Positions 1-64,000 of a stretch of 64,000 bases of DNA are shown piece by piece (the stretch's first letter is position 1; the number at the start of each line of letters is the position of its first letter). This DNA is from Qipengyuania sphaerica (GTDB lineage Bacteria > Pseudomonadota > Alphaproteobacteria > Sphingomonadales > Sphingomonadaceae). Under the pieces are notes generated by a model. It had not been told where the DNA came from and searched no databases. It worked only from the letters and a program-made list of their open reading frames with translations. The stretch covers positions 124,001 through 188,000 of the forward strand of contig NZ_JAIGNR010000003.1 of assembly GCF_019711595.1 (NCBI RefSeq). Direction: 5' to 3'. The position numbers were made by a program, and so were the translations under genes.

Positions 1-190
1 GGTTGTCGTTGGCGGGATAGCTGGTCGACTGGACCACGAAGACATCCTCGCCGCGCACGTTCTCGTGGATCTCGACGAAGATTTCCTCGTCCGCGAAACG
101 CCGCACCTGCGCATCCACCAGCGGCATTTCGAGATATCCTGCGATAGCCCGGGCGAGCGGCAGGTTCGAGTTGGCGGCCATGATCTTCAT
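1..190 (-). CDS. prs: ribose-phosphate pyrophosphokinase, N-terminal part (runs off window)
   Basis: Makes PRPP from ribose 5-phosphate and ATP, for purine, pyrimidine, histidine and tryptophan synthesis in the cytosol. The window holds only the first 63 codons. They read [19 protein letters not shown] and then the family's [26 protein letters not shown] and SYPANDN blocks, the flexible-loop and subunit-interface region of class I Prs. The start at 190 gives the usual N-terminus; a GAGG lies about 11 bases upstream. The rest lies to the left of position 1. Family assignment is firm on the conserved blocks; nothing can be said about the active site. Confidence 0.95.
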
Positions 191-291
191 GCGGTGCGAA
201 TCCTCGTCGGCTGGCAGTGCGTCCCGCCTAGCGACACGTCACAAGATTGCAACAGAGAGGCGGGGGCGTTTTCCCCGTATCGTCGCCTGCA

Positions 292-975
292 TCAGGTCAT
301 GCGCCAGTCGGAAAGCTTACCGCGCCACACTTCGAAGGCTGAACCCTCCAGCACCCACGAAACTGCGGCTTCATGAGGAACGGTGTATCCGTCACATTGG
401 CGGAACTCGGAAAATTCCCCGATCCAGAGGCGCTCGACATATCCGTCTTGTTCCATTGCGGGTCGCAACCCCTCGACTCTGACCGGAAGGCCCGCGTCGT
501 TCAGCTTGAACGTCACCTCGCCGCAAACGCCGCGTGACTGCGTGCTCACGCGAAGCTCGTCCTTATCGGTAACCGACCATCGCAGGTCCCGATTGGCGAG
601 GATGGCGGTTGGGCACCAGGGAAGTTCGGCAAGATACCGCATGAGCTGCCCCTTGAGCAGGTCCGGCGACGCTGCCGCGCGGTCCAAGGTGACAAGACCG
701 GCAATACTGACGCGTCCTGACGGCGTGTCGCCGTGGAGCGAATCCTCGACATGGATTGCCCCCAGCGGTCCCACCCTTGCCCGCCAATCGAACGCGCAGC
801 TGGCGCACTCGATCATTTGCCGGGCAGAAAAGGCCATCCATTTCTCTCGCCCGATATTTCTCAGCCGGCCGCTCTGACGAAATCTTGCCACGCCTTTGCC
901 GGGATCGAGAACGCCCAGCCGTGCCGCGAGCGCCCTCGCCTCCTCGGGCGGGTCGATGGGGTGGGGCAGGGCCAT
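292..975 (-). CDS. DUF6544-family protein of unknown function
   Basis: 227 aa, no signal peptide or membrane segment seen. The pattern RFRQSGRLR (about 31-39), a W..FSARQ block (46-53), the F.WRA stretch, and GQLMRYLAELPWCPTAIL (109-126), followed by spaced tryptophans and a C-terminal VPHEAAVSW, matches my memory of the DUF6544/DUF6920 proteins, whose function is not known. An AAGG precedes the ATG by 9 bases. It lies between glpX and prs on the same strand, but 47- and 101-base gaps make one operon uncertain. The assignment is from pattern recognition and no function is implied. Confidence 0.8.
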   Translation of the reverse strand: MALPHPIDPPEEARALAARLGVLDPGKGVARFRQSGRLRNIGREKWMAFSARQMIECASCAFDWRARVGPLGAIHVEDSLHGDTPSGRVSIAGLVTLDRAAASPDLLKGQLMRYLAELPWCPTAILANRDLRWSVTDKDELRVSTQSRGVCGEVTFKLNDAGLPVRVEGLRPAMEQDGYVERLWIGEFSEFRQCDGYTVPHEAAVSWVLEGSAFEVWRGKLSDWRMT

Positions 976-1022
976 GCGGCAGCCTTATACCCCGGATTGA
1001 GCCAAGCTCTGAATCCCGCCCG

Positions 1023-1994
1023 TCAGACCCGGTGTTCGCCCTTGATCCAGCGCACGGTTCCGCTCGAGGCGCGCATGACAACACTCTCGGTCGTCATCGT
1101 GCCGTTGCGGCGGTATTTGACCCCCTCGAGGAGCGAGCCGCTGGTCACGCCGGTGGCAGCGAAGATGCAGTCGCCCTTCACCAGGTCGTCGCGCGTGTAG
1201 ATGCGGTCGAAATCCTCGATGCCCCATTTGCGCGCGCGGGCTTTTTCGTCCTCGTTGCGGAAGACGAGGCGGCCGTTGAACTGGCCGCCGACACAGCGCA
1301 GCGCGGCAGCCGCAAGCACGCCCTCGGGCGCGCCGCCCTGACCCATGTACATGTCGATCGTGGTGTCCTCGTCGGTCACCGCGATGACGCCTGCCACATC
1401 GCCGTCGCCGATCAGTACCACGCCGCAGCCGATGCTTCGCAGTTCGGCGATCAGGTCGGCATGGCGCGGACGGTCGAGGACGCAGACGATGATGTCGGAA
1501 GGCTTCACGCCCTTGGCTTCGGCCACGGCGGTGACATTTTCAGTCGGAGACTTGGCGAGGTCGATGATGCCGTCGGGATAGCCGGGGCCGACCGCGATCT
1601 TGTCCATATAGGTGTCGGGCGCATTGAGGAGGCAGCCTTCCGCGCTCGCGGCCAGCACGGCGAGCGAGTTTGGCCCGGCCTTGGCGGTGATGGTCGTGCC
1701 TTCGAGGGGGTCCAGGGCGATGTCGATCTTCGGGCCCTTGCCGATCGCCCCGCCGACCTTCTCGCCGATGAAGAGCATGGGCGCTTCGTCACGTTCGCCC
1801 TCGCCGATCACTACCGTGCCATCCATGTAGAGCGTGTCGAAAGCCTTGCGCATGGCCTCGACTGCGGCGGCATCGGCAGCCTTCTCGTCGCCGCGACCGA
1901 TGAGCTTGGAGGCGGCCACGGCGGCAGCCTCGGTCACGCGGACCATTTCGAGCACGAGGACGCGGTCGAGCGGGTTGTCGGCAGGCGAGTTCAT
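1023..1994 (-). CDS. glpX: class II fructose-1,6-bisphosphatase
   Basis: Hydrolyses fructose 1,6-bisphosphate to fructose 6-phosphate in gluconeogenesis. At 323 aa it is normal for GlpX. GEGERDEAPML (64-74) and the metal/phosphate motif DPLEGT (95-100) of the lithium-sensitive phosphatase fold are both present. The frame is open a further 41 codons upstream, but the start at 1994 gives the typical short N-terminus (MNSPADNPLDRVLVLEMVRV); the upstream codons have unlikely composition. In many sphingomonads glpX directly follows hom; here a plus-strand gene separates them, so glpX probably has its own promoter between 1995 and 2086. Confidence 0.95.
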   Translation of the reverse strand: MNSPADNPLDRVLVLEMVRVTEAAAVAASKLIGRGDEKAADAAAVEAMRKAFDTLYMDGTVVIGEGERDEAPMLFIGEKVGGAIGKGPKIDIALDPLEGTTITAKAGPNSLAVLAASAEGCLLNAPDTYMDKIAVGPGYPDGIIDLAKSPTENVTAVAEAKGVKPSDIIVCVLDRPRHADLIAELRSIGCGVVLIGDGDVAGVIAVTDEDTTIDMYMGQGGAPEGVLAAAALRCVGGQFNGRLVFRNEDEKARARKWGIEDFDRIYTRDDLVKGDCIFAATGVTSGSLLEGVKYRRNGTMTTESVVMRASSGTVRWIKGEHRV

Positions 1995-2086
1995 GGGGCG
2001 TTCAGTCCTTGGAGCCAGAGGTGCGAGGAGGGCCAGCGGGGCCCGTGCAATCCTATGCGCGGCCCGATAGACGAAGGAGTGTTTCA

Positions 2087-2698
2087 TTGTCGAGACCGGG
2101 GGTGGGCATTGGAACACTTATTCTTGTAGTTTCGGGTACCGCGCCGCTTTCGGCGCAAGAGGGCCTTGAGGCCCAGTCGAGCGAGCCTCCCGCACGGATC
2201 GATATCCTGGTCGAACCGGCCCCTGCAGATCCGCGTTACGATAGATGCGAGGAAGACCAGGAAGCCGCCGTTATAAGCGGGGAGATCGTGGTCTGCCGGC
2301 GGATCAACCGCGAAGAGGACAACCTCTACAACAAGGAAGCCGCCGAGCGGCGCCATGCCGAGAAGACGGCTTACAAGAACGATCCGAAGACCCCCGATTT
2401 CATCCTCGATTGCCAGGACCAGGGCTGGCCGGTGGGCTGCTTCAAGGTCGGCAGCGTGCCGCCGCCCGTCACCCTGATCGACCTCGACGCGATACCCGAG
2501 GCCCCCGCTGGATCGGATGCGGACCGTATCGGCCGCGGGCTGGCGCCAAGGGGGTACGACACTTCGCCCGATGGCTCGGTCATCGTGGCCGGCGAAAGGG
2601 GCAGACAGGACAACGCCGAAGAACTCGGTCTTCCGCCGGTGCCGGACGATGTCAGTCCTTCAGGATCGGCATCACCAGGGGAGGAGCCGTCAGGCTAG
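2087..2698 (+). CDS. putative secreted protein, sphingomonad-type, unknown function
   Basis: 203 aa if translation begins at TTG 2087, which has AAGGAG at 2074-2079 with 7-base spacing; GTG 2102 is an alternative. The N-terminus is a signal peptide (hydrophobic core GIGTLILVVSG, cleavage near LSA|QE). The mature part is hydrophilic and has DPRYDRC, a SGEIVVCRR block, and a cysteine pair around DCQDQGWPVGC. I recall similar EIVVC-containing secreted proteins of unknown function in sphingomonads. Its last 47 bases overlap the 3' end of hom on the other strand. It lies divergent from glpX and breaks the usual hom-glpX adjacency. Confidence 0.75.
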   Translation: MSRPGVGIGTLILVVSGTAPLSAQEGLEAQSSEPPARIDILVEPAPADPRYDRCEEDQEAAVISGEIVVCRRINREEDNLYNKEAAERRHAEKTAYKNDPKTPDFILDCQDQGWPVGCFKVGSVPPPVTLIDLDAIPEAPAGSDADRIGRGLAPRGYDTSPDGSVIVAGERGRQDNAEELGLPPVPDDVSPSGSASPGEEPSG

Positions 2699-3959
2699 GC
2701 GAACCGTCGAGCAACTCGAGCGCCTTGTCGACGCAGCGTTCGGGCCCCTCATGCGTGACCATTGCCACCTGTACATCGCCCCCGTCGGCATCGCGGCCGC
2801 GCTGGATCAGGCTTTCGATCGATACGCCCGCATCGCGCATGGCGGCGGTGATCTCGGCCAGCACGCCGGGTCGGTCGGCCACGGTGAAGCGGATATAGTC
2901 GCGCCCGATACGATTGCCCGGATCGGCCGGGGGATACTGGACCAGCGACGTGGTCGGCACGGAGAACGGCGCGCCGCTCTGCCCGCGGGCGATGTCGATA
3001 AGGTCTGCCACCACGGCACTTGCCGTCGGCTTGTCGCCTGCGCCCGCACCCTGGAACAGCAGGCGGCCCGAGAAATCGCCTTCGGCCACGACCGCATTGG
3101 TCGGTCCGGTCACGGCTGCAAGCGGATGGCGGAAGGGCACGAGGCAGGGGCGCACGCGCTGGAGCAGGCGGCGCTCCTCGCCCTCGCCCGTCAGCGTGGC
3201 GATGCCGACGAGGCGGATGACGTAACCGAGGCTGTCGGCCTGCGCGATGTCGCTCGCGCGGACCTGCGTGATGCCTTCGGTCTTCACATTCTCGAAATCG
3301 ATCCGCGTGCCGAAACCGATGGCAGCGAGGATCGCCAGCTTGTGCGCGGCATCGACACCCTCGATGTCGAAGGCAGGGTCGGCCTCGGCATAGCCCTTGT
3401 CCTGTGCGGCGGAGAGCATTTCGCCGAAATCGGCGCCGGTCTGCTCCATCTCGGAAAGCACGTAATTGCAGGTGCCGTTAAGAATGCCGTAAATCCGGTC
3501 GAGCGCATTGGCCGCTGTGCCTTCGCGCAATCCTTTCAACACCGGGATACCGCCCGCCACCGCCGCCTCGAAAGCGATCGGCGCATTGGTGATTGCCGCG
3601 ATTTCGGCCAGCTCGAGCCCGTGATGCGCGATCATCGCCTTGTTGGCGGTGACCAGCCCCTTGCCCGCATCGAGCGCAGCGCGCGCGAGCGTGAGCGCCG
3701 GCCCGTCCGAACCGCCGACCAGTTCGACCACGACGTCGACATCCTCGCGCCCCGCCATGGCCTGCATGTCGTCGACCCAGGCATAGGGCGAGAGGTCGAC
3801 ACCGCGGTCCTTGCCGCGTTCGCGTGCAGTGACCGCAGTAATCTCGATCGGCCGCCCGGCACGTGTCGCGATCATGTCGCGGTTGGTCTCAATCAGGCGA
3901 ATGACGCCGACACCCACGGTGCCGAGACCGGCAAGCGCGATACGCAAGGGTTCAGCCAT
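2652..3959 (-). CDS. hom: homoserine dehydrogenase
   Basis: Reduces aspartate semialdehyde to homoserine for threonine and methionine synthesis. 435 aa. The Rossmann motif GLGTVGVGV (11-19) lies near the N-terminus, the catalytic domain follows (TANKA, GGIPVLKGLREG, NGTCNYVLSEM), and an ACT regulatory domain occupies about 356-435 (IRFTVADRPGVLAEIT), so threonine feedback is likely. The start at 3959 was chosen over the longer open frame because it gives a standard N-terminus; it overlaps the stop of the upstream thioesterase gene by 8 bases, suggesting co-transcription. Confidence 0.96.
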   Translation of the reverse strand: MAEPLRIALAGLGTVGVGVIRLIETNRDMIATRAGRPIEITAVTARERGKDRGVDLSPYAWVDDMQAMAGREDVDVVVELVGGSDGPALTLARAALDAGKGLVTANKAMIAHHGLELAEIAAITNAPIAFEAAVAGGIPVLKGLREGTAANALDRIYGILNGTCNYVLSEMEQTGADFGEMLSAAQDKGYAEADPAFDIEGVDAAHKLAILAAIGFGTRIDFENVKTEGITQVRASDIAQADSLGYVIRLVGIATLTGEGEERRLLQRVRPCLVPFRHPLAAVTGPTNAVVAEGDFSGRLLFQGAGAGDKPTASAVVADLIDIARGQSGAPFSVPTTSLVQYPPADPGNRIGRDYIRFTVADRPGVLAEITAAMRDAGVSIESLIQRGRDADGGDVQVAMVTHEGPERCVDKALELLDGSPSLTAPPLVMPILKD

Positions 3960-4365
3960 CGACCGTCTCCCTCGCCGGAAAACCGAAGGCCTTGCGGACA
4001 GTGTCGGGAATCGGTGTCGGCCGCCCTTCGGGCAAATCCACATGCACGGTCAGCAGGCGGATTTCGGCACGCAGCGCGCCATCTTCGGCGCCGTGCAGCG
4101 TGATCAGCGTCCTCATGCTCGAATTTCCGATCGACTCGACCGTCAGCCTTCCCTCGATGAGTTCGTCGAGTCGGATCGGTGCGAGGTAATCGACTTCGGC
4201 CTTGCGGACATGGAATTCGACATCGGGCATACCGCGCGACCTTGCCTCGCGGAAATGCTCGCTGACGAGCACGTCTGCATATTCGAGATAGCGCGAATTG
4301 AAGACGACGCTTTGCGGGTCGACCTCGGCATAGCGCACGCGGAAGGTGTGGCGGAAAGGCTCCAT
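3952..4365 (-). CDS. YbgC-like acyl-CoA thioesterase (hotdog fold)
   Basis: 137 aa hotdog thioesterase of the 4-hydroxybenzoyl-CoA thioesterase/YbgC class. The N-terminal VRYAEVDPQSVVFNSRYLEYAD carries the expected catalytic aspartate (D16) and the downstream N..Y motif. Such enzymes cleave acyl-CoA or acyl-ACP thioesters; the substrate cannot be read from sequence. The gene precedes hom on the same strand with an 8-base overlap. There is no Tol-Pal cluster here, which argues against calling it ybgC in the strict sense. Confidence 0.85.
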   Translation of the reverse strand: MEPFRHTFRVRYAEVDPQSVVFNSRYLEYADVLVSEHFREARSRGMPDVEFHVRKAEVDYLAPIRLDELIEGRLTVESIGNSSMRTLITLHGAEDGALRAEIRLLTVHVDLPEGRPTPIPDTVRKAFGFPARETVDG

Positions 4366-4434
4366 GGCCTTGCCGCCTAGCGCATCGCGCTCGCCTGCGT
4401 GAACCAGTTTGTCTTGTGGCGGCCTAAGCTGCGC

Positions 4435-5256
4435 TCAAAGAGACCGCTCGCACGGCCCCAATTGCTCCACGACAAAAGCGTAATCGCGCGCCGCCAGTGC
4501 CCGCGCCCGCGAATCGCGGGTGAGATTGGCCTCGCCCGGAAGTTCGGCTGGAAGCGTGCAGGCAAGGCGGTACCAGGCCAGCGTGCCCTTCTGCGGCGGA
4601 CGGGCGGACTGGTCGACGATTTCCGTCCACGACACGCCCCAGCTCGGCGGCTGGTTGGGACGGCGCACCACGGTGATCGAGACCGGACCGTCGTTTTCCG
4701 TATCGAGGAAGAGCTGGGTTTCGGATTCGCCCACCAGAGTGCCCTCGACGGCGAGCGCGTCGGCCACACGGGTCACGCGCGGCGGCGCATCGGGTGCGAC
4801 GAGCGAGGTCAGGACCGGGCGGAAACGCGCTTCGAGTTCCGGGCTGTAAAGCTGCTGCGCGCCTTCGCCGACGAGCTGGATTTCACCCGGGCGCCCGGGG
4901 ACCGGCCGCGCAAACAGCAGCACTTCGCTGCGCTTGAGCTTGGGCACCTTGCCCTTCGCGGTCAGCGGCATGTCGACGAGATAGCGCAGGCTCTGGCCGA
5001 CCGGCACATTGCCCGCGATCAGCGCCTGGGTCTCGGCCTCCACATAGAGACGCACATGGCCGGGCGCGAGGCCGGGTGCTCGCTCCGCCTCCAGCGCAAC
5101 CTGATCCTTCACCTTGGCACGCACGACCAGTGGCGCCGCATCGCCGAGGGCCACCATGTCGGCATAGGTCAAGGGAGTCGCGGCGATATCCTGCGCAGCC
5201 AGCGGATGCGACAGGGCCAGTCCGGCGGCTGTAGCGAGGAGCAAGAAGTTGCGCAT
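4435..5256 (-). CDS. putative periplasmic protein, sphingomonad-conserved, unknown function
   Basis: 273 aa from the ATG at 5256. The N-terminus MRNFLLLATAAGLALSHPLAA is a clear signal peptide with cleavage near LAA|QD. The mature part has no motif I can name: it contains AKVKDQVALE, a stretch predicted as beta (HVRLYVEAETQALIAG), and LLFARPVPGRPGEIQLVGEG. I recall proteins of this length and ending in sphingomonads annotated only as hypothetical. The open frame runs 51 codons further upstream, but that part has no signal-peptide character. It sits 69 bases upstream of the thioesterase gene on the same strand. Confidence 0.8.
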   Translation of the reverse strand: MRNFLLLATAAGLALSHPLAAQDIAATPLTYADMVALGDAAPLVVRAKVKDQVALEAERAPGLAPGHVRLYVEAETQALIAGNVPVGQSLRYLVDMPLTAKGKVPKLKRSEVLLFARPVPGRPGEIQLVGEGAQQLYSPELEARFRPVLTSLVAPDAPPRVTRVADALAVEGTLVGESETQLFLDTENDGPVSITVVRRPNQPPSWGVSWTEIVDQSARPPQKGTLAWYRLACTLPAELPGEANLTRDSRARALAARDYAFVVEQLGPCERSL

Positions 5257-5620
5257 GTGCGGTTGGTAAACCCTTCGTAAATTCTGGAGCTTGGGGCTTC
5301 CCGGAAACAACCGAGGCCCCTGATGCGTTCCATGGCCGGATGGCCGTGAATTCGCGGTTAACCGATAAAGCGTTTGCCCCCCATGCCCTCCACGGCTAAG
5401 GGGTGCCACAGAACCGGGTTAATGATACAATATTGCCTGAGAGTTGCCATGCGCGATTTTTTCGGGAACAAGCCTGGGCCTTTGCCGACGTTCCTGATTG
5501 GGCTCGCGTAGGTAGAAATTGGAATGCGGCGCCGGGGACACGGGCAAGTGTCCACCCCCCGTTCGGCGTCGAAACTGGCCCGGTGCGAATCGGGCGGACA
5601 CGATGGAGTGATGCAACCGA
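5257..5620. other. intergenic leader region of tonB (no gene)
   Basis: 364 bases between the divergently transcribed secreted-protein gene and tonB. No credible coding frame: the open frame at 5403-5645 has low-quality composition and runs into tonB. The left half is AT-richer than its surroundings (around 5415-5470) and may hold promoters. The right half has complementary hexamers described separately. I see no convincing Fur-like palindrome. Confidence 0.6.
5536..5601 (+). promoter_or_regulatory. mutually exclusive inverted repeats in the tonB leader
   Basis: GGACAC at 5536-5541, GTGTCC at 5548-5553 and GGACAC at 5596-5601. The middle element can pair with either flank, giving a tight 6-base-loop hairpin or a long-range one that ends about 20 bases before the tonB ATG and just ahead of its GGAG (5605-5608). 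The arrangement resembles alternative leader structures, but there is no uridine run and no leader peptide that I can support. Confidence 0.35.
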
Positions 5621-6289
5621 ATGGCTTATGCTGACCAACAGATGAGTGGGAATCGCGTCGTCGCGATCATCATCGTTGCCATTATTCACATTGCCCTCGG
5701 TTACTTGCTCGTCACTGGACTCGCCATCGATGCGGTGAAGAAGGTGGTTGAGCGCGTAACTACGGTCGACGTGGAAGAACCCCCGCCCCCCGAGCCGGAG
5801 GACGAACCCCCGCCCCCGCCGGAAGACATTCCCGATGTCGTGCCGCCGCCTGTCGCGCCGCCGCCGCCGATCAATATCGCACCGGCTCCGCCGCCGATCC
5901 GCACGCAGGTCACGATTCCGCCGCCGGCTCCGCCTGCGATCACGATTCCGCCGCCCGCTCCGCCGCCGGCACCGCCCGCACCGCCTTCGCGCGCTCGCGG
6001 TGCCTCGCCGGACGGTCTCAACCGCTGGGCTGCGCGCATCCAGGGCGACTATCCCTCAAGCGCGATCCGTCGCGAAGAGGCTGGTACCGTCACGATGCGC
6101 ATTTCGATCGGCGCCAACGGCCGAGTGGAGGCCTGTTCGGTTACGGGTAGTTCGGGTTCGAGCGCACTCGACCAGGCAGCCTGCCGCGGGATGCAGCGCT
6201 ATGCACGCTACAACCCTGCCTTGAATGCCGCCGGCGATCCGATCCCGGCTACGACTACCCAATCGATCCGTTACGTCCTGCCCGAATAG
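5621..6289 (+). CDS. tonB: energy transducer TonB
   Basis: 222 aa. Transmits proton-motive force from ExbB-ExbD in the inner membrane to TonB-dependent outer-membrane receptors. One N-terminal membrane anchor (about 12-34, with a conserved-type histidine at 23), a proline-rich spacer of 55-125 (PPPPEPEDEPPPPPED and repeats), and a TonB C-terminal domain of about 135-222 with YPSSAIRREEAGTV and the terminal SIRYVLP. ATG at 5621 follows GGAG. The exbB gene starts 46 bases downstream, and three exbD genes follow. Confidence 0.96.
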   Translation: MAYADQQMSGNRVVAIIIVAIIHIALGYLLVTGLAIDAVKKVVERVTTVDVEEPPPPEPEDEPPPPPEDIPDVVPPPVAPPPPINIAPAPPPIRTQVTIPPPAPPAITIPPPAPPPAPPAPPSRARGASPDGLNRWAARIQGDYPSSAIRREEAGTVTMRISIGANGRVEACSVTGSSGSSALDQAACRGMQRYARYNPALNAAGDPIPATTTQSIRYVLPE

Positions 6290-6335
6290 GGACACGGGCA
6301 AGACCAATTACGACTTTTCAAGAGGATAATCCGTT

Positions 6336-7142
6336 ATGTATCTCAACCTTATCGCAGCCGGCGGCGACGAAATTAAGAACTCGTTCGGCTTCATGGAAGC
6401 AATGCGCGAAGGCGGCCCCGTCGCCTGGACCATCCTGGGCGTCATGATCATCATGTCGGTCGGTTCGTTCTACATCCTGTTCACCAAGTTCTTCGAACAG
6501 CAGAAGGTGATGAACCAGTACAAGGGCGTCCGCACCAACTTCTGGCGCGCCAACAGCCTCAAGGACGGTGCATCGAAGCTCGAAAAGAACAGCGCATGGC
6601 GCCAGCTCGTCGACGATGCCGTTGCGGCCGAAGACAAGCACGCCAAGCTCAACGACAGCCTCGAAGCGCATGACTGGCTTCACGGCTCGCTGGCACGTTC
6701 GGAGCATTCGATCATGGCCAAGCTCAACGGCGGCCTGCCGTTCCTTGCAACCGTGGGTGCAACCGCTCCCTTCGTCGGCCTGCTCGGTACGGTTATCGGT
6801 ATCTACCGCGCCCTGATCAACATCGGCATGGCCGGCTCGGCCTCGATCGACAAGGTTGCAGGCCCCGTCGGTGAAGCCCTGATCATGACCGCCATCGGTC
6901 TGCTGGTCGCGGTTCCCGCCGTGTTCGCCTACAACTGGCTGCAGAGCCGTAACCGTCGCATTGCCGACCTGATGAGCGGTTTCTCGACCGACCTGCTCGC
7001 CAACATCAACTCGAACGGCGCCATCAAGCCGGCCGTGATGACGGCGACCTCGACGCAAGCTTCGGGCAAGGCGGCTGCAACCGGCCGTACCGTTCCGGGC
7101 GCGAAGCCGGCTGGCACCACGACCACCACGACCAAGCCCTAA
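6336..7142 (+). CDS. exbB: ExbB/TolQ/MotA-family proton channel subunit
   Basis: 268 aa inner-membrane subunit that, with ExbD, couples proton flow to TonB. Three membrane segments at about 28-50, 135-160 and 180-203; the second carries the family signature GATAPFVGLLGTVIGI (141-156). A low-complexity Ala/Thr tail (about 228-268, ending TTTTTTKP) extends beyond the E. coli protein. AGAGGA precedes the ATG. The downstream hairpin at 7150-7180 may help set the ExbB excess over ExbD. Confidence 0.95.
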   Translation: MYLNLIAAGGDEIKNSFGFMEAMREGGPVAWTILGVMIIMSVGSFYILFTKFFEQQKVMNQYKGVRTNFWRANSLKDGASKLEKNSAWRQLVDDAVAAEDKHAKLNDSLEAHDWLHGSLARSEHSIMAKLNGGLPFLATVGATAPFVGLLGTVIGIYRALINIGMAGSASIDKVAGPVGEALIMTAIGLLVAVPAVFAYNWLQSRNRRIADLMSGFSTDLLANINSNGAIKPAVMTATSTQASGKAAATGRTVPGAKPAGTTTTTTKP

Positions 7143-7149
7143 GTCCTGT

Positions 7150-7180
7150 CGGCGCGGGCAGCCTCTCGCCGCCCGCGCCG
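7150..7180 (+). promoter_or_regulatory. intercistronic hairpin between exbB and exbD
   Basis: Perfect 10-bp GC-only stem (7150-7159 with 7171-7180) and an 11-base loop, starting 8 bases after the exbB stop. There is no T-run, so it looks like an mRNA 3'-end stabiliser or partial attenuator rather than a full terminator. Confidence 0.6.
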
Positions 7181-7226
7181 CAAGACCCGCAATCGTGTGA
7201 ATACTGATACGGATAGGATGTAAGCT

Positions 7227-7754
7227 ATGGCGATCCAGATGGGCGGCGAAGGAACGCCGATGTCGGACATCAACACCACGCCCCTCGTGGACGTGATGCT
7301 GGTGCTCCTGATCATCTTCCTCATCGCGGTTCCGGTCGCGATCCAGACCATCGAGAAACTGGAAATCCCGGTGCTCGAGTCGGTCGAATCGAAGGACAAG
7401 GTCGAAAACCTGCTGCTGACCGTCAGCACCAGCGACGCTGCCGGACGCAGCGCTGGCGATGCCGGCTTCGAAGGCGCTGCCCGCAACGGCGAATGTCGCG
7501 TCTATTTCAACAACATCACGCCGGTCACCTCGGAAGAGCTCTACGACCAGGCATTCGATCGTCTCGACAAGATCGTCCAGCGCGCCGGTGGCCCGGAAGC
7601 GATCATGGAAGATCCGGAGAAGATCCCGCAGGTTCATATCCGCGGTGACGTGAATGCTCCGTGGTCCTGCGTTGCAGGGGCCATCTACAATGTGCAGGCG
7701 GCTGGCTACCCGACCGTCGGCTTCATTTCGAACCCGATCGACCCGAACGGCTGA
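7227..7754 (+). CDS. exbD: ExbD-family protein, long form with two cysteines
   Basis: 175 aa, longer than the usual 130-145. The N-terminal membrane helix follows [19 protein letters not shown], with the protonatable aspartate at D22. The periplasmic part has an insertion of about 30-40 residues that includes GECRVYF (C90) and WSCVAG (C148); the two cysteines could form a disulfide. It ends [13 protein letters not shown], as ExbD does. Starts after an AGGATG. First of three exbD paralogues, 47 bases before the next. Confidence 0.93.
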
Positions 7755-7801
7755 TCGCAATCGCGATCGGGCCAGGCAGAAGAATTCAGGAGTAACCCAC
7801 C

Positions 7802-8245
7802 ATGGCAATGGCAGGCGGCAAGGACGATGGCAGTCCGATGATGGAAATGAACATGACGCCGTTGATCGACGTCCTGCTCGTTCTCCTCATCATGTTCATC
7901 ATCACCATTCCGGTCGCGACCCACTCGGTCGATATCGACCTTCCGCAACCCAACCCCAATCCGCCCCCGACCACGGTCGAGCCGGACAAGAACAAGCTGA
8001 TCCTCACGCAAGACGATCGCATGTTGTGGAATGGCCAGCAGATCAACGAAGGCGATCTGGTGAACCTTCTCCAGCAGTCGACCCGGATCAATCCTGAGCC
8101 GGAACTGCAGTTCGAGCCTGAAGCGCTCGCCAGCTACGATCTGTCGGCGCGTACGCTGCAGATCATCAAGGCCAGCGGCGTCACCAAGTTCGGCTTCGTC
8201 GGCAACGAACGGTATCGTACCTTCGGCAAGGGCGGCTCGCAGTAA
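7802..8245 (+). CDS. exbD: ExbD-family protein, second paralogue
   Basis: 147 aa biopolymer transport protein. MEMNMTPLIDVLLVLLIMFIITIPVAT carries the single membrane helix with the critical aspartate at D23; the periplasmic domain ends TKFGFVGNERYRTFGKGG. It has no cysteines, unlike the preceding paralogue. GGAG precedes the start with normal spacing. It ends the tonB operon: a strong terminator follows 28 bases after the stop. Confidence 0.94.
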   Translation: MAMAGGKDDGSPMMEMNMTPLIDVLLVLLIMFIITIPVATHSVDIDLPQPNPNPPPTTVEPDKNKLILTQDDRMLWNGQQINEGDLVNLLQQSTRINPEPELQFEPEALASYDLSARTLQIIKASGVTKFGFVGNERYRTFGKGGSQ

Positions 8246-8273
8246 GCACCCTGCAAAGGCGAAACAGATTGGA

Positions 8274-8299
8274 GGGGCGGAGCGATCCGCCCCTTTTTT
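8274..8299 (+). terminator. rho-independent terminator of the tonB-exbBDD operon
   Basis: 8-bp perfect stem (8274-8281 with 8286-8293), GCGA tetraloop, then six T (8294-8299). Confidence 0.93.
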
Positions 8300-8407
8300 C
8301 ATGCCCGCGCAAAATCCGCCCTGATTTCTCCAGCCTGTCCGGTCACCCCCTTGCCTTTCCCATCTCTTTGTGATGTTATTACATCTATTCGAGAGAGGAG
8401 AACCGGT

Positions 8408-8845
8408 ATGGCGTTTACGGCAACACGCGGCGGAACTCACGGTCAGCCCATGAGCGATATGAACGTCACACCCTTCATCGACGTCCTGCTCGCGTTGCTG
8501 ATCATGTTCATCATGGTTATCCCGATCGCTACGCACGCGCTGCTGATCCCGCTGCCCAATGGGCAGGGTGAACAGCCGATTCTCGAAAACAATTTGGTCC
8601 ATATCGACCGGAGCGACAGGCTTTACTGGAACGGCGCCGAAATGGATCGCCAGCGCCTGCTCAACCAGCTCGCTTCGGTTGCGGAGATCCCGAAACCCGA
8701 TCAACCCGTGGTCCGCTTCGAGCCCGATGCGCTTGCCAGCTACCAGACCTCGGCGCGCGCGATCGCCCTCATCAAGGATTCGGGCATCGAGAACTTCGCT
8801 TTCGTCGGCAACGAGAAATACCGCGAATTCGGCAAAGCGGACTGA
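8408..8845 (+). CDS. exbD: ExbD-family protein, third paralogue in its own unit
   Basis: 145 aa. MSDMNVTPFIDVLLALLIMFIMVIP carries the membrane helix and the aspartate at D25; the C-terminus (IENFAFVGNEKYREFGKAD) is close to that of the second ExbD, so the two look like a duplication. The ATG at 8408 has AGGAG with 7-base spacing; the longer open frame starting at 8351 begins in AT-rich leader sequence. Because the terminator lies between it and the operon, it probably has its own promoter in 8300-8407 and can be expressed independently. Confidence 0.93.
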   Translation: MAFTATRGGTHGQPMSDMNVTPFIDVLLALLIMFIMVIPIATHALLIPLPNGQGEQPILENNLVHIDRSDRLYWNGAEMDRQRLLNQLASVAEIPKPDQPVVRFEPDALASYQTSARAIALIKDSGIENFAFVGNEKYREFGKAD

Positions 8846-8851
8846 AGCCGC

Positions 8852-11314
8852 TCAGCCCAGCGGATCGTCCACCCGCATCGCTGCACCGGCGAGGCTTTCG
8901 GCCTCGAGCAGCAATTCATCGTCGACCGAACCTTGCGGTGTTGCCTCGCGCCCGATCATCACCATCACCGGCACGGCGAGCGGACTGACCCGGTCGAGTT
9001 CGACATGGACAAGCTGCTCGGCAGAACGGTCGAGCAGATCGCCCAAGCGCCCCACATCGGTCATCCGCGTGCGCGCATCGGCCCAGGCGGCTTCGAGCAG
9101 CACATGGTCGGGCTCGTATTTGCGCAGCACGTCGTAAATGAGGTCGGTCGAAAAGGTGACCTGCTTGCCCGTCTTGCGCTTGCCCGGATGCTGTCGTTCG
9201 ACCAGCCCGCCGATCACCGCCACTTCGCGGAAAGCACGGCGCAGCAGGTGCGAATTCTGGACCCATTCGATGAATTCGTCCTGCAGGATATCGGGCGATA
9301 GCAGGGGGGCGGGATCCTCGACCGGCTTCAGCCCCCAGACCGCGAGCGAGTAGTCGTTCGCCACGAAGCCGCCCGGCATCAACCCGCGGTCCTCCATCCG
9401 CCGCGTGATCAACATGCCGAGGCTCTGGTTCGCGTTCCAGCCTTCGAAAGTATAGTAGACCGAGTAATGCCGCTTGGCGTGCGGGAAGCTTTCGACCAGC
9501 AATTGGCCCGGCCCCGGCATCTGGCTGCGCCAGTCCTGCACTTCGAGCCATTCGCGCACATCGTCGGGAAAGCGCGCCCAGCCCGCGCGGTCCACCAGCA
9601 TGGTCCGCACCCGCTCCGCTAGATGGGTCGTCAGCGGCATGCGGGCGCCGCCATAGCTCGGAATCATGGCGTTGGAGGTGGCGGCCTTCACCAGCACCTC
9701 CATGTCCTGCAATTTGACCACCTCGAGGCTCATCCCCGCAAACGCGAAGGTGTCGCCCGGACTCAATTGTGCGGCAAACCTCTCCTCGACCTTGCCGAGG
9801 CTGCGCCCGCCGCGCCCGCGCCCCGAATTGATCCGCACCTCGAGCATTTCGCTGTCGATGATAATGCCCGCGTTCATCCGGTGCCGCGCCGCCTGTTCTG
9901 GATGCGTCAGCCGCCAGACGCCCGCACGATCACGCACGATCCGCTTGAACTTGTCATAGGCCTGCAAGGCGTATCCGCCGGTGGCGACGAAGGTCAGGAC
10001 GCGCTCCCATACCTCTTCGTCCACCCAGGCATAGGCGAGTGAGGATTTCACCTCGCGCAGCAGTTCCGCCTCCTGGAATGGCGCAGCACAGGCGCAGGCC
10101 ATGACATGCTGGGCGAGCACGTCGAGCCCGCCGGGGCGGAAATCCTCGCCATCGCGCTTGCCCTCGTCGACCGCTTCCTTGGCTGCGGTCGCCTCGAGGA
10201 ATTCGAACCGGTTTCCGGGCACGAGCAGCGCGCGGCTGGGCTGGTCGAGCCTGTGGTTGGCCCGCCCTATGCGCTGTAGCAGGCGCGACGAGCCCTTGGG
10301 CGCGCCCATCTGCACCACGAGGTCGATATCCCCCCAGTCGACACCGAGATCGAGGCTCGCCGTCGCTACCAGCGCGCGCAATTCGCCCCGCGCCATTGCC
10401 CCTTCCACCTTGCGCCGCGCCTCTTTAGAAAGCGAGCCGTGGTGGATGCCGATGGGCAGGTTCTCTTCGTTCACGTCCCACAGGTTCTGGAAGATGTATT
10501 CGGCAAGGAAGCGCGTGTTGGTGAAGACCAGCGTCGTCTTGTTGCGCCGGATTTCCTCGTAGAGCTGCGGGATCGCCCAGGTCGCCGCATGACCGCCCCA
10601 GGGCACGCGCTCTTCCTCGGGGAGCAGGATTTCGACCTCGGCAGGCGCGCCCTGCTCGCCCTCGACCAGTTCGACGCTGTCGATATCGCCCCAGGGCGCG
10701 AGCCATTCGCGAAAGCCTTCCGGCCCCGCCACCGTTGCCGACAAGGCCGCGCGCTGCATATCGGCCGCAATCGCCTGGAGCCGGGTCAGGGCGAGCGCCA
10801 GCAGGTCGCCGCGTTTGCCGGTGGCGAAAGCGTGGACCTCGTCGATGACGATCCGCTTGAGCCCGGCGAACATCTCGAAACTGTCCGGATAGGATAGCAA
10901 CAGCGAGAGGCTTTCGGGCGTGGTCAGCAGGACATTGGGCGGCTTGGTCCGCTGGCGCTTCTTGCGGTCGGATGGCGTATCGCCGCTGCGCGTCTCCACA
11001 GTGATCGGCAGGCCCATTTCCTGCACCGGCGTGAGGAGGTTCCGCTGCACGTCATGCGCAAGCGCCTTCAAGGGCGAGACGTAGAGAGTGTGCAGGCCTC
11101 CGGGCGGTTCACCCCCGGTCCGAGAAGGTGCGAATGCCGCCAGCGTCGGCAGGAAGCCGGCAAGCGTCTTGCCCGCCCCCGTATCGGCGACCAGCAGCGC
11201 ATGCCGCCCCGCGTCGCTCGCGCCGAGCATTTCCGTCTGGTGCCGCCGGACGCGCCATCCGCGGCCTGTAAACCACTCGGTTATCTCGGGGGGGATAGGC
11301 TCGGCTGCGCTCAC
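8852..11314 (-). CDS. ligase-associated DNA damage response DEXH-box helicase (Lhr-like)
   Basis: 820 aa superfamily 2 helicase. Walker A VADTGAGKT (42-50), motif Ia SPLKALAHD, TTPES, DEVH (158-161), SAT, then motifs V and VI in TASLDLGVDWGDIDLVVQMG and RLLQRIGRANHR, with the Lhr-type winged-helix/C-terminal region behind. The length and C-terminus fit the helicase that in many bacteria is encoded with an ATP-dependent DNA ligase, an mRNA 3'-end-processing-like exonuclease and a phosphoesterase. None of those partners is adjacent here. The stop lies 6 bases beyond the convergent exbD stop. Confidence 0.9.
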   Translation of the reverse strand: MSAAEPIPPEITEWFTGRGWRVRRHQTEMLGASDAGRHALLVADTGAGKTLAGFLPTLAAFAPSRTGGEPPGGLHTLYVSPLKALAHDVQRNLLTPVQEMGLPITVETRSGDTPSDRKKRQRTKPPNVLLTTPESLSLLLSYPDSFEMFAGLKRIVIDEVHAFATGKRGDLLALALTRLQAIAADMQRAALSATVAGPEGFREWLAPWGDIDSVELVEGEQGAPAEVEILLPEEERVPWGGHAATWAIPQLYEEIRRNKTTLVFTNTRFLAEYIFQNLWDVNEENLPIGIHHGSLSKEARRKVEGAMARGELRALVATASLDLGVDWGDIDLVVQMGAPKGSSRLLQRIGRANHRLDQPSRALLVPGNRFEFLEATAAKEAVDEGKRDGEDFRPGGLDVLAQHVMACACAAPFQEAELLREVKSSLAYAWVDEEVWERVLTFVATGGYALQAYDKFKRIVRDRAGVWRLTHPEQAARHRMNAGIIIDSEMLEVRINSGRGRGGRSLGKVEERFAAQLSPGDTFAFAGMSLEVVKLQDMEVLVKAATSNAMIPSYGGARMPLTTHLAERVRTMLVDRAGWARFPDDVREWLEVQDWRSQMPGPGQLLVESFPHAKRHYSVYYTFEGWNANQSLGMLITRRMEDRGLMPGGFVANDYSLAVWGLKPVEDPAPLLSPDILQDEFIEWVQNSHLLRRAFREVAVIGGLVERQHPGKRKTGKQVTFSTDLIYDVLRKYEPDHVLLEAAWADARTRMTDVGRLGDLLDRSAEQLVHVELDRVSPLAVPVMVMIGREATPQGSVDDELLLEAESLAGAAMRVDDPLG

Positions 11315-11515
11315 ATATCCCTAGCGTTCGGTGTCGGAGCCGGTTCCAAGGGCCACGGCAAGGGGGAAGGAAGGGAGTGCGAAAGCGCAGCTGCACCGCT
11401 CTACCTTCTACCCTTAGAGCGGGTATGGTATGGGGGGCGCAATCAACGAAGAATAGAACGGGTCCGTCTGGGTCGCAGCTTTGTCGAAGGGGCTAGCTTC
11501 AACGGAGGATCATCG

Positions 11516-11752
11516 ATGCCGTTCATCGAACTTGCGACACAGGGCGAAAGCAAGAACGCGATCGTCAACACCGACCATATCTCATTCGTAACCGAGGGGG
11601 TTTACGGTCCGTGCATGCACTTCATCTCGGGCGAGCACATCGTCTGTGTCGCCGAACTGGACGAGCTGACAGCCTTGCTGGGAAGCAAGCCCCTGACGGG
11701 CCACCAGCCGAACGAGACCTTCATGCTGAGCGATCAGGAATTGCCCAGCTAA
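11516..11752 (+). CDS. small conserved protein, unknown function
   Basis: 78 aa from the ATG at 11516, which has GGAGG at normal spacing (11504-11508); the frame is open far upstream but in antisense of the helicase. Sequence reads MPFIELATQGESKNAIVNTD, then HISFVTEGVYGPCMHFISGEH and a short helix VCVAELDELTALLGS. The alternating beta pattern is loosely like the small FlbD-type fold, but identity is too low to claim that. A 201-base region upstream (11315-11515) presumably holds its promoter. It converges with the phosphomannomutase gene 9 bases away. Confidence 0.65.
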   Translation: MPFIELATQGESKNAIVNTDHISFVTEGVYGPCMHFISGEHIVCVAELDELTALLGSKPLTGHQPNETFMLSDQELPS

Positions 11753-11761
11753 GCGCCGGGC

Positions 11762-13165
11762 CTAATGCCCTACGCTTTCACCGCGCTCGAGGCCGGATAG
11801 CGCCAGCTGCTCATCGATCTGGGCCATCAGGCGGCCGAGGCCCTCTTCGCTGTCGCTTTCAGCACGCGCGACCAGCACGTCCTGCGTGTTCGATGCGCGC
11901 AGCAGCCACCAGCCGTCCGGTGTATTCACGCGCACGCCATCGGTGCCGTTGACGTCGGCATCGGTGCCCGAGAGCCGGTCCTCGACTTCCTTGATGGCGG
12001 CAAACTTGCGGCTTTCATCGACCTGGAAGCGCATTTCGGGGGTGTTGATCATCTGCGGCATGTCGCTGCGCAGCTGGGTCACCGATTTGCCCAGCCGGGC
12101 GGCGGCGGCCATCAAGCGCACGCCGGCATAAAGCGCATCGTCGAAACCGTAATAGTCGTCGGCGAAGAAGACGTGGCCGCTCATCTCGCCCGCGAGCGGC
12201 GAACCTGTTTCCTTCATTTTGGACTTGATCAGCGAGTGGCCGGTCTTCCACATCAGCGGCTCGCCCCCGCAGGCCGCGACATGGTCGTAGAGCGCGCGGC
12301 TGGCCTTCACGTCGGCAATGATCGTCGCACCAGGGCGGCTCTTGAGCAGGTCCTCGGCATAGATCATCAGCAGCTGGTCGCCCCAGATCACCCGGCCCTC
12401 GCCGTCGATCGCACCGATCCGGTCGCCGTCGCCATCGAAGGCCACTCCGAAATCGAGGGACTTTGCGGAGACGAGCTTTCGCAAGTCTGCAAGGTTTTCC
12501 TCGACAGTAGGATCGGGATGATGATTGGGAAAATTGCCGTCGACTTCGGTGAAGAGGACATGATGCTCGCCCGGCAGTTCGGCAACGAGGCGTTCGAGCG
12601 CAGGGCCGGCGGCGCCATTACCCGCGTCCCAGCCGATGCGCAGCCCTTCGAGCGCGGACGTGTCGATACCGTCGAGCGCTTCGAGCATGCGGGCGACATA
12701 TTCGCCCATGATGTCGCGGTCCTCGACTGCGCCCGCCCCGTCGGTCCATTCCCCGGCGGCCGAACGGCGGCCCAGCTCCTGGATATCCGCTCCGAAGAAC
12801 GGACGGCCCTGGAATACCATCTTGAAGCCGTTGTAATTGGGGGGATTGTGGCTGCCGGTTATCTGGATGCCGCCGTGCACGTCCTCGTCGCTTGCCTCGG
12901 CGTAATATAGCATCGGCGTCGCGCCCAGCCCCACGCGCACGACATCGCAGCCGGCCGCAGTCAGCCCTTCGACCAGCGCATGTTCGAGCATGGGCGAACT
13001 GACGCGGCCATCATAACCCACGGCTACGCGGCTGCCGCCCGCCTCGCTTAGCATCGAGCCGAAGGTGCGGCCGATGGCGCGCGCATCGTCCGCCCCCAGC
13101 GTCTCCCCGATGATCCCCCGTATGTCGTATTCGCGAAGTACGGTGGGATCGAATGTATGGGTCAC
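11762..13165 (-). CDS. phosphomannomutase/phosphoglucomutase
   Basis: 467 aa alpha-D-phosphohexomutase, interconverting 6- and 1-phosphates of mannose and/or glucose. FDPTVLREYDIRG at the N-terminus, catalytic serine loop TGSHNPP (S105), metal loop DGDGDR (244-249), the sugar-binding GEMSGH, and a C-terminal phosphate loop RASNTQ. It resembles the bifunctional AlgC/ManB group. The product mannose 1-phosphate would feed GDP-mannose and hence the gmd-fcl pathway elsewhere in the window. Starts 2 bases after the J-domain gene stop, so it is the third gene of a mipZ operon. Confidence 0.93.
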   Translation of the reverse strand: MTHTFDPTVLREYDIRGIIGETLGADDARAIGRTFGSMLSEAGGSRVAVGYDGRVSSPMLEHALVEGLTAAGCDVVRVGLGATPMLYYAEASDEDVHGGIQITGSHNPPNYNGFKMVFQGRPFFGADIQELGRRSAAGEWTDGAGAVEDRDIMGEYVARMLEALDGIDTSALEGLRIGWDAGNGAAGPALERLVAELPGEHHVLFTEVDGNFPNHHPDPTVEENLADLRKLVSAKSLDFGVAFDGDGDRIGAIDGEGRVIWGDQLLMIYAEDLLKSRPGATIIADVKASRALYDHVAACGGEPLMWKTGHSLIKSKMKETGSPLAGEMSGHVFFADDYYGFDDALYAGVRLMAAAARLGKSVTQLRSDMPQMINTPEMRFQVDESRKFAAIKEVEDRLSGTDADVNGTDGVRVNTPDGWWLLRASNTQDVLVARAESDSEEGLGRLMAQIDEQLALSGLERGESVGH

Positions 13166-13167
13166 GT

Positions 13168-13464
13168 CTAGGGCTCCGGCGTCTCGTAAGGGAGTTCATC
13201 TAAAAGAAGGTCGCGCGCAGCATTGAGTTCCTGCATCTGCGACTTGCTGCCGCCCCTATCGGGATGCGCCATGTGCGACAAGCGCCGATGCGCCTCGCGT
13301 ATCTCCTTGTGATCCGCTTTTGCAGAAACATTGAGCAGCGTGCGCGCGCGGTAGAGCGCCTGCGACCTGGTCGGAGCGGCACGCAAATAATCCCAGGGCC
13401 ACTTGCCCAGCGCCCAGCGACACAGGACCGCCAGCCCCACCGCGAGCATCAGAAACTTGATCAT
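13168..13464 (-). CDS. membrane-anchored J-domain protein
   Basis: 98 aa. One N-terminal hydrophobic segment (about 4-19, FLMLAVGLAVLCRWAL) followed by a J-domain with the essential HPD tripeptide at 67-69 (MAHPDRGG). The architecture, short membrane anchor plus C-terminal J-domain, is that of TIM14/Pam18-like and sphingomonad single-pass DnaJ-domain proteins that stimulate DnaK locally. The start overlaps the mipZ stop by 4 bases (ATGA), so translation is probably coupled. The client is unknown. Confidence 0.88.
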   Translation of the reverse strand: MIKFLMLAVGLAVLCRWALGKWPWDYLRAAPTRSQALYRARTLLNVSAKADHKEIREAHRRLSHMAHPDRGGSKSQMQELNAARDLLLDELPYETPEP

Positions 13465-14297
13465 GCCTCCACGCTTTCGAGCGGCAATTCGTCACGCTTG
13501 GCAGGTTCGGGCAGGCGCAGCGCGGAAATCAGCTGGCGCAGCTCCTGCCGCGCGACAAGATGACTGGTGCCGAGATCGCCCAGGTGACCCTTGTCGAGCA
13601 GCGTGAGCCCCGAGGGGAAAAGCTCGCGGTAGATCACGCGTTCCGACAGGCCGCTTGCCACGCGGAAGCCAACCCGCTTGGACATTTCGGTCAGCGCCTG
13701 CTCGATGCGCATGACGTTGCGTGCTTCGGTGTGGCCGGTGCGGTTGCGCACGACCACCCAGTCCATCTCGCGGCGCTTTTCCTCGATTGCCTTGCGGCTG
13801 CGCGCGATCCGCGCTTCCCAAATCAATTCGGCATAGAAGGACAGCTTGCGGACTTTGAAGCTCTCGCCCTCGACCTGTCCGATCAGGTCGAAATCGACGA
13901 AGCTGTCGTTCATCGGTGTGACCAGCGTATCGGCATGGATCGCCGCGAAGCGCGCCAGCGGATCGTCGCGGCCCGGCGTGTCGATCACGATGAAGTCGGC
14001 ATCGCTGGCATATTTCTGCACCATCTCGCCGAACTCTTCCTCGGGGATCAGCGGTACGGTGTAGCAATCGATGGTCGGCAGGTTGATCAGCCGCTTGTGC
14101 GAGGTTTCCGCGCGGTTCTCGATATAGCGCGCCAGGGTGCGCTGGCGATGGTCGAGATCGAAGCCCACCACCCGGGCACCCTTGTAGGCGAGCGCGATCG
14201 CGACGTGCACCGCCGTGGTCGATTTGCCCGTCCCGCCCTTTTCATTGGCGAAGGTAATCCAGTGTGGGGCCCTGTTGTCCAAGCTCGTGTCCGGCAT
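13461..14297 (-). CDS. mipZ: division plane positioning ATPase MipZ
   Basis: 278 aa ParA/MinD-superfamily ATPase that in Caulobacter binds the ParB-origin complex and inhibits FtsZ near the poles, so FtsZ assembles at midcell. Deviant Walker A NEKGGTGKST (18-27), the DLDHRQRTLARY block, DTPGRDDP, and the MipZ-specific TPMNDSFVDFD and RVIYRELFPSGLT segments distinguish it from ParA and MinD. Starts 73 bases from the divergently transcribed panC. First gene of a three-gene unit with a J-domain protein and phosphomannomutase. Confidence 0.95.
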   Translation of the reverse strand: MPDTSLDNRAPHWITFANEKGGTGKSTTAVHVAIALAYKGARVVGFDLDHRQRTLARYIENRAETSHKRLINLPTIDCYTVPLIPEEEFGEMVQKYASDADFIVIDTPGRDDPLARFAAIHADTLVTPMNDSFVDFDLIGQVEGESFKVRKLSFYAELIWEARIARSRKAIEEKRREMDWVVVRNRTGHTEARNVMRIEQALTEMSKRVGFRVASGLSERVIYRELFPSGLTLLDKGHLGDLGTSHLVARQELRQLISALRLPEPAKRDELPLESVEA

Positions 14298-14370
14298 TCT
14301 CTGTCGTTGTGCTGCCCGTCAGCAAGTGCTTAGGGAGGCGCGCCCGAACCATATCCGAGGGGATTCCCGC

Positions 14371-15222
14371 TTGCAAACCGCCCGCACGCTTGAATTGTTG
14401 AGGAAATCGCTTGCCGAGCTGCGACAGGACGGCGGCAGCGTTGCGCTGGTGCCGACGATGGGCGCCCTGCACGAGGGGCATCTGACGCTGGTTCGCGAGG
14501 CGCGCGAGGCGGCTGACCATGTGGTCGCTTCGATCTTCGTGAACCCCCGCCAGTTCGGCGAAGGGGAGGATCTCGACGCCTATCCCCGGCAGCTGCAGCG
14601 CGACAGCGAATTGCTCGAAGCGGAAGGCGTGGAGCTGCTCTGGGCTCCCACGCCAGACGAGGTCTATCCCGAGGGTTACGCAACGAACATTTCGGTCGCC
14701 GGCGTGAGCGCAGGGCTGTGCGGCGGCGACAGGCCGGGCCATTTCGATGGCGTTGCGACGGTAGTCTGCAAGCTTTTCAACCAGGTGATGCCCGACATGG
14801 CCTTTTTCGGCGAAAAGGACTGGCAGCAGCTCGCCGTGATCCGCCGGATGGCGCGCGACCTCGACCTGATGCGCCCACATGTCGATGCGATCCGCGGTGT
14901 GCCGATCGTGCGCGAGGAGGACGGCCTCGCGATGAGCAGCCGCAATGCCTATCTTTCCGCCCGGCAGCGCGAACAGGCGGCGGCCCTGCCCAAGGCAATG
15001 CGCGATGCGATTGCAGTCCTTGCCGAGGGAGGGGAAGCGGATCGCCCGCTAGGCAATCTTCGCGAGGCGCTTCGCGTTTCGGGATTCCAGAGTGTCGACT
15101 ACGCCGAGATACGCGATGCCGACAGTCTCGCCCCATTGGCCCGAGACAATGGCAATTCCCGCCTGTTCGTGGCAGCGCGCATTGGCGGAACGCGGCTCAT
15201 CGACAATATGGCAGTGTCCTGA
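14371..15222 (+). CDS. panC: pantothenate synthetase
   Basis: Joins pantoate and beta-alanine with ATP to form pantothenate, the CoA precursor. 283 aa. Motifs PTMGALHEGHLTLV (HxGH at 34-37), SIFVNPRQFG, GGDRPGHFDGVATVV, FGEKDWQQL and MSSRNAYLS are all present. TTG 14371 is chosen: GAGGGG lies 7 bases ahead and it gives the family-length N-terminus (QTARTLELLR); the further-upstream open frame overlaps mipZ in antisense. No panB is adjacent. Confidence 0.94.
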   Translation: MQTARTLELLRKSLAELRQDGGSVALVPTMGALHEGHLTLVREAREAADHVVASIFVNPRQFGEGEDLDAYPRQLQRDSELLEAEGVELLWAPTPDEVYPEGYATNISVAGVSAGLCGGDRPGHFDGVATVVCKLFNQVMPDMAFFGEKDWQQLAVIRRMARDLDLMRPHVDAIRGVPIVREEDGLAMSSRNAYLSARQREQAAALPKAMRDAIAVLAEGGEADRPLGNLREALRVSGFQSVDYAEIRDADSLAPLARDNGNSRLFVAARIGGTRLIDNMAVS

Positions 15223-15238
15223 ACGTATACGTATACGT
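15223..15238. promoter_or_regulatory. 16-bp perfect palindrome after panC
   Basis: The half ACGTATAC is followed directly by its reverse complement GTATACGT, one base after the panC stop codon. It is related in core to the palindrome upstream of etfB. It could be an operator, but no start codon it could serve is obvious. Confidence 0.5.
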
Positions 15239-15246
15239 AAACTCGG

Positions 15247-15352
15247 TTTCCGGAACGAATGTCCCGGAAATCAATGTGTTGCTGCTCAAATGCAACCGCG
15301 TTGCATTTGTGTCCCCGTATCGGGTGACTGGCATATCAACCGGTCCTGATAT
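15247..15352. repeat. cluster of three further inverted repeats
   Basis: TTTCCGG 15247-15253 with CCGGAAA 15264-15270; AAATGCAAC 15288-15296 with GTTGCATTT 15300-15308 (9 bp, 3-base centre); ATATCA 15333-15338 with TGATAT 15347-15352. No coding frame here is credible. The region is AT-richer than its neighbours. Confidence 0.5.
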
Positions 15353-15401
15353 AAAACCAAGATCCGTTTGGGCCATCGAGCATGACCCTTCGGGTTGCCT
15401 T

Positions 15402-15441
15402 GGCCGGATGCGCGCACCTCCCCGCTCGCGTCCGGCCATTT
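15402..15441 (+). terminator. possible terminator of panC
   Basis: GGCCGGA 15402-15408 pairs with TCCGGCC 15431-15437, and inner CGCG stretches can extend the stem past a 2-base bulge; ATTTT follows. The distance of 180 bases from panC and the short T-run make it tentative. Confidence 0.4.
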
Positions 15442-15496
15442 TGGTTTGTGGCGTAAGCCATCCATGCAGCAGCAAAGATCAGCGATTTCAGGGTTT

Positions 15497-15570
15497 TGGA
15501 GCGGGTAAGGGGAATCGAACCCCTCTAGCCAGCTTGGAAGGCTGGAGCATTACCACTATGCTATACCCGC
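15497..15570 (-). tRNA. tRNA-Gly (anticodon UCC)
   Basis: On the minus strand the 7-bp acceptor stem begins GCGGGTA, the D-arm has AGTGGTA, the anticodon loop is CTTCCAA (anticodon TCC) and the T-arm has GGTTCGATTCC. Discriminator U, with CCA encoded at 15497-15499. Confidence 0.97.
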
Positions 15571-15641
15571 ATTGCGACGACCCTTGCGAGGTCGTTCGAG
15601 CGGAGGCGCAGATGCCACCGCCGGTGGGGATTCGTCAACCG

Positions 15642-16280
15642 CTATTGCGCGGGAGTTTTCCTGGGCTTGGGTGAGGTAGTTGCGGAAGCCGCCGGAGTAG
15701 CTCTTGCCGCAGGACTGCTCAGGGTTTCGATCAGCGTTTGCTCGCGCTTGCCGCTCTCGCCCGTCTGCACCGTCAGGTCGACCCGGCGGTTGGCTGCGCG
15801 GCCTTCCTCGTTGGGCGATCCATCGGGCAGCGCATTGGGCTCGACAGGGTTCTGTTCGCCGAACGCAATCACCCGAATTCTCGCTTCCGGAATGCCCGCC
15901 TCGACCAGGAAATCGCGCACCGCCTGGGCCCGCTCGCGCGAAGCTTCGAGGTTTTCCTCGTCGCTGCCGGCGGAATCGGAATGGCCGCGCAAGATGATGG
16001 GTCCGCCTGCCTCGACCTGCGGGGAATCGACGATCGTCGCCAGTTCCGCGCGGACTGCCTCGGTCATCTCCGGTGTGCCATCGGCAAAGGACAGGGTCAT
16101 TTCAAGGGGTGGCAGGGTCGCCGGCGGAAGGGCCGTGTTTTCCTGCGGTTCCTCTTGAAAGATGGAGCGCGGGCCATCGGTCGCCGTCGGTTCGGGCTGC
16201 GGATCGCCCTCGTTTACCTTGCAGCCAGCTACGAGAAGCCCCGTTGCTATCACGATACCCAGTTTCTGCATCTGCCTCAT
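15642..16280 (-). CDS. OmpA-like peptidoglycan-binding lipoprotein
   Basis: 212 aa. Lipobox LVAGC with lipidated Cys20 follows the signal MRQMQKLGIVIATGLL. An OmpA/MotB-like domain covers about 60-172 (LRGHSDSAGSDEENLEASRERAQAV, IRVIAFGEQNP, NRRVDLTV), which binds diaminopimelate-type peptidoglycan. A Ser/Thr/Pro/Ala-rich tail (about 180-212) follows. ATG 16280 overlaps the stop of the antiporter gene by 4 bases (ATGA), so the two are coupled; an OM-peptidoglycan lipoprotein joined to a cation antiporter is an unusual pairing. Confidence 0.9.
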   Translation of the reverse strand: MRQMQKLGIVIATGLLVAGCKVNEGDPQPEPTATDGPRSIFQEEPQENTALPPATLPPLEMTLSFADGTPEMTEAVRAELATIVDSPQVEAGGPIILRGHSDSAGSDEENLEASRERAQAVRDFLVEAGIPEARIRVIAFGEQNPVEPNALPDGSPNEEGRAANRRVDLTVQTGESGKREQTLIETLSSPAARATPAASATTSPKPRKTPAQ

Positions 16281-18127
16281 GCTTCCTGCGCCCCCTGTCT
16301 CTTGCCCGCCTTCTTCGCTGCCATCTCTTCCGCTGTCTTGCGCTGCGGCGGCGAGAAGCTGAGGATCACGTCACCTGCGCGCGGCTCGGGCTTTGCCGCA
16401 TGGGTAAAGAAACGGATCGTGCCGTTGTCGCGTACCAGCAGGAGCATGTTGGCTGCATTGGGCAGCTTTTCCTGCATCTTGTCGAAGTCGAATTCTTCCG
16501 ACAGGCGGGTCTTGCGGAAGACCCAGCCCTGCCGCTGGCGCTCGGAAACATCTTCCACTCCGAAGCCGCTTTCGAACAGCGCGCGGCCGCGCAGGCTTTC
16601 GGGCAGGGCGTGGCGATCGTCGCCATCGGCGCTTTCGCCAAGCTGGAACACGCGGTCGCGGCCGATTTCATGCGCAAACTCGTTGCAGACCAGCGCATTG
16701 TAGGCCTCGTTCTCGGTCGCGGCGACGAGGTTCTGGTAGGGCGTCAGTTCGAGATTGTGCTCGGTCGCCTCGTTCAGGATCTCCCCGTGGTAGAATTCGA
16801 TCCCTTTCTGGCGGGCGAGGCCCAGCCTCTGCCAGCTGGCATCGACGATCATGACGGGCGCCTTCAGTTCGCGCATCTGTTCGGCCAGCGCGACCGTCCA
16901 AGGCGTGCTGCCGACGATCAACATGCCGGGGCGCGTGACGCCTTTCACCTTGAGCAGCTTGGCGACGAAATCGACGGTGAACCCATGCGCAACGATGGTG
17001 ACCACGACCACTGCGAAGCTGAGTCCGATGAGCAGGTTCCCGTCGGTAAAGCCGAGGTCGGACAGGCGCAGCGCGAATAGGCCCGAGATGGCCACCAGCA
17101 CGATACCGCGCGGGGCGATCCAGGCGAGGAAGAGACGCTCGTTCCACGGAATACTGCTGCCGAGCAGGCTGAGCAGGATGGTTGCCGGCCTCACGAGGAA
17201 CAACAGGGCGAGCAAGAAGAGGCCGATCTGCCAATTGATATAGCGGATATCCTCCAGCTCCAGCGAGGCCGAGAGCAGGATGAAGATGCCCGAGACGAGG
17301 AGGACCGCCACGTTCTCCTTGAACGGGTGGATCGACCGCAGCGAGGTGACGTTCATGTTCGCCAGGGCAACACCCATGACGGTGACGGCGACAAGGCCCG
17401 CCTCGTGTTCGATCAGGTTCGAGATCACGAACACCCCGATCACTGCGGTGAGCAGCACGGGGACCTTTAGATATTCGGGCACTGCGCCGCGCGGGAAAGA
17501 CCAGGCGATCGCGAGGGCAGCGACATAACCGATCAGGCCGGCAAGGATGGCTGCGATAATCAGCGGCGGGACGACTTCGAACAGCGAAGCGCCGGGGCTT
17601 TCGGCAACCTTGCGGAAGTATTCATAGGCGATCACCGCGCACAGCGCTCCGGTGGGATCGTTGACGATCGCTTCCCATTTGAGGATCGAAGCCGGACGCG
17701 ATTTGACCGAACTTTGCCGCAAGAGCGGGATGACAACCGTAGGCCCGGTGACCACCAGGATACCGCCGAAAAGGATCGCGACTTCGGGAGCGAGGCCGGC
17801 GATATAGATGCCGGCCAGCGCGCCGAACAGCCAGCCAAGCACTACGCCGATGGTGGCAAGCCGCGCGACCGCGCCGCCGGTATGCCTCAATTCACGGAAG
17901 TCCAGGCTCAGTCCACCTTCGAACAGGATCAGGGCGACCCCGACCGCCACGATGGGCTCGAGCAATTCACCGAAAGCATGTTCGGGATCAAACACGCCGA
18001 GCACCGGGCCGGCGAGAAAGCCCGCGGCGAGCATGAGGACGATGGCCGGCCACCCCGTGCGCCAGGCAATCCACTGCGCCCCTATGCCGAGAATGCCGAC
18101 CAGCGCTATGACGAGTGTCTGTTCCAT
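16277..18127 (-). CDS. CPA-type cation:proton antiporter with C-terminal TrkA-like regions
   Basis: 616 aa. About twelve membrane segments fill residues 1-390. FEGGL (69-73) and the ion-binding pair ND (156-157, in EAIVNDPTGA) match the CPA1 Na+/H+ or K+/H+ exchangers. A cytosolic nucleotide-binding TrkA-N-like domain (about 400-520, starting PGMLIVGSTPWTV) and a TrkA-C-like end (VRDNGTIRFF, GDVILSFSPP) follow, suggesting gating by NAD(H) or a nucleotide. Ion selectivity cannot be assigned from sequence. Upstream of and coupled to the OmpA-like lipoprotein. Confidence 0.9.
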   Translation of the reverse strand: MEQTLVIALVGILGIGAQWIAWRTGWPAIVLMLAAGFLAGPVLGVFDPEHAFGELLEPIVAVGVALILFEGGLSLDFRELRHTGGAVARLATIGVVLGWLFGALAGIYIAGLAPEVAILFGGILVVTGPTVVIPLLRQSSVKSRPASILKWEAIVNDPTGALCAVIAYEYFRKVAESPGASLFEVVPPLIIAAILAGLIGYVAALAIAWSFPRGAVPEYLKVPVLLTAVIGVFVISNLIEHEAGLVAVTVMGVALANMNVTSLRSIHPFKENVAVLLVSGIFILLSASLELEDIRYINWQIGLFLLALLFLVRPATILLSLLGSSIPWNERLFLAWIAPRGIVLVAISGLFALRLSDLGFTDGNLLIGLSFAVVVVTIVAHGFTVDFVAKLLKVKGVTRPGMLIVGSTPWTVALAEQMRELKAPVMIVDASWQRLGLARQKGIEFYHGEILNEATEHNLELTPYQNLVAATENEAYNALVCNEFAHEIGRDRVFQLGESADGDDRHALPESLRGRALFESGFGVEDVSERQRQGWVFRKTRLSEEFDFDKMQEKLPNAANMLLLVRDNGTIRFFTHAAKPEPRAGDVILSFSPPQRKTAEEMAAKKAGKRQGAQEA

Positions 18128-18216
18128 GCCCCTCGCAAAATTGCGCGCCCGCAGAGGGGCGCCTGCCTCTTCAATGCCCTAGCCACCCGATTTATCCAAG
18201 GATGGCAGGGTTTTTC

Positions 18217-18753
18217 TCAGTCGCCCTCGAATTCCATGAGCGAGGCGGCAATCACGCCGCAGTCGGCGAGCTTTGTCGTGCCGCCAAGATCGGGCAGGTC
18301 GATGACGAAGAATGCGTGTTCGACGACAGCGCCCGCTTCGCGCAGGAGTTGCGCCGTGGCGCAGGCCGTTCCCCCGGTCGCGAGCAGATCGTCCACCATT
18401 GCCACCCGCTGCCCGACGGCAACCGAGGCAGGATCCATTTCCAGCCTGTCGCTGCCGTATTCAAGTGCGTAATCGATCCCGATCGTTTCGCAGGGCAGCT
18501 TGCCGGGCTTGCGAACCGGCAGGAACGGCAACGCCATCTTCGCAGCCACCGCCGCGCCGAAGATGAAGCCGCGTGCTTCCATGCCTGCGATCGCGGTGGC
18601 GCCACTCTCACGCACCCTATCGGCGAGCCATTCGACCGTGGCGGCAAAGCCATTGCCGTGGGCGATGAGCGTGGTGATATCGCGGAACTGGATGCCCTCG
18701 ATCGGGAAATCCGGAATGGTGCGGACCAGCGACTTCAGTTCTTCGGGCGCGAT
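18217..18753 (-). CDS. apt: adenine phosphoribosyltransferase, apparent non-canonical start
   Basis: Salvages adenine with PRPP to AMP. Conserved APT residues run from PEELKSLVRTIPDFPIEGIQ through FRDITTL, GMEARGFIFG, VRKPGKLP, YALEYGSD and the PRPP loop VDDLLATGGTA, 178 aa, the normal length. The frame has no ATG, GTG or TTG between the in-frame TGA at 18847-18849 and a GTG at 18615 that would delete about 46 conserved residues. ATC 18753 sits where homologues have ATG, 7 bases after GGGAG (18761-18765); ATT 18759 is the alternative. A one-base sequencing error or true ATC/ATT initiation are both possible. Confidence 0.88.
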   Translation of the reverse strand: MAPEELKSLVRTIPDFPIEGIQFRDITTLIAHGNGFAATVEWLADRVRESGATAIAGMEARGFIFGAAVAAKMALPFLPVRKPGKLPCETIGIDYALEYGSDRLEMDPASVAVGQRVAMVDDLLATGGTACATAQLLREAGAVVEHAFFVIDLPDLGGTTKLADCGVIAASLMEFEGD

Positions 18754-18768
18754 CGGAATTCTCCCAGA

Positions 18769-18807
18769 AACGAAAACGCCCCTCGCATCGCGTGGATGGA
18801 GGGGCGT
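18769..18807 (-). terminator. rho-independent terminator after petC
   Basis: On the minus strand 9-bp arms (18807-18799 with 18784-18776) and an inner CATC/GATG pairing, then TTTTCGTTT. It ends 4 bases before the apt Shine-Dalgarno. Confidence 0.9.
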
Positions 18808-18832
18808 TTCAAGTCGCTTGTGGCGGCGGGCC

Positions 18833-19681
18833 TTATTTCTTCGGCTTCACCGCTGCCCAGATCTGCTTTTTCGACATGTAGGCAAGTACAGTCGCGAAGA
18901 GCAGGAAGATCAGCACCGGCCAGCCAGTCTGCTTGCGCTTCACCATCGTCGGTTCGGCAGTCCAGGTCAGGAAGGCCGCAACGTCCTTGGACATCTGCTC
19001 GACCGTGGCTTCGGTGCCATCGTCATAGGTAACCTGCCCGGCAGTGGTCAGCGGCGCAGCCATGGCGAGGTTGAGATTAGGGAAATAAGGGTTGTGGTGC
19101 AGGCCCGGTCCGGGCGCGGCTTCGGGGTGCTCAGCCAGCAATTCCTCGCTTGGCGGTGCATAGCCCATCAACAGCGAGGCCACGTAATTCGTGCCGTCAC
19201 CGCGCGCCTTGGTCATGAGCGAAAGATCGGGCGGGATGGCGTTGTTGTTCGCCGACGCCGCCGCGACATTGTTCGGATAGGGCGAAGGGAAATAGTCGGT
19301 CGGCAGGCCCGGACGCGTCGTCGCTTCGCCGGTCACCGGATCGATGCCCGGGACCTGCTTGGACGCGGCATAGGCTTTCACCTGGCCTTCGTCGTAACCG
19401 ATCTGCTCGAGATCGCGGAAAGCGACGAACTTGAGGCTGTGGCAGGCCGAGCAGACTTCGTCATAGACCTTGAGGCCGCGCTGGAGCTGCGCATGATCCC
19501 ACTTGCCGAAAGGCCCGTCGAAGGACCAGGCAAGGTCCATCGGCTTTTCATAGGGAACGTGCCCGGCAGCCTCTTCGGTGGCGGCGTTATACGCGCCGAC
19601 CACGAAGGCCCACAGGACTGCGACGGCAAAGCCGAGGCCGACGAGGATAGCGACAAGGCGGACGCTGAGAAGCTTGGTCAT
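18833..19681 (-). CDS. petC: cytochrome c1 of the bc1 complex
   Basis: 282 aa membrane-anchored c-type cytochrome passing electrons from the Rieske protein to soluble or membrane cytochrome c. N-terminal signal/hydrophobic segment (about 8-30), haem attachment CSACH (77-81), a methionine ligand candidate in NLNLAMAAPL, and a C-terminal anchor (about 247-266). The long loop rich in Pro/Asn before NNAIPPDLSLM is typical of alphaproteobacterial c1. Last gene of petABC, 18 bases after petB, followed by a terminator. Confidence 0.96.
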   Translation of the reverse strand: MTKLLSVRLVAILVGLGFAVAVLWAFVVGAYNAATEEAAGHVPYEKPMDLAWSFDGPFGKWDHAQLQRGLKVYDEVCSACHSLKFVAFRDLEQIGYDEGQVKAYAASKQVPGIDPVTGEATTRPGLPTDYFPSPYPNNVAAASANNNAIPPDLSLMTKARGDGTNYVASLLMGYAPPSEELLAEHPEAAPGPGLHHNPYFPNLNLAMAAPLTTAGQVTYDDGTEATVEQMSKDVAAFLTWTAEPTMVKRKQTGWPVLIFLLFATVLAYMSKKQIWAAVKPKK

Positions 19682-19699
19682 GGGTCTCTCGTTACTCGC

Positions 19700-20995
19700 T
19701 TAGACGGCCGGCGACGTATTTTCGCCTTTGACGACCTTCTTGTCCGAGCCGAGGACGGCTTCGGTGATCGAATAGGGCAGCGGTTCGGGTTTTTCCACCG
19801 AGGAGATGATCGGCAGGATCACCAGGAAGTGGAGGAAGTAATAGGCCGTGGCGATCTGGCTGAGCATCACGAAGGGCTCTTCGGCCGGTGCACCGCCGCA
19901 GATGAACAGGACGATCATCGCCGGGATCAGGCCGAACCAGAAGAACTTGCGGAACATCGGGCGGTAATGGCCGCTGCGAACCGGCGACTTGTCGAGCCAG
20001 GGGAGGAAGAACCACAGCAGGATCGAGGCGAACATCGCGATCACGCCCATCAGCTTTGCGGGCACGAAGAAGAAGTCCACCGTGAAGGCGCGCAGGATCG
20101 CGTAGAACGGCCAGAAATACCATTCGGGCACGATGTGCGCCGGCGTCGAGAGCGGGTTCGCCTCGATATAATTGTCCGGATGGCCGAGCGCGTTGGGCAG
20201 GAAGAAGACCATCGCGAAATAGAGCAGCAGCGCGATGCCAAGGCCGAAGCCGTCCTTCGCCGTGTAGTACGGGTGGAAGGGCACGGTATCGCTTTCGGTC
20301 TTCACTTCGACGCCCGTCGGGTTCGAAGAACCCGGAATGTGCAGCGCCCAGATGTGCAGGATCACCACGCCCGCGATCACGAACGGCAGCAGGAAGTGGA
20401 GGCTGAAGAAGCGGTTGAGCGCGGCATTGTCGGGAGCAAAGCCGCCGAGCAGCCAGACCTGGATCGGCTCGCCCACGAGCGGGATCGCGCCGAACAGGCC
20501 GGTGATGACCTTGGCACCCCAGAAGCTCATCTGGCCCCAGGGAAGGACGTATCCCATGAAGGCGGTGGCCATCATGAGTAGGAAGATCACGACGCCGAGC
20601 AGCCAGATCATCTCGCGCGGGGCCTTGTAGCTGGAATAGAACAGGCCGCGGAAGATGTGCAGGTAGACGACGATGAAGAAGAAGCTCGCGCCGTTGGCGT
20701 GGGCATAGCGCATCAGCCAGCCCCAGTTGACGTCGCGCATGATGTGTTCGGTCGTGGCGAAGGCAACCTGCGCGTTCGCTGCATAATGCATCGCGAGCAC
20801 CACGCCGGTGACGATCTGGACCACCAGGAAGAAGCCGGCGAGAACGCCGAAATTCCAGAAGTAGCTCAGGTTGCGCGGAACCGGGTAACCTGCACCGATC
20901 GCATTATAGACGAGGCGCGGAAGCGGGAGCCGCTCGTCGAGGAACTTCGTGAAACCGTTGGAAGGTTCGTACTGGCGTGCCCAGGGAAAGCTCAT
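19700..20995 (-). CDS. petB: cytochrome b of the bc1 complex
   Basis: 431 aa, eight or nine membrane segments. Haem-ligand histidine regions [10 protein letters not shown] and the second pair near HMRDVNWGW.. and VVYLHIFRG are visible, together with the quinol-oxidation [15 protein letters not shown] (PEWY) loop and [15 protein letters not shown]. Carries quinol oxidation and reduction sites of the proton-motive Q cycle. 23 bases downstream of petA and 18 upstream of petC, one operon. Confidence 0.97.
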
Positions 20996-21018
20996 GTGTC
21001 TGTCTCTCGTCTTCTAAC

Positions 21019-21591
21019 TCAGCCGACCTGGATGACGGTGTCCGAGGTGAACTCGTATTCCGGCACTTCGAGGTTGGTCGGGGCCGGGCCTTTGCGGATG
21101 CGGCCGGCAGTGTCGTAATGCGAACCGTGGCAAGGGCAGAAATAGCCGCCGAACTCGCCCTTCACCTCGCCTTCGGCAGCGCCCAGCGGCACACAGCCGA
21201 GGTGGGTACACACGCCCATGGTGACGAGGATGTCGCCGTGACCTTCCTTGGTGCGTTCGGCGAGGGTCTGCGGGTCGCGCAGGCTGGCGGTATCGTCGCG
21301 CTGCGCGGCGGCGATTTCTTCAGCCGTCAGGCGCTTCACGAACAGCGGCTGCTTGCGGAACACCGCCTTGATCGCCTGGCCCGGCTCGATCGCCGAGACA
21401 TCGACCTCGGTCGAACTCGCGGCGAGCACGTCCTTCGACGGAGCCATCTGCGACACCAGCGGATAGACCACCGCGAGCCCGCCGATACCGGCGGCGCTTA
21501 CGGCTGCAATGTCGAGGAAGTCGCGGCGACGGATGCCATCATCGCTCGTCGTCGCCGTGTCGGGAGTAGCGGTTGCAGTCGTGTCTGCCAT
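21019..21591 (-). CDS. petA: Rieske iron-sulfur subunit of the bc1 complex
   Basis: 190 aa. Cluster ligands in CTHLGC (128-133) and CPCHGSH (152-158); Tat-type RRRDFL at 21-26 ahead of the single membrane helix (about 27-46) that stays as the anchor. It moves electrons from quinol to cytochrome c1. First gene of the operon; the 5' leader carries an 8-bp inverted repeat at 21620-21639. Confidence 0.97.
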   Translation of the reverse strand: MADTTATATPDTATTSDDGIRRRDFLDIAAVSAAGIGGLAVVYPLVSQMAPSKDVLAASSTEVDVSAIEPGQAIKAVFRKQPLFVKRLTAEEIAAAQRDDTASLRDPQTLAERTKEGHGDILVTMGVCTHLGCVPLGAAEGEVKGEFGGYFCPCHGSHYDTAGRIRKGPAPTNLEVPEYEFTSDTVIQVG

Positions 21592-21619
21592 CAGCGCCTT
21601 GCCTTGCCTGCCTTAGCTT

Positions 21620-21639
21620 TCCGCACCGGATGGTGCGGA
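21620..21639 (-). promoter_or_regulatory. inverted repeat in the petA leader
   Basis: TCCGCACC 21620-21627 and GGTGCGGA 21632-21639 around a 4-base centre, 29 bases upstream of the petA ATG. It may be an RNA hairpin or an operator; no regulator is named. Confidence 0.45.
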
Positions 21640-21759
21640 GTGAAATGTTGCGATCCATGTCCGGAAGAGGCCGGTAGCGAGCGCCGAAAATGCGTGCGCA
21701 GATGCCCCCGGTAAATCCGGTTTGGACGCGCCTCTAGCCTCTCCGTGTCACATTGCCAA

Positions 21760-21774
21760 CCGCCATTTTGGCGG
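21760..21774 (-). terminator. hairpin after pgeF, possible terminator
   Basis: CCGCCA 21760-21765 and TGGCGG 21769-21774, with outer CACATT/AATGTG arms able to extend it. No T-run on the minus strand, so termination strength is doubtful. Confidence 0.4.
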
Positions 21775-21786
21775 GAATGTGTCGCT

Positions 21787-22476
21787 TTATTCGGACGCGG
21801 GAAGTGCAATCGCGCTGATCTGGCGGCCCTCGGTCGGCTCGCCGAGATGGGTTGCACGGCGATAGGAATGGAAGTCTGCCGAATTTGCGTAGGTGTCGAT
21901 GCCCAGCGAGTCGGTCATTCCCACCCCTGCCATTGCCAGTCGCCATGCGACATAGCTGTCGAGATCGAACTGGTAGTGACCCTCGCGACCGGGCCGGAAG
22001 AAGCGCTCGTCTTCTCCGGTGAACTGGTCGCGGAAGCCCGCATCCACCTCGTAGCTATCCTGCGCGATCGCCGGGCCGATGGCGGCGACGATACGCTCGG
22101 GCTTCGCGCCGAGCCTGGTCATCTCGGCCAGTGTCGCCTCGATCACGCCGCCATGCGCACCGCGCCAGCCCGCATGGGCGGCAGCGACGACTCCCGCATC
22201 TTCGTCGGCGAGGAGCACCGGGGCGCAATCGGCCGTGACGATGGCGAGGCGGAGGCCCGCCTTGTCGGTCACCAGCGCGTCGGCTTCGGGCCGCGCCTCA
22301 GCCTCGAAAGGGGCATCGACATAGATTGCCCGCGGCGAATGGACCTGCTTCACCAAAACCGTCGGCAAATCGCCGCCGATACGGTGCAGCTCCGCGCGGT
22401 CGCTCTGCGGGCCGGTCAGGAAGCCGTGCGGCACTCCGATCAGGTCCGAAGCAATGAGGCCGGTCCACTCAGCCAA
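21787..22476 (-). CDS. pgeF: peptidoglycan editing factor PgeF (YfiH/laccase-domain)
   Basis: 229 aa. Metal-binding Cys/His motifs of the family: VKQVHSP, TADCAPVLLAD, AAHAGWRGAHGGV and a C-terminal FHSYRR. In E. coli the orthologue YfiH/PgeF removes wrongly incorporated serine from peptidoglycan precursors (UDP-MurNAc-Ser). The start overlaps the pepN stop by 8 bases, so it is likely co-transcribed behind pepN. Confidence 0.92.
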   Translation of the reverse strand: MAEWTGLIASDLIGVPHGFLTGPQSDRAELHRIGGDLPTVLVKQVHSPRAIYVDAPFEAEARPEADALVTDKAGLRLAIVTADCAPVLLADEDAGVVAAAHAGWRGAHGGVIEATLAEMTRLGAKPERIVAAIGPAIAQDSYEVDAGFRDQFTGEDERFFRPGREGHYQFDLDSYVAWRLAMAGVGMTDSLGIDTYANSADFHSYRRATHLGEPTEGRQISAIALPASE

Positions 22477-25120
22477 GCGAGCGGGTTACCTGCTCGAAAG
22501 TATCGCGCGAAAGCTTGGGGGCTTTCGAAATCCGCTCCAGCTCGGCGCGCATCATCGCGCTGCGACCCGGCTCCATCTTGCGCCATTTTCCCAGCGAGGG
22601 CACGAAGCGCGCCGCGGTCTGCGCATTAATCGGATCGAGCGCGAGAATCAGGTCCGCGATCATCCTGTAACCTTCGCCGCTCGCCGCGTGGAAGCCGTGC
22701 GGATTGCCGGCAAAAGCCATGTAGAGCGACCGCACGCGGTTGGGGTTCTTCATGGTGAAGTCCTGATGGTCGGCCAGCGCCTTCACATGTTCGATAACCT
22801 GCGGGTGGAGCGACATGGCCTGCAGCGCAAACCATTTGTCGATCACCAGCGCATTGCCCTCGTAGCGATTGTAGAAGTCGATCAGCGCATTGGTCCGCTC
22901 GATGCTGTCGATGCCGGTCAGGACCATGAGTGCGCCCTGCCGGTCGGTCATATTGTCGGCCCTGTCATACTGGTGGCCGGCGAGTTCGGAGGCCTTGGCC
23001 GGATCGCTTGCCGCGGCATAGGTAAGAATTAGCGTCTTCAGCTTGCGCGCACCCTTGGCCTCGGCGCTTTGCGAATAGGGCAGCTTTTCGGAGCGGTCGT
23101 AGAGGCGGTGGAGTTCCTCTTTGAGTTCGCTTGCGATGAAACCTTTCAGCGCCTCGCGCTCGTCGAAGATGCGGCCCGGATCGGCCGCCTCGATCTGTTC
23201 GGCGATATAGGTCTGGCTTGGCATGGAGAGCAGTTCGCCGCGCATGAGGTCGTCGATCGCCTCGTCCTCAATGACCGCTTTCAGCGCCCGCACGATGTCC
23301 CTGCGACCAGTCTCGCGGTCCGCATCGGACAGCACGCCGGTGCTGGCCGAGACGAGGTGGCCGACCATCAGATCCTGCATCGCCTCGTAGCGGGCGAAGG
23401 AATCGTCGTCCCTGGCGGCGAGGAAGACCAGATCTTCGCCGGGTATATCGCGCTGGATCGTAACCGGCGCAGAGAAGCCGCGGTTGATCGAGAGGACAGG
23501 CTTGGAAGCGAAACTGCCGAAGCGGAATGTGTCGCTTTCCTTGTCGAGCACGACCAGTTCCTCGCCCGAATGCTTGCCACTCTCGCGATCGAACAGGGCG
23601 ATCTTGAGCGGGATCGGCATGGGCTGCTTGTCGGTCTGGCCCGGCGTGTCAGGCACGGTCTGCGAAAGCTTGAGCACGGCTTCGTCGCCTTCGTGCGAGA
23701 GATCGACCCGCACCCTGGGCGTGCCCGCCTGCGAGTACCAGCGGCGGAACTGGGTCAGGTCGAGCCCGGCGCCGTCCTCGATCGACTTGACGAAATCCTC
23801 GCAGGTCGCCGCCTCGCCGTCGTGGCGGTCGAAATAGGTGTCGGTGCCTTTGCGGAAGGCCTCTTCCCCTGCCATCGTGCGCATCATCCGGATGACTTCG
23901 GCGCCCTTGTTGTAGACCGTCGCGGTGTAGAAATTGCTGATTTCGCGATAGCTGTCGGGGCGGATGGGGTGCGCGAGCGGCCCCGAATCCTCGGGGAATT
24001 GCGCCCCGCGCAGGACGCGCACGTCCTCGATCCGCTTGACCGGTGCGCTGCCCATGTCCTGGCTGAACAGCTGGTCGCGCAGCACGGTGAAGCCTTCCTT
24101 GAGCGAAAGCTGGAACCAGTCGCGGCAGGTGATGCGATTGCCCGACCAGTTATGGAAATATTCGTGGCCGATCACGCCCTCGATACCGTCGTAATCGCCG
24201 TCGGTGGCGGTTTCGGGGTCGGCGAGGACGTATTTGGTGTTGAAGACGTTGAGGCCCTTGTTCTCCATCGCGCCCATGTTGAAATCGGAGACGGCGACGA
24301 TGTTGAACAGGTCGAGATCGTACTCGCGCCCGAACACCTCCTCGTCCCATTTCATGGAGCGCTTGAGGCTTTCCATGGCATGCTCGGTGCGATCGAGGTC
24401 GCCCTCGCGCACGTAGACGTTCAGCTCGACCTCGCGCCCGTTCATGGTGGTGAAGCTGTCGGTCCGGGCGACGAGATCGCCAGCCACCAGCGCGAAGAGA
24501 TAGGACGGCTTGGGCCAGGGATCGTGCCATTCGGCCCAGTGCGTGTCGCCATCCTCGCCGGTCTCGACGCGATTGCCGTTGCACAGCAGGATCGGGAACT
24601 GGTCCTTCGGGCCGCTCATCCGCACGGTGTAGGTGGACAGCACGTCGGGCCGGTCAGGGAAGAAGGTGATGCGGCGGAAGCCCTCGGCCTCGCACTGGGT
24701 GCAGAGCATGCCCGAGGAGGCATAGAGACCCATCAGCTGCGAATTGGCGCTGGGGTCGATCTCGGTGACGATCTCGATCGTGTGCTTGTCGCCCTCGAGA
24801 GTGACTACGAGATCGTCGCCATCGATCATGTGCCCGGCACATTCGCCATCGTCGCACTTCAGCGAGACCAGTTCGATCGCGTCGCCATTGAGGCGGATGG
24901 TGGGCGAGACTTCAGCGGCGGGATTGCGTTCCACCTCTAGCCTTGCCGTGACCCGCGTTTTCTCCAGCCCCAGCTCGAAGGTGAGATGCGTCGCCGGCAC
25001 GAGCCACGGAAAGGGCGTATAGTCCTCGCGCCGGATTTCGGGCGGGGCCTTGGGCTCGAAGGCGGCGTCGGCCATTTCGATATTGCCATCGGGAGTGGCG
25101 GGCGTGCGGGCGATATCCAT
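22469..25120 (-). CDS. pepN: aminopeptidase N
   Basis: 883 aa M1-family zinc metallopeptidase releasing N-terminal residues from peptides. GAMEN (283-287) exopeptidase motif, zinc site HEYFH (319-323) with the third ligand E342 in LKEGF. DUF3458-like Ig and C-terminal helical domains follow, ending FEQVTRSLG. The start at 25120, with AGGA about six bases upstream, is preferred over an open frame 67 codons longer that runs into the divergent epimerase gene. No signal peptide; cytosolic. Confidence 0.96.
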   Translation of the reverse strand: MDIARTPATPDGNIEMADAAFEPKAPPEIRREDYTPFPWLVPATHLTFELGLEKTRVTARLEVERNPAAEVSPTIRLNGDAIELVSLKCDDGECAGHMIDGDDLVVTLEGDKHTIEIVTEIDPSANSQLMGLYASSGMLCTQCEAEGFRRITFFPDRPDVLSTYTVRMSGPKDQFPILLCNGNRVETGEDGDTHWAEWHDPWPKPSYLFALVAGDLVARTDSFTTMNGREVELNVYVREGDLDRTEHAMESLKRSMKWDEEVFGREYDLDLFNIVAVSDFNMGAMENKGLNVFNTKYVLADPETATDGDYDGIEGVIGHEYFHNWSGNRITCRDWFQLSLKEGFTVLRDQLFSQDMGSAPVKRIEDVRVLRGAQFPEDSGPLAHPIRPDSYREISNFYTATVYNKGAEVIRMMRTMAGEEAFRKGTDTYFDRHDGEAATCEDFVKSIEDGAGLDLTQFRRWYSQAGTPRVRVDLSHEGDEAVLKLSQTVPDTPGQTDKQPMPIPLKIALFDRESGKHSGEELVVLDKESDTFRFGSFASKPVLSINRGFSAPVTIQRDIPGEDLVFLAARDDDSFARYEAMQDLMVGHLVSASTGVLSDADRETGRRDIVRALKAVIEDEAIDDLMRGELLSMPSQTYIAEQIEAADPGRIFDEREALKGFIASELKEELHRLYDRSEKLPYSQSAEAKGARKLKTLILTYAAASDPAKASELAGHQYDRADNMTDRQGALMVLTGIDSIERTNALIDFYNRYEGNALVIDKWFALQAMSLHPQVIEHVKALADHQDFTMKNPNRVRSLYMAFAGNPHGFHAASGEGYRMIADLILALDPINAQTAARFVPSLGKWRKMEPGRSAMMRAELERISKAPKLSRDTFEQVTRSLG

Positions 25121-25162
25121 GTCTGTCCTGTCTTTTTCGGTGCTCGGCGCTAGAACGCCCCG

Positions 25163-25954
25163 ATGTCCCGTTTGTTCATCTTCGGTCTCGGCTACACGGC
25201 AGGACGTTTTGCGCAAGAGATGCGTGCGCGCGGCTGGCAGGTCGATGCGACCGGAAGCGCGGGGAATGTAGATTTTTCCGACCGCGATGCAGTGGCCCGC
25301 GCGCTTGGTGTGGCGAGCCATGTGCTGTCCTCGGTCCCGCCCGACCGCGAGAGCGGGCTCGATCCGGTCCTGAGCACGTTCCGCGAGGTCATGGGCGAGG
25401 CGTGGTACGGCTATCTGTCGTCGACCGGCGTCTATGGCGATGCGGGCGGGGCATGGGTCGACGAGAGTTCAGCCACCGGCGAAGGACGGCGTACGGCGCG
25501 CAGCGAGGCCGATGCCCTGTGGCTGCGGTTGGGAGCAAGGGTCTTCCGCCTACCCGGCATCTACGGGCCGGGCCGGAGTATCTTCGAGCGGCTGGAAGCG
25601 GGCAAGGCGCATCGGATCGACCTGCCCGGTCAGGTCTTCAGCCGCATGCATGTCGACGATATCGTGGGCGGACTGGTCGCGGCCATCGAGAGCCACGCTC
25701 CGGAGGGGGCCTACAATCTCGCCGACGACCTGCCGACAAGCCAGAATGCCGTCGTCGAAGAGGCTGCTCGCTTGCTGGGAATCGACCCGCCGCCACTGCA
25801 AACGCTCGAAGAGGCCGACCTGTCGCCCATGGCGCGCGGTTTCTATGCCGAGAACAGGCGCGTGGCGAATGGCAAGGCCAAGCGCGTGCTTGGCTGGGAG
25901 CCGCGCTATCCGACCTATCGCGAAGGGCTCGCCGCGATCAGGGCTCGGGCGTAG
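25163..25954 (+). CDS. NAD(P)-dependent epimerase/dehydratase-like protein (YeeZ type)
   Basis: 263 aa extended short-chain dehydrogenase-like protein. Nucleotide-binding FGLGYTAGRFA (7-17), the STGVYGD stretch, RLPGIYGPGRS and MHVDDIV match the NAD-dependent epimerase fold. The classical catalytic YxxxK is not apparent, as is usual for the YeeZ group, so it may bind a dinucleotide without being an epimerase. Begins 42 bases from the divergent pepN start; its 3' end overlaps the DMT gene by 17 bases. Confidence 0.82.
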   Translation: MSRLFIFGLGYTAGRFAQEMRARGWQVDATGSAGNVDFSDRDAVARALGVASHVLSSVPPDRESGLDPVLSTFREVMGEAWYGYLSSTGVYGDAGGAWVDESSATGEGRRTARSEADALWLRLGARVFRLPGIYGPGRSIFERLEAGKAHRIDLPGQVFSRMHVDDIVGGLVAAIESHAPEGAYNLADDLPTSQNAVVEEAARLLGIDPPPLQTLEEADLSPMARGFYAENRRVANGKAKRVLGWEPRYPTYREGLAAIRARA

Positions 25955-26882
25955 AGCGCCTTGGCGGAGGGGCCGCCCGCCCGCGCATGGCGACGACCAT
26001 GCCGATCAGCGTGATTGCCGCTCCCGCTGCCGGGAGCGGCCCCCAGACGAAACCTTCGAACAGCGTCGAAAGGACCATCGCCACGATGGGGACGATGACC
26101 GAACTGTAAGCGGCCTGCCCGGCCCCGACCTTGCGCACCAGCCCGTAATAAAGCGGGAAGGTGATCACCGATCCCGCCAGGCCGAGATAGAGGATACCGA
26201 GCGAATAGCCGGGCCGTGTATCGAACTGCGGCGGCCCTTGGGTGGCAAAAGCGAACACGGCGTTGAGCAGGACGCCGGTCACCATGGACCATGCGAGCAG
26301 GGTCAGCAGCGGCTGGCGTTTCGCTCCCTCCATCGCCTGCACGATATTGGCGGCGCTTGCAGCGAGGATGCCGCCGACGGTCAATCCGGCTCCGGTCAGC
26401 ACTTCGGCGAGAGTGGCGGGCGAAGCGCGGTATTCCTGCGCGAAAAGCATCGCCACGCCGACCGCCGCAATGCTCGACCCGATTACGAATGCCCCGGTGA
26501 TCCTCTGCCCGAGCACGACCTTGCCAAGTATCGCATTGGGCACCACCAGCAGGGCGAACATCACTGCGACGAGGCCGGAAGTGATGAACTTCTCCGCATT
26601 GTAGACGAAGCTGAAATTGAGGCAGAACTGGAACAGGCCGAGCGCTAGTGCCCAGCGCCAGCCCTCGCGCGGCAGCCCCAGTGGCTCGCCGCGAAATCTC
26701 GCCAGCGCGAACATGCCGAGCGCTGCTACGATGAATCGCCAGGTGATCGACCAGCTTGCCGGAACGGTAGAGATCTGGTCGCGGATGACCAGCCAGGTTC
26801 CACCCCAGATCACGCTCACCAGCAGGAAAGCGGCAAGGTTTTTGGGTGCAAGCAGGCTTTCACCGCCGGATTGCGCGGTCAT
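25938..26882 (-). CDS. EamA-family (DMT) transporter
   Basis: 314 aa, ten hydrophobic segments in two EamA repeats; VSVIWGGTWLVIRDQ at the N-terminus and GLVRKVGAGQAAYSSVIVPIVAMVLS in the second repeat are typical of RhaT/YdcZ-like drug/metabolite exporters. Substrate unknown; small metabolites or amino acids are exported by relatives. The start overlaps the threonine aldolase stop by 4 bases, so the pair may be functionally linked (amino-acid export is a guess only). Confidence 0.9.
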   Translation of the reverse strand: MTAQSGGESLLAPKNLAAFLLVSVIWGGTWLVIRDQISTVPASWSITWRFIVAALGMFALARFRGEPLGLPREGWRWALALGLFQFCLNFSFVYNAEKFITSGLVAVMFALLVVPNAILGKVVLGQRITGAFVIGSSIAAVGVAMLFAQEYRASPATLAEVLTGAGLTVGGILAASAANIVQAMEGAKRQPLLTLLAWSMVTGVLLNAVFAFATQGPPQFDTRPGYSLGILYLGLAGSVITFPLYYGLVRKVGAGQAAYSSVIVPIVAMVLSTLFEGFVWGPLPAAGAAITLIGMVVAMRGRAAPPPRRSTPEP

Positions 26883-27874
26883 AGGTCAGCCACGGCCTTC
26901 GCCAGAGCGCGCGCATCTTTCTCTCGCGTGTTCCATGCCGTGACGAAGCGCGCTGCATCGCTGCCCCAGTCGTAGAACCCGAAACCCCGGGAGCGCAGCG
27001 TCTCGCGCTCGGCTGCCGTGCATCGCACGAAAAGCTCGTTGGCCTCGACCGGGTGCATCAGCCGCTCGCCGCAAGCGCCAGCGATCTCGGCTGCGGCAGC
27101 ATTGGCCGCGCGCGCATTCGCGAGCCAGAGATCGCCGTCGAGCATGGCGTGGATCTGGGCGGCGAGATAGCGCCCCTTGCTCTGCAAATGACCAGCCCGC
27201 TTGCGGCGATAGCGCGCGACGTCGGCCAGCGCCTCGTCGAAGAAGACGATCGCCTCTGCGCTCATCGCGCCGTTCTTGACGAAGCCGAAACTCAGCGCGT
27301 CGACCGGCCCCGCCACATCACTCGCCGGGAGGTCGAGGAACGCCGCGGCATTGCCGAACCGCGCACCGTCCATATGCAGGCCCAGCCCGCGCTCATCGGC
27401 CAGAGCGCGAATAGCTGCCAGTTCCTCGGGCCGGTACGCTCTCCCGTATTCACTCGCCTGGGTGATCGAGATCGCGAAGGGCTGGACCTGGTGTACATCG
27501 TCGCGGATCGGATCGACGACCTCGCGGATGCCATCCGGATCTAGCTTTGCCCCCTCGCCCTTTCCCAGCAGCAGTTTCGCCCCGTGCAGGTAGAAACCCG
27601 GCGCGCCGCATTCGTCCATCTCGATATGCGCTTCCTCGTGGCAGACCACCCCTCCATGCGGCGGAACCATGGTGGCGAGCGCGAGGCAATTGGCCGCCGT
27701 CCCCGTTGCCACCCACAGTACCGCAGATTCGCGTCCGAACAGCGCGGTCATCTTCTCGTCGAGTGACGCGCTTAAGCTGTCGCCGTCATAGGGCGCATCG
27801 GCTTCGTCGGCAGCGCGCATGGCGTCCCACACCTCGGGATGGACGCTGGCGGCATTGTCGGAAAGGAACTGCAT
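26879..27874 (-). CDS. low-specificity threonine aldolase / beta-eliminating lyase
   Basis: 331 aa fold-type I PLP enzyme. LSDNAASVHPEVWDAM at the N-terminus, VATGTAANCLAL, HMDGARFGNA (D169) and the PLP-lysine region SFGFVKNGAM (K200). Cleaves threonine or other beta-hydroxy amino acids to glycine and an aldehyde. The start at 27874 gives the family N-terminus; the 34 extra codons of open frame upstream are improbable. Upstream partner of the DMT exporter. Confidence 0.9.
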   Translation of the reverse strand: MQFLSDNAASVHPEVWDAMRAADEADAPYDGDSLSASLDEKMTALFGRESAVLWVATGTAANCLALATMVPPHGGVVCHEEAHIEMDECGAPGFYLHGAKLLLGKGEGAKLDPDGIREVVDPIRDDVHQVQPFAISITQASEYGRAYRPEELAAIRALADERGLGLHMDGARFGNAAAFLDLPASDVAGPVDALSFGFVKNGAMSAEAIVFFDEALADVARYRRKRAGHLQSKGRYLAAQIHAMLDGDLWLANARAANAAAAEIAGACGERLMHPVEANELFVRCTAAERETLRSRGFGFYDWGSDAARFVTAWNTREKDARALAKAVADL

Positions 27875-27928
27875 CGGAACGCCTCTAGCCACCTGCGCGT
27901 TGGAATAACAGCAAGGAAAGAAAAGAAC

Positions 27929-28225
27929 ATGGGCACCGCAGAACTTGAAATAGAACGACGCGATCGCGTCACTCACGGCGACTATATTGCAAAATTGGAT
28001 GATAGCGACAGCGCGGCCAAATTAAGCTGGACCGATCGCGCCGGCGTCCGCCATGCAGAACATACCTTCGTCCCCCCCGAACATCGCGGCAAGGGGATTG
28101 CCGAACAACTGGTGAAGGCACTCGTCAGCGATGCGCGAAAGCAGGGCTTCAAGATCTCGCCCGACTGCTCCTATGTCGACACTTATTTCCGTCGCCACAA
28201 GGATCTGGGCGACCTGCGCGCCTAG
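27929..28225 (+). CDS. small GNAT-like acetyltransferase (YidJ/YjdJ type)
   Basis: 98 aa single-domain protein of the short GNAT group (COG2388-like). RGKGIAEQL (53-61) is the acetyl-CoA-binding loop, followed by SDARKQGFKISPDCSYVDTYF. Start at ATG 27929 with AAGGA upstream; the frame is open earlier but in antisense of the aldolase start. Substrate unknown. It ends overlapping the PH-domain gene by 4 bases on the other strand. Confidence 0.85.
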   Translation: MGTAELEIERRDRVTHGDYIAKLDDSDSAAKLSWTDRAGVRHAEHTFVPPEHRGKGIAEQLVKALVSDARKQGFKISPDCSYVDTYFRRHKDLGDLRA

Positions 28226-29745
28226 GCAGCAACCGCACACTTCATTTCCAGCAGTTCGGAAAAATCCGTGCCCGCAATGCTGTCGAGTATGGCATCGCGC
28301 CAGCGACGCGCCTCTGCGAGCGGCATGCCATGAACCCTGAGCTTCCCGCCCGCGAGACCCAAATGCAGGCTTGCATATCCCCGGTAGCGCGCGATGGGGC
28401 CCTGAGCGATTTCAACCGACTGCAGCTTCACCCGCGAGGCAATCGCGAGGCTCGGTGAGAACCAGCCGTGGCGCGAATAGAGCTGGCGCTCGCCCAGCGC
28501 GCGATAGTCGTGTCGCCAACGCCAGAACTGCTCGGCAAGGGTGTATAGCAGGCCGAAGAAAGGCGCGAGCCACAACCACGGACTTCCGACAATCGCGACC
28601 AATATCGTAACGGGCAGAAGGACAAGCGAGGCGAGCACTGCCTTGTCCACCCGATATCGCTTCGTTGCGCGCGCCCACTTCGCATCGATGGGCGGCAACT
28701 CGAAACCGGTCACGCCGATTACGGGCTCGATCTCATCCATCTGGCCAAACGGCACCGCATCATGGTTCGCCCCGCCGCTGTCGCTCGCAAGGCTGATGAT
28801 CTTGAGCGAATGCCAGCCGAAGTGACGGCGCAGGAAACCGGTGTTGAGCCGGAGGGCCTGTACCCGGTGCAGCGGCATGACGAGGTCGGTACGCGTCAGC
28901 AGCCCGCGGCGACGACGCAGGCCCTTGGCGGTGCGTTCGAGCCGGAAGTCCCATTCGCGCAATGCGGTGCGTACAAGGCCGGTAGCGACACCGAGAACCG
29001 TGAGGCCCGCCACCGCAATGACGAGGCCCGCGAATTGCGCGAGCGGACCAAGACCTGCGAGCCATTGTCCCGGACCTGCAAGACGCTGCTCCCATTCGTC
29101 GAGGTCCCAAAGCTCGAATGGAAGCAGGAATTCGAACTGCTGGGCAAGGCCGCCGATAACTGCGACGACGGCGAGCGAAAATTCGAACAGGCCGAAGGTG
29201 AAGACGCGCCGCGGTCCCATCGCAAAAAGGACATCGGCCTCTTCGGGAGGAACGATCTCTCCCTCGGCTGCCACCTCCGAGACACCTTCGCGCCGGTTGC
29301 GCACCAGTTCGCGCAACCGCTCGCCCTCGGCTTCGGAGAGATAGGTCAGCGAGAGGTCGTCCTTACCACCCGCGCCGGTCTCGAACTTGACCTCGACCAG
29401 CCCGAACAGGCGCGGCATGAGCTTCTGCTCGAGGCTCACGTCCTGGATGCGCTCGTAAGGTACGGAACGGGCTGCGCGCGACAATACGCCGCTTTCCACG
29501 CGGATATCGGCCGCCCCCACCGTGTAGGTAAGTTTGGTCCACTGCAGGTAGGCGATCACGACGTTGAAGATGATCAGCGCGGCAATGAAGGGCGCTGCCC
29601 AGATCAGCTTGCCCATGTCGCCATCGTCGAAAATCGTCACCGATGCGATGCCAAGCGGGATCACGAGCTGCGCGAGCATCATCACCGCGCGCACGATGAA
29701 GCCCTTGGGATCGGTCCGCCGTCCCTGCGGCTGCAAATCGCTCAT
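28222..29745 (-). CDS. large bacterial PH-domain membrane protein (YdbT-like)
   Basis: 507 aa with several hydrophobic segments (about 20-60, 185-275 and 385-435) and repeated bPH_2-type domains (LTYTVGAADIRVESGVLSR, VPYERIQDVSLEQ, then LRRRRGLLTRTDLVMPLHRVQALRL, then ALGERQLYSRHGWFSPS). This matches the YdbS-YdbT pair of Bacillus, where they contribute to resistance to some antimicrobials; the molecular role is unclear. ATG 29745 overlaps the stop of the small partner gene by 4 bases (ATGA). Confidence 0.9.
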   Translation of the reverse strand: MSDLQPQGRRTDPKGFIVRAVMMLAQLVIPLGIASVTIFDDGDMGKLIWAAPFIAALIIFNVVIAYLQWTKLTYTVGAADIRVESGVLSRAARSVPYERIQDVSLEQKLMPRLFGLVEVKFETGAGGKDDLSLTYLSEAEGERLRELVRNRREGVSEVAAEGEIVPPEEADVLFAMGPRRVFTFGLFEFSLAVVAVIGGLAQQFEFLLPFELWDLDEWEQRLAGPGQWLAGLGPLAQFAGLVIAVAGLTVLGVATGLVRTALREWDFRLERTAKGLRRRRGLLTRTDLVMPLHRVQALRLNTGFLRRHFGWHSLKIISLASDSGGANHDAVPFGQMDEIEPVIGVTGFELPPIDAKWARATKRYRVDKAVLASLVLLPVTILVAIVGSPWLWLAPFFGLLYTLAEQFWRWRHDYRALGERQLYSRHGWFSPSLAIASRVKLQSVEIAQGPIARYRGYASLHLGLAGGKLRVHGMPLAEARRWRDAILDSIAGTDFSELLEMKCAVAA

Positions 29746-30209
29746 TGCGTGTCGCGCCGGATGGCCGCGCGGATGCCTTCGCGCATGGCTAGTGCATCCT
29801 CGTGCGCAAGGCCGGGGAGCGAGACGGAAGCATTGTGCGAGCCGGCCGTGTGAACCGTCAGCGTCGCAAGGCCATAGGCGCGCTCGAGCGGGCCCTGGTC
29901 GACATCGATATGCTGCACGCGCCCGAACGGCACGACCGTGTCCGAATGGAACAGCACACCGCGCACCACGCGCAGGCGCTCTTCGGCGAGCGAATAGCCG
30001 CGCGTCGCATAACGCCGCATCGGCAGGTATATGACGAGATAGGCGACCACCAGCAGAACCGGCAGCCACACCACACCGGTCCAGCCTGGGATGGCGATTT
30101 CGGCAATCGTCGCGGCGACCAGCAGCACGGCGGCAACGACGCCAGCGCTCACCCGCATCATTGTTTTGTAGCGCGGGTCGAGCTGGGTAAGGGTGTCGCT
30201 TTCGTCCAT
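29742..30209 (-). CDS. small bacterial PH-domain membrane protein (YdbS-like)
   Basis: 155 aa, two membrane helices (about 22-62) then one bPH_2 domain (RGYSLAEERLRVVRGVLFH, VVPFGRVQHIDVDQGPLERA). First gene of the pair with the 507-aa PH protein, coupled by an ATGA overlap, in the usual small-then-large order. Starts 31 bases after the acyl-CoA dehydrogenase stop, so it may be in one transcript with that gene. Confidence 0.9.
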   Translation of the reverse strand: MDESDTLTQLDPRYKTMMRVSAGVVAAVLLVAATIAEIAIPGWTGVVWLPVLLVVAYLVIYLPMRRYATRGYSLAEERLRVVRGVLFHSDTVVPFGRVQHIDVDQGPLERAYGLATLTVHTAGSHNASVSLPGLAHEDALAMREGIRAAIRRDTQ

Positions 30210-30240
30210 ACTGCCTTACCTATGCAATACGGCGTGCGCG

Positions 30241-31410
30241 TCAACGCCTTTGATCGAACCGCCGCCCGACGATGGCAGCTGCGATATTGGTCTTCTGCAC
30301 ATCGGTGGTCCCGCCCGCGATGCCCCAGGCAAAGCCGTCGCGTACGCGCTGCTCCATGCCGTATTCCTTGTGATAGCCGTAGCCGCCCATCACCTGCATC
30401 CCGTTGGCGGTTACCGAGCGAACGATCTCGTTGGCAAAGCACTTGGCGGTCGAGCTTTCATAAACACTCGGCAGGCCGTCCGCATTGTGCTCGGCATTGG
30501 CGGCGGCGCGGTAGATAAGCAGCCGCGCCGCCTCGACCTGCATCGCCATTTCAGCAAGTCGCATCTGCACCGCCTGGAAATCGACGATCGGCTTGCCGAA
30601 GGCCGTGCGCTCCTGGACATAGTCGGTCGCCTGTTCGAGCGCGGCGGCAGCAAGGCCGAGCGACTGGGTCGCGTTACCGCAGCGCTCCAGCCCGAAGGCG
30701 CTCATCAGCTTGCCGAAGCCGCCAGCGGGAACGATCAGGTTCTCGCGCGGCACCTTCACGCCCTCGAACGTAATGTCGCGCGTCTCGATTCCGCGGAAAC
30801 CCATCAGCTGTTCGCGCTGGCCGAAGGAGACGCCCTCCATCTCCTTGTCGACCAGTAGCGCGCCAAGCCCCTTCGCCCCCGGCGCATCGGTCAGACGCGT
30901 GTATACGACATAGTACCGCGCGTGCCCTGCGCCCGAGGTCCAGCGCTTGTTCCCGTCGAGGATGAAATGGTCGCCCTCCTCGCGGGCTCGGGTGGAAAGA
31001 TCGGTAAGTGCCGTCCCCGCATCGGGCTCGGACATCGAGACTGCCACGGTCGCCTCGCCGCTCACGACCTGAGGGATGATCCGCGATTTCAATGCGGCCG
31101 AACCGAATCGCTCGATCGTGCGTGCAGGCCCGACCAGCGCCTCGAAGATCGGGAAGGCAACGGCATTGGAGATCATCGCAAACTGTTCGAGCACCAGCAG
31201 CGCCTCGAGATGGCCGAGCCCCAGCCCGCCATATTCCTCGGGAAGGTTCACCCCGAGGAACCCCATCTCACCATATCGCCGCACCATGTCGGCGGGCACG
31301 GAGAAGTCCTTCTCCTCCATCTCGCGCGCCAAGTCAGGCAATTCCTTGCGCGCAAATGTGCGCGCCGCGTCCTGAAGCTCGCGCTGTTGGTCGGTAAGGC
31401 GGAAATCCAT
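30241..31410 (-). CDS. acyl-CoA dehydrogenase
   Basis: 389 aa flavoprotein that oxidises acyl-CoA and hands electrons to ETF (etfBA lie 14 kb away). FAD/substrate segments SMSEPDAGTAL and RWTSGAG, then IERFG, RTAFGKPIVDFQAVQMRLAEM, QVMGGYGYHKEYGMEQRVRD (catalytic glutamate probably in KEYG) and GGTTDVQ. MDFRLTDQQRELQ is the classic N-terminus, so the start at 31410 is firm despite a longer open frame. The chain-length specificity cannot be told. Its ribosome-binding site lies in a hairpin touching the start codon. Confidence 0.93.
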   Translation of the reverse strand: MDFRLTDQQRELQDAARTFARKELPDLAREMEEKDFSVPADMVRRYGEMGFLGVNLPEEYGGLGLGHLEALLVLEQFAMISNAVAFPIFEALVGPARTIERFGSAALKSRIIPQVVSGEATVAVSMSEPDAGTALTDLSTRAREEGDHFILDGNKRWTSGAGHARYYVVYTRLTDAPGAKGLGALLVDKEMEGVSFGQREQLMGFRGIETRDITFEGVKVPRENLIVPAGGFGKLMSAFGLERCGNATQSLGLAAAALEQATDYVQERTAFGKPIVDFQAVQMRLAEMAMQVEAARLLIYRAAANAEHNADGLPSVYESSTAKCFANEIVRSVTANGMQVMGGYGYHKEYGMEQRVRDGFAWGIAGGTTDVQKTNIAAAIVGRRFDQRR

Positions 31411-31432
31411 CGTTCTCTCCCTTGAGAGAACG
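31411..31432 (-). promoter_or_regulatory. perfect hairpin holding the Shine-Dalgarno of acyl-CoA dehydrogenase
   Basis: 9-bp inverted repeat (31411-31419 with 31424-31432) with a 4-base centre. On the mRNA the sequence AAGGGAGAG (31423-31415) lies in the loop and 3' arm, and the ATG follows immediately. It could hide the ribosome site or be an operator. Confidence 0.6.
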
Positions 31433-31466
31433 AGTGCCGTGACGGGTGGCCTGGTGCAACCCAAAA

Positions 31467-31597
31467 CCGGGCCGGCGGAGGCCCGGCAAGGGCGACCGTC
31501 CGCCCGCAGGCGCTCGACGCGCCAGCGTCGAAACAGCGCCGAGGACGCGCCGACGGAGGTCGGCGCGAAAAACCAGGATTCATTTTCGAAGAAAATG
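31467..31597 (-). repeat. array of four hairpins after tRNA-Thr
   Basis: Perfect arms: 31467-31473/31480-31486; 31514-31520/31525-31531 (with outer GGCGCT 31509-31514 and AGCGCC 31535-31540); 31546-31554/31559-31567 (GGAG centre); 31581-31587/31591-31597, the last overlapping the tRNA CCA end. A T5 run on the minus strand separates the fourth from the third. Looks like a dispersed palindromic element rather than a gene. Confidence 0.55.
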
Positions 31598-31670
31598 GTG
31601 CTGCTGGGGAGGATTGAACTCCCGGCCTCACCCTTACCAAGGGTGCGCTCTACCACTGAGCTACAGCAGC
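31596..31670 (-). tRNA. tRNA-Thr (anticodon GGU)
   Basis: Acceptor arm starts GCTGCTG on the minus strand; D-arm TAGCTCAGTGGTAGAGC; anticodon loop TTGGTAA (GGT); T-arm GGGAGTTCAATCC. Discriminator A; CCA encoded at 31596-31598. Confidence 0.97.
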
Positions 31671-31785
31671 ACATGCCGCCCGTCGGAAAACGCCGATGGG
31701 GTGGAGGCGCGCGCTATTGGCAGACGCGGCGGATAAGTCAACCTTCGCTTGCTCTCCGGCAGCATTTTCGCAAAAGGATTGCGTC

Positions 31786-31929
31786 ATGAACAGCGCAGAC
31801 GAAAAAATGACCCGCGAGGAACGCCTCGCCGCGAAACTTCGCGAGAACCTGCGCCGTCGCAAGTCCCAGAGCCGCGAAATGCGCGAATCGGGCGACGACG
31901 GGGTTTCCAAGCCGCAAACAGGCCGCTAA
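31786..31929 (+). CDS. small conserved sphingomonad protein, unknown function
   Basis: 47 aa from ATG 31786 with AAAGGA nine bases upstream. MTREERLAAKLRENLRRRK and QSREMRESG form a charged, probably helical, basic-acidic repeat. I recall short proteins with this MTREERLAAKLRENLRRRK core in sphingomonads. It lies between tRNA-Thr and gpmA on the plus strand. Function unknown; nucleic-acid binding is conceivable from composition only. Confidence 0.75.
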   Translation: MNSADEKMTREERLAAKLRENLRRRKSQSREMRESGDDGVSKPQTGR

Positions 31930-31962
31930 CGCGCAGTGCTCCTAGGCAAAACTGGAGCGCGC

Positions 31963-32649
31963 ATGTCCAAGCTAATCCTCGTCCGCCACGGCCAGAGCGA
32001 GTGGAACCTCGCCAACCGTTTCACCGGCTGGTGGGACGTCGATCTCACTGAAAAGGGCGAAGAGGAGGCGCGCGAGGCCGGACGGCTGATGAAAGCCAAG
32101 GGCGTGCTGCCCACCACCGCCTTTACCAGTGTCCAGAAGCGGGCGATCAAGACCATGAACATCGCGCTCGAAGAATGCGACCGGTTGTGGATTCCGGTGA
32201 CGCGCGACTGGCACCTGAACGAGCGTCACTACGGCGGCCTTACCGGTCTCAACAAGCAGGAAACCCGCGACAGGCACGGCGACGAGCAGGTGCATATCTG
32301 GCGCCGCAGCTTCGACGTGCCGCCACCCGAGCTTGAAGCGGGGAGCGAGTTCGACCTCTCGGACGACCCGCGCTACGCCGGGATCGACGTACCGAAGACC
32401 GAGAGCCTGAAGCTGACCATCGAGCGTGTGCTGCCCTATTGGGAAGCGGAAATCCTGCCCCTGCTCGGCAAGGGCGAGACGGTGATCATCTCGGCCCACG
32501 GCAATTCGCTACGCGCACTGGTGAAGCACCTGTCGAAGATTTCTGACGACGAGATCACCGGCCTCGAAATCCCGACCGGCCAGCCGATCGTCTACGACTT
32601 CGACGGCACCACGCCCACGGGCGAACGGTATTATCTGAAGGACGCATGA
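31963..32649 (+). CDS. gpmA: 2,3-bisphosphoglycerate-dependent phosphoglycerate mutase
   Basis: 228 aa. Phosphohistidine motif [10 protein letters not shown] (H9), [12 protein letters not shown], the RRSFDVPPP loop and [15 protein letters not shown]. Converts 3- to 2-phosphoglycerate in glycolysis and gluconeogenesis. ATG 31963 has GGAG six bases upstream; the 9-codon upstream extension is rejected. It heads a plus-strand run leading into purEK. Confidence 0.96.
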
Positions 32650-32650
32650 G

Positions 32651-33154
32651 ATGAGCCAGGGGGAGGCCCAAAAGAAGGCTGCGGTTGCAATCGTCATGGG
32701 GAGCCAGTCGGACTGGTCGACCATGAAGTGCGCCGCCGAGGTGCTCGAGGAACTGGGCGTGGCAAGCGATGTGCGCATCGTCTCCGCACACCGCACGCCC
32801 GACCGGATGTATGATTTCGCCAAGTCCGCGGAGAGCGAGGGCTTCCACGTCATCATCGCGGGCGCAGGCGGGGCAGCGCATCTTCCCGGCATGATCGCCG
32901 CGCTGACGCATATTCCCGTGCTTGGCGTTCCCGTGAGATCGAAGGCTCTTTCCGGACAGGACAGCCTGCTTTCCATCGTGCAGATGCCTGCGGGTGTGCC
33001 GGTGGGCACGCTCGCCATCGGAGAGGCGGGGGCGACCAATGCGGGCCTGCTGGCCGCCGCGATCCTCGCCAATGGCGACGAGACGCTGGCCGGTCGGCTC
33101 AAGGACTGGCGCCAGTCGCGCACCGATGCGGTCACCGAGAGGCCCGAAGACTGA
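32651..33154 (+). CDS. purE: N5-carboxyaminoimidazole ribonucleotide mutase
   Basis: 167 aa. The PurE class I signature [10 protein letters not shown] (19-28), [21 protein letters not shown], and [22 protein letters not shown]. Converts N5-CAIR to CAIR in de novo purine synthesis. Starts one base after the gpmA stop and shares one base with purK (TGATG), so translation is coupled. Confidence 0.97.
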
Positions 33155-34221
33155 TGCTGCCGCGCGGGTCCACCATCGGTATCCTCGGTGGCGGCCAACT
33201 CGGCCGGATGATGGCGACGAGCGCTGCGCAACTGGGCTACAAGGTCATCGGCTATGCGCCCGAAGGCGACAATGTCGGCGGCGCGGTCAGCACCGGTTTC
33301 GTTACCGCCGAATGGGACGATCAAGCCGCCCTCGCCGCCTTCGCCGAGCGCTGCGACGTGGTCACCTGGGAATTCGAGAATGTTCCCGTCGAAACCGCGC
33401 GCGCCATCGACCAGGGCAAGATCTATCCCGACCCGCTCGCACTCGAAACAGCTCAGGACCGGCTCGCCGAGAAGCGCTTTATCGAGGGGCTCGGCGGAAG
33501 GCCGGCGGCCTATGCCAAGGTAGATTCCTCGCACGACCTCGTGGCCGCCGTCGACCGACTAGGCGCGCCCGGTATCCTCAAGACCCGGCGCGACGGATAT
33601 GACGGCAAGGGCCAGTGGCGCATCGGTTCGGGCCACGAGGCCGAAGCGCTGAATGTGCCCGAAGTCCCCTGCGTCTACGAAGGTTTCGTGGAATTCGATG
33701 CCGAATTCTCGATCATTCTCGTGCGCAATCGAGAGGGCGAGATCCGCTTCTGGGATTCCACGCGCAACGTGCATGAGGGCGGCATCCTCGCCGCCTCGCA
33801 TTTCCCGGCCGGCGAGGACATCGACGCGCAGGTCGGCGAGGCGCGCGAGCTGGCACGCAAGGTCGCCGATGCGCTCAAATATGTCGGCGTGCTGACGCTC
33901 GAATTCTTCGCCACGCGCGAGGGACCGATCTTCAACGAGATGGCGCCGCGCGTGCACAATTCGGGTCACTGGACGATCGAGGGAGCCGCCACGAGCCAGT
34001 TCGAGAACCACATCCGCGCCGGGGCCCGCCTCCCGCTGGGCGATACGCGCACCACCGCCGCTGAGGTCGAGATGCGCAATATCCTCGGCAGCGATATCGA
34101 GAGCGCTGGGGCAAAGCTTTCCGATGCCCGTGTGCACCTCCACGACTATGGCAAGGCCGAGGCGAAGGAGGGGCGCAAGATGGGCCACTTCACGCAAATC
34201 ACGCTCGAAACGCGCGGATGA
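33154..34221 (+). CDS. purK: N5-carboxyaminoimidazole ribonucleotide synthase
   Basis: 355 aa ATP-grasp enzyme adding bicarbonate to AIR. GGGQLGRM (11-18), VVTWEFENVP, TRRDGYDGKGQ, EFSIILVRN, GVLTLEFF, NEMAPRVHNSGHWTIEGA. Follows purE with one shared base and overlaps folA by 4 bases (ATGA). Confidence 0.97.
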   Translation: MLPRGSTIGILGGGQLGRMMATSAAQLGYKVIGYAPEGDNVGGAVSTGFVTAEWDDQAALAAFAERCDVVTWEFENVPVETARAIDQGKIYPDPLALETAQDRLAEKRFIEGLGGRPAAYAKVDSSHDLVAAVDRLGAPGILKTRRDGYDGKGQWRIGSGHEAEALNVPEVPCVYEGFVEFDAEFSIILVRNREGEIRFWDSTRNVHEGGILAASHFPAGEDIDAQVGEARELARKVADALKYVGVLTLEFFATREGPIFNEMAPRVHNSGHWTIEGAATSQFENHIRAGARLPLGDTRTTAAEVEMRNILGSDIESAGAKLSDARVHLHDYGKAEAKEGRKMGHFTQITLETRG

Positions 34222-34709
34222 GCCTGTTCCTTATTTATGCGCGCGCCGCCAATGGCGCGATCGGCAAACAGGGCCGGCTGCCCTGGCACCTTCCCGCCGA
34301 CCTCAAGCGATTCAAGGCGCTGACGATGGGCAGCCCGATGATCATGGGGCGCAAGACTTTCGAGAGTTTGCCGGGCCTCTTGCCCGGACGCCGCCATATC
34401 GTGCTGACCCGGCGCGAACGGTGGGACTCGACCGGTGCGGAAGTTGTGCGCTCGGTCGAGGAAGCCATCGCCAAGGCAGGCGAAGGCGACGTCGCGGTTA
34501 TCGGCGGGGCGGCGATCTTCGATGTCTTCATGCCGCTTGCACAAAAGGTTGAACTGACCGAAATCCACCGCGATTTCGACGGCGACGTCTTCATGCCGCC
34601 GCTCGGCCCCGAATGGGAAATCACCGGACGCGAGGATTTTGAGGCGGAGGGCGAGGCGCCGTCCTATTCCTTCCTCACCTACACCCGCGTCGGCGAGAAC
34701 GACGAATGA
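34218..34709 (+). CDS. folA: dihydrofolate reductase
   Basis: 163 aa. GAIGKQGRLPWHLPADLKRFK, the substrate loop, MGRKTFESLP and VIGGAAIFDVFMPLA are standard. Reduces dihydrofolate with NADPH. Overlaps purK before it and ribF after it by 4 bases each. thyA is not adjacent. Confidence 0.96.
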   Translation: MSLFLIYARAANGAIGKQGRLPWHLPADLKRFKALTMGSPMIMGRKTFESLPGLLPGRRHIVLTRRERWDSTGAEVVRSVEEAIAKAGEGDVAVIGGAAIFDVFMPLAQKVELTEIHRDFDGDVFMPPLGPEWEITGREDFEAEGEAPSYSFLTYTRVGENDE

Positions 34710-35632
34710 GGTTCCTCGACCACCGCGATCCGCTGCCCGAAAGTTTGCGCGGAGCAATCATCGCGCTGGGCAATTTTGACGGGTTCCATCTTGGCCACCA
34801 GGCGGTGGCGCGCGAAGCTATCGACTGGGCGCGCAGCGAGGGTCGTCCCTCCATCATCGCCACTTTCGATCCGCATCCGGTGCGCTTTTTCAAGCCCGAT
34901 GCCGCGCCCTTCCGCCTGACGACGCTCGAGCAGCGGCAGGAACTCTATCTCTCCGCCGGGGCAACCGCGATGCTGGTGTTCCATTTTGACGGCGAGCTGG
35001 CGAGCACGACGGCGGAGGATTTCGTCCGCGTGCTGCTGGCCGAAAAGCTTGGCGTGAAGGGCGTGGTCACCGGCGGCGACTTCACCTTCGGCAAGGCGCG
35101 CGGCGGCAATTTCGAGCGGCTGGTCGAGCTGGGCCGCGAGGTCGGTATCGAGGCACGCGCGGTCGATCCGGTGATGGACGGCGGCGAGCCGGTGTCCTCC
35201 AGCCGGGTGCGCGAGGCCTTGCGCGCAGGCGACCCGCAGGAAGCGGCGCGCCTCCTCACCCGCCCCTTCGCCATTCGCGGCGTGGTCGAACATGGCGACA
35301 AGCGCGGACGCGAGATCGGCTATCCCACGGCCAATCTCTCCATCGAGCATTACCTGCGCCCAAGATACGGCATCTACGCCGTCACCGGGCGCATCCTCTC
35401 GACCGGGCAGGAACTCAAAGGCGCGGCCAATATAGGCGTGCGCCCGCAATTCGAGCCGCCCAAGGAATTGCTTGAGCCCTATTTCTTCGATTTCTCCGGT
35501 GATCTTTACGGACAGGAAATCGAAGTCGCCTTCCACCACTTCCTGCGCGGCGAGTCGAAATTCGACAGCCTGGAAGAATTGACGGCGCAGATGAAGAAAG
35601 ATTGCGAAAGGGCGACAAGCCTCCTGCAATGA
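34706..35632 (+). CDS. ribF: bifunctional riboflavin kinase / FAD synthetase
   Basis: 308 aa. The N-terminal adenylyltransferase has GNFDGFHLGHQAV and the SSSRVREALR loop; the C-terminal flavokinase has HGDKRGREIGYPTANL and ends in the usual helix (LTAQMKKDCERA). Makes FMN and FAD, needed by the acyl-CoA dehydrogenase, ETF and PdxH in this window. ATGA overlaps on both sides. Confidence 0.96.
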   Translation: MRFLDHRDPLPESLRGAIIALGNFDGFHLGHQAVAREAIDWARSEGRPSIIATFDPHPVRFFKPDAAPFRLTTLEQRQELYLSAGATAMLVFHFDGELASTTAEDFVRVLLAEKLGVKGVVTGGDFTFGKARGGNFERLVELGREVGIEARAVDPVMDGGEPVSSSRVREALRAGDPQEAARLLTRPFAIRGVVEHGDKRGREIGYPTANLSIEHYLRPRYGIYAVTGRILSTGQELKGAANIGVRPQFEPPKELLEPYFFDFSGDLYGQEIEVAFHHFLRGESKFDSLEELTAQMKKDCERATSLLQ

Positions 35633-36684
35633 AGAGAACCTTCAAATGGGCAGGTCTCGCCTTCGCGGTCGCCCTCCTCGCTCTCAGCCTGATAAATGCC
35701 AGCTGGCTCGCCCCCGAGCCCGTCGGCGCCCCCAAGCTCATCGCGCATCGCGGCCTGTACCAGATGTATGACAGGACCGGCCTCGGGCGCGACACCTGCA
35801 CCGCAGACCGCATCTACGAGCCTTATCATCCCTATCTCGAAAACACCGTCGAGAGCGTATTGCGCGCACAGAAACTTGGCGCGTGGCTGGTCGAAATCGA
35901 TATCGCGCCCACGAAGGATGGGGAACTGGTCGTGTTCCACGACTGGACACTCGATTGCCGGACCGAAGGCGAAGGCGATGTCCGCGATGCGACGCTGGCG
36001 GAACTGAAGGACCTGGATATTGGCCATGGCTATACCGCCGACGGCGGCAAGACATTCCCCTTCAGGGGCAAATTCAAGGGCGCCATGCCGACCTTCGCCG
36101 AGGTCATCCGCGCGCTTCCGCCGCGCGGGAAGCTGATGATCAACTTCAAGTCGAAGAACCCGAAAGAGGCCGACCTCGTTGCCCGCGAACTCGCCGACGC
36201 CGGTCGCGACCCGGCGAACTCGGGCGACGGATTCTACGGTCACGAAAGGCCGATTTCACGGATCCGAGAACGTTATCCCGATGCCTGGGCCTGGAGCCAG
36301 GACGGGGCGAAGAAGTGCTCGGAAGACTATGTCGCCTATGGCTGGACCGGCTATCTGCCGCAAAGCTGCCGGGGGGAAACCCTGCTCGTCCCGCTCAACT
36401 ACCAATGGGCCTTTTCCGGCTGGCCCAACCGCCTGATCGCGCGGATGGAAGCCCATGGCGGGCGGGTCATCGTGATCGGTCCCTTCGGCGAGAACCGCCC
36501 CCGCGGCCTGACCCTGCCCGAACAGCTGACCGAGATCCCCGCCAGCTTCAACGGCTATGTCTGGGTGGAAGATACCTTCACGATCGCCCCGGCGCTTTTC
36601 TCCCGCTTCGACGACCGCACGCCGGAGGAATGGGAGGCGAGCGAGACAGCGCTGGAGAGGAGGCGGGCAGCAAGCGGCGATTGA
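35629..36684 (+). CDS. glycerophosphodiester phosphodiesterase-like exported/anchored protein
   Basis: 351 aa from ATG 35629, overlapping ribF by 4 bases. N-terminal hydrophobic segment (about 5-27) acts as signal or anchor. GDPD marks are present early: IAHRGLYQ, ENTVESV, EIDIAPTKDGELVVFHD. The C-terminal half is unlike the classical enzyme (KCSEDYVAYGWTGYLPQSC, with two cysteines, and NRLIARMEAHGGRV), so the substrate may not be a glycerophosphodiester. Family by fold motifs; activity inferred. Confidence 0.8.
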   Translation: MKRTFKWAGLAFAVALLALSLINASWLAPEPVGAPKLIAHRGLYQMYDRTGLGRDTCTADRIYEPYHPYLENTVESVLRAQKLGAWLVEIDIAPTKDGELVVFHDWTLDCRTEGEGDVRDATLAELKDLDIGHGYTADGGKTFPFRGKFKGAMPTFAEVIRALPPRGKLMINFKSKNPKEADLVARELADAGRDPANSGDGFYGHERPISRIRERYPDAWAWSQDGAKKCSEDYVAYGWTGYLPQSCRGETLLVPLNYQWAFSGWPNRLIARMEAHGGRVIVIGPFGENRPRGLTLPEQLTEIPASFNGYVWVEDTFTIAPALFSRFDDRTPEEWEASETALERRRAASGD

Positions 36685-36725
36685 CGCTTTATTGCGAGGC
36701 GCAAATCCCCTAACGGCGCAAACCT

Positions 36726-39593
36726 ATGTCCGAACAGCGCGATTACCGAGACACGGTCTTCCTTCCCAAGACCGATTTTCCCATGAAGGCCGGCCTCCCC
36801 CAGAAGGAGCCGAAGATCCTTGCGCGCTGGCAGGAAGAAAACCTCTACCAAGAGCTGCGCGAGGCCCGCAAGGACCGCGAGAAGTTCATCCTTCACGACG
36901 GCCCGCCCTATGCCAATGGCGACATGCATATCGGCCATGCGCTGAACCGCATCCTCAAGGACATGGTGGTGCGCAGCCAGACACTGCTCGGCAAGGACGC
37001 GCCCTTCGTGCCCGGATGGGACTGTCACGGCCTGCCGATCGAGTGGAAGGTCGAGGAACAGTTCCGCAAGAAGAAGCAGGACAAGAACGCCATTCCGGCG
37101 AGCGAATTCCGCGCCGAATGCCGCGCCTATGCGCAGAAATGGGTCGACGTTCAGCGCGAACAGCTGAAGCGCTTGGGGCTCATGGCGGATTTCGACAATC
37201 CGTATCTCACCATGCAGTTCGAAAGCGAGGCGACCATCGTTGCCGAGCTGATGAAGTTCGCCGAAGCCGGAAACCTCTATCGCGGATCGAAGCCGGTGAT
37301 GTGGTCGCCGGTGGAAGAAACCGCGCTGGCGGAGGCCGAGGTCGAGTACGAGGACATCACCTCGACCCAGATCGATGTGGCCTTCGAGATCGTGGAATCG
37401 CCGATCGAGGAACTGGTCGGCGCGCATGCGGTGATCTGGACCACCACGCCGTGGACGATCCCGGTGAACCAGGCTTTGGCTTATGGGCCTGAGGTTGATT
37501 ACCGCCTCTTCAATGTTGGCGGCTGGAAGCTGCTTATCGCCGACGACTTGGTCGAGAGCTGGTTCTCGCGCCTCGAAAACCCGCCGATCCATGACGATCA
37601 TGGTCCCGAAGGTCGCCAAGGGACGCTCATCAAGGGCTCCGACCTCGCTGGCACTGTCGCGCGCCATCCGATGCACCGTCTCGGCGGGTTCTACGCCAAG
37701 CCCCGTCCGCTGCTCGCGGGCGATTTCGTCACCACCGACAGCGGTACGGGCCTCGTCCACATGTCGCCCGACCATGGCGAGGACGATTTCCTGCTCTGCC
37801 GCGAGCACGGCATCGAGCCGGTCTTCGCGGTCATGAGCGACGGGCGTTATCGCGACGACTGGGAATGGCTCGGCGCATCCGACGATCGTCGCCGCGCGGT
37901 GATCAACAAGACCTTCAACGCGCCCGACGGGCCGATCTGTTCGGACCTGCGCCAGGCCGGCGCGCTGCTTTCTGCCAGCGACGATTACGAACACTCATAC
38001 CCGCATTCGTGGCGCTCGAAGGCCAAGGTCATCTATCGCTGCACGCCGCAATGGTTCGTGCCGATGGACAAGCCGCTCGACACCGGCGACTTCGACGTGG
38101 CCGTACCCGAAGGCTTCGGCGCCGCTGTCGCCATGGGCACCAGCAAGGACCACTCGACCTTGCGCGAAATCGCCATGCGCGAGATCGAGCGAGTGAAATT
38201 CTATCCCGAAAAGGGCCGCCGCCGCATCGGCTCGATGGTCGAAGGCCGTCCCGACTGGGTGCTCTCCCGCCAGCGCGCATGGGGCGTGCCGATCACGCTC
38301 TTCGTCCGCAGCGACGGGACGTATCTGCAAGACCCGCAGGTCAATGCCCGCGTGGTCGCAGCCGTGCGCGAACAGGGCGTCGATGCCTGGGACGAGGCTC
38401 GCAAGGCTGAATTCCTCGGGCCCGACCACGATCAGAACGAATTCGAGATGGTCACCGATATCCTCGACGTCTGGTTCGATTCGGGCTGTACCCACGCCTT
38501 CACATTGGAAGGCGACCGCTGGCCCGACCAGCGCTGGCCCGCCGATCTTTATCTCGAAGGCAGCGACCAGCATCGCGGCTGGTTCCAGTCCTCGCTCCTC
38601 GAAAGCTCCGCCACCCGCGGCCGTGCGCCCTATGACGCGGTGCTGACCCATGGCTTCACCATGGACAAGCAGGGCAAGAAGATGTCGAAGAGCCTCGGCA
38701 ATACCATCGATCCGTTGAAGGTCATGGAACAGTATGGCGCCGACATCATCCGTCTCTGGGCGCTTAGCGTCGACTTCACCGAAGACCACCGCATCGGCGA
38801 TGAAATCCTGAAGGGCGTGGGCGACCAGTACCGCCGCCTGCGCAATACCTTCCGCTACCTCCTCGGTGCGCTCGACGGATTCGTCGGCGACATGGGTGAT
38901 GCGGGCGAGATTCCCGAGCTGGAGGTCTATGTCCTCGCGCTGCTGGCCGATCTCGACGGCAAGCTGAAGCGCGCGCTCGAGGAATACGATTACAACACCT
39001 ACACGCGCCTGCTGGTCGATTTCTGCAACGAGGACCTGTCGGCCTTCTACTTCGATATCCGCAAGGACGTGCTCTATTGCGACGGGCCGGACTCAACGCG
39101 CCGCAATGCCTATCGCACGGTGCTCGACCTGCTGTTCCACGCGCTCGTCCGCTATGCCGCGCCGGTGCTGGTATTCACGGCGGAAGAGGCCTGGACCACG
39201 CGCTATCCCGATGGCGGAAGCGTGCACCTGCTCGACTGGCCCGCAGTCCCCGGCGTCACCGCCGACGGCGCGCGCTGGGATGCCCTGCGCGCCCTGCGTG
39301 AGCGCGTGACCGAGGCGATCGAGCCGCTGCGCCGCGACAAGACCATCCGCTCGAGCCTCGAGGCCGACGTGGTGGTTCCTGCCGGTGCCGTGCCCGAAGG
39401 CTTTACCGACGAAGATCTCGCCGAGCTGTTCATCACCGCGTCAGTGACGCGCAGCGATGAGGGCGAGGTGTCCGTTACCCGAACCGACGAAAACAAGTGC
39501 GGCCGCTGCTGGCGCCTGCTACCTTCCGTTGAGGAAGACGGCGCGCTGTGCGATCGCTGCGAACCGGTCGTCGCCCAGATGGATGCTGCCTGA
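36726..39593 (+). CDS. ileS: isoleucyl-tRNA synthetase
   Basis: 955 aa class I synthetase. HIGH (68-71), the CP1 editing region (TTPWTIPVNQALAYG), KMSKS (652-656) and a C-terminal zinc-binding CGRCWRLLPS with CDRC. Starts 41 bases after the GDPD-like gene and precedes lspA by 1 base, the common ileS-lspA pairing. Confidence 0.97.
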   Translation: MSEQRDYRDTVFLPKTDFPMKAGLPQKEPKILARWQEENLYQELREARKDREKFILHDGPPYANGDMHIGHALNRILKDMVVRSQTLLGKDAPFVPGWDCHGLPIEWKVEEQFRKKKQDKNAIPASEFRAECRAYAQKWVDVQREQLKRLGLMADFDNPYLTMQFESEATIVAELMKFAEAGNLYRGSKPVMWSPVEETALAEAEVEYEDITSTQIDVAFEIVESPIEELVGAHAVIWTTTPWTIPVNQALAYGPEVDYRLFNVGGWKLLIADDLVESWFSRLENPPIHDDHGPEGRQGTLIKGSDLAGTVARHPMHRLGGFYAKPRPLLAGDFVTTDSGTGLVHMSPDHGEDDFLLCREHGIEPVFAVMSDGRYRDDWEWLGASDDRRRAVINKTFNAPDGPICSDLRQAGALLSASDDYEHSYPHSWRSKAKVIYRCTPQWFVPMDKPLDTGDFDVAVPEGFGAAVAMGTSKDHSTLREIAMREIERVKFYPEKGRRRIGSMVEGRPDWVLSRQRAWGVPITLFVRSDGTYLQDPQVNARVVAAVREQGVDAWDEARKAEFLGPDHDQNEFEMVTDILDVWFDSGCTHAFTLEGDRWPDQRWPADLYLEGSDQHRGWFQSSLLESSATRGRAPYDAVLTHGFTMDKQGKKMSKSLGNTIDPLKVMEQYGADIIRLWALSVDFTEDHRIGDEILKGVGDQYRRLRNTFRYLLGALDGFVGDMGDAGEIPELEVYVLALLADLDGKLKRALEEYDYNTYTRLLVDFCNEDLSAFYFDIRKDVLYCDGPDSTRRNAYRTVLDLLFHALVRYAAPVLVFTAEEAWTTRYPDGGSVHLLDWPAVPGVTADGARWDALRALRERVTEAIEPLRRDKTIRSSLEADVVVPAGAVPEGFTDEDLAELFITASVTRSDEGEVSVTRTDENKCGRCWRLLPSVEEDGALCDRCEPVVAQMDAA

Positions 39594-39594
39594 C

Positions 39595-40143
39595 ATGAAC
39601 CCGTTCCTGAAAATGCGCCTGATCGGCGTGGCCGTCGCTTTCGCGATCTACGCGGCCGACCAGTGGTCGAAATGGTTCGTGACCGAGAGGCTGGGCGTCG
39701 ATCGCCTTGGCGACGTCATGTACCTGCTGCCCTTCTTCGACCTGCGCTACACGCAGAACTTCGGCGTCTCGATGGGCCTGTTCGAGGCCGACAGCTTCGA
39801 ATCGCGCTGGATGCTGGTCGGCGTGACCGCGCTGATTGCGCTGGTGGTGACGATCTGGATGTTCCGCGAAAAGGCTTTCGGCGACATCCTCGGGCTCGCG
39901 ATGATCCTCGGCGGGGCGCTGGGCAATATCAAGGACCGCTACGAGCTCGGCTACGTCACCGATTTCGCCGACCTCCATTTCGGGGATTTCCGCCCCTTCC
40001 TCATTTTCAACGTGGCCGATGCAGCTATCACCATCGGCGTAGTGATAATCCTTGCCCGCGCCTTCTTCATGCGCGACAAGGACGACGAAGAGGTCGACGA
40101 CCTCATGCAAGGCAAGCCGGCAGACGCCGCGGAGAGCAATTGA
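39595..40143 (+). CDS. lspA: lipoprotein signal peptidase (signal peptidase II)
   Basis: 182 aa, four membrane helices. Catalytic aspartates D123 (in GYVTDFADLHF) and D142 (in NVADAAI). Cleaves prolipoproteins before the lipidated cysteine. ATG 39595 is chosen; the upstream open frame runs inside ileS. It shares one base with the downstream lipoprotein gene (TGATG). Confidence 0.96.
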   Translation: MNPFLKMRLIGVAVAFAIYAADQWSKWFVTERLGVDRLGDVMYLLPFFDLRYTQNFGVSMGLFEADSFESRWMLVGVTALIALVVTIWMFREKAFGDILGLAMILGGALGNIKDRYELGYVTDFADLHFGDFRPFLIFNVADAAITIGVVIILARAFFMRDKDDEEVDDLMQGKPADAAESN

Positions 40144-40553
40144 TGAATACCCTGACCCGTATCGCCCTTCTTGGCGCAACCTCGTGCATGCTGGCGGCAT
40201 GCGGCAGCGGCGGCTTCCTCAGCCGCGACCGGCCCGACGAATTCGCCGTGCAGCGCCAGGCGCCGCTGGTGGTCCCGCCCGATTTCAACCTCGTGCCCCC
40301 GGCACCGGGCGCACCGCGTCCGGCTGAAGGCACTGCGGCGGAACAGACGCTCGAAGCGCTGTTCGGCGGCCCTGCGCAGCGCAGCTCGGTCGAAACCAGC
40401 GCGCTCGACCGTGCAGGGGCAGCCGAACCGGGCATCCGTTCGGTCGTGGGTTCGGAAGGCACCAACACCGTCGCCAAGGGCAGCGTAACCCGCGACATCA
40501 TTGCCGCGCCGGAAGGTGACGGCGCTACCGCTCAGGCGGTGATCCCGGGTTAA
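40143..40553 (+). CDS. DUF3035-family lipoprotein
   Basis: 136 aa. Lipobox with Cys20 (CMLAACGSGG) after a short signal. The mature part has RDRPDEFAVQRQAPLVVPPDFNL, the DUF3035 hallmark, then a low-complexity Ala/Pro/Gly stretch. Function unknown. Located directly behind the lipoprotein signal peptidase, with which it is translationally coupled. Its 3' end overlaps the CorC-like gene on the other strand by 29 bases. Confidence 0.9.
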   Translation: MNTLTRIALLGATSCMLAACGSGGFLSRDRPDEFAVQRQAPLVVPPDFNLVPPAPGAPRPAEGTAAEQTLEALFGGPAQRSSVETSALDRAGAAEPGIRSVVGSEGTNTVAKGSVTRDIIAAPEGDGATAQAVIPG

Positions 40554-41883
40554 ATTTCTCGAGTTCTTCGGTGGCGGGCTTGGACCTCGAGTCGAGCTCG
40601 CTCACCAGCACCTTGTCGATTCGCCTCTCGTCGAGATCGACCACTTCGAAGCGCCAGCCCTGTTCCTCGAACCACTCCCCTTCGGCGGGGAGTTTTTTCA
40701 TGACCGCGAGGCAGAAGCCCGCGACGGTCGCGAATTCGCGGTCGTCGCCATAATCGAGGCCCAGCCGGTCGGCGAGCGCGTCGGCCGAAAGCGAACCAGC
40801 CACCAGCAGCGAGCCGTCCTCGCGCTCGACGATACCGGGCGCTTCGTCCGGGTCCTGGTCGCTGGCGAAATCGCCCACCAAGGCGGTCAGCAGGTCGACC
40901 GGCGTGACGATGCCGTCCAGGTGCCCGTATTCGTCATGCACCATGGCCATGGCGATATCGGCCTGCTGGAGCACGCGCAGCGCGTCGACCGCGTCCAGCT
41001 GGTCGGGCACGACCTCCGCCTTTCTCATCAGGGCCTCGAGTTGCACGCCTTGACCTGCCAGCAGCGCGCCCAGCACCTCGCGCACGCGCACGAGGCCCAT
41101 GACCTTGTCGGGCGAACCATCGGCGACAGGCCAGACCGAATGCGGGCTTTCTTCCAGCAGCGCGTGGATCGCCTCCTCGTCGGCATTAAGATCGATCCAG
41201 TCGAGATCGGTCCGCGGCGTCATCACTTCGCGCACCGGGCGCTCGGCGAGCCGGACGACGCCGGCGAGCATCTGGTGCTGTTCGCTCTCGATAATGCCGG
41301 TACGCGTTGCCTCGGCGAAAAGCATGTGCAGTTCCTCGGCAGTGACCGCGCTTTGCCCTGCAGGCTTCACGCCGAGCAGGCGGATGAGAGCGCCGGATGA
41401 GGTGTCGAGCAACCAGACGACCGGCGCGGCCACCCTGGCCAGCAGGGCCATCGGCCGCGCCATGGTGATCGCTATCGGCACCGCCGCGCGCAGGGCGACC
41501 TGCTTGGGCACAAGCTCGCCGATGACGAGGCTGAAATAGGTCGTAAGCGCAATCACGACGGCAAAACCGGCCTCGGCGGCCCATTCCGCCGGAAAACCCA
41601 GCGCCGCCAGCCGCTCGCCGACCGGACCGCCGAGGCTCGAGCCCGAATAGGCGCCCGCCACGATGCCGACGAGAGTGATCCCGATCTGCACGGTCGAGAG
41701 GAATTTTCCCGGGTCCGCTGCAAGGTCGATGGCGGTCTTGGCCCCGCTGCTGCCCTGATGGGCGGCGGAACGCAGGCGCGCCGTGCGCGCGGAGACGATC
41801 GCCAGCTCGCTCATGGCGAAGATGCCGTTGAGCAGGATCAGTCCGGCGATGATGAGGAGGTCGGTCCAGGGAAAGGGTGTCAC
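40525..41883 (-). CDS. CNNM/CorC-type (HlyC/CorC) membrane protein
   Basis: 452 aa. DUF21/CNNM membrane region with four helices (about 1-190), two CBS domains (about 205-330, PRTDLDWIDLN and MAMVHDEYGHLDGIVTPVDLL), and the C-terminal CorC_HlyC domain (about 350-440, GREFATV-like FCLAVMKKLPAEGEWFEEQGW). Relatives take part in magnesium or cobalt efflux. Convergent with the lspA operon; divergent from the OmpA-family gene. Confidence 0.93.
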   Translation of the reverse strand: MTPFPWTDLLIIAGLILLNGIFAMSELAIVSARTARLRSAAHQGSSGAKTAIDLAADPGKFLSTVQIGITLVGIVAGAYSGSSLGGPVGERLAALGFPAEWAAEAGFAVVIALTTYFSLVIGELVPKQVALRAAVPIAITMARPMALLARVAAPVVWLLDTSSGALIRLLGVKPAGQSAVTAEELHMLFAEATRTGIIESEQHQMLAGVVRLAERPVREVMTPRTDLDWIDLNADEEAIHALLEESPHSVWPVADGSPDKVMGLVRVREVLGALLAGQGVQLEALMRKAEVVPDQLDAVDALRVLQQADIAMAMVHDEYGHLDGIVTPVDLLTALVGDFASDQDPDEAPGIVEREDGSLLVAGSLSADALADRLGLDYGDDREFATVAGFCLAVMKKLPAEGEWFEEQGWRFEVVDLDERRIDKVLVSELDSRSKPATEELEKFNPGSPPER

Positions 41884-42028
41884 GCACCCTCGCTAGCACA
41901 AAAGCGCCGCTGTGCCAGTCTCTCTCGGAACATGCTGTTTATTCGCGTGTTGGGGACAATTGGAGACGCTGGTGGGCGCGCCCAACGGCAAACGGGCGCA
42001 TGCCCGGCTCGCAAAAAGGGAAGACAAC

Positions 42029-42727
42029 ATGAAAAAATCACGCATTTTCCTCGCAGGTTTTTCGGCCATGGCCCTCATGGGCACCTCGGCCTGCGTCACG
42101 GACCCGAATACGGGTGAGAAGAAGATTTCGCGCACCGTGCTCGGCGGTGTCGGCGGCGCAGTCGCCGGCGGCCTGCTCGGCGGTGTCATCGGGGGCAAGA
42201 CCGGGCGCATCATCGGCGCCGCAGCAGGCGGTGCAGCAGGCGGTTACGTCGGCTACCGGATGGACCAGCAGATCAAGGAACTGAAGGAGCAGACCGCAGG
42301 TTCGGGCGTCGATGTCACCGAGACCGACGGCGGCGAGGCGATTCTCGTCAACCTGCCCGACGGCGTGACCTTCGCCACCGGCAGCGCGACGATCAATTCG
42401 ACCTTCCGCGCCACGCTCGACAATGTCGCGGCGAACCTCGTCCAGTATCCGAACAGCCTCGTCGACGTATACGGCTATACCGACACCACCGGTGGCACCG
42501 ACTTGAACCAGCGCCTGTCCGAGCAGCGCGCCCAGGCCGTCGCCAACTACCTCATCAGCCGCGGCGTGAGCTCCTCGCGTATCCGCTGGCAGGGTTACGG
42601 CGAGCAGTACGAGCACCTCAAGATCAAGACCGCCGACGGCGTGAACGAACCGCTCAACCGCCGTGTGGAAATCAAGATCATCCCGTTCGACCAGGACGAT
42701 GTGAACGCTGCACAGGCGGCACAGTAA
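42029..42727 (+). CDS. OmpA-family outer-membrane lipoprotein with glycine zipper
   Basis: 232 aa from ATG 42029. Signal with a possible lipobox ending at Cys22 (MALMGTSAC); a glycine-zipper stretch (about 37-72: LGGVGGAVAGGLLGGVIGG and AAAGGAAGG); then an OmpA C-terminal peptidoglycan-binding domain (about 110-225, FATGSATINSTF, VYGYTDTTGGTDLNQRLSEQRAQAVANYL, NRRVEIKI). Relatives bridge outer membrane and cell wall. Upstream sequence 41884-42028 holds both divergent promoters, including a 12-bp palindrome at 41973-41984. Confidence 0.93.
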   Translation: MKKSRIFLAGFSAMALMGTSACVTDPNTGEKKISRTVLGGVGGAVAGGLLGGVIGGKTGRIIGAAAGGAAGGYVGYRMDQQIKELKEQTAGSGVDVTETDGGEAILVNLPDGVTFATGSATINSTFRATLDNVAANLVQYPNSLVDVYGYTDTTGGTDLNQRLSEQRAQAVANYLISRGVSSSRIRWQGYGEQYEHLKIKTADGVNEPLNRRVEIKIIPFDQDDVNAAQAAQ

Positions 42728-42764
42728 AGAGACTGGCGCCCTTCAGGCAAAGTCGCAGAACGAA

Positions 42765-42793
42765 GGGGTCGGGCGAAAGTCCGGCCCCTTTTT
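42765..42793 (+). terminator. rho-independent terminator of the OmpA-family gene
   Basis: 10-bp stem with two G-U pairs, 42765-42774 with 42779-42788, GAAA loop, then T5 (42789-42793). It abuts the end of the convergent phosphatase gene. Confidence 0.9.
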
Positions 42794-43575
42794 CATGCCT
42801 TGGCGAACTGTTCCGCCCGTTCCGAGAGATGGTCGACCGTCGCGGCGTGGATTCCCGGCGCGCTCGCGATGATGCCGAACGCACGCGGGTCGCGCTTGTT
42901 GTAATCGAGCTTGCGTCCGAAACTGTCCGACACCGCCGCCCCTGCCTCGCGCGCGATCAGGCCTGCTGCGGCGATGTCCCATTCGAAGCCCCAGCGAAGC
43001 GTGGCGACGAGGTCGGCGCGGTCGTCGGCGACCATGGCGATGCGCAAGGCGATCGAATTGGGCTGCTCCACTTTTTCGAGCATCCGGTCCTGCTTCATCA
43101 GGTCGTTTGCGGGCACGCGCGCACCGGCGAAGTCCTGCCGGGTCGAGGCGGAAATTCTCGTGCCGTTGAGCGTCGCGCCCTGCCCCGCAACGGCTTGCCA
43201 AACCTCTCCCCGTGCCGGTGCGCATAGCGAACCGATCAGGGGCCGCCCGCCGCTGATCAGCGCCACAGAGACCGCCCAGCCCTTGCGCCCGCGGATGAAG
43301 TCGCGCGTGCCGTCGACCGGATCGACCAGCCATATGAGATCGCGTTCGAGCCGGGACGGATCGTCGACCGTCTCTTCCGACAGCCATCCCGCCGATGGCA
43401 GCAGTGCGCCCAGTTCGCGTTTCAGGAAGGCATCGACCGCAAGGTCGGCCTCGCAGACCGGGCTGCCGGGCGTTTTTTCCCACGACTCGAGCTCGGCCCC
43501 CACCCCCGGCCACAGGCCGAGCGCGATCTCGCCGGCGCTAGCGACGATGGATTCGAGGCGTTTGCTGTCGATCAT
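42793..43575 (-). CDS. CysQ/inositol monophosphatase-family phosphatase
   Basis: 260 aa Mg2+-dependent phosphatase. Metal-binding EE at 67-68, DPVDGTRDF (85-93) and [15 protein letters not shown]. The family includes 3'(2'),5'-bisphosphate nucleotidase (CysQ, recycling PAP from sulfate assimilation) and inositol monophosphatases; the motif spacing favours the CysQ-like side, but this is not certain. Start at 43575 rather than 43617, because the shorter form begins with [11 protein letters not shown] as relatives do. Confidence 0.88.
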
Positions 43576-43697
43576 GGGGTGCGCGCGGGCACTGCACCCG
43601 AAAGTCGCACTTTTCAAGCGGGCCTACGTATGCTTATGCGCGCAGCGACTCCCATCCCCCCAGACGCGCGGCCCTGCGCGAAGGATCAGCGACAGAC

Positions 43698-44897
43698 ATG
43701 AACATCCACGAATACCAGGCCAAGGAACTCCTCGCGAAATACGGCATCGCCGTCCCGACGGGCTATGCAGCCATGACTGTCGAGGAAGCAGTCGAAGGCG
43801 CGAAGAAACTCCCCGGACCGCTCTATGTCGTGAAAGCGCAGATCCATGCCGGCGGCCGCGGCAAGGGCAAGTTCAAGGAGCTCGGCCCCGACGCCAAGGG
43901 CGGCGTCCGCCTGTCTAAGAGCATCGAGGATGTCGAAGCCAACGCAAAGGAAATGCTCGGCAACACGCTGGTGACCATCCAGACGGGCGACGAAGGCAAG
44001 CAGGTCAACCGCCTCTATGTCACCGACGGCGTCGACATCGCGCACGAATACTACCTTTCGATGCTGGTCGACCGCGCTACCGGCAAGGTCGCCATGATCG
44101 CTTCGACCGAGGGCGGCATGGACATCGAGGACGTCGCGCACGAGACTCCCGAGAAGATCACGACCATCACCATCGACCCGGCGCAGGGCTTCATGCCCCA
44201 CCACGGCCGCGCGGTGGCCTTTGCCCTCAAGCTGACGGGCGACACCAACAAGCAGTGCCAGAAGCTGGCGAAACAGCTCTACACCGCCTTCATGGACCTC
44301 GACATGGAAATGCTCGAGATCAACCCGCTGGTGGAAGACAAGGACGGCAATCTTCTCGTCCTCGACACCAAGATGAGCTTCGACGGCAACGCGCTCTACC
44401 GCCACAAGGACGTGGAAGCGATGCGCGACGAGACCGAGGAAGATCCGGCCGAAGTCGAAGCATCGGAATACGACCTCGCCTACATCAAGCTCGACGGTAA
44501 CATCGGCTGCATGGTCAATGGCGCAGGCCTTGCCATGGCGACCATGGACATCATCAAGCTGAACGGAGCCTTCCCGGCTAACTTCCTCGACGTGGGCGGC
44601 GGTGCGACGACGGAGAAGGTCACCGCAGCATTCAAGATCATCCTCAAGGACCCGGCGGTCGAGGGGATCCTCGTCAACATCTTCGGCGGCATCATGCGCT
44701 GCGACACGATCGCGGAGGGCATCGTGGTGGCGGCGAAGGAAGTCGAGCTCGACGTTCCGCTGGTGGTCCGCCTCGAAGGCACCAATGTCGAGAAGGGCAA
44801 GGAAATCCTCGCCAACTCGGGCCTGCCGATCGTTCCGGCAGACGATCTGGGCGATGCCGCCCGCAAGATCGTGGCCGAGGTGAAAAAGGCGGCCTGA
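43698..44897 (+). CDS. sucC: succinyl-CoA synthetase beta subunit (ADP-forming)
   Basis: 399 aa ATP-grasp subunit. Typical N-terminus [17 protein letters not shown], nucleotide segment [35 protein letters not shown], and the C-terminal ligase part ([17 protein letters not shown]). Carries out substrate-level phosphorylation in the TCA cycle with the SucD alpha subunit. sucD does not follow; the next gene is on the other strand, so SucD must be encoded elsewhere. Confidence 0.97.
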
Positions 44898-44907
44898 GCG
44901 CCGCCTT
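44883..44907 (-). terminator. terminator of the DUF6265 gene, inside the sucC 3' end
   Basis: 8-bp perfect stem 44886-44893 with 44900-44907; on the minus strand a T5 run (44887-44883) follows. The sucC stop codon lies in its loop. Confidence 0.75.
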
Positions 44908-44913
44908 CAGCGC

Positions 44914-45420
44914 CTACTCCATCCGTTCGAAACGGAAAATCAGCTCGTTAATCTCGTCGCCGGCGCTCTTCATGCGCACGGCAGCGAGCAGTCCGTCCTC
45001 GCCATCGCACCGCAGCGTGAGCGAGCGGAAATAGGCCGCGCAGTCCTCCACCGCGATGAGGCGGAAGGTCAGCATCTTGTCCTTCTCCTCCCATCCGGTG
45101 AGATCGGCGTTGAAGTGCTTGAGCCGCAGGACCAGCGTGCCTTCTTCTTCCATCAGGTAGAGGATTTCGCTGAAGCGGATGCCCCCCTCGCCTGTTTCCT
45201 GCACGAAGGTGCCGACCATGGTGTCGCCGCTCGGCGGGAGCCAGCTTTCCATCGCGGGAGCGCCGCCGATTCCGGTCCCGACCCACTGGCCGACGAGCCA
45301 GTCCATCTGTTCGACGCCGGCGGGTGGGGGCACGTGGTCGTCGGGTGCGACACGCGTCTCCTGGCCTGCGAGCGGCGAACCAAGCAAAAGCAATGCGGAA
45401 ACAATCGGCCAGACGCGCAT
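44914..45420 (-). CDS. DUF6265-like secreted protein, unknown function
   Basis: 168 aa. Signal peptide [19 protein letters not shown] with cleavage near LAG|QE. The mature part has [28 protein letters not shown], the [20 protein letters not shown] segment and beta-rich FEGDL-like stretches; the WL.G.W/M.E.W..P.G..M.G pattern is that of the DUF6265 lipocalin-like group. Possible disulfide between the two C-terminal cysteines. Divergent from etfB across 201 bases that include the etf palindrome. Confidence 0.8.
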
Positions 45421-45556
45421 GGTGCACTTCCTCCCTCGGGAGCCGAAACTATTGCCGAATTGAGGGATAGTAAAGGTGAACGTCCGTCGCGCTTGACCTG
45501 CGGTTTTACGCGGGCGAGGGAGCGGCAGGAAAGGTCAGAATTCGATGCCCGCCCAA

Positions 45557-45579
45557 CTTGACGTTTACGTAAACGCAAG
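45557..45579. promoter_or_regulatory. palindrome upstream of etfBA, candidate operator
   Basis: 14-bp perfect palindrome with halves CGTTTAC and GTAAACG (45562-45575), flanked by CTTG and CAAG, 46 bases before the etfB ATG. From memory it resembles the TTTACGTAAA-type sites of MerR-family LiuR regulators of branched-chain amino-acid and fatty-acid catabolism in proteobacteria. No regulator gene is in the window. Confidence 0.55.
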
Positions 45580-45621
45580 CTAGGTGGGCGCCACAGTTTC
45601 TATCGAGAGGAAGGTACTCGC

Positions 45622-46368
45622 ATGAAAATCCTCGTCCCCGTCAAGCGGGTGATCGATTACAACGTCAAACCGCGCGTGAAGGCCGATGGCTCGGGCGTGG
45701 ACCTCGCCAACGTCAAGATGAGCATGAACCCCTTCGACGAAATCGCCGTCGAAGAGGCCATCCGCATCAAGGAAGCGGGCAAGGCGGAAGAAATCGTCGC
45801 CGTGTCGATCGGCCCGGCAAAGGCGCAGGAAACGCTGCGTACCGCGCTCGCCATGGGTGCGGACCGCGCGATCCTCGTCGAAACCGATGACGAAGTCGAA
45901 CCGCTTGCTGTCGCCAAGATCCTCAAGGCCATTGCCGAAGAAGAGAACCCCGGCATCGTGATGCTCGGCAAACAGGCGATCGACGACGATTCGAACCAGA
46001 CCGGCCAGATGCTCGCTGCCCTCATGGGCCGTCCGCAGGGCACCTTCGCCAACACGGTCGAAGTTGACGGCGATCATGTCACCGTGAAGCGCGAAGTCGA
46101 TGGCGGTCTCGAAACCGTGAAGCTTTCGCTTCCCGCCATCGTCACCACCGACCTTCGCCTCAACGAGCCGCGCTATGCTTCGCTGCCCAACATCATGAAG
46201 GCGAAGAAGAAGCCGCTCGATACCAAGAGCCCGTCCGATTACGGCGTCGACACCACGCCGCGCCTCAAGACCACCAACGTCTCCGAACCGCCGGTTCGCC
46301 AGGCAGGCGAAAAGGTAGAAGACGTCGATGCGCTGGTCGCCAAGATCAAAGCGCTCGGCATCGCGTAA
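45622..46368 (+). CDS. etfB: electron transfer flavoprotein beta subunit
   Basis: 248 aa. [32 protein letters not shown], the ETF-beta signature [19 protein letters not shown] and [17 protein letters not shown]. With EtfA it accepts electrons from acyl-CoA dehydrogenases and passes them to ETF-quinone oxidoreductase. 28 bases before etfA. Confidence 0.97.
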
Positions 46369-46396
46369 GACCCCGGACTTCGAAAGGAATAGACTT

Positions 46397-47326
46397 ATGA
46401 AAACTCTCGTCTGGGTCGAACACGACAATGCCGAGATGAAGGACGCAACCCTGGCCGCGGTCACCGCCGCAGGTAAGCTGGGCGAAGTCCACCTGATCGT
46501 CGCAGGCTCGGGTTGCCGCGCCGTCGCCGAACAGGCCGCCAAGGTCGCGGGCGTGGGCAAGGTCCATCTCGCCGACAATGCGGCTTACGAGCACGCGCTG
46601 GCTGAAAACGTAGCGCCGCTGATCGCCGACCAGATGGGCCACCACGATGCCTTCGTGGCGCCCGCAACCACCACCGGCAAGAACATCGCCCCGCGCGTCG
46701 CAGCGCTGCTCGACGTGATGCAGGTCTCGGACATCCTCTCGGTCGAAGGTGACAAGACCTTCACCCGCCCGATCTACGCCGGCAACGCGATTGCGACTGT
46801 CGAAAGCTCGGATGAAAAGCTCGTCATTACCGTGCGCGGCACGGCCTTCGACAAGGCCGCTACCGAAGGCGGTTCGGGTACGATCGAGGAAATCTCGGGT
46901 CCCGCAGATGCAGGCCTCTCGAGCTTCGTCAGCGCGGAAATCGCCGAGAGCGACCGCCCCGAACTGACAAGCGCCAAGGTCATCGTCTCGGGTGGCCGCG
47001 CGCTGAAGGACGCGGAAACTTTCGAGCAGGTCATCACCCCGCTGGCCGACAAGCTCGGCGCAGGCATCGGCGCATCGCGCGCCGCGGTCGATGCGGGCTA
47101 CGTGCCCAACGATTACCAGGTCGGCCAGACCGGCAAGATCGTGGCTCCCGAAGTCTACATCGCCATCGGCATCTCCGGCGCGATCCAGCACCTTGCGGGC
47201 ATGAAGGATTCGAAAACCATCATCGCCATCAACAAGGACGAGGACGCCCCGATCTTCCAGGTGGCCGACATCGGCCTCGTGGCAGACCTGTTCAAGGCAG
47301 TGCCGGAACTGACCGAAAAGCTCTGA
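46397..47326 (+). CDS. etfA: electron transfer flavoprotein alpha subunit
   Basis: 309 aa. FAD-binding C-terminal domain with [44 protein letters not shown] and [12 protein letters not shown]. Start at ATG 46397 after AAAGGA; the open frame further up overlaps etfB. Last gene of the etfBA unit, followed by a strong terminator. Confidence 0.97.
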
Positions 47327-47347
47327 ACAGACAAACGGTTGCAATCG

Positions 47348-47386
47348 AGACCCCTTCGAAGCATTCTCGTTTCGAAGGGGTCTTTT
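47348..47386 (+). terminator. terminator of etfBA, 3' arm overlaps the next ribosome site
   Basis: 13-bp perfect stem (47348-47360 with 47371-47383), 10-base loop, then four T. The next gene starts at 47388, and AAGGGG at 47375-47380 inside the 3' arm is its only Shine-Dalgarno. Confidence 0.9.
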
Positions 47387-47387
47387 G

Positions 47388-48299
47388 ATGCGTTATCCAG
47401 GATCAGTTCTTTTACTGGCCGCCACGCTTACCAGTATGGCTGGTCGGCCAGCGATGGCCAGCGAGCCGCCGGTTCTCGAACCTTCCAGCCAGTGGCATCT
47501 CGATACGGGCGATGAAAGATGTCGCCTCGCACGCGAATTCGGCGAAGGCGCTGCCAAACATATTCTCTTTCTCGAGATGGACGAACCTAGCGCCTATGTC
47601 GGATTTCTCCTCGCCGGTCCCGCGATGGAGGAGCTGGATTTGCAGGTTCCCGTGCGCCTGCAATTCGGAAATCTCGAGCCAATTGTTCTGGATCGACACA
47701 CGCAGGGTTCGCTCGAGGGGTACGGGGCCGCTCTCATGAGTACCGGCATCTCGCTCGACGAGAATTTTCCTGCCGAGCTGGAAGAGACGGGAACGAATGA
47801 AAGCAGCGTGACCGAGGCGCCCAAAGGATTGCCGCGCCTGGCATCGGAGCGCTTCACAAACGTAGAGACTCTTACAATCGCGCAAGAGGACGCGGAAAAG
47901 GCCGTTCTCAAGCTGCCGTCCCTCCATAAAGCCCTCGAAGCCCTGAACCTGTGCTCGGAGGACTTCATCACCTATTGGGGCCTCGACCTCGAACAACACA
48001 GGTCGATGCAGCGCGGACCGAAATGGACCAATTCGCAAAGGGTAGTCCGTCGAATCGCCGCCAATTATCCCTCTGCTGCCTTGCGCAAGGGCGAACAGGG
48101 ATCCGTGCGGTTCCTGTTGATAATCGATGAGACCGGACAGGTCGAGGAATGTCGGCAGTCGAACGTGACGCTGCTCGACAAGCTCGAGTCTCCAGCCTGC
48201 AAGATCATGCGGCGTGGAGAGTTCGAACCGGCTCTGGATGCTGATGGGAACCCGATGCGATCCTATTACGCATCGCAAATCCGCTACGTGCTGCCCTAG
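47388..48299 (+). CDS. secreted protein with TonB C-terminal domain
   Basis: 303 aa. Signal-type N-terminus ([19 protein letters not shown], cleavage near AMA|SE). The middle 40-210 has no recognised domain. The C-terminus (about 215-303) is TonB-like: [27 protein letters not shown], and the terminal SQIRYVLP. It lacks the long Pro-rich spacer and any membrane anchor beyond the signal, so it cannot act as a classical energy transducer. GC and codon use look lower than in flanking genes. No exb genes here. Confidence 0.82.
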
Positions 48300-48301
48300 T
48301 G

Positions 48302-49582
48302 CTAACCAAAGGCTTCCATCAATCCATGCAGCGTCAGCCCCACCAGCCCGCCCACCAGCGTGCCGTTGATGCGGATGAACTGCAGGTCGCGGCCGACCGC
48401 GCTTTCCACCCGGTCGGTCAGCGTGGTCGCATCCCAGCGGCGGACCGTTTCGCTGACCAGCTGGACGATCTGGTCGCCATAGCGCTGGGCGATGCCGACA
48501 GCCGTGCGGCGGGCGAAGCGGTTGACCTGCTGCTGGAGACGCAGGTCGTCGCGTAGCGCGCCGCCCAGTTCTGCGAGCGTCTCGCCGAGGTAGCCGCCGC
48601 CTGCGCCGCCGCTTTCGCGGATGCTCCTGATGAGGCGCGCGCGGATGCGCTCCCAGACCGACTGCCACCATTGCGCAATCGCCGGGTTGTTGAGCAGCTC
48701 GACCTTCATCCGTTCGACACGCGCCTGCATTTCCGGGTCTTCGCGCATGCCTCGGGCAAGTTCGTGCAAGCCTTCCTCGATCTTGTCGCGCAGGGGATGC
48801 TCCGGATCGACGAGCACTTCGGCGAGCAGCTTGTAGAGCCCGTCGATCACCGAATTGGCGAGCCGCTCGTCTAGCCCGGTAAAGCGCAGCACGGCGTTGG
48901 CCCGCTTGTGCACCATGTCGCGCACCATCTGCTCGTTGTCCTCAAGCACGATCCCGGCCCAGCGGATGATCTTGTCGATGATGATCCTGTGCCGCCCGTC
49001 CTCGATCATCGCATCGAGCATGCTGCCGAGAAGCGGCGCGATATCGAGCTTCTCGATCTGTGCGGCGAGACCCGCTCGCACCTGCGTCCCCAGGCGTTCG
49101 GGATCGAGCGATTCGAGCACTTCGACCGCAAGCTCGCCTGCGCCCACTCGCACGCGCGAATCGCGGACGGCCTTGGGATCGGCGAGGTAGCTCCCGATCG
49201 CCCCGGCAAGGTTCATCGCCCCCATGCGCCTTGCGACGACCTGAGGGGTCAGAAAATTCTCGCGCAGGAAGCCAGCCATCGTGTCGGCGATGCGATCCTT
49301 GTTCTCGGGAATGATCGCCGTGTGCGGGATCGGAAGGCCCAGCGGGCGCCGGAACAGGGCGGTAACCGCGAACCAGTCGGCCAGCCCGCCGACCATCGCG
49401 GCCTCGGCAAAGGCGTGAACGTATCCCCATGCCGGATGCACATCGAGATAGCGGCCCGACGCGATGAAGATCACCGCCATCAGGAACAACATGCCGGTCG
49501 CGGTCCGGCGCATGGCCTTCGCACGGTCGGGCGGCAGCGGGCCGCCGCCAGTGCTTACAGATCGTTGGATTGGGCCCGCCAT
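48302..49582 (-). CDS. DUF445 membrane protein
   Basis: 426 aa. Two N-terminal hydrophobic segments and a third at the C-terminus (RINGTLVGGLVGLTLHGLMEAFG), enclosing a long helical soluble region. MVGGLADWFAVTALFRRPLGLPIPHTAIIP and a following NKDRIADTMA are the DUF445/YjiN signature. Function unknown. 14 bases downstream of the RND transporter on the same strand, so probably co-transcribed with the efflux pair. Confidence 0.9.
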   Translation of the reverse strand: MAGPIQRSVSTGGGPLPPDRAKAMRRTATGMLFLMAVIFIASGRYLDVHPAWGYVHAFAEAAMVGGLADWFAVTALFRRPLGLPIPHTAIIPENKDRIADTMAGFLRENFLTPQVVARRMGAMNLAGAIGSYLADPKAVRDSRVRVGAGELAVEVLESLDPERLGTQVRAGLAAQIEKLDIAPLLGSMLDAMIEDGRHRIIIDKIIRWAGIVLEDNEQMVRDMVHKRANAVLRFTGLDERLANSVIDGLYKLLAEVLVDPEHPLRDKIEEGLHELARGMREDPEMQARVERMKVELLNNPAIAQWWQSVWERIRARLIRSIRESGGAGGGYLGETLAELGGALRDDLRLQQQVNRFARRTAVGIAQRYGDQIVQLVSETVRRWDATTLTDRVESAVGRDLQFIRINGTLVGGLVGLTLHGLMEAFG

Positions 49583-49596
49583 ACTCTAGGCGACGT

Positions 49597-52500
49597 TTAC
49601 TCCGCCGGTTCGATCCCGGGTTTGCGCCCGCGGATCGATCCATCGTCCATTCCCGGACGATAGGAGAGGAGGCGATCGCGCAGCCATGGTCCGGCGCGCT
49701 TCTCGATACCGTCGGCAAGGCTGAAGCCGGCCGGTACGATCAGCAGTGTCAGGAATGTCGAGACGATCAGGCCCCCGATCACTGCCACGCCCATCGGCTG
49801 GCGCCACGCGCCGTCCGCCGAAAGCGACATTGCAGTCGGAACCATGCCGGCAGTCATGGCGACGGTCGTCATCACGATCGGCTGGGCACGCTTCTGGCCA
49901 GCCTCCATGATCGCGTCGTATTTGCGCTTGCCGTGATCCATCGCCTCGATCGCGAAATCGACCAGCAGGATCGAGTTCTTCGCCACGATGCCGAACAGCA
50001 GCAGGATACCGATGAAGACGGGCAACGACAGCGCCATTCCCGAGGGCATAACGATGTTGGCGAGCTGCACCGCGAGGATCGCCCCGAGCGGTGCGAGCAG
50101 GAGCGAGCCCATGTTGACCAGCGGCGACATGAGGCGGCGATAAAGCAGGACCAGGACGGCGAAGACCAGCAGGATCCCGGCGACCAGCGCGATCTGGAAA
50201 TCGACGAAGAACTCGGCCAGCCAGCGATCCTGTCCGCTGGGCGCATTCGATACGCCGATCGGCAGGTTCTGCATGATCGGGAGCTCGTTGATCTTCTGCT
50301 TTGCCACGCCTTCCGCCGCACCGGGCGACAGGTCGGCGCTGACGAAGACACGGCGCTGGCGGTCTTCGCGCTGGATCGTCGTGGGTCCGGCGCCGAAGCG
50401 GATATCTGCAACCCGCTCCAGCGGAACCGAGCCGCCGGTTGCAGTGGGCACCGGCAGGTTGCGGATGGTAGCGATCCGGTCGCGCGATTCCTCCGGCAAC
50501 ATGACGCGGATCGGGATCTGACGGTCCGACAGCGAGAAACGCGCCGCATTCTGGTCGATCTCGCCGATAGTGGCGATACGGATTGCCTGGCTGAGCGATG
50601 CGGTTGTCACACCCAGCGAGGCCGCAAGGTCGGCACGCGGTTCGATAATGAGTTCGGGCCGCTGGAGATCCGCCTCGAGCCGAGCACCCTGGACTTCCCT
50701 GATGCCGCCCATCTGCTCGACAAGGGTTTCCGCTGTGGTCTTGAGCAAGTCTGGGTCGCTACCCGACAGCATGACGTTGATCGCCCGGCCCGAACCGCCG
50801 CCGCCGCCATCGCCCTGCATATTGCGGAAATTGAGACGTGCGTCCGGCACCTGCCGCAGGAGCGGGGACACGTCGCGCTCGATTTCGGCGCTCGTCCGTT
50901 CGCGGTCGTCGCGATAGGTGATGAAGAAACTCGCCCCGCCCTCCCAGATCGACGCCAGGACATTCTCGACCTCGGGCTGGTCGTCGATGATCGCAAGCGC
51001 CTGTTCGGCGCGTTCTTCGGTCTGTTCGAGCGTCGTGCCCGGCACCATCGACATCCTGACATCGGCAAAATCGAAGTCCGCATCCGGGAAGAACTGGGCC
51101 GGAGTCGTGGCGAAAAGGATGATCGTCAGGATGAAGGATAGAAGCCCTGCCCCCATGACCCAGGCGCGGTGATCCCCGCGAAGGTGCGCGCCCAGTTTCC
51201 CGAAGAAGCCGATCCGCCCCTTGCGGGCGATCTTGGCGGCCTTGATCTCGCGCGCCTTGTCGCGATCAAGGGTCCATTCGAGGACGCGCGCATATCTCTG
51301 GATCCACGGCCCGTTGGCATGATCCTCCACGCCGTGCGGCTTGAGGAAATAGGCCGCGAGCATCGGGGTAATCATTCGCGCGACGGCAAGGCTCATCAAC
51401 ACCGAGACGACGACCGTGATGCCGAAATTCTCGAAATATTGTCCGGCGACACCGGGCAGCAAGGCAACCGGCAGGAAGACCGCCACGATGGAAAATGACG
51501 TTGCCGCAACCGCGAGGCCGATCTCGTCGGCCGCGTCGATCGAGGCCTGGAAGGCGGTCTTGCCCATGCGCATGTGGCGCACGATATTTTCGATCTCCAC
51601 GATCGCATCGTCGACCAGCACGCCGGCCACGAGGCCCAGCGCGAGCAGGCTCATCTGGTTGAGCGTGTAGCCCATGTAGTGGAGTACGAAGAAGGTCGGG
51701 ATGGCAGACAGCGGGATGGCAACTGCGGAAATGAATGTCGCGCGCCAGTCGCGCAGGAAGAAGAAAACCACGACGACGGCGAGGATCGCGCCTTCGATCA
51801 GCGCTTCGATCGAGGAGTTGTACTGCCCCTTGGTGTACTGGACGATGTTGAACAGCTCGACGAATTTCACGCCCGGATATTCGGCCTCGATCTGCTGCAT
51901 GACGATCTGCGATTCGTCGTAGACCGTCACGTCGGATTCGCCGCGCGCGCGCGCCAGCGAAATGGTCACGACAGGCTGGCCGTTGACCTTGGAGATGGTC
52001 GTGATCTCGCTCTGGCCGTCCTTGACCTCGGCAATATCGGCCAGCTTGATTGAACGCCCGCCGCCGAGCGCGATCCTGCGCTGCCCGAGTTCGTATGCTG
52101 TTTCCGCATTGCCGACGACGCGTACCGACTGACGCGACCCCGCGATCTCCGCCTGTCCGCCGCCGGCGTTGAGGTTGTTCTGGCGCAGCACCGAGTTGAC
52201 CTGCGAAGCGGTCACGCCGAGCGATTGCATGCGTGCAGGATCGAGGATGACGCGAATTTCGCGCGATACCCCGCCGCCGCGCGATGCGCTTGCCATGCCG
52301 GGAACCGCGAGCAGGCGCTTCGACACCGTGTCGTCGACGAACCAGCTCAACTGTTCCATCGTCATGTCGTCGGAGATCACGGCATAGCTGGCGAAACTGT
52401 CGTTACCCGCGCGCACCTTGTAAACGCGCGGTTCGATGATGCCGTCGGGCAGGTCGCCGCGGATCTGGTCGATATTAGACTTGGCCTCGCTGACGAGGTC

Positions 52501-52815
52501 GTTCACGTCGTACCCGAATTCGAAAGACACGAAGGTTCGCGAATTGCCTTCGCTCACCGTGCTGCTGATCGTCTCGAGACCCTCCATCGAGGCAATCGCG
52601 GATTCGACCTTTTCGGTGATTTGCGTGTCGATTTCGGTCGGCGCGGCACCAGGCTGCGAGATCGAGATGATGAGCGCGGGGAAGTCGAGGTCGGGATCGT
52701 TCTGCACTTCCATGCGCAGAAAGCTGATCATGCCCGCCAGCGTCAGGGCGACGAAGAGGACGAGCGGGACTACCGGGTTGCGGATCGACCAGGCCGACAG
52801 ATAGCGGAAATTCAT
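49597..52815 (-). CDS. RND-family efflux permease (AcrB-like)
   Basis: 1072 aa, inner-membrane proton-driven exporter with twelve helices and two large periplasmic loops. SAWSIRNPVVPLVLFVALTLAG at the N-terminus, PGAAPTEIDTQITEKVE, LALGLVAGVLVDDAIVEIENI (helix 4) and KNSILLVDFA. Resembles hydrophobe/amphiphile efflux pumps (AcrB, MexB-like). Substrate cannot be inferred. 4 bases after the adaptor gene; no outer-membrane TolC-type gene follows. Confidence 0.94.
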   Translation of the reverse strand: MNFRYLSAWSIRNPVVPLVLFVALTLAGMISFLRMEVQNDPDLDFPALIISISQPGAAPTEIDTQITEKVESAIASMEGLETISSTVSEGNSRTFVSFEFGYDVNDLVSEAKSNIDQIRGDLPDGIIEPRVYKVRAGNDSFASYAVISDDMTMEQLSWFVDDTVSKRLLAVPGMASASRGGGVSREIRVILDPARMQSLGVTASQVNSVLRQNNLNAGGGQAEIAGSRQSVRVVGNAETAYELGQRRIALGGGRSIKLADIAEVKDGQSEITTISKVNGQPVVTISLARARGESDVTVYDESQIVMQQIEAEYPGVKFVELFNIVQYTKGQYNSSIEALIEGAILAVVVVFFFLRDWRATFISAVAIPLSAIPTFFVLHYMGYTLNQMSLLALGLVAGVLVDDAIVEIENIVRHMRMGKTAFQASIDAADEIGLAVAATSFSIVAVFLPVALLPGVAGQYFENFGITVVVSVLMSLAVARMITPMLAAYFLKPHGVEDHANGPWIQRYARVLEWTLDRDKAREIKAAKIARKGRIGFFGKLGAHLRGDHRAWVMGAGLLSFILTIILFATTPAQFFPDADFDFADVRMSMVPGTTLEQTEERAEQALAIIDDQPEVENVLASIWEGGASFFITYRDDRERTSAEIERDVSPLLRQVPDARLNFRNMQGDGGGGGSGRAINVMLSGSDPDLLKTTAETLVEQMGGIREVQGARLEADLQRPELIIEPRADLAASLGVTTASLSQAIRIATIGEIDQNAARFSLSDRQIPIRVMLPEESRDRIATIRNLPVPTATGGSVPLERVADIRFGAGPTTIQREDRQRRVFVSADLSPGAAEGVAKQKINELPIMQNLPIGVSNAPSGQDRWLAEFFVDFQIALVAGILLVFAVLVLLYRRLMSPLVNMGSLLLAPLGAILAVQLANIVMPSGMALSLPVFIGILLLFGIVAKNSILLVDFAIEAMDHGKRKYDAIMEAGQKRAQPIVMTTVAMTAGMVPTAMSLSADGAWRQPMGVAVIGGLIVSTFLTLLIVPAGFSLADGIEKRAGPWLRDRLLSYRPGMDDGSIRGRKPGIEPAE

Positions 52816-52819
52816 CGAC

Positions 52820-54016
52820 TTATTTCCCCGCGGCCTTCTGGAGCTTGGGTTCGACTTCCTGCCCTTCGCGCAGGAATCCGCCCGCCCGCAGGACGACGCG
52901 TTCGTTGCCGGTCAGGCCTTCGAGAACCGTTAGCCCGCCGTCGCTGATGATGCCCGTCTCGATGTCGCGCCGCGACACCTTGTTGTCGGCTCCGACGATA
53001 TAGACATAGGGCTGTCCGTCATCGTCCATGATGGCGCTCTCGGGCAGGACCGGGGCGACGACGGTGCCGGAGCTGATGGTGGCGGAAGCGAAGCCGCCGG
53101 GACGCAGCGCGGGATCGTAGGACAGGGCGATGCGTGCCGTGCCCTGCCGAGTCTGGTTGTCTATCGTAGGCGCAACCTGCCAGACCTGTCCGGTGAAGCT
53201 CTTGTCCTGGCCGACCGGGATCACTTCGGCGCTCGCGCCTGCCTTCATGCTGGCGAGTTCGGTTTCGCCGAGCTGCGCGAGCATTTCCATCTCGCCGCCC
53301 TTGGCGATCGTGAACAGCGGCATGGATCCGCCGCTCACCGTCTGACCGGGCTCGACATTGCGTTCGAGCACGAGACCTGCCGAAGGCGCGACGATGTTGA
53401 GGCGGGCATTGCGGGCCTGGAGCTCGCGCAGCTGTGCCTGGGCCACGCGAACACGGGCGTTGGCAGCATCGCGGGTCGCAGTGAGGCGGTCCACATCGGC
53501 CTTGGACACGAAGCCGCGTTCGACCAGTTGCAAGGCACGGTCGAGATTGGACTGGGCAAGTTCGGCATCGGCGCGCGCCACCTGGATCTGCGCTGCCGCG
53601 CTCTGAGCCTGCTGGGTCTGGACCGAGCGATCGATTACCGCGAGCACCTGGCCCTGGCGAACCCAGCTGCCAGCATCGACCGGGACCGAGACCACACGTC
53701 CGCCTTCACCGACCACGCCGACAGGCATCGAACGCCGCGCAGCAAGAGTGCCGGTTGCCGTGATTTCACCCTCGACGGTCGTGCGGCCGGGGGCAACGAC
53801 AGTGACGGTCTGCAGCTGTGAAGGCGGCGGTCCGGCTTCTTCCTCGCCGCCCATGAACAGGTAACCTGCGACAATCGCCGCGAGCAGTCCGAGCAGGGCG
53901 ATGACGATGATACGCTTGCGCCGGCTCTTGCGGTACTCTTCGGCAGTTGCTTCGCTGTCGAGCATCACCTCCACCGTTTCGTCCCCGTCCGCCCGAATTT
54001 CCGATTCATACGTCAT
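52820..54016 (-). CDS. RND efflux periplasmic adaptor (membrane fusion protein)
   Basis: 398 aa. Single N-terminal membrane anchor (about 35-52), then lipoyl-like half-motif GTLAARRSMPVGVVGEGGRV, a coiled-coil hairpin (about 125-215, VARADAELAQSNLDRALQLVE), VAPSAGLVLERNVEPGQTV, and the beta-barrel and membrane-proximal parts (TIDNQTRQGTARI). Connects the RND permease to an outer-membrane channel. First gene of the efflux unit. Confidence 0.94.
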   Translation of the reverse strand: MTYESEIRADGDETVEVMLDSEATAEEYRKSRRKRIIVIALLGLLAAIVAGYLFMGGEEEAGPPPSQLQTVTVVAPGRTTVEGEITATGTLAARRSMPVGVVGEGGRVVSVPVDAGSWVRQGQVLAVIDRSVQTQQAQSAAAQIQVARADAELAQSNLDRALQLVERGFVSKADVDRLTATRDAANARVRVAQAQLRELQARNARLNIVAPSAGLVLERNVEPGQTVSGGSMPLFTIAKGGEMEMLAQLGETELASMKAGASAEVIPVGQDKSFTGQVWQVAPTIDNQTRQGTARIALSYDPALRPGGFASATISSGTVVAPVLPESAIMDDDGQPYVYIVGADNKVSRRDIETGIISDGGLTVLEGLTGNERVVLRAGGFLREGQEVEPKLQKAAGK

Positions 54017-54200
54017 GTGCTGGCCCCGTCTGGCAGCGTCTTGCCTTAGGCTGGTGTGTTACTCGCCTAAATCACAATGCGCAAGTCTGCGGCTTTCCTA
54101 GTAGTAGCTGGTTACTGCAGGGGCAATGTTTCGCTCGACGGGAGTGGTATCGAGGCGGACGAATGTCGGGGACCTGTGCCGCCTGTGCACCGGGCGTACG

Positions 54201-54231
54201 AAAAAGGCGGCGAAGCCGAAGCCTCGCCGCC
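54201..54231 (-). terminator. terminator after the YeaQ-type gene
   Basis: 8-bp arms 54231-54224 with 54213-54206 plus inner pairs around TTCG; T5 on the minus strand (54205-54201). Confidence 0.92.
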
Positions 54232-54259
54232 CTCTCGAGTTGGTCAATTCCCCGAAACG

Positions 54260-54526
54260 TTACCGCACGCGGCCACGCTGCACGAGGTTCGCGATACCGA
54301 GCAGCACGATGGCGCCGACGATCGCGATGATGAAGCCGGTCAGGTTGAAGCTCTGGATCGAGCCTTCGATGCCCAGCAGGGCGCCGGCGAGGAAATTGCC
54401 GAGAAGCGCGCCGATGATGCCGACGATGATATTCCAGAAAATGCCCATCGAAGCGTCGCGGTTCATGACGAGGCTTGCGAGCCAGCCGGCGACGCCGCCG
54501 ACGATAATTGCGATAATCCAACCCAT
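54260..54526 (-). CDS. GlsB/YeaQ/YmgE-family small membrane protein
   Basis: 88 aa, three hydrophobic helices. MGWIIAIIVGGVAGWLASLVMN and NIIVGIIGALLGNFLAGALLGIEG are the transglycosylase-associated-protein/YeaQ signature. Start at 54526 with GGAG upstream (CAGGAGAGATCAAC); the in-frame ATG 45 bases earlier lacks one. Relatives are induced in stress or stationary phase; the mechanism is unknown. Own terminator follows. Confidence 0.92.
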   Translation of the reverse strand: MGWIIAIIVGGVAGWLASLVMNRDASMGIFWNIIVGIIGALLGNFLAGALLGIEGSIQSFNLTGFIIAIVGAIVLLGIANLVQRGRVR

Positions 54527-54670
54527 GTTGATCTCTCCTGTTTCACTCCCATCCGACCCTGTGCACCCCAAACGGGCGGCACAAAAGACGGTTCCCCCGG
54601 GTGCAGGGGCAATTACGGAGCGGATTCAGAGAGTTTTGGTTCCCGCGAGACGCGGAAACCGGGTGCCGAA

Positions 54671-54970
54671 TCAATATTTGAACTGGCGCTCGTAGAGGTC
54701 GCGATAGTGCTGGATACGCGTGACGCGCAGGCCCTGCATGCCCGAGCGATCGACCGCGCGCTGCCAGGAAGCGAATTCCTCCAGCGTAAGCGTGTAACGG
54801 TCGAGCACTTCGTCGATCGTCAGCAGGCCGCCATTTACGGCAGCCACGACCTCGGCCTTCCGGCGCACGACCCAACGTTTCGTCGAGGGCGACGGCAAGT
54901 CCTCAAGGGTCAGCGGCTCGCCAAGCGGGCCGATTACCTGTGCAGGGCGGATGTCCTGATTTTCGATCAT
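54671..54970 (-). CDS. sciP: CtrA inhibitor SciP (DUF1153)
   Basis: 99 aa. The core TKRWVVRRKAEVVAAVNGGLL, RYTLTLEEFASWQRAVDRSG, GLRVTRIQ is that of Caulobacter SciP, a helix-turn-helix protein that blocks CtrA-driven transcription during the cell cycle. The upstream 101/97-aa gene stops one base before the start (54971/54970). A 10-bp hairpin without a T-run follows the gene. Confidence 0.94.
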   Translation of the reverse strand: MIENQDIRPAQVIGPLGEPLTLEDLPSPSTKRWVVRRKAEVVAAVNGGLLTIDEVLDRYTLTLEEFASWQRAVDRSGMQGLRVTRIQHYRDLYERQFKY

Positions 54971-55264
54971 CTATTTCTCTCGGTCGCCTTGCACCGCACC
55001 AGTTGCGGCTCGTCCCCGACCTAGCGCCTCGTCTTTGCCATGCGTTAAACCATTGTGGTTAACGGGCCGTTTACTTTCGTCGTCGTTTTCGCGGCGGATT
55101 TCGCCAAAGGCATCGAAGCCGCCGCCCTCTGCCCGCGCCAGCTCCTCGCGCAGTTCGCGAGTCGCCGACAGCTTGGCCACAAGCTCGGTCCAGCGAAACT
55201 GGTGCAAACCCGTGCTTTCGCGCGCCTGCTCCAAGCTCTTCTTGTTGAATTGCCCCTCAAACAT
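54971..55264 (-). CDS. small conserved protein upstream of sciP, unknown function
   Basis: 97 aa from ATG 55264; ATG 55276 is in frame 12 bases earlier but has no ribosome site, whereas GAGGGG stands just before 55264 at short spacing. NKKSLEQARESTGLHQFRWTELVAKLSATRELREELARAE gives a mainly helical protein with a disordered acidic/basic tail. I recall a similar small gene at this place in sphingomonads. It directly abuts sciP. No function known. Confidence 0.75.
   Translation of the reverse strand: MFEGQFNKKSLEQARESTGLHQFRWTELVAKLSATRELREELARAEGGGFDAFGEIRRENDDESKRPVNHNGLTHGKDEALGRGRAATGAVQGDREK
55044..55063. repeat. GTTAA-type inverted repeat in the sciP upstream gene
   Basis: GTTAA 55044-55048 and TTAAC 55059-55063 with CCA and TGG inside; TTAA half-sites are 10 bases apart, not the 7 of the CtrA consensus. 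It lies about 75-93 bases upstream of sciP, within coding sequence. Confidence 0.4.
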
Positions 55265-55369
55265 TCCTCCCCTCATAAGGGCGTATGGTAAAGAGGATGT
55301 GAATCATGTTTTCCGGCGGAAATCGGTAAATGCTGGAGGATGGCGGCAAGGAAGTGTAAGGGGCGCGCC

Positions 55370-56512
55370 ATGCCCGAATCCCGTCTCCTCGACCCGGCGA
55401 GCGCCGCCGGACTGTTCGACCTTGGCAAGCCCGCGTCGCAGGCCCGCATCGTGGTAGCGATGTCGGGCGGCGTGGATTCGTCGGTAGTGGCTGCCCTCGC
55501 CGCGAAAAGCGGGGCCGAGGTTATCGGCATCACGCTGCAGCTCTACGATTACGGCGCCGCCACCGGCCGCAAGGGTGCCTGCTGCGCCGGCGACGATATC
55601 GCCGATGCGCGCGCTGTGGCCGACCGGCTTGGTATCGCGCATTATGTCTCCGACCACGAAAGCGCGTTCCGCGAAGAGGTAGTCGAGACTTTCGCCGACG
55701 AATATCTGTCCGGGCGCACGCCTGTCCCCTGCATCCGCTGTAACATGGGCCCGAAGTTCACCGACCTCTTCGCCATGGCGCGCGAGCTTGGGGCGGATTG
55801 CCTTGCCACCGGTCACTACGTCCAGCGCGTGATGGGTCCGGCAGGCCCCGAACTGCACCGCGCGACCGATCCCGCGCGCGACCAGTCCTATTTCCTCTAC
55901 GCCACCACCGAAGCGCAGCTCGATTACCTGCGTTTCCCATTGGGGGGCCTGCCCAAGAGCGAAGTGCGAGAGCTGGCCGAAGCCGCCGGCCTGCGCAATG
56001 CCGCCAAGCCCGACAGCCAGGACATCTGCTTCGTGCCCGACGGCGATTATGCCAAGATCGTCAAGAAGATGCGTCCCGAAGGCGCCCGGGCCGGTGCGAT
56101 CGTCCATGCTTCGACAGGTGAGGAGCTCGGCAAGCACAAGGGCGTGATCCACTACACCGTCGGCCAGCGCCGCGGATTGGAGATCGGCGGCCAGCCCGAA
56201 CCGCTCTACGTCGTGGGCATCGATGCCGAAAATGCGCAGGTGAAGGTCGGGCCCAAGCGCCTGCTCGCAGTGACCGAAGCGCACCTGATCGAGACCAACC
56301 GGATAGGCCCGCTGCCCGATGTACCGCTGACCGCAAAGGTGCGCAGTCTCGCCAAGCCGGTCCCGATCGCTCTCGAAGGTCCGCTCGGCGACAATTCCCC
56401 CGCCACGATCCGTTTCGAAACGCCCGAATTCGGCGTCGCGCCGGGCCAGGCGGCAGTCATTTATGCCGGGGAGCGCGTTGTCGGCGGTGGATGGATCGAC
56501 TCCACTACGTAA
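55370..56512 (+). CDS. mnmA: tRNA 2-thiouridylase MnmA
   Basis: 380 aa. PP-loop SGGVDSS (32-38), [10 protein letters not shown], the catalytic-cysteine area [18 protein letters not shown], and the second cysteine in [12 protein letters not shown]. Thiolates U34 of tRNA-Glu, -Gln and -Lys. Start at 55370 rather than 30 bases up, because an AAGGGG precedes it and relatives start near here. Divergent from the sciP pair across 105 bases. Confidence 0.96.
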
Positions 56513-56573
56513 GGCGCGCTTGCCTAAGGCCCGTTTACCTTACTAGTGATGCGGGAAACAGGAGATAGAATCT

Positions 56574-57626
56574 TTGGGCGCGAAACGGGCTTTGATTACC
56601 GGGGTAACGGGACAGGACGGGTCCTATCTCGCGCGGTTGCTGCTGGAGAAGGGCTACGAAGTCCATGGCCTCAAGCGCCGTTCGTCATCCTTCAACACCG
56701 GCCGGATCGAGGACATTTACGAGGACCCGCATGTGCAATCGCAGCACATGTTCCTCCATTTCGGCGACGTGACCGACGCAACCAACGTCATCCGCGTGGT
56801 GCAGGAAGTCCAGCCGCACGAGATCTACAATCTCGCCGCGCAGAGCCATGTGCAGGTGAGCTTCGAGACCCCCGAATACACCGCCAATGCCGACGCACTG
56901 GGCGCACTTCGCCTGCTCGAGGCAATGCGCATCCTGAAGCTCGAAGGCCACACGCGTTATTTCCAGGCATCTACCAGCGAAATGTTCGGCATGGTGCAGG
57001 AAACTCCGCAGACCGAAAAGACGCCCTTCTACCCCCGCAGCCCCTATGCAGTGGCCAAGCTCTATGCGCACTGGATCACGGTGAACTACCGCGAGGCGTA
57101 CAACATGCACGCCAATTGCGGGATCATGTTCAACCATGAAAGCCCGGTCCGCGGCGAAACTTTCGTGACGCGCAAGATCACGCGTGCGGCGGCGCAGATC
57201 CATCTCGGGATGGAAGACAAGCTCTACCTCGGCAATCTCGATGCCGAGCGCGACTGGGGCCATGCGCGCGAATATGCGCGCGGAATGTGGATGATGCTGC
57301 AGCAGGACGTGCCCGACGATTACGTGCTCGCCACGGGCGTCACGATCAGCGTGCGCGAGTTCACGCAGTGGGTTTTCAAACATGCCGGTTTCGAACTCGA
57401 ATGGCGCGGCGAAGGCGAGGACGAGAAAGGTTACGACAAGGCCACCGGTCGCTGCCTCGTCGAGATCGACCCGCGCTATTTCCGCCCGACCGAGGTCGAT
57501 TACCTGCTCGGCGATGCGTCGAAGGCGAAAAAGAAGCTCGGCTGGGAGGCGGAAACGCCGGTCCGCGAGCTGGCGCGCGAGATGTACGAGAGCGATCTCG
57601 CCAAGTTCCGCGCCCGCAAGAAGTGA
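56574..57626 (+). CDS. gmd: GDP-mannose 4,6-dehydratase
   Basis: 350 aa short-chain dehydrogenase. [15 protein letters not shown] (9-24), [26 protein letters not shown], catalytic E136 in TSEMFG, Y158/K162 in [26 protein letters not shown]. Forms GDP-4-keto-6-deoxymannose. TTG 56574 is the only start giving this N-terminus, with GGAG about 8-9 bases upstream. Overlaps fcl by 4 bases. Confidence 0.96.
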
Positions 57627-58558
57627 GTGCCTATGAGCTAACCGGCAAGCGCATCTATGTCGCGGGGCAGCGCGGCATGGTGGGCAAGGCGCTGGTCCGG
57701 CGGCTGGGGCGCGAAGACTGTGAAATCCTCACCGCCGATCGCTCGGTCGATCTGCGCGACCAGGGCGCGGTGCGCGAATGGTTTGCCGGACATCAGCCTG
57801 ACGCCGTCCTGCTGGCAGCGGCGCGCGTTGGCGGGATCATGGCCAATGCGGAGCGTCCGGGCGAGTTTCTTTACGACAATCTCGCCATCGCCACGACGGT
57901 GATCCAAGCGGCGCGCCAGCACGGGGTCGGCAAGCTCCTGTTCTTGGGCTCGTCCTGCATATATCCCAAGTTTGCCGAGCAGCCGATTACCGAAGACGCC
58001 TTGCTGACCGGCGCGCTCGAGCCGACCAACGAGGCCTATGCCATCGCCAAGATCGCCGGTCTCAAGCTCGCGAGCGCCTACCGCAGGCAATATGGCTGCG
58101 ATTACATCTCGGCCATGCCGACCAACCTTTATGGCCCGGGCGACAATTACGATCCGGAAGGCAGCCATGTCATTCCCGGCATGATCCGGCGCTTCCACGA
58201 GGCGAAGCTGGCGGGCAAGGACGCGGTGGAGATCTGGGGCAGCGGCACGCCGAAGCGCGAATTCCTCCATGTCGACGACCTCGCCGATGCCTGCGTGTTC
58301 CTGCTCCAGAACTACTCGGACGAGAGCCACGTCAACGTCGGCTTCGGCGAGGACATCGCGATCATCGACCTTGCGCATCTCGTCGCGCGGGTGGTCGGCT
58401 TCGAGGGCCGGATCGAATGCGACACTTCCAAGCCCGACGGGACGCCGCGCAAGCTGATGGATTCATCGCGCCTGTCGGCGATGGGCTGGAAGCCGTCGAT
58501 CGGTTTGGAAGAGGGACTGCGCAAAGCCTATCGCGCCTTCCTCGAAGAAGCGGCCTAG
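57623..58558 (+). CDS. fcl: GDP-L-fucose synthase
   Basis: 311 aa epimerase-reductase, completing GDP-L-fucose from the Gmd product. [14 protein letters not shown] (15-28), SSCIYPKFA, the active YAIAKIAG and [14 protein letters not shown] 57623 overlaps the gmd stop (GTGA); later ATGs would lose the Rossmann motif. No glycosyltransferase or O-antigen gene is next to the pair. It meets the following minus-strand gene with a 4-base overlap. Confidence 0.96.
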
Positions 58559-58896
58559 CCGTATTCCCACTTTTTCAGCACGCAGCCGTAGCCCTCGCGA
58601 TAACGCGCCGTATCCGACGCGATGAAGGGGATAGAGGCAGTGACACTCCTGGCCTGGTCGTCGTCGCTGAACGACACCAGCTCCATGCCTTCGAGCTTGT
58701 CCTTCGCACAATCCTCGAGGCTGCGTCCGGCTACATAGCGGCACGAGCAGGCCACCCGTGCGCCATAGGCCGTAGCTGCCTCCCCCGTACGTCTCAGCCC
58801 CTCGCCATAGGCCAGCCATGCCGCTGCGAGACCGGCGAGGGCCAGCACGGCGAGCCACAGCCACCAGCTGGTGAAGAGAGAGCGTTTTTTCGCCAT
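58555..58896 (-). CDS. membrane-anchored cysteine-containing protein, unknown function
   Basis: 113 aa. One membrane helix (about 10-30), then a periplasmic-side domain with four cysteines (C50, C52, C63, C105) in [19 protein letters not shown] and [12 protein letters not shown]. The conserved-looking spacing suggests disulfides or a metal site. I have seen similar proteins next to beta-lactamase-like hydrolases in sphingomonads, but cannot give a function. Divergent start 35 bases from the lipoprotein serine hydrolase. Confidence 0.8.
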
Positions 58897-58931
58897 TGCG
58901 CGACCTGAATCCTCATGCGAGTGACACGGTG

Positions 58932-60065
58932 ATGTTTCACCGGTCGCACTCCCTTATCGCCCTTGCCCTCGCAACGACAAGCCTTGTCTCATGCGGCTCG
59001 CCCGGTCCTGCCGAAGAGCCGCCGCTGAGCGAGGAAGCGCTCGCATCGGTGACCAGCGATGCGGGCGCGCCGAGCAAGGCGCTGGCGCGCGAAGTGGACG
59101 ATCTGTTCCGCATGGAAGGGCTTGGCGAGACGCGCGCGCTGATCGTGATGAAGGACGGCAAGATCGCCGCAGAGCGCTATGCCGAAGGCTACGACAAGGA
59201 CACGCGCCTCATCAGCTGGTCGATGGCCAAGACGGTCACCGCGATCATGATCGGCCAGCTTGTCGGCGACGGCCTCCTCCGGCTCGACCAGCCTGCCCCC
59301 GTCCCGCGCTGGCAGCGCAGCGGCGACCCGCGCGCCGACATTACCCTGCGACACCTCCTGCAGATGCGCTCCGGTCTCGAGCATACCGAGATGGTCGATC
59401 CGCTGCCCGACGCGGATATGACGCGCATGCTCTTCCTCGACGGGCGCGACGACATGGCGGATTATGCCACCGCCAAGCCGCCCGAGGCCGAGGCCGGCGA
59501 GAAGTTCGTCTACTCCTCCGCCACCACCGTCATCCTCGCCGATATCGCCGCGCGCGTGCTTGCCGACAGCGACCAGCCCGAGGCGCGCCGCCGCGCGGTT
59601 TCGGACTATCTCCACGCCCGCCTTTTCGATCCGCTGGGCGCCACCTCGATGGTCCCCGAATTCGACCGCGCGGGCACACTGATCGGCGGCAGCCTGATGC
59701 ATGCCACGGCGCGCGACTGGGCGAAGCTGGGCGAGCTGCTGCGCAACAAGGGCTCGTACCGCGGCGAACAGCTGGTGCCGCGCAGCTGGGTGGCCGAGAT
59801 GGTCAAGCCCAGCCCCAAATCCCCGCAATACGGGCTCCAGACCTGGCTCAACCGGCCGACCGGGGAAGCCGAGCACCCGCTCTTCCCGGACCGCGCTCCG
59901 CATTCGGCCTTCTCGATGATCGGGCACATGGGGCAGTATGTCTTCGTCTCGCCCGAACAGGGGCTCACGATTGTCCGCCTCGGCCATTCGAACCGCGAGG
60001 AGCGGATCGCCATGCTCCAGCAATTGGCCGATGTGGTCGAGCTTTACCCGTCCGAGGGCAGGTAG
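58932..60065 (+). CDS. serine hydrolase lipoprotein (class C beta-lactamase fold)
   Basis: 377 aa. Lipobox LVSC with Cys21; ATG 58932 chosen (GTG 58929 also possible). Active-site SMAK (S97-K100), a YSSA element in the place of the YxN motif, and GHMG near the C-terminus for the KTG-like triad; fold as in 6-aminohexanoate-dimer hydrolase and esterase EstB-like proteins. Physiological substrate unknown; resistance to beta-lactams is not implied. Its end overlaps the PhzF-like gene by 22 bases on the other strand. Confidence 0.9.
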   Translation: MFHRSHSLIALALATTSLVSCGSPGPAEEPPLSEEALASVTSDAGAPSKALAREVDDLFRMEGLGETRALIVMKDGKIAAERYAEGYDKDTRLISWSMAKTVTAIMIGQLVGDGLLRLDQPAPVPRWQRSGDPRADITLRHLLQMRSGLEHTEMVDPLPDADMTRMLFLDGRDDMADYATAKPPEAEAGEKFVYSSATTVILADIAARVLADSDQPEARRRAVSDYLHARLFDPLGATSMVPEFDRAGTLIGGSLMHATARDWAKLGELLRNKGSYRGEQLVPRSWVAEMVKPSPKSPQYGLQTWLNRPTGEAEHPLFPDRAPHSAFSMIGHMGQYVFVSPEQGLTIVRLGHSNREERIAMLQQLADVVELYPSEGR

Positions 60066-60850
60066 AAGCTCCCTTCGATCACGGTCACGCACTGGCCGCC
60101 GAGGATCGCCTTGTCGCCATCGCGGCGGCATTGCGCATAGCCCCCCCGCTGCGAAGCCTGGTAGGCGCTGAAGCTTTCGCGCCCCAGTTTTTCGGTCCAG
60201 AAGTGGGTGAGGCAGGCATGGGCAGAGCCGGTGAAACTGTCCTCGTCCACCCCGCCACCGGGCACGAAGACGCGGCTGATCACATCGGTATCCTTGCCGT
60301 AGGCGGTGCAAATGAACTGATCGTTCCCGAGCGCCCTGAGGCCCCTCAAGTCAGGATCGAGGTCGAGCACCTCGTCTGCCGTGCCGAAATAGTAGATTCC
60401 GTAGCGATCCGGGCTCAGCCAGACTTCCTTCGGCTTTCCGCCCAGCAGAGCCACCGCTTCATCCCATGCGTCGGGTGCGGTCTCGATCAGCGGCAGGGCA
60501 AGCTCGTATCCCGCTTCGCTGCGGCGCACTTCCAGTATGCCTGCGTTGCGCGTGCGGAACGTCACCGCATCGCCGCCATCGCGCTCCAGGATGACATGCC
60601 CGCTCGCCAGCGTGGCATGGCCGCACAGGCGCACTTCCTCGGCAGGCGTGAACCAGCGCAATTCCCAGTCGGCCTCGCCGCTCTCGTCCTTGATCAGATA
60701 GGCCGTCTCGGCAAACTTGTTCTCTTCCGCGATCGCCAGCAGCGTTTCATCAGGGAGCCAGCTGTCGAGCGGCATCACCGCCGCCTGGTTGCCGGTGAAG
60801 GGCCGCGCGGCGAAGGCATCGACATGGGTATAGGGCAGCTTCAAACTCAC
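60044..60850 (-). CDS. PhzF-family isomerase-like protein
   Basis: 268 aa, two alike halves (diaminopimelate-epimerase-like fold). DAFAARPFTGNQAAVM (11-26), catalytic-type E48 in ENKFAETAYL, LCGHATLA, and DEDSFTGSAHACL. Only some relatives take part in phenazine synthesis; no phenazine genes are here, so it is a general PhzF-like isomerase of unknown substrate. GTG start at 60850 overlaps the CDF gene stop by 4 bases (GTGA). Confidence 0.9.
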   Translation of the reverse strand: MSLKLPYTHVDAFAARPFTGNQAAVMPLDSWLPDETLLAIAEENKFAETAYLIKDESGEADWELRWFTPAEEVRLCGHATLASGHVILERDGGDAVTFRTRNAGILEVRRSEAGYELALPLIETAPDAWDEAVALLGGKPKEVWLSPDRYGIYYFGTADEVLDLDPDLRGLRALGNDQFICTAYGKDTDVISRVFVPGGGVDEDSFTGSAHACLTHFWTEKLGRESFSAYQASQRGGYAQCRRDGDKAILGGQCVTVIEGSFYLPSDG

Positions 60851-61788
60851 TTGTCGCCCTCCAGCTTGGCGAACTCGTCTTCCTCGACCAGCGGATTGTC
60901 GGGCTCGTCCACATGGCCTTCGGGATCGATATGGATGAGTAGCTCCATCCCCGGGAAGCGGCGACACAGGTCTTCTTCCACGCGTTCAATGATATCGTGC
61001 GCTTCCTCGACGGTCATTTCGCCGGGCAGATCGACATGGAACTGGACGAAATCGCGATTGCCCGCAGTGCGCGTGCGCAAATCGTGCAGATTCGAAAGTT
61101 CCGGATGGTTTGCGGCCGCCTCGACGAAAGCGAGCCGTTTTTCCTCGGGCCATTCACGGTCCATCAAATCGTCCACCGCTTCGCGCGCGGCGTTAAATGC
61201 GCCCCAGCCGAGCCATGCGGCGATGGCGAGACCGAACAGCGGGTCGGCCTTTCCGAAGCCCAGAAACTGGTCGAGTACCAATGCCGCAATCACCGCGAGG
61301 TTGAGCAACAGGTCCGACTTGTAGTGCAAATGGTCGGTCTGGATCGCGAGGCTGCGCGTCCGGTTCATCACGTAACGCTGCCAGCCAAGCAGCGCGAAGG
61401 TCAGGGCGATGGCAATCAGCGAGACCGCAATGCCCTCCTGGGCCGCCGAAGTCTGCCCGCCTTCGGCAAGCTGGCTGATCGCGCGCACCGCGATGCCGAA
61501 GGCCGATAGCGCGATCAGCATGACCTGGAAGATCGCCGCCAGCGCCTCTGCCTTGCCGTGGCCGAAGCGGTGGTCCTCGTCCGCCGGCATGGAGGCGATC
61601 CATACGCCGGTCAGCGTGGCGATGCTGGCGATGAGGTCGAGCGCGCTATCGGCAAGGCTGCCAAGCATGGCGGTCGAACCGGTCTTCCAGCTCGCCCAGC
61701 TCTTCAGCGCAACGAGGATGACCGCGACCGTGATCGAGGCCATGGCCGCCGAACGGGCGAGCCAATCGCGGTTATCGGTCACGGCCAA
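60847..61788 (-). CDS. cation diffusion facilitator family transporter
   Basis: 313 aa. About six membrane segments in 10-195, then a cytosolic metal-binding domain (FVEAAANHPELSNLHDLRTRTAG, HDIIERVEEDL). Metal-site motifs D47xxxD51 in SLADSALDL and H155xxxD159 in HYKSD, plus HRFGHGKAEAL (73-83), fit Zn/Fe/Mn CDF transporters such as FieF. The ion is not determinable. Upstream of and coupled to the PhzF-like gene, 4 bases after pdxH. Confidence 0.92.
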   Translation of the reverse strand: MAVTDNRDWLARSAAMASITVAVILVALKSWASWKTGSTAMLGSLADSALDLIASIATLTGVWIASMPADEDHRFGHGKAEALAAIFQVMLIALSAFGIAVRAISQLAEGGQTSAAQEGIAVSLIAIALTFALLGWQRYVMNRTRSLAIQTDHLHYKSDLLLNLAVIAALVLDQFLGFGKADPLFGLAIAAWLGWGAFNAAREAVDDLMDREWPEEKRLAFVEAAANHPELSNLHDLRTRTAGNRDFVQFHVDLPGEMTVEEAHDIIERVEEDLCRRFPGMELLIHIDPEGHVDEPDNPLVEEDEFAKLEGDK

Positions 61789-61792
61789 ACCT

Positions 61793-62425
61793 TCACGGAT
61801 AGAGCAACGTGTTCGACCACGCCTCCTTCGGGCCGGAGCGCGTGAACTGGCGCCGGTCGTGCAGGCGGAACTCGCGGTCGCGCCAGAACTCGATCGTGTG
61901 CGGGGTCAGCAGGAAGCCGGTCCAGTGCGGCGGGCGCGGGATGTCGCCTTCGGGAAAACGCTCGTCCAGAGCCGCCACGCGGTCGAGATAGACCTGCCGG
62001 TCGGGAAGGGGCCGGGATTGGTCGCTTGCTGCCGAACCGATCTGCGAATTGCGATTGCGCGAGTGGAAGTAACTGTCGGCCTGGTCGGACGAAACCTCTT
62101 CCAGTGTCCCCTCGATCCGTATCTGGCGGCGCAGGCTCTTCCAGTGGAACAGCAGCGAGGCCTGCATGTTGGCGCGGATTTCCTCGCCCTTGCGGCTCTG
62201 GGCATTGGTATAGAAGACAAAGCCACCGCCCTCGCCCCATTGCGAACCGTGCCCCTTCAGAAGCACCATGCGAACCGAGGGCCGCCCGTCAGGCGTCGCC
62301 GTCGCCAGCGCCATGGCATTGGGGTCATTGGGTTCGGCATCCTTCGCCTCTGCGAACCACGTTTCGAAAAGCGTGAAGGGGTCGGTGACCGGAATTGCAC
62401 TTTGCGCCTGGCTCGCATCTGTCAC
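61793..62425 (-). CDS. pdxH: pyridoxamine 5'-phosphate oxidase
   Basis: 210 aa FMN enzyme oxidising PNP or PMP to PLP. DPNAMALATATPDGRPSVRMVLLKG, NAQSRKGEEIRANMQASLLFHWK, QADSYFHSRNRNSQIG and the ending REFRLHDRRQF...LLYP are typical. First gene of a pdxH-CDF-PhzF run; a 206-base divergent region separates it from the dnaJ-like gene. Confidence 0.96.
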   Translation of the reverse strand: MTDASQAQSAIPVTDPFTLFETWFAEAKDAEPNDPNAMALATATPDGRPSVRMVLLKGHGSQWGEGGGFVFYTNAQSRKGEEIRANMQASLLFHWKSLRRQIRIEGTLEEVSSDQADSYFHSRNRNSQIGSAASDQSRPLPDRQVYLDRVAALDERFPEGDIPRPPHWTGFLLTPHTIEFWRDREFRLHDRRQFTRSGPKEAWSNTLLYP

Positions 62426-62631
62426 GGAAAGGCACTCCTACAGCTTGGAACACGTGGGACACGGTCCAGAAAGAAAAAACCCTGCCCGCGCAGTTCGCCC
62501 GCAAAGACCGGAACTTCCGCGTGTTTCGAGGGATTGAGGCTGCACATGACCTGTCCCCTAACGATACGCGCGATTGTAGGAAAGCCTGCACGCTTGCACG
62601 TTTCCAGTGTTGCACCTAGCTAATACGCCCA

Positions 62632-63624
62632 ATGGCTACAAACGCATCCGATCCCTATTCCACTCTTGGCGTCCAGCGCTCCGCGTCCGAGAAGGACATC
62701 AAGAGCGCCTATCGCAAGCTTGCGAAGGAACTGCATCCCGACCGCAACAAAGACAATCCCAAGGCGGCGGAGAGGTTCTCCGACGTGACCAAGGCCTATG
62801 ACCTGCTGTCGGACAAGGACAAGCGCGCGCAGTTCGACCGCGGTGAGATCGACATGGAAGGCAATCCGACCAATCCCTTTGCAGGAGGAGGATTTGGGGG
62901 CGGCGGCTTCGGTGGCGGTGGGTTCCGCGGCGCCGGAGCTGGCGGCCAGCGCGGTTTCCGGGCGGAAGACTTCCAGGGCTTCGGCAACGAACAGGTCGAT
63001 CTCGGCGATATCTTCGAGGGTCTGTTCGGCGGCGGTCGTGGCGGCGGGCGCGGCGGGGCCCGCCCCGGTGCAGACCCCTTCGGCGGCAGGCGCGCCCCGC
63101 CCCCCAAGGGCGCCGACATCACCTATACCTTGCGCATCTCGATGGTCGAGGCGGCAACGCTCGCCGAGCAGCGCATTACGCTCGCCGATGGCAAGACCAT
63201 CGACCTCAAGCTGCCCAAGGGCGTCGAGGACGGCACGCAGATGCGCCTCAAGGGCAAGGGCGAACAGGGCCCGGGCGGTGCGGGCGACGGGATCATCACG
63301 ATCAGGATCGACAGGCACAAGCTCTACCAGCGCGACGGGTTCGACGTCCGCTTCGACCTGCCGATCACGCTCGACGAGGCGGTAAACGGCGGCAAGGTCC
63401 GCGTGCCCACGGTCGACGGTCCGGTGATGATGACGATCAAGGCAGGGACCAGCGGCGGCACCGTGCTGCGCCTCAAGGGCAAGGGCTTCACGAAGAAGGA
63501 CGGCAGCCGGGGGGATCAGCTGGTCACGCTCGAAATCCAGCTTCCGCAAGACCTTGGCGAACTTGCCAAGCGGCTCGATGGGTGGAAGGACGAGAGCGAC
63601 CCGCGCAGCAAGCTCCAGGTGTAA
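62632..63624 (+). CDS. DnaJ-class co-chaperone, CbpA-like
   Basis: 330 aa. J-domain (6-70) with HPD at 35-37; a Gly/Phe-rich linker (82-118); no cysteine zinc domain; then the DnaJ C-terminal peptide-binding domains (ITYTLRISMVEAATLAEQR, LPKGVEDGTQMRLKGKGEQG, LPITLDEAVNGGKVRVPT, LRLKGKGF). It belongs to the type II (CbpA) group, stimulating DnaK. Stand-alone; grpE and dnaK are not in view. Confidence 0.94.
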   Translation: MATNASDPYSTLGVQRSASEKDIKSAYRKLAKELHPDRNKDNPKAAERFSDVTKAYDLLSDKDKRAQFDRGEIDMEGNPTNPFAGGGFGGGGFGGGGFRGAGAGGQRGFRAEDFQGFGNEQVDLGDIFEGLFGGGRGGGRGGARPGADPFGGRRAPPPKGADITYTLRISMVEAATLAEQRITLADGKTIDLKLPKGVEDGTQMRLKGKGEQGPGGAGDGIITIRIDRHKLYQRDGFDVRFDLPITLDEAVNGGKVRVPTVDGPVMMTIKAGTSGGTVLRLKGKGFTKKDGSRGDQLVTLEIQLPQDLGELAKRLDGWKDESDPRSKLQV

Positions 63625-64000
63625 CCTGTCCGAAGCCGATCTCCCGCCAGCCAAGGAACGCGAAGTCCATTCGCTGTCCCCGGAGGCGCGCAGGAAGGAA
63701 GCGAGCCACCTGCGCGGACGGCTCAAGGAGCATGTCGGCCCCGGCACCCGCGCATGGGACGTGGCAAAGCGCACGCTGGTCGGCACGTACAACGACGGCT
63801 TCATCCACGCCGGCAACCTCGCCTATCTCGCCATGCTGGCGATCTTCCCCTTCTTCATTCTCGGCGCGGCGATCTTTTCCGCCATCGGCGAGGAAAGCGA
63901 GCGCGCTGCGACCATCAACGCGGTGTTGTTCGCGCTGCCCCCCGTCGTCGGCAATGTCATCGAGCCGGTCGCGCGCGACGTCATCCAGGCGCGCAACGGG
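63578..64000 (+). CDS. YihY/BrkB-family membrane protein, N-terminal part (runs off window)
   Basis: At least 141 codons before the window ends. A hydrophilic N-terminus (LSPEARRKEASHLRGRLKEHVGPGTRAWDVAKRTL), then VGTYNDGFIHAGNLAYLAMLAIFPFFILGAAIF, the signature first helix of YihY/virulence-factor-BrkB proteins of unknown transport role. The start is uncertain: ATG 63578 is in frame but inside dnaJ and without a ribosome site; CTG 63626 after AGGTG lies where relatives begin; GTG 63761 would cut conserved residues. Nothing can be said about the rest. Confidence 0.8.
   Translation, partial: MGGRTRATRAASSRCNLSEADLPPAKEREVHSLSPEARRKEASHLRGRLKEHVGPGTRAWDVAKRTLVGTYNDGFIHAGNLAYLAMLAIFPFFILGAAIFSAIGEESERAATINAVLFALPPVVGNVIEPVARDVIQARNG

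Follow-up and report, generated by a model that had tools for sequence, protein, structure and literature searches.

Probable AUH start codons of apt, the adenine phosphoribosyltransferase gene, in one clade of Qipengyuania species

In Escherichia coli, infC, which encodes initiation factor IF3, starts at AUU, and the AUU start of E. coli pcnB, said to have been described by Binns and Masters in 2002, reportedly limits expression. To our knowledge, well-supported starts at AUH codons (AUA, AUC, or AUU) on chromosomal genes are few. In Staphylococcus aureus, mapping by Ribo-Ret identified the AUA start of infC along with conserved starts at AUA in ccpN and at AUU in cvfC1, and such starts gave about 10% of AUG expression in poor medium (PMC13009471). 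In vitro, IF3 tolerated only Watson-Crick pairs at the first and second codon bases and, at the third, excluded weak pairs; when AUU was read by the CAU anticodon with formyl-Met at 1.5 uM IF3, 31.1% of the product started at the first codon, whereas strong pairs gave 70-100% (PMC10158994).

Here, we examine apt in a stretch of 64,000 nucleotides from the genome of Qipengyuania sphaerica (the window), where the gene appears to start at an AUH codon, AUC in this genome, as it does in a Qipengyuania clade comprising at least 12 species; we assign this reading a probability of about 0.88. The kind of start is known, and the gene and the lineage would be new for it; in the open-licence full-text literature, an AUH start of apt or within this genus was reported in none of the matches listed. 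Like infC, apt carries an AUH codon behind a good Shine-Dalgarno (SD) sequence, with a third-base mismatch to the initiator tRNA. It differs from infC, which is autoregulated by its own product, in having no such loop and in bearing AUH in one clade only. E. coli pcnB is likewise an enzyme gene with an AUH start, but it encodes another enzyme in another lineage and has experimental proof, whereas apt is read from its sequence. A close parallel outside infC is provided by staphylococcal ccpN (AUA) and cvfC1 (AUU), which share a conserved AUH codon and a strong SD sequence; these starts were shown by Ribo-Ret and reporters and have extended SD pairing (PMC13009471), whereas apt, a purine-salvage gene read here from its sequence, has an ordinary GGAG.

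In the genus itself, infC offers a probable second instance of the class. Among 59 infC matches, 30 were read (L200-L229, ten of them from the clade with AUH in apt), and all 30 carry ATA 8 nt behind GGAG; infC of the window's genome lies at G000:C1:240259-240747. This ATA is invariant, although ATA accounts for just 9 of the 203 Ile codons counted in the clade's apt and petC genes and is the rarest of the three. Two caveats apply, namely a canonical codon upstream in frame in 5 of the 30 loci and an ATG CAA ATG eight codons downstream. From these loci, we infer that ATA serves as the infC start in the genus.

The apt gene occupies 18217..18753 of the window on the minus strand, comprising 178 codons from ATC and ending with the stop TGA at 18219-18217, and its assignment draws on the family match, relatives, and solved adenine phosphoribosyltransferases (APRTs). 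An in-frame TGA (18847..18849, minus strand) closes the frame upstream. Direct reading bears out the initial annotation, which had described a frame devoid of ATG, GTG, and TTG between this TGA (18849-18847) and GTG 18615 (18613..18615, minus strand), the first canonical start codon, 46 codons downstream of ATC. The same holds for the ATC proposed as the start (18751..18753, minus strand; read as 18753-18751), which sits 7 nt behind GGGAG (18761..18765, minus strand; read as 18765-18761), the putative SD sequence of apt. The upstream gene is petC (18833..19681, minus strand; stop TAA at 18835-18833), whose product, going by the gene name in that annotation, we take to be cytochrome c1; a petC homologue adjoins apt in all 59 genus loci.

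Translated from ATC, the frame matches the NCBIfam model NF002634 (adenine phosphoribosyltransferase) with 205.9 bits (cut-off 170) over residues 4-177 and TIGR01090 with 188 bits (cut-off 185.85); two further apt models stay below their cut-offs (NF002632, 204.4 of 243; NF002633, 178.4 of 224). Curated models are thus matched over near-full length, which places the protein in this enzyme family, and solved APRTs align with it over residues 6-177. Because the NF002634 match counted from ATC spans residues 4-177, the N-terminal part belongs to the enzyme, including the 46 codons before GTG 18615 that had been attributed to it from the outset. Homology therefore begins without an in-frame canonical start, and an AUH codon stands at the homologous position behind an SD sequence. 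Each of the 11 genus genomes with AUH that were searched holds a single apt match at E 0.001 or better.

To place this codon in context, apt was searched in 60 genomes of the genus, 59 of which gave a match (G154 did not), and the 59 loci were read codon by codon. At the position of ATC 18753 they carry ATG (42), TTG (4), GTG (1), one of ATC, ATT, and ATA (11), or CTC (1; L135, with a TTG nine codons upstream). In the 11 AUH loci, canonical codons are absent from the upstream stop to the eighth codon or beyond. A twelfth AUH species, Qipengyuania huizhouensis (L064, ATT), was found in a named genome collection. AUH is accordingly conserved in 12 species of one clade, as 9 ATC, 2 ATT, and 1 ATA, varying at the third base only. 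Seven named records (Q. polymorpha, Q. vesicularis, Q. xiapuensis, Q. xiamenensis, Q. vulgaris, Erythrobacter vulgaris, and Erythrobacter sp. SD-21) are letter-identical to loci already counted.

In the range from -25 to +8 codons around this position, a canonical codon was present in 90 of 91 loci read from the family outside the genus and in all 68 class loci read. It was absent from 10 of the 59 genus loci and from L064; the eleventh AUH locus of the genus (L040) has a TTG eight codons in and so falls outside this rule. The family sample comprised 94 genomes with a match, from which G022, G029, and G112 were left out (G029 and G112 being weak partial matches), and the class sample comprised 120 further genomes with a match, the 68 read being mostly the better scoring. 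The sole family exception (L150, genome G100) has a stop 20 codons upstream, from which the frame runs to the twelfth apt codon without ATG, GTG, or TTG, and shows CTG CTC at the homologous place (near locus position 1516); this single case could reflect either a CTG start or an error of assembly. Separately, the apt match lies in two pieces in G026 (L198) and G067 (L191) and contains one in-frame TGA in G045 (L195), perhaps reflecting decayed genes or errors.

The spacing between SD sequence and codon is fixed in the clade: GGAG ends exactly 7 nt before AUH in 12 of 12 species, while the distance from the petC stop to the apt start ranges from 77 to 82 nt. As 13 of the 42 ATG members have the same 7-nt spacing, it is partly ancestral. 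GGAG, GAGG, or AGGA occurs in all 12 AUH loci versus 25 of the 42 ATG loci, and median SD pairing, computed with the anti-SD sequence, is only slightly stronger in the former (-7.4 kcal/mol) than in the latter (-7.1 kcal/mol; p 0.02, uncorrected for kinship). A weak codon that depends on a sound SD sequence would be expected to show this pattern. The initial annotation had proposed an ATC or ATT start, and the comparison favours ATC 18753 over ATT 18759, because codon 0 is the only position with AUH in all 12 species: codon -1 is AUH in three (L035, L038, and L064), and codon -2, where ATT 18759 lies 1 nt behind GGGAG, is AUH in the window's own species only. Upstream in-frame canonical codons occur in none of the 12 species, and the upstream in-frame stop lies as close as 5 codons in L064 and 11 codons in L040.

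A maximum-likelihood tree was built from petC and apt with the first four apt codons excluded; its 65 rows comprise the 59 genus loci together with L064, L068, and four outgroups. The 12 AUH rows fall on one side of one branch with support of 99/97. The distribution of AUH versus any other state requires one change on this tree, a number as low being reached in 0 of 500 label shuffles. Since all 12 rows lie behind one branch with one change, a single origin of AUH is the simplest reading, after which the codon would, again on the simplest reading, have moved among ATC (9), ATT (2), and ATA (1).

This history bears on the alternative that survives best, which is compatible with the AUH start itself and concerns why it persists: ATG may have been lost through a single mutation in the clade's ancestor, a low level of Apt being tolerated and nothing being regulated, a scenario to which we give slightly less than even odds. 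The single origin fits it, and selection against ATG at the start was not detected among the 12 species, in that G is likewise missing from all 12 in 40 of 171 fourfold columns of the same genes (30 of 62 among columns where C occurs eight times or more, and 3 of 10 where it occurs exactly nine times). The absence of ATG across the clade is thus statistically not unusual, and third-base use at the start (9:2:1 for ATC:ATT:ATA) resembles that of the other Ile codons in apt and petC (165:29:9). On the other hand, AUH has been retained through a mean dS above 1, and GGAG keeps its 7-nt spacing in all 12 species while GGAG is absent from the last 20 nt in 19 of the 42 ATG members, with the caveat that both features could merely keep a weak start usable. 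Because the failure to return to ATG is not unusual and third-base use is Ile-like, the weak start may be either selected or merely tolerated; a selected regulatory role seems to us possible but rather doubtful.

Far less probable is initiation at a downstream canonical codon, GTG 18615 or the ATG at index 57, yielding a short protein. GTG 18615 does exist in the window, and the ATG at index 57, which encodes the Met of GMEARGF, is common to all 12 species; however, GTG at index 46 is found in only 7 of the 12, and the first canonical codon downstream of AUH varies among species (index 8, 17, 28, 39, 42, 46, or 57). The Met encoded at index 57 is a conserved residue within the enzyme, and a start there would cost 57 residues, a third of the protein. 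Furthermore, constraint on the stretch that would be lost equals that on the rest of apt, the median dN/dS of clade pairs being 0.07 for codons 2-45 versus 0.09 for codons 46-178 (63 and 65 of 66 pairs, respectively, with dS above 0), although these ratios are rough because mean dS exceeds 1. By this measure, purifying selection acts on codons 2-45, all of which would be lost with a start at GTG 18615. The lost part also aligns with solved APRTs from residue 6 and presumably includes the FRDI motif of the adenine pocket known from human APRT.

The petC terminator (18768..18810, minus strand) consists of a hairpin (about 18810-18773) and a T-rich tract reaching about 18768; folds of the 12 species give 16 consensus pairs with largely invariant arms. 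The initial annotation had placed a terminator behind petC and just before GGGAG, which stands, but the gap it gave as 4 bases measures 2 bases or slightly more, according to where the terminator is taken to end. A simple terminator scan did not list this hairpin, whereas the folds did. Nearly invariant across the 12 species, it is their sole consensus structure, and the SD sequence and AUH codon are left unpaired. The window's own minimum-energy fold pairs part of GGGAG; a long-range helix in that fold, in which the leader (AGCGACUU) pairs with apt codons 6-9, is missing from the 12-species consensus and was set aside. If transcription reads through, the petC terminator would form part of the apt leader; apt may depend on such read-through or, as the initial annotation also proposed, on a promoter within the terminator stem. 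A search of 18600-19100 on either strand found no sigma-70-type promoter, using an E. coli-type consensus that says little for this lineage.

Entry from upstream, by read-through or frameshifting from petC or from an ATG in the terminator loop, is very improbable. In its support, an ATG is present in the terminator loop in 12 of 12 species. It lies 34, 35, or 36 nt upstream of the apt start (offsets -34/-35/-36), however, and thereby occupies all three frames relative to apt, and the in-frame cases (L040 and L064) are interrupted by an in-frame stop. The distance from the petC stop to the apt start likewise takes all three frames, which speaks against read-through and frameshifting. As a separate observation, GATG on the loop side of the terminator is invariant in the 12 species, and GATGCGAGGGG recurs in many ATG members, though a loop need not be conserved.

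An assembly error masking a true ATG, for which one might cite the ATG found at this position in 42 of 59 genus loci, has a negligible probability, since three different AUH codons occupy one place in twelve species with several accession prefixes. Four kinds of prefix (CCSI, ABCG, WTYC, and JAIGN) occur among the clade's named records, which therefore probably stem from at least four sequencing projects. According to the initial annotation, relatives with ATG at this position would make ATC a base error; such relatives exist only outside the clade, and AUH is present in every one of the 11 closest species read, which refutes the error.

Equally hard to credit is a special initiator tRNA reading AUH, for which no supporting point was found in the one genome searched (G000, that of the window): all 45 tRNAs found there have ordinary anticodons, and the NAU set consists of three CAU and one GAU. 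One of the CAU tRNAs (L319) has C1 opposite A72, judged by eye from its sequence, a feature that marks the bacterial initiator tRNA. Because AUH differs from AUG at the third base only and the anticodons are ordinary, the simplest reader would be the usual initiator tRNA, mismatched at the third base. An IF3 with lost discrimination in the clade was also considered and is unsupported, as no residue peculiar to the AUH clade occurs among the 29 infC loci compared (10 from the clade; L203 left out).

Taken together, clade-wide AUH, the constant distance to the SD sequence, purifying selection on codons 2-45, and the AUA of infC in the genus support the rare AUC start that the initial annotation had suggested for apt. 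In the mechanism that we propose, GGAG would place the 30S subunit at the AUH codon of apt, where the ordinary initiator tRNA (CAU) would pair at A and U and mismatch the third base, with formyl-Met inserted at this codon. IF3 would act against the third-base mismatch, such that apt would be translated at a low rate, and lower IF3 activity would be expected to increase its translation, which is the behaviour described for infC. By analogy with these systems, low production of Apt is probable, and for an IF3-sensitive apt start the chances appear about even.

When 54 chosen frames of the window were scanned for coding potential, 5 of them, apt included, showed coding-like sequence ahead of their first canonical start. 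Three of the four others gave no Pfam match at E 0.001 and are probably shadow frames; the remaining one encodes a peptidase M1, and each of its Pfam domains starts downstream of the first canonical codon. Gene finders limited to ATG, GTG, and TTG would truncate or miss AUH-started genes.

With a single gain, many sequenced species in the clade, and sister species bearing ATG, it becomes testable whether such a start is selected or merely tolerated, and whether IF3 control extends beyond infC. By analogy with infC, one may tentatively suppose, against the odds as we see them, that apt has joined infC in a set of IF3-sensitive, AUH-started genes, whereby adenine salvage would be tied to the state of the initiation machinery. 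If so, the ATG-bearing sister species would provide a natural control for the gain of this regulation.
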